A DNA stretch of 30,995 nt from Saccoglossus kowalevskii. Taxonomy: Eukaryota > Hemichordata > Enteropneusta > Harrimaniidae. The stretch is from NCBI RefSeq assembly GCF_000003605.2, contig NW_003124898.1:493622-524616 (forward strand), given 5' to 3'. The notes beneath the pieces are model-generated. The model was not told where the DNA came from. It searched no databases and saw nothing but the letters and a program-made list of their open reading frames with translations. The stretch's first letter is position 1, and every line of letters starts with the position of its first letter. A program made the translations under genes and the position numbers. Below are positions 1 through 30,995 of this stretch, piece by piece.

Positions 1-578
1 TACCATAAAAACTATCAGGTCTGTGCAGTGTCGTATGACATCTATGTACCAAGTTTCATTGAAATGTGATGATTAGTACTTGAGATATCAGTGGAAAAAC
101 CGAAAATTGACTAATCATTATGCAAATTAGGTAATTAGTATCCACGGATTATTACCAAAAACTAATCAAAACCTAGCATTAGTTCAGAGCATCTATGTAC
201 CAAGTTTCATCAAAATCCAATGAGTGGTTGTTTAGATATCAGTGGAACAGTCATGGAACCACTAAAAAATAGCTAATTATCATGCAAATTAGGTAATTAA
301 TATGCACGGATTTTTACCAAAAATTAATCAAATCTGCGCATATGTTCAGAGCATCTATGTACCAAGTTTCATCAAAATCCAATGAGTGGTTCTTTAGATA
401 TCAGTGGAACAGTCATAGAACAGCTAAAAAATAGCTAATTATCATGCAAATTAGGTAATTAACGAGCATGGATTTTTACCAAAACCTAATCAAATCTGCG
501 CATTGGCCCAGAGCATCTATGCACCAAGTTTCATCAAAAACCGATGTATGGTTCTTGAGATAGCAGTGGAACAGTCGG

Positions 579-637
579 ACACACATACACACATACACAC
601 ATACACACATACACACATACACACATACAGACACACT
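579..637. repeat. ACACATAC microsatellite
   Basis: An 8-bp ACACATAC unit is repeated about six times, with decay into ACAGACACAC at the right. It lies between the 160-bp tandem array and the hairpin at 647-678, as part of the same element. Confidence 0.85.
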
Positions 638-646
638 AACTGCAAA

Positions 647-678
647 GACTCCCATTTTGTGCTTCGCACATGGGAGTC
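647..678. repeat. Terminal hairpin of the Helentron-like element
   Basis: The arms GACTCCCA (647-654) and TGGGAGTC (671-678) are perfectly complementary. An inner stem, TGTGC paired with GCACA, closes a three-base loop with a TTT bulge. A short GC-rich palindrome close to the 3' end is typical of Helitron/Helentron termini. It could also act as a fold-back structure in RNA, but its position after the array favours an element end. Confidence 0.7.
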
Positions 679-703
679 AAAAACACATCATTCATGTAAT
701 ACT

Positions 704-839
704 TTAGATGAAATCGAGTGCATTCACTGTAAGAGCACCATTTAACTTGTATCGCTTTTGTACAGTTGATATTGTTGTGTGAATGGAATACAATGACGTG
801 AACAATGGCACTGTTGTCGTCTCCCGGGGAAAGCTTGAC
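704..839 (-). CDS. Possible terminal exon of the RNF212B-like gene (tentative)
   Basis: On the minus strand an acceptor (GTGACACAG) precedes a stretch that stays open for 45 codons in the phase left by exon 985-1065 and ends in TAA at 704-706. The predicted tail is Ser/Thr-rich, with a short segment PRETTTVPLFTSLY that faintly recalls the Ser-rich C-terminus of RNF212B proteins. The phase match and open frame are seen; the similarity is weak. Another acceptor about 40 bp upstream would give an immediate stop instead, and the true end could lie outside the window. Confidence 0.28.
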
Positions 840-984
840 CTGTGTCACATGATCAAAACTGGTTGCTATTCGCAGGGAGCAGAATATGGCTTATACCCTG
901 GAATCAACCAAACAGAGTAATGACAGATGGAATATTTGGATCTATTATCTTTTAAAGAAAAATACATTTTAAATTCCATCTCAC

Positions 985-1065
985 CTATTTGCTGACTTGT
1001 TTCCTGGTGAACCACCTAACAGTCTTCGTAAATTAGCATTTTCTTCTTTGAGTATTAAAACTTCT
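985..1065 (-). CDS. RNF212B-like gene, duplicated coiled-coil exon copy B
   Basis: This is an 81-nt exon with acceptor CTTCCCAG and donor GTGAGATG, entered and left in the same phase (2-2). It encodes LILKEENANLRRLLGGSPGN and a few flanking residues, nearly identical to the exon at 2217-2300 (one glycine fewer, about ten nucleotide changes). The segment aligns with the end of the coiled coil of RNF212B (a leucine/lysine/glutamate-rich stretch). Because both copies are multiples of three in the same phase, either one or both can be spliced in without changing the frame. Whether the pair is mutually exclusive or additive cannot be told from DNA. Confidence 0.75.
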
Positions 1066-1160
1066 CTGGGAAGAAAAAAAAGAAAAAGTTGTGATACATG
1101 ACAAGAATTACTTTCAGATCTACATCAGTGCAATGAATAGATGTACTATAGTCCACTCTG

Positions 1161-1730
1161 ATTATCAGGACAACAGCAAAGCAGATATTTCTTGCCCTGC
1201 TGTCACTCAGATTGTCAGGACAACAGCAAAGCAGCTACTTTTTGCCCTGTTGTCACCCAGATTATTAGGACAACAGCAGAGCAGCTACTTTTTTCCCTGT
1301 TGTTTCTCAGATTATCAGGACAACAGCAGAGCAGTTATTTTTTGCCCTGCTGTCACTCAGATTATCAGAACAGCAGAGCAGTTATTTTTTGCCCTGCTGT
1401 CACTCAGATTATCAGGACAACAGCAGAGCAATTATTTCTTGCCCTGCTGTCAATCAGATTATCAGGACAACAGCAAAGCAGTTATTTCTTGCCCTGCTGT
1501 TGCTTAGATTATTGGGACAACAGCAGAGCAGTTATTTCTTGCTCTGCTGTCAATCAGATTATCAGGACAACAGCAGAGCAATTATTTCTTGCCCTGCTGT
1601 CAATCAGATTATCAGGACAACAGCAAAGCAGTTATTTCTTGCCCTGCTGTTGCTTAGATTATCGGGACAACAGCAGAGCAGTTATTTCTTGCCCTGCTAT
1701 CTCTCAGATTATCAGAACAACACCAACAGG
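1161..1730. repeat. 50-bp minisatellite, about 11.5 copies
   Basis: The unit starts ATTATCAGGACAACAGCA and ends CCCTGCTGTCACTCAG. Starts fall at 1161, 1211, 1261, 1311, 1361, 1408 (one unit is 47 bp), 1458, 1508, 1558, 1608, 1658 and 1708. The later units show a 150-bp higher-order pattern, in which three alternating variants repeat. Within units GCAGAGC can pair with GCTCTGC or CCTGCTGT with ACAGCAG, so each unit can form a small hairpin. The array lies in the intron between the two copies of the duplicated RNF212B-like exon. The long open frames across it are a by-product of a stop-free unit. Confidence 0.93.
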
Positions 1731-2216
1731 TGCATGTTCCACTTCTACACTGTTGAACTGTTGTAGTTGTTACATTTATAAAAGTACACATGTTACATAA
1801 TTGGTATTTCAAAGGTTTCAAACAAACATAAGTGGAGAAAACATCAAACAATTGTATTTTTATAGCTCTATGTCAAAATGCTGATCTTCAAGAGGAGAAT
1901 ATTTCATTGAAATACCCTTGGGCCTAACTGGACAGTGTGAATTTGAGATATAAGCAGAATTGTGCAAAACAAATCCCATAAATTGCAGATTTTCATCTGC
2001 ATTTCATTTTCATGCCAGTTGGTATCTTACATTGGATAGCAAAAAAGATCAACTATATTCCATAGTATAAATATGAGCAGACAAATTTGATCTAACAAAA
2101 TGGCTGCCAGTTGGCCATCCATAAACTTTCAGATTGTGTCAGGAGCTAAAAAGATTAATAAAAATAAAATATCTAGGGTTTTTTGAGGGAAAAATACATC
2201 TTGATTACAATCACAC
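1731..2216. other. Intron sequence between duplicated exons, rest
   Basis: AT-rich intronic DNA with no recognisable gene. Bases near 2150-2210, just downstream (minus strand) of exon copy A, share a TGTATTTTTC stretch with the bases just downstream of copy B. This indicates that the exon duplication carried some flanking intron with it. Confidence 0.5.
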
Positions 2217-2300
2217 CTGCTAGCTAACTTGTTTCCTGGGGAACCACCTCCTAAAAGTCTTCGTAAATTAGCATTTTCTTCTTTGAGAATTAAAATTTCT
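2217..2300 (-). CDS. RNF212B-like gene, duplicated coiled-coil exon copy A
   Basis: This is an 84-nt exon with acceptor CTCCTTCCCAG and donor GTGTGATT, in the correct phase (2-2) to follow the exon at 2964-3031. It encodes EILILKEENANLRRLLGGGS plus PGNKLAS. It continues the coiled coil of the protein and matches in position the leucine-rich stretch of human RNF212B that follows the long helical region. It is the transcript-proximal member of a tandem exon pair; copy B lies 1.15 kb further on. Confidence 0.82.
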
Positions 2301-2772
2301 CTGGGAAGGAGAAACAAAAGACATAATGATATATTAAAATCAGATACACTTCATGAATTATCAGTTTCCATTGTGAATCTTATAAAGCTTTAAGTTTAAA
2401 CTTTTCAAAGACTAAAAAAAAAAAGATTAATTCATTGTCCCACAGAGGCAGATTTGAAATGGGATTCATGCAGACAGTTGAATGATTATTGAAAATGTCC
2501 ATCATTCAACAAAACACAATGGAATTTAAAATCATGTGTGTATGTGTTAAGCTTCTAATAGGCCAAATAGAATAATATTTTATAGAAGACTACAATAACA
2601 AGTCTCATATTCTCACATTTTAGACCATTTCATGGATTTTTCATGACCAATCACAGGTCATTTGCATGGCTGAAGTGTCAAAAATGGTGTTTTCAACAGT
2701 TGGAATAGTAAAAAAAGGCCATCATTAATTCCTCAGACAAACATGTACATGTGCTACTGCATATAATCAGTT

Positions 2773-2954
2773 ACTGTGAAATTTTTTTATTTTCGCTGAA
2801 GGAATGATTCAGGGAAAATAAAATCCAGCGAATATACCTTTTTCCTATATTTTACATTCAACTTGTCAAAAATCAGTGAAAATAAATTCCATACAAAACA
2901 CCCCAAAATCTTTTCAGTAAAACTTAATTCTAGCTAAAATGAAGTATTTTACAG
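2773..2954. mobile_element. MITE family A, copy 1 (next to a splice donor)
   Basis: The element runs from CTGTGAAA to TTTTACAG with TA on both sides. It holds the family hallmark TTTTCGCTGAAGGAATGATT in the left half and TTTTCAGTAAAACTTAATTC in the right. The two halves are partly complementary. Its right end lies about nine bases from the donor site of the RNF212B-like exon at 2964-3031, inside the intron. Other copies are at 7507, 16518, 29299 and 29930. Confidence 0.85.
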
Positions 2955-2963
2955 TATTTATAC

Positions 2964-3031
2964 CTTTCTAAATCTTCCCATTGTTCTGTCTTCTTCCTGG
3001 CTTCTTCTATTAGGGCTTTCTGTTTATTATT
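2964..3031 (-). CDS. RNF212B-like gene, coding exon 5
   Basis: A 68-nt exon (acceptor TTCTCTGACAG at the high end, donor GTATAAAT at the low end). It encodes NNKQKALIEEARKKTEQWED then LE and a split Arg. The charged, Glu/Lys/Gln-rich sequence is a typical coiled coil and corresponds to the helical middle of RNF212/RNF212B. Phase 0 in, phase 2 out, so it joins both exon 3758-3814 and exon 2217-2300 in frame. Confidence 0.8.
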
Positions 3032-3757
3032 CTGTCAGAGATAACTCAATATTATTCACATAGAATAGTTTTAATGCCTTAATTCCACCAGGAATGACAT
3101 GAACAAACTATTAAAAGAAGGCTTGTATATACAGTGTTTCAAAGATCAAAGTCTTATTATCTATTTACTGGTACAAGAAATAAGATTTGAGCAAGCCATT
3201 GATAATATAAGTTCCTTCTCTCCATCTACTAATATGACAAATGGTCAGAATGTATATGCCCCTTTTTGTAAAAGTGTATCAATTCTAACACTGTTAACAG
3301 GAAAGAGTCACTTAACATGTACAAATGTAGAATATCTATGTTGGAAAATGTAAAGAAAAATGACTACCAGATGGCCTTATTGGATTGGATTTTGACAATT
3401 TTGTTGGTGTTCTAGAACACAATCGTCTGTGATTTGACCATCTGGGATAGGATTGCAGGAAAAATCAACTTGCATCTTTGTACTTGGTGATTGCATTCTC
3501 AAGTTAGAAGCAAAAATGCCCCAAAATAAGTATTTTTGTCAGACAAAATGGCTGTCAATTTAAAAAAAAATCAAAGAATCTTCCAAGGCATATTGCAATG
3601 TTCCAAAGGAAATAAATAGAAAGTTTGCAGTTTTCATGATCAGTTTATTTTGGTACCCGCTGTAAAGTGTGCAGCACAACCTGCTTTCCTGTAATCTACC
3701 CAAACTTTAGTGATTTACCCTGCAATAACTGTATAATAAGTGCATTAATTTTATTAC
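3032..3757. other. Intron of the RNF212B-like gene
   Basis: AT-rich intron DNA. An open stretch of 84 codons on the plus strand (3099-3353) has no recognisable similarity and low-complexity composition. Nothing else stands out. Confidence 0.5.
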
Positions 3758-3814
3758 CTTCTCTTTCATGTGAGTGATTAATCTTTGTCTGTGATTTTTT
3801 TGAAAGTCCATGAC
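3758..3814 (-). CDS. RNF212B-like gene, coding exon 4
   Basis: A 57-nt exon of exactly 19 codons (VMDFQKNHRQRLITHMKEK), acceptor TTTCTCTACAAG, donor GTAATAAA. The pattern V-x-x-F-Q-K-x-x-x-x-x-L-I matches the start of the coiled coil in RNF212 and RNF212B. The preceding exon must stop at SQLNQ for this junction to make sense. Reading through its donor gives a weaker look-alike (VLAFLQF), so the splice was chosen by family similarity and by the good GTAATAAA/CAAG signals. Confidence 0.82.
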
Positions 3815-4311
3815 CTTGTAGAGAAAAAATGAAAATGACACTAGTTGCTGATATCGCTAAAAGTAGACCAATAATGTATATAATTAAATTGTAGTATATC
3901 GCAGCGATAAACAGTCAAACCTATCGGTACTTGAAGAAATTTTCCATTTTCGACAGGTGGTTTTATATGGAGGTTGATATGTTATGAATAACAACATGAC
4001 AATAACTTCTCAGTTAAGGGCAATTTGTCACCAGATACTTGAAGGTTAAGAATAAAAAACTATATGCTTGTTTGTCTTGATTAAATTCAAAATGTCAGTT
4101 TAGAGACTAGTTCTAAACACTAAACATGTAATCATCTGCCATCATTTTGGCTTTTTTGACCAACTTGTGCCCAAAGATAGTCACTATGGCTGCTTTGGTC
4201 ATTAACACAGGTTTGACTATAGTATGGTGTGATATGGAATATATCTTATAATTAAAAAGTATAACATAGTTTGATTACAAATGTTTTTGAAAATTGGAGA
4301 AAGGCTAATAC
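3815..4311. other. Intron of the RNF212B-like gene
   Basis: AT-rich intron DNA with short low-complexity tracts. No repeat or gene recognised. Confidence 0.4.
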
Positions 4312-4386
4312 TTGGTTTAGTTGACTTTGCTGTTTTTTTATTATGTCAGCTGGATCCTTGAAAAAAATTTCCACATCTGGTTTCAT
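4312..4386 (-). CDS. RNF212B-like gene, coding exon 3
   Basis: A 75-nt exon of 25 codons starting MKPDVEIFFKDPADIIKKQQ and ending SQLNQ. Acceptor TTTTTTTGCAG, donor GTATTAGC. The segment K-P-x-x-x-(I/M)-F-F-K-(D/S)-P is the hallmark that follows the RING finger in RNF212-family proteins. In-frame with the exons on both sides. Confidence 0.85.
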
Positions 4387-4886
4387 CTGCAAAAAAACAA
4401 CACATGCTATTGAAAACTTGACATGACAACTCATCATACATGTAGGAATCACAACAGTCAACAGTATTTGAAGTATATCATTTATTTGCATATGTATAAA
4501 ATTATGAGTGATGAATTTATTGTAGAGTGTCATAGACATAGAGGATGATCATGTAAATTGTCTATGGTTCAATTCGCCATATATCAGATGATTTTGCTTT
4601 TTTCATAAAAACTTGTAATTTGTATTAATACATGTACTTAAAACTCTTAATGTTAATGTAATTGTTGTACACAAAAACTACTTGACATGTATGAAAATGT
4701 TTCTGCTGACTGTAATTTGGTATACTAGATAACATACGGGAAAGATGGTTACAGCAAAGGTGGCAGAACTAAATGCCCTATACAGAATAGGACAATCATA
4801 CATGCCATCTTTATTAACTTTTTGATGTTTTTTAAGCAGAATAAAATACATATGACATATTCAAATTAGGTGTAAAATAATAAATA

Positions 4887-5063
4887 CTGTAAAATCTGTA
4901 TTAAAAGCTGCGGCTTTTATTAAAATGGTACAATGCAACAGAGGGAATGTGGCTTCTACTAGAGCATCTACACATATGAGAAATGGTGTATTTTTGGTAC
5001 TCAATTGTTCAAAAAGAATGGGTGCGGCTTCTATTAGGAATGTGGCTTCTAATACAGATTTTA
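4887..5063. mobile_element. MITE with CTGTAAAATCTGTATTA inverted repeats
   Basis: The left end CTGTAAAATCTGTATTA and the right end TAATACAGATTTTACA are inverted copies of each other. A TA precedes the left end. Subterminal blocks GTGCGGCTTCTATTAGG and AATGTGGCTTCTA resemble those of the 1.27-kb element at 10665-11929 (GGTGCGGTTTATATTAGG), so the two families look related. Non-autonomous; no coding capacity. Confidence 0.75.
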
Positions 5064-5268
5064 CATCGTGCCGTAATTTTACGGTACTGCACTGGGTATT
5101 TGCATCCTACCATATTAGGAACACGAATTCCAAATATGGAAGATTACGCACGTAAGCATCCTCTAATAATACAAACAAAAATGGCAGCCCACAGTTCACT
5201 AAATCTGTTCTAAACGTTTTGGATTTCAGCTTTCCCATGATGTATTCCTGGGAGGAAAAGATGTATAG

Positions 5269-5415
5269 TAATACGGTTATTATGGGGATACTGCAAAGTA
5301 TGCACTAAGACAGTACATGGTCACATCAACCTTCGCTGCAAGTCGGCTAAAGCTCTCGCTGTACTGTCTTTGTGCATACCAGGTATTTTGCGACATCCTC
5401 ATAATAACCTATTAG
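5269..5415. mobile_element. Fold-back MITE
   Basis: Two inverted arms of about 50 bp (5269-5316 and 5360-5415) flank a short centre. Matching pieces include GGTTATTATG/CATAATAACC and AAGACAGTACA/TGTACTGTCTT. The left half of a second copy starts at about 30925 and runs off the right edge of the window. Confidence 0.75.
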
Positions 5416-5566
5416 TAACCATCTGCATTGAAATTATATTCTCCTTAGGATTTTGATTGCTGTAATAAGTTATATTGAATATGAAAAATCACAAAAAAGA
5501 CAACAACAAACGAACATGTAAAATGTAATGTTAAATAACAATAATTTTATCATGTTAGCAATTTAC

Positions 5567-5628
5567 CTGAGAAGACAGAGCAATTGATGAACAGGGATTT
5601 CCACACATCATGCACTTATTCCTTGTTC
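5567..5628 (-). CDS. RNF212B-like gene, coding exon 2 (second half of RING)
   Basis: A 62-nt exon: two bases complete a split Gly, then 20 codons TRNKCMMCGNPCSSIALSSQ. Acceptor TTTTGTACAAAAG, donor GTAAATTG. C-x-x-C supplies the last zinc ligands of the RING finger. The N-P-C-(x)4-A-L-S pattern matches the family, in which a third Cys and an L-S follow. Confidence 0.85.
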
Positions 5629-5915
5629 CTTTTGTACAAAAAACAAAACAAAAGCAGATGAACATACATTATGATAAACCTTTTCAAACACTTTCACAAA
5701 CATATGACAAGAATAAGATTAGGTCGTCCCTTTGTACTAATTTTTAATCAAATCATGTAAAAAATATTATCGCATCGGAAACCCAGCATGTGTGATCTTT
5801 GAACAAAATACATCAGGATTTTAATTTGTGGACCACAATACAAAATAGTATAATTCAAGTAAAATAAACATTGTGATGCAGATAGAGACTAGGATAACTG
5901 TTAAATTATACATAC

Positions 5916-6024
5916 CTTCTTTAACACACGTTTCACAATACATATGACCACAGTTAGTTAAAAAGAATTTTCTACCATCTCCAGGCTGATGAAAACATGT
6001 ATTACAGTGTACCCAATCAGCCAT
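5916..6024 (-). CDS. RNF212B-like RING-finger protein, first coding exon (meiotic crossover factor family)
   Basis: The family (ZIP3, ZHP-3, RNF212, RNF212B, Vilya) marks crossover sites on the synaptonemal complex and is thought to act as SUMO or ubiquitin E3 ligases; that is family knowledge. This exon encodes MADWVHCNTC (first C-x-x-C, Cys7 and Cys10) and LTNCGHMYCETC (Cys25, His27, Cys30, Cys33), i.e. C-x2-C-x14-C-x-H-x2-C-x2-C, completed by C-M-M-C in the next exon. The start was chosen at MADW, which matches the N-terminus of family members. Just upstream an ATTGCAG acceptor suggests a spliced 5' UTR. Donor GTATGTAT. The protein then continues through KPDxxxFFK and a coiled coil (exons 3-6). 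I favour RNF212B over RNF212 from the order of motifs, but cannot be sure. Confidence 0.88.
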
Positions 6025-6699
6025 AACTTTCACCAGATACTCAGTACCTGCAATGTTCATTAATATCTTTAACGATGTAAAAAGTTGTTTTTTTATAGCC
6101 AACTTTTTTGATTTGCAGAGTTATGAGCAGTTTATATTGACCGATGCAATAACATAGGAACATTTTAATGATGATGTCATTGCGCACGGCGCTATAGGAT
6201 TGTTTTTTTGGATTCAATCGCCATTGAAATATATAAATATCGATAAAATAGAAGGGAACAGGTTTGTTGTGTCGATAGTAGCATGTTCAGCTCACTGTAG
6301 AAGTAAATCTATTTTACCTTCACTAAACTATTAGACAGGCAATTTTATTCTGATATCAGCATAGTACATGTATATATCTCAGACTACTCTATTCAACTAC
6401 TATTCTCCGTCTAATCTTCCATTTAAAAAAATAATTAAGCCACGAAAGTCTGAATAAATGCAGGTATCAACGTATACCGGGTCATATTGCTACACGGTAT
6501 CCGTTTCGATAGTAGGAGAAATCATAGCCAGCGGAACGGCATTAAGCATTATGGAACTGAAAAAATACTATGCGATCACTGATTATTACGAATCGTCAAT
6601 TGAGAAACATTTTCCGGTCATGAAAAAACAATCTCCTACAATTCATATTGTGATAAATAACACTGAATATCGAAAATGACTTAAATAATAATGTTTTAC

Positions 6700-6795
6700 C
6701 TAAATTTCTACTCAGAATGAAGCAGAATACACTTTCAACCTGCCGCCATTTTAGAACCGTACCGACGAAACTTTTTGAAGTCTCATACACTGCGA
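6700..6795 (-). other. Possible 5' UTR exon of the RNF212B-like gene
   Basis: On the minus strand a donor (TTTAGGTAAAAC, exon end at 6700) lies downstream of the promoter-like region, and an acceptor (ATTGCAG, ending at about 6051) lies 27 bases before the first ATG. Together they would make a non-coding first exon and an intron of about 650 bp. The sites are seen; use of them is inferred. Confidence 0.35.
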
Positions 6796-6868
6796 GACGA
6801 GACTTCGCGATTTCGCGACAGGGGCCATTTTGCTGTCAGATTCTCACGTGTGTTGTGTTATTTCACCG
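6740..6868. promoter_or_regulatory. Divergent promoter region between the RNF212B-like gene and AARS1
   Basis: This is a locally GC-richer stretch between head-to-head genes. It contains a YY1-type site on the minus strand (AAAATGGCGGC, 6742-6752) and a second, weaker one (AAAATGGCCCC, 6822-6832). Two TCGCGA palindromes lie 8 bp apart (6805-6810, 6813-6818), and an E-box CACGTG sits at 6845-6850. No TATA box is evident. YY1 and TCGCGA sites are common in TATA-less, often bidirectional, promoters of housekeeping genes. Promoter activity is inferred from position and motifs. Confidence 0.5.
6790..6868 (+). other. AARS1: Possible non-coding first exon of AARS1
   Basis: A strong donor (ACCGGTAAGTG, exon end 6868) lies on the plus strand downstream of the promoter-like motifs. 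The first coding exon of AARS1 begins with an acceptor (TTTCTTTTCAG) nine bases before its ATG. A spliced leader from about 6790 is the simplest reading. The transcription start is a guess. Confidence 0.4.
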
Positions 6869-8568
6869 GTAAGTGACATATTTCATCATTTAGAGGCAAC
6901 CCCGCCTACTCTAAAAATAGAATCCAGTCTCTCCCGACTAGCTAATCAGGTTCTGAGTGCACAATCCACTACCCCGATCGTCTCGATTTAGTTCAAGGTG
7001 TGTATAATCGTTTTATAATTTTTCAATGGGTTGCATCATTCGGCTAGTATTTAAACATACTCAGAACGTGTATTGTAATAGGAATCTCACGTAGTAGAGG
7101 GAACACCCAGGTTTCGCACTAAAACGTATGCGAATTGCGTTAAGGTAGGCTTAAAGTTGTGGATATATAAAGTTACTGAGCTGTGGTTTTGTGGGTCCCT
7201 GCAGGTTCTTATGTTAGCAGTTAAGGTATTACGTAACGGCCATGGTCAGCTGGTGCGTGTATAATCAATACCCATTTACTACACGTCGCCGTATTGTTCA
7301 TACATCAGCAAACTCAGTCACTGCCTATAACCCTGTCAGTGGCAAAACCACAACTTATTAAAACAATATTTTAAGAGGCAATGAATGTGAATATATTTTA
7401 CTATTTTTCAGAATTCTTAAAGGGCTATGGGTTTAATAAGTTGTCTTATTTGATATGGGACTCATAGCAACATAATTATGTGCGATATTTCATCTTCAAC
7501 AATATACTGTAAAATTTTCGTTCGTAATTGATTTTCGCTGAAGGAATGATTCAGTGAAAATAAAATTCAGGGAATATACCTGTTTTCCTATATTTTACAT
7601 TCAACTTTTCCAAAATCAGTAAAAATAAATTTCATACAAAACACCCAAAAAGTCTTTTCAGCGAAAATTAATTCAAGCTAAAATAAAGTATTTTACAGTA
7701 GTACGATTTATATTAAAGTAAAAAAATGTTGTTTCGGCAGTAAACATATCGGTATATGTTTGACGACATGTTGGAAAACACTATGTGCATCTAACATGAA
7801 TTTGAAAGGCATGTGCAGCAGCATTTTCCTATTCTAATCAAAAGTATACTGCTATTTTTACTGCGAAACAATGTTTTATTTTTCTTATTATTAATCATAC
7901 CATATCGTTTTTTTCAATATAAGTAAGTATTATAAAAAAAGTTATTTAAGGCACAGTGGTCGTCACACCACACATGTGCAAGGTATGGATCTCATAAGAA
8001 CAAAGATGGCAAGCACACACTGAGACATTACTAAGTAACTAACTAATTTCTTTGGTGATTGAAAGGTATCGAAGGAGTCATCGACGGTAGTGCAAGTCAC
8101 GGCAAGGTCAAAACACATACTCGCGATTTCCATCGGAAGAACGCATTAGATTGTGGGAATACACAAATGTTACACATGCTCGACTTGATGACTATAAACG
8201 CCCTTCAAACATCGTCAAAAAAACACTCAAAGTTGTCTTTAATACAAGGATAACAAATTAAAACTGTATAGAAAATTCAAAACAAGATTCAGCGTAGAAA
8301 AATTACAAACTGTGTTTCAAAAACTTTAGATCAGTTACTGACCAGACTGTTAATTGAATTGGGCATACCAGATCATCTACCCTGGTATAATTATTTGACT
8401 CTCTATTCAGTTATACAGTTTTATAATTAGACTGTATTTTACATATGTTGTATATGGGACCAATCTAGTATGACTTAATACCGATAAGCTTTAAATTCCG
8501 TGTTGGGAGAATATTACCAATAAGTACTTTTTTGATAAATCAAATAATCTAGTTATATTTCTTTTCAG
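6869..8568. other. First intron of AARS1 (predicted)
   Basis: A 1.7-kb stretch with one family A MITE (7507-7698). The remainder is AT-rich. A plus-strand open stretch at 8059-8253 has no recognisable similarity. A weak inverted repeat (AAGTTGTGG near 7154, CCACAACTT near 7350) may mark another decayed MITE. Confidence 0.45.
7507..7698. mobile_element. MITE family A, copy 2
   Basis: Starts CTGTAAAATTTTCG and ends TAAAGTATTTTACAG, with TA on both sides. Same internal blocks as copy 1 (GCTGAAGGAATGATTCAGTG, then AAAAATAAATTTCATACAAA and TTTTCAGCGAAAATTAATTC). Confidence 0.9.
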
Positions 8569-8577
8569 GTTTTAAAG

Positions 8578-8724
8578 ATGGATCTCACTGGGAAGGGTAT
8601 TCGTCAAGGATTCATTGACTTCTTTAGGAATAAAAAAGGTTTAGAGCATGAATTTGTTCCGTCTAACTCTGTTGTCCCATTAGACGATCCTACACTATTA
8701 TTTACCAATGCTGGCATGAATCAG
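8578..8724 (+). CDS. AARS1: AARS1 coding exon 1 (residues 1-49)
   Basis: The exon begins after acceptor TTTCTTTTCAG (exon start 8569) and ends at TCAG with donor GTAAGTCA. It encodes the N-terminal helix and class II motif 1 region: IRQGFIDFF then [17 protein letters not shown], the block shared by all alanyl-tRNA synthetases. The ATG lies nine bases into the exon and fits the family start. Confidence 0.96.
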
Positions 8725-9456
8725 GTAAGTCATTGTCTGAACAACATTGTGAAATGAAAAACTTTATTAGTTTTCGGTCTCTAATAATTTGTGCACTCAA
8801 TGTATTTTTTTTAAAAAACTGGTTACTGGTATTACTGTCATCGTCATATTGTCCTGAACAGCAAAATAACAACAGCAACTGGTTTGCTATGCACGTCTGG
8901 AGATCGTTAGAACAAAGTTATCAAAATAAAATGTATGTACTGACACAGTACGAAATGTCAGAGCACAGGCGCTGGTGTGTCTTATGCGTGGCATAAAGCC
9001 TGTAAATGAATGCATTTCGACAAACAGCGTACTCTTGTAAAAGTGGTTGGAACTAACCAGTTCCAATCATGTAATGATTTTAAGACGTGCATAAGAAACC
9101 AGTCAGCAACTTAGCTGGCAATGTTGTTGTTTTGGTGTTCAGGATAATATGGCGATGACAGTAAATTATTTTTTTAATTTGCGATGTTCAAAAATTTGTT
9201 ATATATTTTGCACTGAACATCTTCTGTCCATATTCTGGCTGATGTAGAAGAACTGTATCTAATGCATACTTGGGTGGATTTCTTTCAAATTACTTACTTA
9301 CATCATAGACCTTAGGTCTACGCTTACATAGATGAATCTCCAGAGCCTGTATCAGACTAAGCCATTTCATGTCTTGACTGATTTCATCCACCTAGTACAT
9401 TTCATAACACAGCTACATTCCTTGCACGGTAATATTCTTTTTTTTCTTGATTACAG
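8725..9456. other. AARS1 intron containing a fold-back element
   Basis: About 730 bp. Most of it is the fold-back element at 8830-9168. The plus-strand open stretch 8733-8996 lies in that element and the exon-intron junction and is not a gene. Confidence 0.6.
8830..9168. mobile_element. Fold-back element (long inverted repeat)
   Basis: The left arm (about 8830-8925) and right arm (about 9080-9168) are inverted, diverged copies. Matched pieces include ACTGTCATCGTCATATT against AATATGGCGATGACAGT, TCCTGAACA against TGTTCAGGA, and ATGCACGTCT against AGACGTGCAT. The centre is about 150 bp without coding capacity. No clear target duplication. Confidence 0.7.
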
Positions 9457-9645
9457 TTCAAACCAATCTTCCAAGGGGTAGTGGACCCCAACAGTGATAT
9501 GGCCAAATGGGTGCGTGTGGCCAACAGTCAGAAATGTATCCGTGCCGGTGGAAAACACAACGACTTGGATGATGTCGGTAAGGATGTCTATCATCACACG
9601 TTCTTTGAAATGCTGGGTAATTGGTCGTTTGGAGACTACTTCAAA
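9457..9645 (+). CDS. AARS1: AARS1 coding exon 2 (residues 50-112)
   Basis: 189 nt, phase 0 on both sides; acceptor TTGATTACAG, donor GTAAGTAA. Encodes [15 protein letters not shown] and the class II motif 2 region ([15 protein letters not shown], then [18 protein letters not shown]), which binds ATP and the alanyl adenylate. This is among the most conserved parts of the family and is intact. Confidence 0.97.
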
Positions 9646-9928
9646 GTAAGTAATTGTTAAATTATATACAGATATCATATCTGCCACTATCACCATGGCA
9701 ACAACTTATAGAATACAGTGCTAGAATTCATTAAAGAGTGGTGTTCGCTGTGAGTGCGATGAAATTTAGCGTAAATGAATAAACACATTGGATATCTACG
9801 TGTGTATGTTGCTGCCCATACCATACTTGTACAGTAATATAAAGACCATCTTTAAATCTACTGGAAATTTGATTCCACATATGCAAGTATTATTATAATT
9901 TAAAATCCCTGAATGTGTTTTTGTATAG

Positions 9929-10074
9929 AAAGAAGTCTGTGAAATGGCGTGGGAGTTGTTAACAGACGTCTGGAAGCTTCCAAAGGAGAGACTGTATGTG
10001 ACATATTTTGGTGGCGATGAAAAAATGGGATTAGGTCCGGATGAGGAATGCAAACAAATATGGATTGATATTGG
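9929..10074 (+). CDS. AARS1: AARS1 coding exon 3 (residues 113-160)
   Basis: 146 nt; acceptor TTTTTGTATAG, donor GTAAGTTG after GG of a split Gly codon. Encodes [13 protein letters not shown], then [12 protein letters not shown] and CKQIWIDI, matching the family block between motifs 2 and 3. Confidence 0.96.
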
Positions 10075-12670
10075 GTAAGTTGAATACCGTAAACCAATTT
10101 AATTTTATAAAACATAAAGTTAGTCATAATTTTGTACTCTTGAATGCAATTGAACCAAATTCTTATCAATGACAAGTGATCCTGTAGTTCACAGTGTGTT
10201 TTAAAGGTCGTAGTTTACTATGGGTTGGTAAAACACAGGGATGTTTCAAAAAATCAAGGATTCTGTACTTCTATCGCGGGTATTTATTGCCGATCAGATT
10301 TTTCGTAGATTTATCAGTTCTTATCTTTTGTAACCATTTTTATTACTTTAAAAATATGAAAGTCGAAAAACGGTTACTGTTATTGCTCTATTAGTATATG
10401 TGTGGTGTGCTTATTTTGATACTTAAAGGTGCTTCTCTTTCAAAAATAAGGAATATTTCAATTATTCATTATTCAGCAAATGTTTTTTGTTTTGTTTATA
10501 TGTGCTTTTATCAAAAGATAAGCTTCTAATAGAGCAAATATGGTAGATGTTATTAGTGCTGTTGTTATATGCGTATGTTTATTTCGCTACTGTGAGATCA
10601 GATTTAATTCAACTCAACAATGAGGGCGCTGTTATAAAAGCTGCTATGTTCTATTATAATAGTACCGTTAAAATCCTATTATAAACCGCGGTTTATATTA
10701 CAATGTATCAAATAAAAAATTGGGATCAACAGCTCAAGTTCAGGGTGCGGTTTATATTAGGTACATATTACAATCACTAAATGGGCGTGGTCACTTGCAC
10801 AAAACAAACAATACACCGTACAATCTTTTGAATATAAGCTAACTCCAATTTAGATGTCAGGGAAGAGTGATAAGTGTCACGTCACAAAAAAACTGTTCAC
10901 ATGAAAAAAAAATACTCGGTATATTTAATGTAATATGCATTTTTTTTTTTTCGTAACAGAAAGTATATTCTGACAGGAGTTTCAAATAAAAACAAACATT
11001 AATGCATTGCTTAGTAGAAAATGATCATGGTACGGCCCTAAAAAAGTACGGTACCGTGGATACAGTAACGCAATCCGGCCATGCTTCGGCTCACAAGTCA
11101 ATAACTTACTTGTTTTCTAACTGTTGAAATTGTTGATTATTACTCAGTAGTGATTATAACAACGCACGAAAAATAAATTCGTTGAATTGTTATCAAATGC
11201 AAGTAAAATTCAACTTACTGTAGTTTCACCGTAAGCGAATTATTTTGGTCACATTTATATGATCGATGCGACATCCGCCATGTAGTTTGAATGCACACAA
11301 GACATTACTTGACTGGGTAGGTCAAGTCGCTGATTAACCAATCAAAATGCTGGATGGTGCTCAAGTGTTCAAATTACCTTAGTTCATTTAAATATGTTAA
11401 TGACAGGTCACCGACTTCATGGTGAACGAAACCCGGAAGCGATTTACCGATAATGTAGTGCGATCTTTTGGCTTTGATTTCCATGGGAAAACGACACAAC
11501 CTTTTTTTTAAATCAAGAAATTAGTTGTTTTCGAAAGATGAACTGAGTATCGAAAAAGAATTTAACAGTTTTTCAGTGAGAACAGCTCATTGTCGAAAAC
11601 TTGCGACACACGGACGTATTCATAAGGAGTATTGACAAAAGTTGTCACAAGACAAAAGCAGTTTCACTGCATGTTTGACATCCTAACACTACTTAACAAT
11701 AAAGAGGTGTGAATATTTTTAGGCACGTTGTCGAAACAACTGAATAGGATTAGGAACAACGTACCAGCTAGTTGAAACAAAGTCGGTCACGGTCTTGTTG
11801 AATTGGGGGTGCGGTTAGTAATAGGTACTTTTCATGTTTTCAATTTTTGTTGAGAACTCTTTAACACTGAAGCCGAAATCGGGGGTGCGGTTACTATTCG
11901 GTATGCGGTTTATAATAGGCTTTTAACGGTAGTTTTTATTTCAAGAACCAGCTCATAACAAAAAATAAAAGTTAGTAAAGAGCCCAAAAACAAAACAGAA
12001 ATTAAAAACAGGGTTTTGTAAAAATATCAGTAAAGACCTTTTTCTAGTAGTTGCTTCTACAATTAAACCATTCTCACTAGAAGTCAATCTTGTGTAAAAA
12101 TCAATGTAGAACACTTAATAATTTAGGAACACCATTTACAATTTTAGTTTCAGAAATACTGACTGACATAAAATATAACGTCAAAATCATTGTTATAAGC
12201 AACACGCACAGCATTCAGCTTTGAAAAATATTACCCATAAATGTGAACATTACATTGTACAAAAAGTTTTATTGAAATTGCATACCAAATAGTTGGCATA
12301 AAAATATTTCATTTGACGCTTTATGTCACAACTATTAGTCACCTGTTTATTCTTTTTTTATAAATATTCTTGAGGGCTTGCGTGCAAGCTGCTGTGGAAC
12401 GCCGATTGATGAGCCGGTGAAAACAGCTAAAGTCAAGGAAACAGCACAAACTCAACTTTGAAGTAATCCTGAGCAACCAAGCACATGTAGGGGTAATCTT
12501 GTTACACTGTTCAGGAGAGTCTCAACAACCATCCCAAAGTACAGTTTTCTGAGTTTTCAGCCTTTGCTTCCACTGTGATGGTTGCCCTGGCGATGCAAAT
12601 GCTTGGATGTCTGCCACCGAGAATACATGAAAATCTCATTATGTAATCCTAATTTTGATTTCTCGTCCAG
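10075..12670. other. AARS1 intron 3, with a 1.27-kb inverted-repeat transposon
   Basis: A 2.6-kb intron. 10665-11929 is a transposon described separately. The rest is AT-rich. A plus-strand open stretch (10194-10394) has no recognisable similarity. Confidence 0.6.
10665..11929. mobile_element. 1.27-kb TIR element, non-autonomous
   Basis: The left end CCGTTAAAATCCTATTATA and the right end TATAATAGGCTTTTAACGG are inverted repeats (one mismatch), flanked by TA on both sides. Subterminal blocks GGTGCGGTTTATATTAGG (left) and GGTGCGGTTACTATTCGG plus GTGCGGTTAGTAATAGG (right) repeat the same motif. There is no long open frame. An internal segment (about 11195-11610) recurs in diverged form at about 21985-22325. 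TA duplication suggests the Tc1/mariner superfamily; that is inference. Confidence 0.8.
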
Positions 12671-12862
12671 ATTACCTCCTGAAAGAGTTCTTCCTTTTAG
12701 CATGAGGGATAATTTTTGGGAGATGGGTGACGTTGGTCCATGCGGCCCTTGTTCGGAGATACACTTTGATCGGATAGGTGGACGCGATGCTACACATCTA
12801 GTTAATATGGATGATCCGAATGTCTTAGAACTCTGGAATCTTGTTTTTATGCAATTCAACAG
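12671..12862 (+). CDS. AARS1: AARS1 coding exon 4 (residues 161-225)
   Basis: 192 nt; acceptor ATTTCTCGTCCAG, donor GTATGTGG after AG of a split Arg codon. Encodes [20 protein letters not shown], then [13 protein letters not shown] and [13 protein letters not shown]. The GPCGPCSEI block is an alanine-binding signature of the family. Confidence 0.97.
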
Positions 12863-13446
12863 GTATGTGGTGTATTAAAGAAAAAGTTCTATTGTCCATT
12901 GCTATATTTATGCTAAAGTCATCTTTTGTCAACTTTTGTCAAAAAATAAACCTGTATATTTTTTTACATAAATTCTGAAAAGTTTGTAAAATTATACAAA
13001 ATATTGCACTGTTATTTGGATAAATACATTTATAATTTTCAATTCAATTAATATTTTTTTTCTATACATTTGTGGAAATATTGTCTCATGGACAGTTAGT
13101 TTTTTCACATTTTTCACATTTTCGTTGAAATTATAATTTTTCTTTAATTTTCCCAAAATGTAATGTTTTTTTTTTTAAACCAAGAATTTGTTTGTTTCAA
13201 AATATGAGTATTCTAAGTCTGTCTTTTTCAAGGTTTTTACTTTTACCACTTACTGTAAGAACAACTGCACAATAATATAGAACATCTCAATTTTTTTTTT
13301 AATAAATTTTTAAAAAGCAGTGGTTGTCGCACTGCGTTCAGTACAATATGGGACTCATATCGATGTACACAGTACAAATAAATTGTTTGTTTACAAGAAA
13401 TTCGAACACGCGCTACACAACCTCAACACTTTAATATTATATTTAA

Positions 13447-13835
13447 TAAGAGGTACATTACCTGGGGTTTGCAACGTGCATAGTACTGTATGGTGACATC
13501 ATGTCAAGATCCCATTCAAGTCTCATCTCGTAGATAGCGAGACTGGTGCTACGACCTTCTGACATGACATAGGCGGTTTGTAATAAAACAATAAAACATG
13601 TATTACCACATTCATGGTGAAAAAATGTAATACATTGAAAATGTACAGAAAATATAGTTATCGTAATCCGTCATATCGTGAGCAGTTATTTTGATCCACC
13701 TGGACATCCCAGTATCCTAGTTACCTCGGGCATGCGTATTCGATTTTTTCTGAGTTGTAACGCTTATGCGAGATTGAAACGGGATCTTGGTATCATGTCA
13801 CCATAGTTGCAAACCCCAAGTAATGTACCTCTGAT
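13447..13835. mobile_element. TTAA-flanked MITE with about 80-bp imperfect inverted repeats
   Basis: The left arm AAGAGGTACATTACCTGGGG TTTGCAAC and the right arm GTTGCAAA CCCCAAGTAATGTACCTCT are inverted copies. Further in, TGGTGACAT and AAGATCCC pair with ATGTCACCA and GGGATCTT. TTAA is found on both outer sides (13443-13446 and 13836-13839), as after piggyBac-type insertion. No coding capacity. Confidence 0.75.
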
Positions 13836-13918
13836 TTAATATAACTTTGTCAGTGCACTCCTTGTGCTCATATGTCTCAATGGTCAACAATATATTCCTT
13901 ATATTAAAATTGCTCTAA

Positions 13919-15090
13919 GGCTACACCGATTTAATTTTATGGATGACATCCACGCGCGCATTAGTTTTCGCCTGTTCTCAAAAAAAAAAAAAAAAAAAAA
14001 ATCTCCGACGACGAGTCTCCACAGATCGGTTTTCTGTCCGGAACTTGCCGACTCACATTGTCGCAAAGCGCCGACTTGTCCTAAAACTCGTTTTGGACTA
14101 CCTCAAAACCAAACTCCGCACAGTTAGATGCGCGTTACGTAAAGCGAAAAGACCCATGGGAAAGAGATTGCCTCAAAACATGCAAATTTTGCCATAAATG
14201 ATCCAACATAGCGACCACACCACCAAAATGCGTGAGCATAAAAGTTCAGAGGTGAAACGGAAGGATTGTTGTAGACTGGTACGCAATTGACGTTAGCCAG
14301 GGAGACGTTTACACAGCTATACGAAAGGTCGGTAGCGGCAAGCGAGTTTCGCCCAGACAACTTTAAGAACATATTGACATGTCCAGAGTGGCTGTCCCGC
14401 GTTTCTTCTGCAACGATGAGAGAAATGGGAGAGGAGTGGAGGTGTATGGTGGCCTAAAAGTCGGTCAGGCGACAAATCATTTCGGTTGCTTTGTCCGCAT
14501 TGAAGTCGACAAAACTGCAACGAAAGCAGCAGAAGCTCCTTGGCCGAAGTCCCCTTACGGGGTGAAGAAAAGTTTCTTATTATTTTTTTTTCATTTTNNN
14601 NNNNNNNNNNNNNNNNNNNNNNNNNNNNNNNNNNNNNNNNNNNNNNNNNNNNNNNNNNNNNATCTGAAGTGTCACTTTAAAAGCTGTAGTTTGAATGTCA
14701 AAGAAGTTAATTTCCAGGTTGCTGTTGACAAACTTGTTGTTCATTTTTAATTATTTTTTTTTTTCAATACAACACAGTAAGTTTTTCTTTATTATTGAGT
14801 TGATGTGTATGCCTTTGGCAAAGCTAACATCTGCCTTATCCTCTTGCCTTTTCAAAATCAAAGGTGATGACAGTAATACAGTACGAAATGTGTACATCAA
14901 CATGTGCCTCCTACAAATAAAGACTTGTTTTGTTTTTTGATACACTGTGGTTAAATTCGTAATAATAGCTCCGTAGTCCTGTGGTTTTAGCAGCATTTTT
15001 TTTTTTGACCGAATTTTTTTTTTTTCGTCCTCTCGCATTAGTTTTGGGGTCTTCAGAGGATGTCATCCATAAAATTAAATCAGTGTGGCC
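13919..15090. mobile_element. 1.17-kb TIR element broken by an assembly gap
   Basis: 33-bp ends, 13919-13951 and 15058-15090, are inverted copies with two mismatches; the core is GATTTAATTTTATGGATGAC. Just inside, the phrase GCATTAGTTTT recurs near both ends but in direct orientation. The centre has A- and T-runs, a GC-richer block (14020-14560) and the N run. Open stretches in that block show no recognisable domain. The true length of the gap is unknown, so a transposase remnant cannot be excluded. Confidence 0.7.
14598..14661. other. Assembly gap (64 N)
   Basis: A run of 64 unknown bases inside an intronic transposon; it does not touch any exon. The run starts after a T tract, which may be why assembly failed. 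Confidence 1.
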
Positions 15091-15190
15091 TAAATTAAAA
15101 AAAAAAATACTATTCTGCCTTCGTGCTTTAAAATAAATTTTTGGAAACGCAAATTTTGAAAATTGTACCATATTTTTTTTCTCTCAACAG

Positions 15191-15335
15191 AGAGCCTGAT
15201 GGCTCGATACGACCATTACCGAAAAAAAACATTGACTGTGGAATGGGACTAGAGAGGGTAATCTCGGTTTTACAGGGGAAAATGTCAAATTATGACACTG
15301 ATATTTTCACACCGTTTTTTGATGCCATACACAAG
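15191..15335 (+). CDS. AARS1: AARS1 coding exon 5 (residues 225-273)
   Basis: 145 nt; acceptor TTTCTCTCAACAG, donor GTAATTGG. Encodes [16 protein letters not shown], class II motif 3 (GMGLER, residues 242-247, whose Arg contacts ATP) and [10 protein letters not shown]. Motif 3 is intact. The open frame continues past the donor for 40 codons, but the family continues with the exon at 28242. Confidence 0.97.
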
Positions 15336-15633
15336 GTAATTGGAAAAGTTGATTTGTTATTACTGGAAAATGTTGTACCTTATGCTAGGTTCATAGGTCA
15401 CCATGATTCAATAACCATATATGGAATCAACTGTCGGTGTCCGAAGGTAAATAGATGACATTGTTCACTGCTTTTATTGGATGTCATGCTTTCCAAAAAA
15501 AAAAAAAATTGTACATGTATGTGCAGAGCTTTTCATCTAGGTAATTATCCGTCCCATGTTCCTCATCAACTTTTTATATAAAAGACTATTTAAAAACAAA
15601 CTTTCCAGTAGTCTTTTTTTTTATTGACTATTT

Positions 15634-15727
15634 AAACAATAATATGCTCTCCGGTGGCTCAACATGCCAAGCACATTATGGAGTGTGCTTGAGTTCATTA
15701 TGAGCCACCAGGGAGTACATTATTGTT
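15634..15727. repeat. Fold-back hairpin, about 95 bp
   Basis: The arms AACAATAATATGCTCTCC GGTGGCTCA and TGAGCCACC AGGGAGTACATTATTGTT are inverted copies, and the centre contains a second stem (AAGCACA with TGTGCTT). It resembles the tip of a larger fold-back transposon; the recombinase fragment that follows may belong to it, but no matching second end was found. Confidence 0.65.
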
Positions 15728-15972
15728 ATTATTTTGTTGCATTGGCAATGCCAGTGAATTTCCACACGTTAAAACTAAGATAATTTGGAAGAAACGACCG
15801 AAAACATTCAACAGAATCGCGTCTACATTATATGGGCCTTGTAATCTGTATACTGTATGTAACGTCAAAGCGTTCACGCAACGATTCCCATTCACACTCG
15901 CAAGCACAATACAGTGTGCAACGGTCATTTCAACATAACACGTATACAGAAAATAGACAAACTTGGAACTCC

Positions 15973-16190
15973 CTATCCTACTTGCTTGCGAGCTGGAGCG
16001 TAAAATTTCTGCAGCAAGTCAGCGAGCTCAGGAAGATCTTCAAAATTGGCAGCGCATGCCCCTTGTGTTCAAGCCTTACTAGGGAGAAAACATGTACTCC
16101 CCATTTAGTCTGCTGTGAAGTATTTTTTTCATTTCTTGCATTTTCGAGCATGTTTAACTTGGATTCGTCGCCATAGATAAAACGGGCCAT
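15973..16190 (-). pseudogene. Decayed DUF3504/Crypton-like recombinase fragment
   Basis: From 16190 the minus strand reads MARFIYGDESKLNMLENARN and then KNTSQQTKWGVHVFS. About 35 bases later, in another frame, NFEDLPELADLLQKFYAPAR KQVG follows and then a stop. The order (L-x-x-L-x-x-A-x-x-x-x-T, a V-F helix, then E-L-x-x-L-L-x-x-F-Y-A-x-A-R-K) recalls the N-terminal part of DUF3504/KIAA1958/ZMYM-like proteins, which derive from Crypton tyrosine recombinases and are common in marine invertebrate genomes. A frameshift and a stop show it is dead. Recognition is from memory of the family pattern and needs a profile search. Confidence 0.42.
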
Positions 16191-16517
16191 CGTGTTTGCC
16201 TTTGGTGAGCTATGTTTGTTTACGCGTTGGGCGTCAGTACCAGGTGTTTCTCGCGAAGTTGGGATTGGCCAGACGACAATTTGTGTTTGTTGTTATGGCG
16301 GGATTGACATTTTTCATGTAAACTAAAAACAAATAATAATTTTTCATATAGCTCAGAGTTATTCATTGTCAGTTTTGATTTTAATCATTTTCACCCCATA
16401 ATTTCCCTTATTATTAAATGCTCGTCTTTTTATTCGTTTTCCGAACTCAACATTCTATTCCTATGCATGGTACAGGGCCTTGATGCTCAATAATGGGATA
16501 CATTATTGGGAATAATA

Positions 16518-16725
16518 CTGTGGAATACTTTACTTTCGCTGGAATTAATTTTCGCTGAAAAGGCTTTTTGGGCATTTTGTATGGAATTTATTTTCACTGA
16601 TTTTTTATGAGTTTAATGTGAAATATAGGAAAAAAAGTATATTTGCTGGATTTTATTTTCACGGAATCATCCCTTCAGCGAAAATAGCGAAAATAAATTC
16701 CAAGCGAAAATAAAGTATTGTACAG
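16518..16725. mobile_element. MITE family A, copy 3 (reverse orientation)
   Basis: Starts CTGTGGAATACTTTACTTTC and ends AAATAAAGTATTGTACAG with TA on both sides. The internal blocks are in the opposite order to copies 1 and 2 (TTTTCGCTGAAAAGGCTTTT at the left), so it is inserted the other way round. Confidence 0.88.
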
Positions 16726-17039
16726 TATGTGACAATGATGTCATAAAATTCGCTGAAATTATTAATGCTATAATATAATGTGAATTTGAACGTCAAAACA
16801 AAGGTCATAGCATTGTAATGATGTCAAATATCGCGTGGGATTCAACAAACACAATATTTTGTTTATATTTCTATGCTTAATAAATGAAATGTTCCCCTCT
16901 CAAAAATAACATTGAGCTATAAAAAACAATATTCAAGTTCAAAATCAAATCGTTGATTTTTGGGGCAGATGTTCAGTCCACCACACCTTTCATGCCATAC
17001 GCAAGATCTCACAATGAACAGAGAATCACACTTCTTTGT

Positions 17040-17260
17040 TACCACCTTCAGTGGCCTTATGTTTTATTTCATGTTAATAACTTCTATAATTCTATAAATG
17101 ATAATTTTCTTTAACTTTAGTTAATGTTTTTGTCATTTTTAGTGAAAAAAATATTATATATGTGGGTACATTGTGGTTTATTTCACGATATTACTTTCAA
17201 TTCTGACTTTAGTGAATATTGCAGTTGTCATGATATTTTCAACTTTTTACTGGAATCTGC
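17040..17260. repeat. Degenerate tandem repeat downstream of GLYATL gene 1
   Basis: Two diverged units contain TTTAGTTAATG-TTTTTGTCATTTTTAGTG and TTTAGTGAATATTGCAG-TTGTCAT. They resemble the units of the array at 24444-25090 (TTTTGGTGAATATT-TTTGTCATTTTTGGT). A candidate polyadenylation signal for GLYATL gene 1 (AATAAA on the minus strand, 17177-17182) lies here. Homology with the second array is by eye. Confidence 0.45.
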
Positions 17261-17386
17261 CTGCCTGATTGTATTAATATTTGCATTGTTCAATTTAAGA
17301 TGATTTTCAATCCAACTTCTTCCATACTTATATGTACAGTATGCATTGTAAAACAGCGGAGCTATATCAGCCAACAGATGGCTTGT

Positions 17387-18247
17387 TTAAAGATTTGCTT
17401 TTGTTTTCTCAAACATTTGCCAATATGATATCAAATTTTCGCATATCTTGTATCCAACTTTGTTTTTCTGATTCTTCTGTGCTTCAGCCGAAACCCAGCA
17501 GAAAGGGACATCACCGCGTACAGCTATTTGCATTATCAACTTTGCAGAAATTATTTTAATCAATCCCATCTTTCGATAGGCTGGTTCACAGTAACTGTTT
17601 CCAATATCACCAAACTCTTTCTCCATAACCCATGCAACTGGCTGATGGTTTCGATCAAAAACCGCCAAGGAAGGACAATACTTAAGCCGTTTTGCATACG
17701 CTGGCGTAGGAGCTGGAGGGTGAAACCATCGTTCCTCCAAAATTGCAGCATGCTCGGGAGTCAGGTGGCCCATCGTGAAACCATCAGGGAGGGGAGATTG
17801 TGCCAATGCTCTGATTATATAACCAACTTTAAGAAGCATTGTAGCTCCTTCATAAAGAAATATTGGGACTTTCTGAAAGCCTTGTGCAACACACGTTTCC
17901 ATGACAACATCTCGGTTGTAATATGGTACAGCATTGAAAAACACCTTTTCTTGTTCCCAGTCAATGAGTCCGTTAGTTCTCAATAGTGTTTTAAGTCTCT
18001 TGTTGTCTTTAGAGAATACAAAGTACTCTTTCGTTATCGGTGGGTATCGATAATCCTTCATCACAATTAGAATGGTTGTACTTTGCTGGACGTTTTCAGT
18101 GTCGATATACACGTCAATAATTGGCCATTTGTTCTGTGTTAAAACACTATTTTTTATAAGCCAATACTGTGCGTAGCAGTCTGGTGTCCATTTCTTTAGA
18201 TGCGTTATCAGCTTGGGTAAGCTATCTCTTGTGACTTGAATCGCCAT
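17387..18247 (-). CDS. Glycine N-acyltransferase-like protein, paralogue 1
   Basis: 286 residues, the usual size of the family (about 290). GLYAT enzymes move acyl groups from acyl-CoA to glycine or other amino acids; substrate here unknown. Residues 1-125 match the N-terminal domain (KKWTPDCYAQYWLIKNSV; NKWPIIDVYID; YFVFSKDN; NGLIDWEQ, compare S-K-D and L-I-N-W-K in human GLYAT). Residues about 150-286 match the FR47-like GNAT domain (LPDGFTMGHLTPEHAAILEE; CPSLAVFDRNHQPVAWVMEK; EFGDIGNSYCEPAYRKMGL, the acetyl-CoA-binding turn region). The reading frame is intact and intronless. The frame extends 25 codons upstream, but MAI is the start shared with paralogue 2 and a TTTCTGTAG acceptor sits just before it, so the upstream part is probably intron. 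About three quarters identical to 25143-26000. Lies antisense within AARS1 intron 5. Confidence 0.88.
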   Translation of the reverse strand: MAIQVTRDSLPKLITHLKKWTPDCYAQYWLIKNSVLTQNKWPIIDVYIDTENVQQSTTILIVMKDYRYPPITKEYFVFSKDNKRLKTLLRTNGLIDWEQEKVFFNAVPYYNRDVVMETCVAQGFQKVPIFLYEGATMLLKVGYIIRALAQSPLPDGFTMGHLTPEHAAILEERWFHPPAPTPAYAKRLKYCPSLAVFDRNHQPVAWVMEKEFGDIGNSYCEPAYRKMGLIKIISAKLIMQIAVRGDVPFCWVSAEAQKNQKNKVGYKICENLISYWQMFEKTKANL

Positions 18248-18262
18248 TTTACTACAGAAATG
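18240..18262 (-). other. Splice-acceptor-like site just before the GLYATL 1 start
   Basis: Minus strand TTTCTGTAG lies five bases before the ATG. The same TTTCTGTAG sits at the same place in paralogue 2. A 5' UTR intron ending there is likely; the upstream exon was not found. Confidence 0.5.
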
Positions 18263-20744
18263 AGACAAGGGAAAAAGAATTAATATTAAAATATTTATTT
18301 TGATTCCATCTATTGTGTGCATAGCTCTTACAGCAGTTCTGAGAATTATTCGGACAGTCAGTTAGCAATATATCTTTCAACTTTGCAAAACACTTGGGTA
18401 TTTGTCCAATCTAGACTGGATGGTGCCATTGTATTGGCACACCCTCAATTGGAATCCTTCCATTATCTTGCAAGATGCGGGTAAAACGCTGATTTCAAAA
18501 CGACACGCGTTGGTTACCATATATTGACAGGTTATATGTTGTATATGCATTCAAAGTGTTATTTTAAATTGTTATAACCATCTGAGTCCACCTAACATAC
18601 CGTAAAAACTTGATTCATTTGCGGTCTCTATTAGTTCGCGCACCCATTTTATTTTCGAATGCTAATTTTTAAATGTATCCTTTTAATTCGCAGCGTTCAA
18701 AAACATGTTTAAAATTGTATCCTACTAATTCGCGGGCCAGAATAAAGTAGATAACTCAGAATATATTGCATGAAGACATTAAAAATATACATTTTATTTG
18801 AGTTTTTATGTTCTCAGTACTTGGTGTAGCTGCAATCGCAGATAATCTCCATCAGCATAGCCTTTCAGTTAGCAAGCAGTTTAGGTTCGATAAAGATTTG
18901 ACCTGAAAAAAACCATTCCCCCTCGACACTACAGATGTTGGGCAAGATTACTACATAGTCGATAAATATCCATCGGTCAGCACATCAATTACGAATTTCC
19001 GTGATAGAAAGCTTAGTACAGGGCTTTTTCATCGCTGGTCCACAGGGTTGCATCGACCATGTGTCCACCATTATTCTATTACGTCATTTAAGTGAACCGC
19101 CCTAAGGTGCGTAAATTTGACATTTTTGATTGGTCGGGCGATTGACCTCGTGTCACATTTTCATTATACCGGATTCGGTAAAAAACACAGAGTTAAGTGG
19201 TCATGTACCTTCTATAAATCTAACCTTGCACACATAATCTTGTACTGACGTGTTTTTTGTCCAAGAAAGACGTTCCCTTTCATTTAATCCCCAGTTAACT
19301 CTTTCGCGTCCATGGTATTTGTGAGAGTTGAAAGATTTTTTGAACAAATGACAAGTAACTATATTGATTTGCGTCAAGCTGGATGGCCCGAATTTAAATA
19401 TCAGTGCATGAACTCTGGAGGTCATTGTCCAATGCCGCATGTAATTCCAACGCGTGGTTATTAGAGTTCAGTCGAAATGTACATGAATAATGCGATTGAA
19501 GTGCGCTGTCCAGAGTTCATTATATTATAGTAAAATTTAATTTGACGTTTGGTATGTTTATGTTTGCGTAATTATCAAGTCGGTGATATTGAAATATTCA
19601 CATACCCAATACCCTGGGTCAGTGCCCTAACAATAGTTAAAAAAAACTAATTATCATGAAAGCAATACATTACGAAGTTGAAATATTCAGAGCCGGTACA
19701 ATATTGTAAACAAATTTGCGTAATTAGAAAAGCAGTGCACTAAGTAAACGACGTTGATATATTCAAGCCAGTACAGAGTTGCATACAAGTTGTGTAATTA
19801 CAGTACCTTCGGATATAATAACAATTTTACTAGACTGACGCGCGGAGCATGAAAGAAAAGGGTTGCTAAAGTAACGCGCTAGTTCAGTGCGTGACTTGGG
19901 GCCAAACTTCAGTCAACACACACTTGATGTCAGCATCGCCGTGCAACAAGTTTCGCAAAAAAGTACTTGAAGTTCAATTACGTCCCAAAATGATGTCGCT
20001 GATCACTCAGTTGTTGCAGCGTGTGTTGTGTCATGTCCATAATGCACCTCGTTTCGACTTTGGCTTGCTTTTCCTTCTTAGTGCATGTTCTTGTTCACGT
20101 AAAATGCGACCTCTCATCAATGTATTAAAACACTTTGAATTTATACTTATGCATGATTATATTTGGTCAACGTGAAACATTATTTTTTCTAAACATTTTC
20201 TGAGACCATTTTTATCAACGCAGGGTTATTTTTCCAGACAAGATGGGCTTCGTAATATCTGCCATAACATCGCCCGGGCGATGCCTAGAAAAATAAAAAA
20301 AGGCAGTGCAGCCAGACAGCTACTTTGTAGCCACGTGTTCATTGTTTGTTTGTGTACAGAGTGACCTTTGCCATTTCAGTGTTTCATTTCAAGTGTAACT
20401 TGGTGTGTGGTCCTTGACGCAGTGTTCAAAAGTGCCTTCTTTGAGCGATTACTTTTTCAACTGTAGTTTGAAAATGACGAGGGTATGACAACCGTTATTA
20501 TGTCTAGTTCTTTTTTATACCATGTACAACTGACTGAAATGAGCGAGGGGGGTTGACATTTTTCGACAAATTTAAGCAACACCCAACTTGCGATTTTTGA
20601 AATTACTGAAAATAATTACAATATAAATAAAGAATGGTTGTTGTATAAGCACGCTAGATAATACCGGTAGATGCAATTCAACATGCCGACAACCCCTATG
20701 AAATAGTATTCCGAAACCACACGCCCGGTCAATCAAGTGGCGCC
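18248..20744. other. AARS1 intron 5, upstream of GLYATL gene 1
   Basis: About 2.5 kb. It holds an inverted-repeat arm (18335-18416), a MITE-like left end (CCGTAAAAACTTGATTCATT near 18600) with no right end found, and loosely repeated units of 75-95 bp (about 19560-19800: TTTGCGTAATTA and GAAATATTCA recur). Open stretches at 19201-19440 and 19891-20175 show no recognisable domain. Confidence 0.5.
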
Positions 20745-20826
20745 AACAGATTGGGCAAAGACCAAAGTGTTTTGCAAAGCTGCAAGTCATTTTGCTAACT
20801 GACTATCTGAATAATTCTCAGAAAGG
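18335..20826. repeat. Inverted repeat pair, arms of about 82 bp
   Basis: The left arm (18335-18416) and right arm (20745-20826) are inverted copies, roughly 80% alike by eye. Shared pieces are CTGAGAATTATTC, GTCAGTTAGCAA and TTTGCAAAACACTT. They flank 2.3 kb with no recognised gene. They could be TIRs of a decayed transposon or an inverted duplication of the region just upstream of GLYATL gene 1. Confidence 0.6.
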
Positions 20827-21054
20827 CTGTAATGGGAGCCTTTCAATTTAATTTGTATGCCATCAGATTTTGTTGAAATCTGTATTAACTACCTAATTTG
20901 CATAATTATTTGCTTGTTTTTACTTTTTTGAGGTTCTTCCAAATTTACATGAATGATCTTGAAAAATTAACATCACATATGCCCTATTAACTAACATACA
21001 TGTACTTAAACTGGACAGCACCAGCTTCACCATTATTTGCATAATATTTATACA

Positions 21055-21229
21055 GTCACCCCTCGCTAAGTCGCAGGTGTCAGGATCCAAGCAAAAGTGG
21101 CAATTTATCATGGGTTGCGACTTAATGAGGGGCCTCATGAAAGAATTGAATTTTTGGGAGCCATCCAACTACCCGCAACTTAGCCGTAATCCTGATTTAC
21201 CAAGACGTGACTTAGCGAATGATCACTGT
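21055..21229. mobile_element. Tigger/pogo-like MITE, 175 bp
   Basis: The left end CAGTCACCCCTCGCTAAGTC and the right end GACTTAGCGAATGATCACTG are inverted copies with some mismatches, with TA on both sides. TIRs starting CAGT followed by a C-rich block, and TA duplication, are typical of pogo/Tigger-type Tc1/mariner elements. No transposase. Confidence 0.75.
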
Positions 21230-21984
21230 ATCAATATCTATCATATATTTGTGTGGTTACAGAACTATAACAAGAAAGAAAACTAAATTCTCGGACTATT
21301 AATGTTTTTAGTCCCCGTTCGGACGAAGTCCGAAAACGATGACTTATAATTTGGTCTCCAAAGTTATCAAAACAAAATGAATTTTCAAATTTACATTCTA
21401 TGCTAAAAATTGTTGAGCATGTAATCTTTTTTTTGACGTGTTGCACCCTAGTTGAATACAGGTTGACATACATTTGTGATTCAAGACAGAATTCATGAAA
21501 ACCATTCCTCTTCTGCAAATATTTTTGTTATACCTGAATTAGTGTATTTTTCTTCTTCAAAAAGTATACCAAAATGTGTGCCTGAATTATACAACCCCCC
21601 ACAGAGATATGCCAATTTCATGTCCTTAATATGTGTAGTAATACTGCTCCCAATATGAATTTATATCCCTCTCCCCCTAACATATTTCCTGCTCTCAATA
21701 TGTAAAGAAATATTTTAGCACCAATATGTGTCATGAATTATACCCCCTCACATATATTCTGCTATGAATGAATAAAACAATGCATACAACTACAATTTTT
21801 CATCCTGTTTTATAGCCAACTGGAAGTTATGTCCTTAATATAATTAAACAAATTAGGCACCAATGTTTTTGTAAGATATTTACATCAATCAATGTCTTTT
21901 GGTAGACTGCTTTCTCACTGCTGTTTCAATCCTAAAACTTGTTTATATTCAAAATTAATTATGATTAAAAATTAGTTATGCATA
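21230..21984. other. AARS1 intron 5, middle
   Basis: AT-rich DNA. A small hairpin (TTCGGACGAAGTCCGAA, 21319-21335) resembles the terminal hairpins of the other Helentron-like arrays in the window, but no array follows. Loose repetition of CAATATG(T/A) occurs at 21640-21770. No gene. Confidence 0.45.
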
Positions 21985-22325
21985 TTCATAAATACAGGTA
22001 AAATTTAACTTAGTTTCATCATAAGCAAATTATTTTGGTTGCATGCAAATGCTTAATGCGATACAATATCCGCCATGTTAGTTGACATAATAGTTAATGA
22101 ATCACAATGGTGGATGGTGCCAACGTGATCAAATAACTGTAGATCATTTAAAGGGTTCGGTGACCTCACTGAAGGGAAAAGACGGAAGAGATTTACTAAT
22201 GTTGCAGTACAATCTTTTGGCATTGATTTTTGGGGAAAATTCGTACTTTTCGAAAGAAAAACTGAAGGATTAAAGAAAGATTTAACCCTTTTTATAGTGA
22301 TAACATCTCATTGTTGAAACAAGAG
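21985..22325. repeat. Dispersed repeat, copy of the interior of the 10665-11929 element
   Basis: Matches about 11195-11610 in the same order and strand: ATTATTTTGGT, ATATCCGCCATGT, GGTGGATGGTGC, GGTGACCTCACTGAAGG, CAATCTTTTGGC and TTTCGAAAGAAAAACTGA. It lacks the CCGTTAAAA termini, so it is an older or truncated copy, or a related family. Confidence 0.7.
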
Positions 22326-22984
22326 TTTACCCATTCACTCTAAACATTGTACTCTTGAATAAGAACCAGTGTCTACAAAATACTGAAATTAAGCTTCTAA
22401 TTTAGGCACTAGAAAAATTTAAATGTCATAACAAATTATGCCTAAATTAGAGTATTTGTGGTATACATACCTGTGATCACTAGTATTTTGTGAGAGCTAC
22501 ACTATCATCTACCATCCACTCCACAATGCCCGGACCTTGTACTGTTCTTATTTACATGATTTAAATAAGATTATTGAACTTTGTACTACCAATGTATAAG
22601 ATCCCTTGCTGTACAATGAAAACCTGCAATGTGGGAAGCATACTTTGGCATAATTAGATGGGATATAAAATCCCAGCTTATGTCACAGTGATCGTCAGTT
22701 GTGGCGTGGATCTGAAGGGAGTTAAAAGCCGTTGCTGATGAAAAGTTACCCCAACTTTGGGGTCAATTTTCTTGGTAATGAAAATGGGCCCTGTATACTA
22801 AGTTCGCAAAAAACATTCAGTCTTTAGAAGTCACTTAGTTCATTACTAGGATGTATTCTGCTGTTACATTTATTATTTTCAACTGTTTTGTATTTTCTGG
22901 AATGAAGGCAGCATTTACAGTTCATTCAAAGTTTAAAGTTGCATTGGGATTACGTTCATACAGTGTAACAATGTCGGCGCCAAT

Positions 22985-23310
22985 GCGAAAAGTAGCCAAA
23001 ATAGAAAGCATGATCATTTGAACACTGCTATTACAAAACTGGTAATAGGTAATAAATTTGAAGCGAAAGTATTCAAAAATCCGTTTTTGGCTGTTGCAAT
23101 GGCAGTGGTGGGCCAGGATTTTTTCCAATCAGTGACGGTACGACCGCAAAGTAGCCAAAATAAAAAGCATGATCATTTGAACACTGCTATTACAAAACTG
23201 GTAGGAGGTAATAAATTTGAAGGGAAAGTATTCAAAAATCAGTTTTTGACTGTTGCAATGGCAGTGGTGGGCCAGGATTTTTTTCCAATCAGTGACGGTA
23301 CGACCTACCT
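22985..23310 (+). repeat. Tandem duplication, two copies of 159 bp
   Basis: The unit starts GTAGCCAAAATA and recurs at 22992 and 23151; copies are about 93% alike. 159 is a multiple of three, so one plus-strand frame runs through both copies and shows a 53-residue repeat (NTAITKLV, GNKFE, KVFKN, VAMAVVGQDFF). No known domain recognised; the open frame has no start context or splice partners, so I call it a repeat rather than a gene. Confidence 0.8.
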
Positions 23311-24400
23311 GTCAAATATTCACTTTTGAGATTTTGATTTTTGGTATGTGTTGGTTCTTGGATAGTTCAGCTTCGTCGTCCTGTACTTCATTTAGTAATT
23401 CGAACTTCCCAGATTGCGTAAAAACGGAGAATTGCCTTGGCTTAATTGTTTGCCGCTTAGGTACGTGCTCTGTAACTTGCAGCACATGAACCTAAAAGCG
23501 TTATGTAATCAAAATCACAAGAAGTTCACTATCCCTGATACGGGTATTGCTAAATCGCCAGCTGTGAACTTTATCAGGACAAATATTGATTAATTTTGTG
23601 CAGGTTATACAATGAAATAATTAATATTTCATTTTTGTTAGTGTATCTTTAATTTTATTTATTAAAGCATGTACACATTATAACTAATTGGGGTGGGAAT
23701 TGCCAAGCCAATTTATAAAATTATAAACAAATATTTTCGTAAATAACGCTGACCGTGAAATACGCCCTTGAGAAGTGTTACTGACGGAATATTTTATATT
23801 GCAATTTCTTTCAATTCTAATTAGTTGTATTGCAATGCATTAGTAATAATGTAAATATATATATATATATATATATTTCATTGTTGAGACTGAGTTATAT
23901 ATTTGTTACGTACTATTATTTTTTTATATTGGAAAACTGTTATGGGGATTATTAATTTTAATAAACAATATTCAACTATCCTTTGCAACACCGTGACCAA
24001 TAAGATCATAATGATAATGTAATGTAAGCATGGGTCTTATTTTGGAACTCCTGCCAGAGAGCCTGTACAAACCATAAAGGCAAATTAATAGCTTCTAAGG
24101 ATGGTATTCTCAGAATAGCGCAAGTTGTTAAAGAAACATAAAGCTTTAATTCTCAACAACGATGAAAGGATCAGTTACTGCGACAAAGCCCTATTTCCCG
24201 CAAGACCCACCCAATACGAAATCCACTTAACGCGAAAGCCACTTACCGCGAAGCTACTAGTGCATTTTATAAAATTTGTTTTGCTCATTTTTGCGTGTTT
24301 TCGACTTTTTCTCTGAAACCACCGGTCACATTTCTTTGAAATTCATAATGCAGACAGAATGACTAATGACTGGTTCTCTCTCAAGTTTGTTCATTTGGTA
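23311..24400. other. AARS1 intron 5, between repeats
   Basis: AT-rich. An (AT)n microsatellite lies at 23851-23877. Near 24190-24260 a phrase AACGCGAAAGCCACTTACCG resembles Tigger-type ends but no inverted partner was found. No gene. Confidence 0.5.
23851..23877. repeat. (AT)n microsatellite
   Basis: About 12 uninterrupted AT units. Confidence 0.95.
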
Positions 24401-24410
24401 TCTCCATTTT

Positions 24411-25090
24411 AAGCTCCGCTGTCGACTTTGTCGAGCGGAGCTTATCATATGAGTGATTGTCCGTTGTCGTTCGTGTCAATGTTTTACTTTTTCGACTTCT
24501 TCTTGAAAACTACAAGCCTGAATGCTTTGATACTTGGTGTATATGTACCTTGGATAGGCCTCTCTCAGATTTGTTCATTTCATGATGATATCTTCAATTC
24601 TCTAATTTTGGTGAATATTTTTGTCATTTTTGGTAAAAAGTGATATTTTTGACTTCTTGTTGAAAACAGCAAGTCCAATTGCTTTGATATTACATATATA
24701 GGTACTACATGTGGATCTCTCTCAGATTTATTCATTTTGTAACGATATCTTTAATTCTCTAATTTTAATGAATATTGTCATTTTTGGTAAAAAGTGATAT
24801 TTTCGACTTCTTGTTAAAAACCTCAAGTTCAATTGCTTTGATATTACATATATAGGTACTACATGTGGACCACTCTTAGATTTGTTCATTTCATGATGAT
24901 ATCTTCAATTCTCTACTTTTGATGAATATTTTTGTCATTTTTTGTAAAAAGTGATATTTTCTTCTTGTTGAAAACCACAATTATTTATGGTGAAAAATGA
25001 TATTTTTAAATTCTTGTTGAAAACAGCAAATCCAGTTGCATTGATACTATTCATATTGTTCATTTTCTAATGATATCTTCTGTTCTTTAG
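24411..25090 (-). mobile_element. Helentron-like array with terminal hairpin, downstream of GLYATL gene 2
   Basis: A perfect hairpin with arms AAGCTCCGCT and AGCGGAGCTT (24411-24443) is followed on the plus strand by about four units of 145-175 bp. Each contains CATTT(C/T)(A/G)TGATGATATCTTC-like, TTTTTGTCATTTTTGGT and CTTCTTGTTGAAAA phrases, with unit marks near 24590, 24737, 24893 and 25067. Read on the minus strand this is array then 3' hairpin, the same layout as the element at 1-680. The array begins about 50 bp after the stop codon of GLYATL gene 2. Confidence 0.6.
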
Positions 25091-25142
25091 TTGAACTGTG
25101 CATTGCTAACAGTGGAGCTATCTCAGCCGAGAGGCTGCTTGT

Positions 25143-26000
25143 TTAAAAATTTGCTTTTGTTTTCTCAAACATCAACCAAGATGTTACAAGGTCATCACAT
25201 ATCTTGTATCCACGTTGGTTTTTTTGGTTCTTCTGCGCCTCAGCTGGAACCCAGGCGAAGGGAACATCATTACGTTCAGCAATTTGCAATTGCAACTTTG
25301 TTACAACTATTTTTAAGAATCCCATCTTTCGGTAGGCTGGTTCACAATAACCGTTTCCAATATCGCCAAACTCTTTCTCTAGAACCCATGTAATTGGTTG
25401 ATGGTGTTTGTCAAAAATCGCCAAAGAAGGACAGTATTTCAGCCTTTTTGCAAACATTGGCGTAGGAGATTGAGGGTGGATCCACCGTTCTTCCAACAAT
25501 GTTGCATGCTCTGGAGATAGGTGGCCGATTGTAAAACCATCTGGTAAACGGGGTGATTGTGCAAACTTCTTAGTTTTATCACTGGTTACAAGAATCATTG
25601 TAACTCCATCATAGCGGTATGACTTTTGGAAGCCCTGTGCAGCGCACGTTTCCATGACAACATCTCGGTTGTAATGTGGTACAGTATTGAAAAACACCTT
25701 TTTTTGTTCCCAGTCAATGAGTCCGTCAGATCTCAACATTGTTTTAAGTCTCTCATTGTCTTTAGAGAAAGGAAAATATTCTCTCGTCATTGGTGGGTGA
25801 CGAAAATCCATCATCACAATTACAACACTTGTACATTGCTGAACATCTTCAGTATCAATAAACACGTCAATAATTGGCCATTTGTTCTGTGTTGAAACAC
25901 TATTTTTAATAACCCAATACTGTGCGAAGCAGTCTGGTGTCCATTTCTTGAGATGCGTAATAAGTTCTGGTAAGCTATCTCTTGGAACTGGAATTGCCAT
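25143..26000 (-). CDS. Glycine N-acyltransferase-like protein, paralogue 2
   Basis: 285 residues; intact, intronless coding frame. Same domain order as paralogue 1: N-terminal GLYAT domain (KKWTPDCFAQYWVIKNSV, NKWPIIDVFID, YFPFSKDN, DGLIDWEQ) and C-terminal FR47-like GNAT domain (LPDGFTIGHLSPEHATLLEE, CPSLAIFDKHHQPITWVLEK, EFGDIGNGYCEPAYRKMGF). The two paralogues are most different between the domains (about residues 127-147), where paralogue 2 has a Lys-rich stretch in place of a hydrophobic one. Start chosen at MAIPV, shared with paralogue 1; the 17 codons upstream are probably intron because TTTCTGTAG lies just before. The 3' flanks of both genes are alike (GGAGCTAT-TCAGCC). Acyl acceptor and donor unknown. 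Confidence 0.88.
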   Translation of the reverse strand: MAIPVPRDSLPELITHLKKWTPDCFAQYWVIKNSVSTQNKWPIIDVFIDTEDVQQCTSVVIVMMDFRHPPMTREYFPFSKDNERLKTMLRSDGLIDWEQKKVFFNTVPHYNRDVVMETCAAQGFQKSYRYDGVTMILVTSDKTKKFAQSPRLPDGFTIGHLSPEHATLLEERWIHPQSPTPMFAKRLKYCPSLAIFDKHHQPITWVLEKEFGDIGNGYCEPAYRKMGFLKIVVTKLQLQIAERNDVPFAWVPAEAQKNQKNQRGYKICDDLVTSWLMFEKTKANF

Positions 26001-26242
26001 TTTTTCTACAGAAATAGATGAGTAGAAAATAAATATTAATACAATGTACATCTTTTTCGATTGTAAAATGGGCTTTTTTAATCAGCAATGTTCAGTGTCC
26101 TGTTTCGACTGCTTTGTACATCAATACATTACTACAAAGTACACCAGCAGTACCATGCTTCCACTATCATGATGCCATCCTTCAATTGACTGACCTGATA
26201 TCTTGTTCATATTGAATACATATAGAAAACTACATACCGGTA

Positions 26243-26450
26243 CTGTAAAACGACTATTTTCACTGGGTTTAAATTTCACTGATTTACCATTCCAGGCATA
26301 TATTCATTAGGTTTTAAATTCATGGTGTTATCATTTAGATAATGCATTCTACGCCCAATTTTACATATTCACTGGGTTTTAATTGAGGGCATTTTCCAGT
26401 CAGCGAAATAAACAAAATTAAAACCCAGTGACTAATTAACCCGTTTACAG
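26243..26450. mobile_element. MITE family B, copy 1
   Basis: Starts CTGTAAAACGACTATTTTCA and ends TAATTAACCCGTTTACAG, with TA on both sides. The phrase CACTGGGTTT(T)AA occurs near both ends in inverted positions. Central blocks ATTTACCATTCCAGGCATA and TATCATTTAGATAATGCATT are shared, inverted, with copy 2. Confidence 0.85.
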
Positions 26451-26958
26451 TATATATGGGTTAAAGTTCATATACTCGTTAAGTTGTACAGTTTTAAATA
26501 AAACAAAAAAAATAACTTTTTTAACAATTTGAGAGTTCCTGCATTTATTAAATAAATATTCTCGAGTGAAGACTTGTTGCTGTACTGTTTATTTTTGTCA
26601 CTGACAGATCAAACTTTTCATCACCAGTTTCCCCCATTCATCACAAAATAGTCCTGTTTATAGTCTGCGCTTTACTTCAGAGGATTGAGACAAAAATAGC
26701 CAAATTTTTTGAGTAAAAACTGAAAATTGACTCAAATTTTGTTTGTTGGCTCAAGAATTAGTGTTCATTTTCAGAAATATTGAAGAATATAAGAAACAAA
26801 GTGTAGAAATTAGTTGGGAAAGAAAGTCTGGTGGTGAAAAGGTTCAGGCAGTTTGAATGCGTAGATGCATGTAGTTTGTGATAACAATTAAATTAACAAT
26901 TTAATTAACAATTAATATTTTCACATAGATTTAATTACAATCTGTCAGAATAAGTATA

Positions 26959-27356
26959 CTGTAAAGGGGTTAAATCTATTCACAGGGTTTTAATTTTGCT
27001 TATTTCGGAAAATGTGCTAAATTAAAACCCAGTGAATATGTAAAATTAAAATTTAGCATAAAACATATCATCTAAATGATAAAACCGTGAATTTAAAACC
27101 CACTGAATATGCCTGAAATGGTAAATCAGTGTCACACGCAACGTAATATTACTACCAATTTCTAGAATGTTCTATTACCTTCTATTGCCTCGTACAGTGT
27201 TCTATTACCTATTCAACCAGTTTCTAAACAAAATCTAGAATATTCCACCCAGACACAGTACGGTTCTAGAACATTCTCAGTGACACGGAAGTGGTACATA
27301 AGTCGTATGCGACAATCAGCGAAATTTAAACCCAGTGAAAATTAGTCATTTTACTG
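26959..27356. mobile_element. MITE family B, copy 2 (inverted, interrupted)
   Basis: Starts CTGTAAAGGGGTTAAATC and ends TTAGTCATTTTACTG with TA on both sides. In reverse orientation it follows copy 1 block by block, except for 183 extra bases at 27131-27313. Confidence 0.85.
27131..27313. mobile_element. Nested 183-bp element with heat-shock-element arrays
   Basis: The extra segment in family B copy 2 starts GTCACACGCAACG and ends CGTCGTATGCGAC-like (AGTCGTATGCGAC). The ends are imperfect inverted repeats (GTCACACGCAAC against GTCGCATACGAC, differing only by transitions). It is flanked by AATCAGT (27124-27130) and AATCAGC (27314-27320), a probable 6-7-bp target duplication. Inside are TTCTAGAATGTTC (27160-27172) and TTCTAGAACATTC (27264-27276), both perfect three-unit heat shock element patterns, and a third partial one (CTAGAATATTCC). 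No coding capacity. Confidence 0.75.
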
Positions 27357-28241
27357 TATCTAATATACAACATGACTACAAAAAAAGTCCAGACTGTGTA
27401 ACTAATCTCCCATATTCCTTGAAAATATATATATGTACAGGTTTACCTTGTTTCCCCCCAAAAAATTGAGCCAGTTATGAAATAGAAAATATAGTGACAA
27501 ATTTTGATGAATTATGAATTTAATACATACCTGCGGTGAGTGATATTTTGTGAGACCTACACCTGTGACTCTTTTACAACTGACTGTACTGGTCTCAGCA
27601 TGTACAACTTATCTTTTCAAGATCTAATGAATGCACATGTGTTCTTGACCTGTGAACTTAAAATGTGATCTTTTAACTTTAGGTTACATCTAATCTTTCG
27701 CAGTGTTCTGATTCATTCATTGACAATTTGGCGGCTACAAATGTTGACAGAGTAGTTTTAAGGATAATAATGTTTTATTGCATCTTTAGAAATAACATTT
27801 CTATCAGTTTACAGCAATAAAGTGTAATATGAAATAAAATATAAAAAATGAAAATTTAAAATGTAAAACGATCATGAGTCCATGCAGTCTTTCCTAATAG
27901 TAAAAATATAAATATTCTCCAATCTGTCTTCTATCTATAAGATAAAATATTACTATGGTTACACCGGAAATGAACAACAGGGATCACTATAGAGGAGGAG
28001 GGTCAGGAAGGGTATTCAATGCCACTTTTAATAAAAATCTGAAATCAGCGATCATATTCTACCTTAATGCCCCACTCTTTATCTACTTTTATAGGGCTTT
28101 CAAGTCTCCAACAGTTAAATGGCATAATTTCATTCGCTTGAAAGCCTCCACAGAATGAATGGGGGGAAAATGGAGTTAGCAGGCAATGTTAAAAATGACT
28201 TGACCGTTGCCATGGAATTTCAATAATTTTCTGTTCTGCAG

Positions 28242-28387
28242 GGCACTGGTGTGAGAGAATACCAAGGTAAGGTTGGTAGTGAAGATACCGATGGTATTGA
28301 TATGGCATACAGAGTTGTTGCAGATCACATACGAACACTGACGATAGCTATATCTGACGGTGGAAGACCAGATAATGTTGGAAGAGG
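28242..28387 (+). CDS. AARS1: AARS1 coding exon 6 (residues 274-321)
   Basis: 146 nt; acceptor TTTTCTGTTCTGCAG, donor GTAAATGT after GG of a split Gly codon. Encodes [32 protein letters not shown] and [11 protein letters not shown], the start of the tRNA-recognition domain. It resumes the frame left by exon 5 12.9 kb upstream. Confidence 0.97.
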
Positions 28388-28815
28388 GTAAATGTGGGAT
28401 TCATTTATTATTCTTATATAAAATTAAGAATTATGTATTTTCATAGCTGCGAGAGTGTCTCCTTTATGAAAATGGAAACTTTGCAGCTTATAACAGCTAG
28501 CTGCAAGGATATTGCACTAAAAGTAACTCTTCCCACTTTGCATAAACTTAGCAAAAAGTTGAAAATTACTTTTCAGACACCTTGATAGAAATGGATTGTA
28601 CATGGATTGTGTTTATCATACAGACTAATCTAATTTTTGGATTTAAAATAATGGCAGCATCTTCATCAGGTTATTATACTGAAGAAATTGTTCTAAAACC
28701 TGCTGTATCGTGATTGTATATTCATCAAGCTGGGAATAAATGTTGGACTGATTTCATAGTGCAGTGTTCTGAAATCAACATGACTGCATATGAACCTCGT
28801 ATGTCTCATCATTGT

Positions 28816-28998
28816 CATGTGACTTTGCAAGAATCCTGTGTTGCTATAAAGTCATGTGACTTTGCAAGAAACCTGTGTTCCTGTAAAGTCATGTGACTTT
28901 GCAAGAAACCTGTGTTCCTGTAAAGTCATGTGACTTTGTAAGAAGCCGTTTTGCTGTAAAGTCATGTGACTTTGCAAGAAACCTGTGTAGCTATAAAT
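28816..28998. repeat. 37-bp minisatellite, five copies, one E-box per unit
   Basis: Units begin CATGTGACTTTGCAAGAA at 28816, 28853, 28890, 28927 and 28963 (one is 36 bp). Four of the five units are entered through GTCATGTGAC, which contains the E-box/M-box core TCATGTGA recognised by MITF/TFE-type factors. Regulatory use is speculation. Confidence 0.9.
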
Positions 28999-29298
28999 CA
29001 GTAACTTGACCACAACTCTTTGCAGAAAAGCCTGATTTTTGATAAGGATGTATTCCAAAGTTCTTTCCTTTTCTCTTGTGGAGCTTTTGTTAGATTACCT
29101 CCTTATCAACCAGGTCTAATATATTTAGAGAATTCAACATTACTACAGTTAAATCTTAGAACTTGCCTTGCTCAAGTAATCTAGGGATTATGTTATGTCG
29201 GAAGTTATAATTTTGCTCATACACCATTGCAGCATGAGTAAGACTTACAACTCTCATACAAATTCAGAATGAAAAGGACCTAGAACAAAAAGGCAATA

Positions 29299-29480
29299 CT
29301 GTAAAATACTTATTTCCGCTGAAGAAAATGATTCAGTGAAAATAAAATCCAGCGAATATACTTGTTTTCCCATATTTTAAATTCAACTTGGAGAAAATCA
29401 GTGAAAATACATTACGTACGAAACATCCGAAAAGTCTTTTCAGTGAAAATTAATTCCAGCTTAAATAAAGTATTTTACAG
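29299..29480. mobile_element. MITE family A, copy 4
   Basis: Starts CTGTAAAATACTTATTTCCG and ends AAATAAAGTATTTTACAG, with TA on both sides. Same orientation as copies 1 and 2. Confidence 0.9.
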
Positions 29481-29755
29481 TACAAAAAAAAAATTTTAAA
29501 TTTATTTAGTGGAGAAAAATAAATGAGATTATTCCAATTTTCCATTAAAATCCACCGTCAATCTAAATTCCTATGCACAAAGATCTCAATTCATTGCTAA
29601 CCTGGATATCTTACAAATACATTACAATGTAACTGTTGTATCTGCTATATGACACAAATTACAAGACAAAACCTTTCATATCATACATACTTGTATGCAA
29701 CATTAGATTATTATAATACAATTATTGATTGGTGATATTTTTCCTTTAAATTCAG

Positions 29756-29864
29756 GTATGTGTTGAGACGAGTGTTACGTCGTGGTGTGAGATATGCTAC
29801 TGAGAAACTGAATGCACCCAGTGGTTTCTTTGCTAGTCTGGTGCAGGTGGTCCTGGACACACTG
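29756..29864 (+). CDS. AARS1: AARS1 coding exon 7 (residues 322-358)
   Basis: 109 nt; acceptor CCTTTAAATTCAG, donor GTGAGTTG. Encodes the strongly conserved [15 protein letters not shown], then [19 protein letters not shown]. The basic GYVLRR helix lies in the tRNA-acceptor recognition domain of the family. Confidence 0.97.
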
Positions 29865-29929
29865 GTGAGTTGAAACAATGTTTATAGCATGTTTGTAATA
29901 ATGATCACTATTTGATACTAAAACAACTA

Positions 29930-30127
29930 CGTAAAATACTTTATTTCCGCTTGGAATTTATTTTCGCTGAAGGGCTGATTCAGTGAAAATAAAATCCAGC
30001 GAGTATACCTTTTTTCCTATATTTCATATTCAACTCATCAAAAATCAGTGAAAATAAATTCCATACAAAACATCCTAAAAAACTGTTCAGCGAAAATTAA
30101 TTCCAGCGAAAATAAAGTAGTTTACAG
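29930..30127. mobile_element. MITE family A, copy 5
   Basis: Starts CGTAAAATACTTTATTTCCG (one base off the usual CTGTAAAA end) and ends AAATAAAGTAGTTTACAG followed by TA. The internal phrases are those of copy 4. Copies 4 and 5 are only 450 bp apart, on either side of exon 7. Confidence 0.9.
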
Positions 30128-30525
30128 TAGTAGTAGTCCTCATCATGTGGTTATATGTTGTTTTCTGGTATCAGAAAGTCTTAAATAATTTAACATCTTT
30201 CCACTAAAATATGTGATTTTAAAATTGAACATAATATATGTTTAAATAATCAACATGCTAATTAATGCTCATTTTTTACCATAATTCTGAAGAATCAGTA
30301 AAAACTTTTGGATTTACATTAAACATTGCATTACACTAAACAATGGCGGATAAAAAAAAAAAGGATTATGTGATTTAAAGAATGCTTGAAAAAACAACGA
30401 ATCTACGTGCCATTAATTGGATTCAATCCTGTGCAAACCCAACTTTTTGACAAGATTAAAAAATATTATCAATAATTATCAAGATATGATTTAAATGTTG
30501 CTTTACCGTATTATTTTTTTTTCAG
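30128..30525. other. AARS1 intron 7, rest
   Basis: AT-rich intron sequence without recognisable features. Confidence 0.4.
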
Positions 30526-30673
30526 GGAGATGCATTCCCCGGCATTAAGAAAGACCCTCAATTAGTGATAGATATCATCAATGAAGAAGAAGCTCAATTT
30601 CTGAAGACTTTAAACCGAGGTCATAGAGTTCTACAGAGAACAATAAATAAATTGGAAACCAAGGTTCTGCCAG
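30526..30673 (+). CDS. AARS1: AARS1 coding exon 8 (residues 359-407)
   Basis: 148 nt; acceptor TTATTTTTTTTTCAG, donor GTATGAAA after the first base of a split codon. Encodes [37 protein letters not shown] and NKLETKVLP, matching the family segment that precedes the editing domain. The next exon lies beyond the window. Confidence 0.96.
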
Positions 30674-30924
30674 GTATGAAATATATATCAATAATTAATT
30701 CTTCCCGAGTCATCAGAGGCACTGTTTCTAAATGATTGTATAGCAGGTAATACTCTGAACTGTATTTATATGCAAAATTTACATTAAATTTGCCACATTT
30801 TACGATGTTGGTCTTGGTTGCTATGGTGAAACATTTGGTACATCTCAATGATATTTTGACTTTTCAAAATAATATTATTCATACAACATTTGATTGATTA
30901 TGACAAAAATTCAGCTATAATATG

Positions 30925-30995
30925 AGGTTATTCTGAGGATACCTCAAAGTATGCACGAAGACAGTACAGCGGAAGTATCAACCGACGTGCAGTGA
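30925..30995. mobile_element. Left half of a fold-back MITE, cut by the window edge
   Basis: GAGGATACCTCAAAGTATGC and GAAGACAGTACAGCG match the left arm of the element at 5269-5415. The right arm would be beyond the edge. Confidence 0.6.

Follow-up and report, generated by a model that had tools for sequence, protein, structure and literature searches.

An RNF212-like gene of Saccoglossus kowalevskii carries two adjacent copies of a single exon, which probably encodes the last heptads of a coiled coil. The duplicated exon pair is real, and both copies look usable and frame-compatible. Our main reading, to which we give a probability of about 0.48, is that the exon was duplicated, that both copies have been kept as working exons and that the main transcript carries both in series; the anatomy is observed directly, and we infer selection on the copies and their serial use.

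Gene model and family relationship

On the minus strand of the window (the whole 30,995-base stretch of DNA that was analysed), the gene has the transcript order exons 1 to 5, copy B and copy A (Table 1). The model stops at copy A, the C-terminal exons and tail lying past window base 1, and inspection by eye of the three frames of positions 1-984 yielded no recognisable exon downstream of copy A.

Table 1. Exons of the RNF212-like gene and the intron between the duplicated copies, in transcript order
Feature	Position in window	Strand	Content and basis
Exon 1	5916..6024	-	Start codon and N-terminal portion of the RING finger; spliced product matches zf-RING_5 at E 4.3e-11
Exon 2	5567..5628	-	End of the RING finger; GT-AG; phase 1 to 0
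Exon 3	4312..4386	-	Linker, and perhaps the beginning of the coiled coil; donor weak by weight matrix (top 33% of 356 GT sites)
Exon 4	3758..3814	-	Predicted coil
Exon 5	2964..3031 (68 nt)	-	Predicted coil; phase 0 to 2; upstream partner for B or A
Copy B, first in transcript	2217..2300 (84 nt, 28 codons)	-	Zipper-like end of the coil and GGGSPGNKLAS; phase 2 to 2
Intron between copies B and A	1066..2216 (1151 nt)	-	From exon coordinates
Copy A, second in transcript	985..1065 (81 nt, 27 codons)	-	Zipper-like end of the coil and GGSPGNKSAN; phase 2 to 2

The spliced product matches the Pfam family zf-RING_5 (E 4.3e-11; score 43 bits, cut-off 27.9), which corresponds to an N-terminal RING finger, while the other 10 Pfam families listed for it all fall below their cut-offs. 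No RNF212-specific model matched in Pfam or NCBIfam, where the 12 NCBIfam rows were all far below cut-off. Of the 28 sequences of solved structures matched at E up to 1, the best are RNF4 (1.2e-4, in the RING) and COP1 (5.7e-4, residues 19-130), and the others are RING proteins with weaker matches and proteins that are unrelated or of coil type. The RNF212/Zip3 label is our assumption, taken from a resemblance of the gene to crossover-promoting RING proteins. With RNF212, RNF212B, HEI10 and Zip3 the gene shares an N-terminal RING finger (zf-RING_5), after which a coiled coil is predicted, and it differs from them in the doubling of the coil-end exon. A meiotic role is putative and taken from the family.

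Proteins of the Zip3/RNF212 family are typically 200-400 residues long, and RNF212 and RNF212B constitute two paralogues in jawed vertebrates, and lampreys, lancelets and tunicates have one RNF212-like gene each, according to PMC10133878. The gene had originally been called RNF212B-like, a label that we do not retain because RNF212B is, on that account, a jawed-vertebrate paralogue and because the C-terminal motif separating the paralogues lies outside the window.

An alanyl-tRNA synthetase (AARS) gene is arranged head-to-head with the RNF212-like gene on the plus strand (8578-30674). Its first-exon peptide matches tRNA-synt_2c (7.7e-13); its start, end and exon borders were placed by eye, and it appears to extend past the window. 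Two similar uninterrupted open reading frames on the minus strand, at 17387-18322 (311 aa) and 25143-26051 (302 aa), are apparently both nested in one AARS intron and are glycine N-acyltransferase-like, with FR47 at about 3e-5 above its cut-off and Gly_acyl_tr_N/C below theirs.

The two copies: sequence, origin and constraint

Copies A and B have 73 identical bases among the 81 aligned (90%), or among 84 (87%) when the gap is counted, and both are of phase 2-2, in agreement with the original description of a tandemly duplicated pair about 88% alike. Their alignment contains one in-frame 3-nt gap, copy B having an extra Gly codon; the copy lacking this codon, as had been noticed earlier, is the 81-nt one, here named A, which is nearer to the window start and downstream in the transcript. 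The expectation that the frame is kept with A, B or both was borne out, since none of the three combinations meets a stop before the window's last exon ends. The splice sites also proved to be as good as claimed. Both copies have the acceptor cccag, with pyrimidines at 18/20 (B) and 20/20 (A) positions, and both have GT donors (CAG/gtgtga and TAG/gtgaga). When a weight matrix was used to rank the gene-strand GT sites of positions 1-6100 (356 in all), the donors of B and A came in the top 1.1% and top 0.6%, respectively, and that of exon 5 in the top 7.6%.

When each copy was compared with the 30,995-base window by tblastn, it found the other at E about 1.3e-11 and its next best match at E about 2, and thus no third copy of the exon was detected there. 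The copies are adjacent homologous exons of one gene and constitute a tandem exon duplication. This is a common and well-known event, ordinary as a change in gene structure: a 2002 survey, cited in PMC9013439, found it in about 10% of animal genes, and the present pair resembles those cases in comprising neighbouring homologous internal exons of the same phase, with common intron edges and lengths of 3n. For genes of the RNF212 family, no description of exon duplication or of mutually exclusive exons was found in the literature searched, which covered few subscription journals, and the words coiled-coil and exon are absent from the main text of PMC11745341.

Similarity between the copies continues into the introns over a short distance. 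In extensions anchored at the exon edge, counted upstream from the AG and downstream from past the 6-base donor, it extends for about 64 nt on the upstream side and about 45 nt on the downstream side, neither being matched in 200 shuffles. Beyond the last 20 bases the upstream similarity is weak (matched by 7/200 shuffles), and ungapped flank identity is at background level past 40 nt. The flanking intron bases that had been described as common to the copies are thus supported over 45-65 nt by the anchored test, but not by unanchored local comparison of more distant flanks (upstream 25-430, downstream 8-600), in which the score was reached by 299/300 and 89/300 shuffles, respectively. Outside the splice signals, 20 of 54 intron bases differ (JC 0.51) and, within the exon, dS is 0.335 (5 changes at 18.5 sites) and dN 0.052 (3 at 59.5 sites), giving a dN/dS of 0.16.

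From this divergence of both exon and intron it follows that the copies are old paralogous exons and not alleles. An assembly artefact, in which two alleles or a collapsed repeat had been placed in tandem, might be suspected from the minisatellite between the copies, a place where assemblies may err, and from a run of N elsewhere in the window (14598-14661). However, the exons differ at 8 of their 81 aligned bases and the introns close to them at 20 of 54, and the detected similarity ends 45-65 nt out, where alleles should match across the whole 1.2-kb unit; we consider that the divergence and the short similar flanks rule out such an origin, whose probability is negligible. One exon would, instead, have been tandemly duplicated, and the duplicated unit would have included at least about 45-65 nt of the intron at either end.

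The low dN relative to dS and to intron divergence implies that amino acid change has been held back. Three non-synonymous among eight changes has a probability of 0.022 if both copies were neutral. If one copy was neutral, three or fewer would occur with a probability of 0.12-0.15 and, because only eight substitutions separate the copies, dN/dS alone is compatible with one unconstrained copy. This is what allows the alternative in which one of the two is decaying or no longer used and looks intact by chance. We simulated a dead copy using 4000 pairs for each of six settings, with copy A as ancestor and with assumptions on divergence and on indels (12% of substitutions, 20% of the indels in frame). 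Under these assumed rates, frame, openness, the four splice bases and at most three non-synonymous codons were retained together with a probability of 0.0003-0.026, whereas with both copies under selection at most three non-synonymous codons occurred in 0.60-0.999 of 1000 pairs. Moreover, pyrimidine tracts and donors are still strong in both copies, and we judge a decaying copy to be very unlikely.

Selection is thus likely to act on both copies, as had been proposed, with dN/dS and the joint retention of features both pointing to it. The copies had also been called conserved; two open copies are indeed present, but their likeness is one within a single genome and not conservation across species. 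A tblastn search of prokaryote and viral contig collections yielded no relatives (29 and 1 pattern matches, respectively). Both copies, whose anatomy, phase and splice signals can be read directly, would since their duplication have been retained as working exons, to judge from the pattern of substitution.

Predicted end of the coiled coil

Each copy starts with a zipper-like stretch having L, I or V, L, N, L, L at its d-a positions, and this pattern (L-x3-I/V-x2-L-x3-N-x2-L-x3-L) is of the dimer type with a core Asn. It is followed by GG(G)SPGNK, a Gly-rich or Gly-Pro break. A Val/Ile exchange is the sole difference between A and B in the zipper core, and the others (Gly number, Leu/Ser, Ser/Asn) all fall in the hinge-like part. 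The duplicated exon is likely, judging from residue pattern, to provide the last heptads of a coiled coil and then a Gly/Pro break to the tail. The exon had earlier been assigned to a coiled-coil end, which the zipper-like pattern would fit, but the coil signal as a whole is modest: hydrophobic residues occupy 9/17 a/d positions when exons 4-5 are taken together with the B zipper, which 72/2000 shuffles reach, and 5/12 in exons 4-5 alone, no better than shuffles (692/2000).

The zipper starts of B and A are 28 residues apart, exactly four heptads and, since B comprises 28 codons, the heptad register carries from B into A. Despite the kept register, the Gly/Pro run in copy B should break the helix.

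Use of the copies in splicing and its possible meaning

Four devices known to enforce mutual exclusion were considered, namely a short intron, mixed spliceosome types, a length other than 3n and competing RNA pairing, the last within the window, and none was found. The 1151-nt intron between B and A leaves too much room for the copies to block each other sterically, the intron ahead of B and the one separating B from A, both of which are whole in the window, are GT-AG, and the lengths of 84 and 81 nt, both 3n, allow double inclusion without a frameshift. For pairing of the four exon flanks with three stretches of in-window intron, none of 12 duplex tests gave a result distinct from shuffles (30 per test, mononucleotide; z -0.54 to 2.24, negative values meaning stronger pairing), and a docking-site and selector model was rejected on this basis.

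The intron between the copies contains a minisatellite (1154..1722) with a 50-bp unit in 11.4 copies. Each of the 11 units examined can form a stem-loop in the transcript strand with 9-11 of 11 pairs, and the predicted folding energy of 1140-1740 is -256.9 kcal/mol in that strand, against a mean of -154.8 for 20 mononucleotide shuffles, and -210.2 kcal/mol in the opposite strand. No two-sided compensating changes occur among the 11 hairpins, and repeat homogenisation would account for the kept pairs, such that the minisatellite was discarded as a selected RNA bridge. An 11-mer, ATGTATTTTTC, is common to both copies downstream of the donors. No exact complement of it occurs in the window; with one mismatch, its complement is present at 2632-2642 in the intron before B and also at 8800 and 21542 outside the gene. 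Allowing at most one mismatch, the pattern has nine matches in the window where 2.89 are expected, a number reached by 1/100 shuffles; we do not count this excess as evidence for RNA pairing.

Other repeats are present in the window. The region after exon A carries a 162-bp tandem repeat in 2.9 copies followed by a (ACACACAT)n run (103-576), and a 37-bp tandem repeat in five copies (28814-28997) lies apparently inside an AARS intron. Dispersed AT-rich repeats of roughly 150-200 bp, with a common core near TTTCGCTGAA recognised by eye, occur at about 2780-2960, 7510-7700, 16520-16730, 29310-29480 and 29940-30130.

Since nothing was found that would force a choice between the copies, inclusion of both is considered most likely, and we favour serial inclusion, with optional skipping second and mutual exclusion third. 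The main transcript would then include B and A in series, producing two near-identical zipper-plus-hinge units with starts 28 residues apart, and skipping of one copy would not harm the frame. The likely effect would be to lengthen or double a module for self-association at the coil's distal end. The GGGSPG break inside the coil of a B+A product could, nevertheless, harm a rod-like protein, and this would favour single inclusion.

Isoforms from A, B or both had been envisaged earlier; the frame is kept in all of them, but no exclusion device was found. Their strictest form, mutually exclusive or regulated alternatives differing slightly in coil end and hinge, gains from the fact that the copies agree in phase, are of similar length and differ for the most part conservatively, since mutually exclusive exon pairs, the known homologous substitutions, tend to differ conservatively (PMC9741552), and single inclusion keeps one zipper end ahead of the tail. 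In phase, size and mostly conservative differences the pair is like those of the Dscam, FYN and SNAP25 type, and it departs from them in that no enforcing device was found and the copies are joinable in frame. The long intron, the GT-AG introns, the 3n lengths and the lack of a notable result in 12 pairing tests all speak against exclusion, as does the reported rarity of such splicing, and there is little to choose between since the zipper core differs by Val/Ile alone; we regard mutual exclusion as unlikely. Optional cassette use, in which transcripts with B, with A and with both would coexist and vary in hinge and coil length without strict exclusion, is compatible with the frame being kept in every combination, with the middling donor of exon 5 relative to the stronger donors of the copies and with the hairpin-forming minisatellite between them; it is rather unlikely given the strong splice signals of both copies by the weight matrix. 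That a splice-selectable coil end (B, A or B+A) tunes distal coil length, hinge and crossover-focus assembly, perhaps differently between the sexes, strikes us as quite unlikely.

For serial inclusion, the reading that we prefer, some indication of what might result comes from human HEI10, a different family member. In PMC13174674, its coil residues 123-196 are described as dispensable for the tetramer but needed for fibres and for foci in cells, and its C-terminal coil end as making longitudinal contacts. Because residues 123-196 are needed for fibres and foci, a doubled coil-end segment could matter and, by this analogy, a doubled or swappable coil end could alter protein assembly. If both copies are used, the gene would provide a natural experiment on coiled-coil length and crossover-site assembly of a crossover RING protein.
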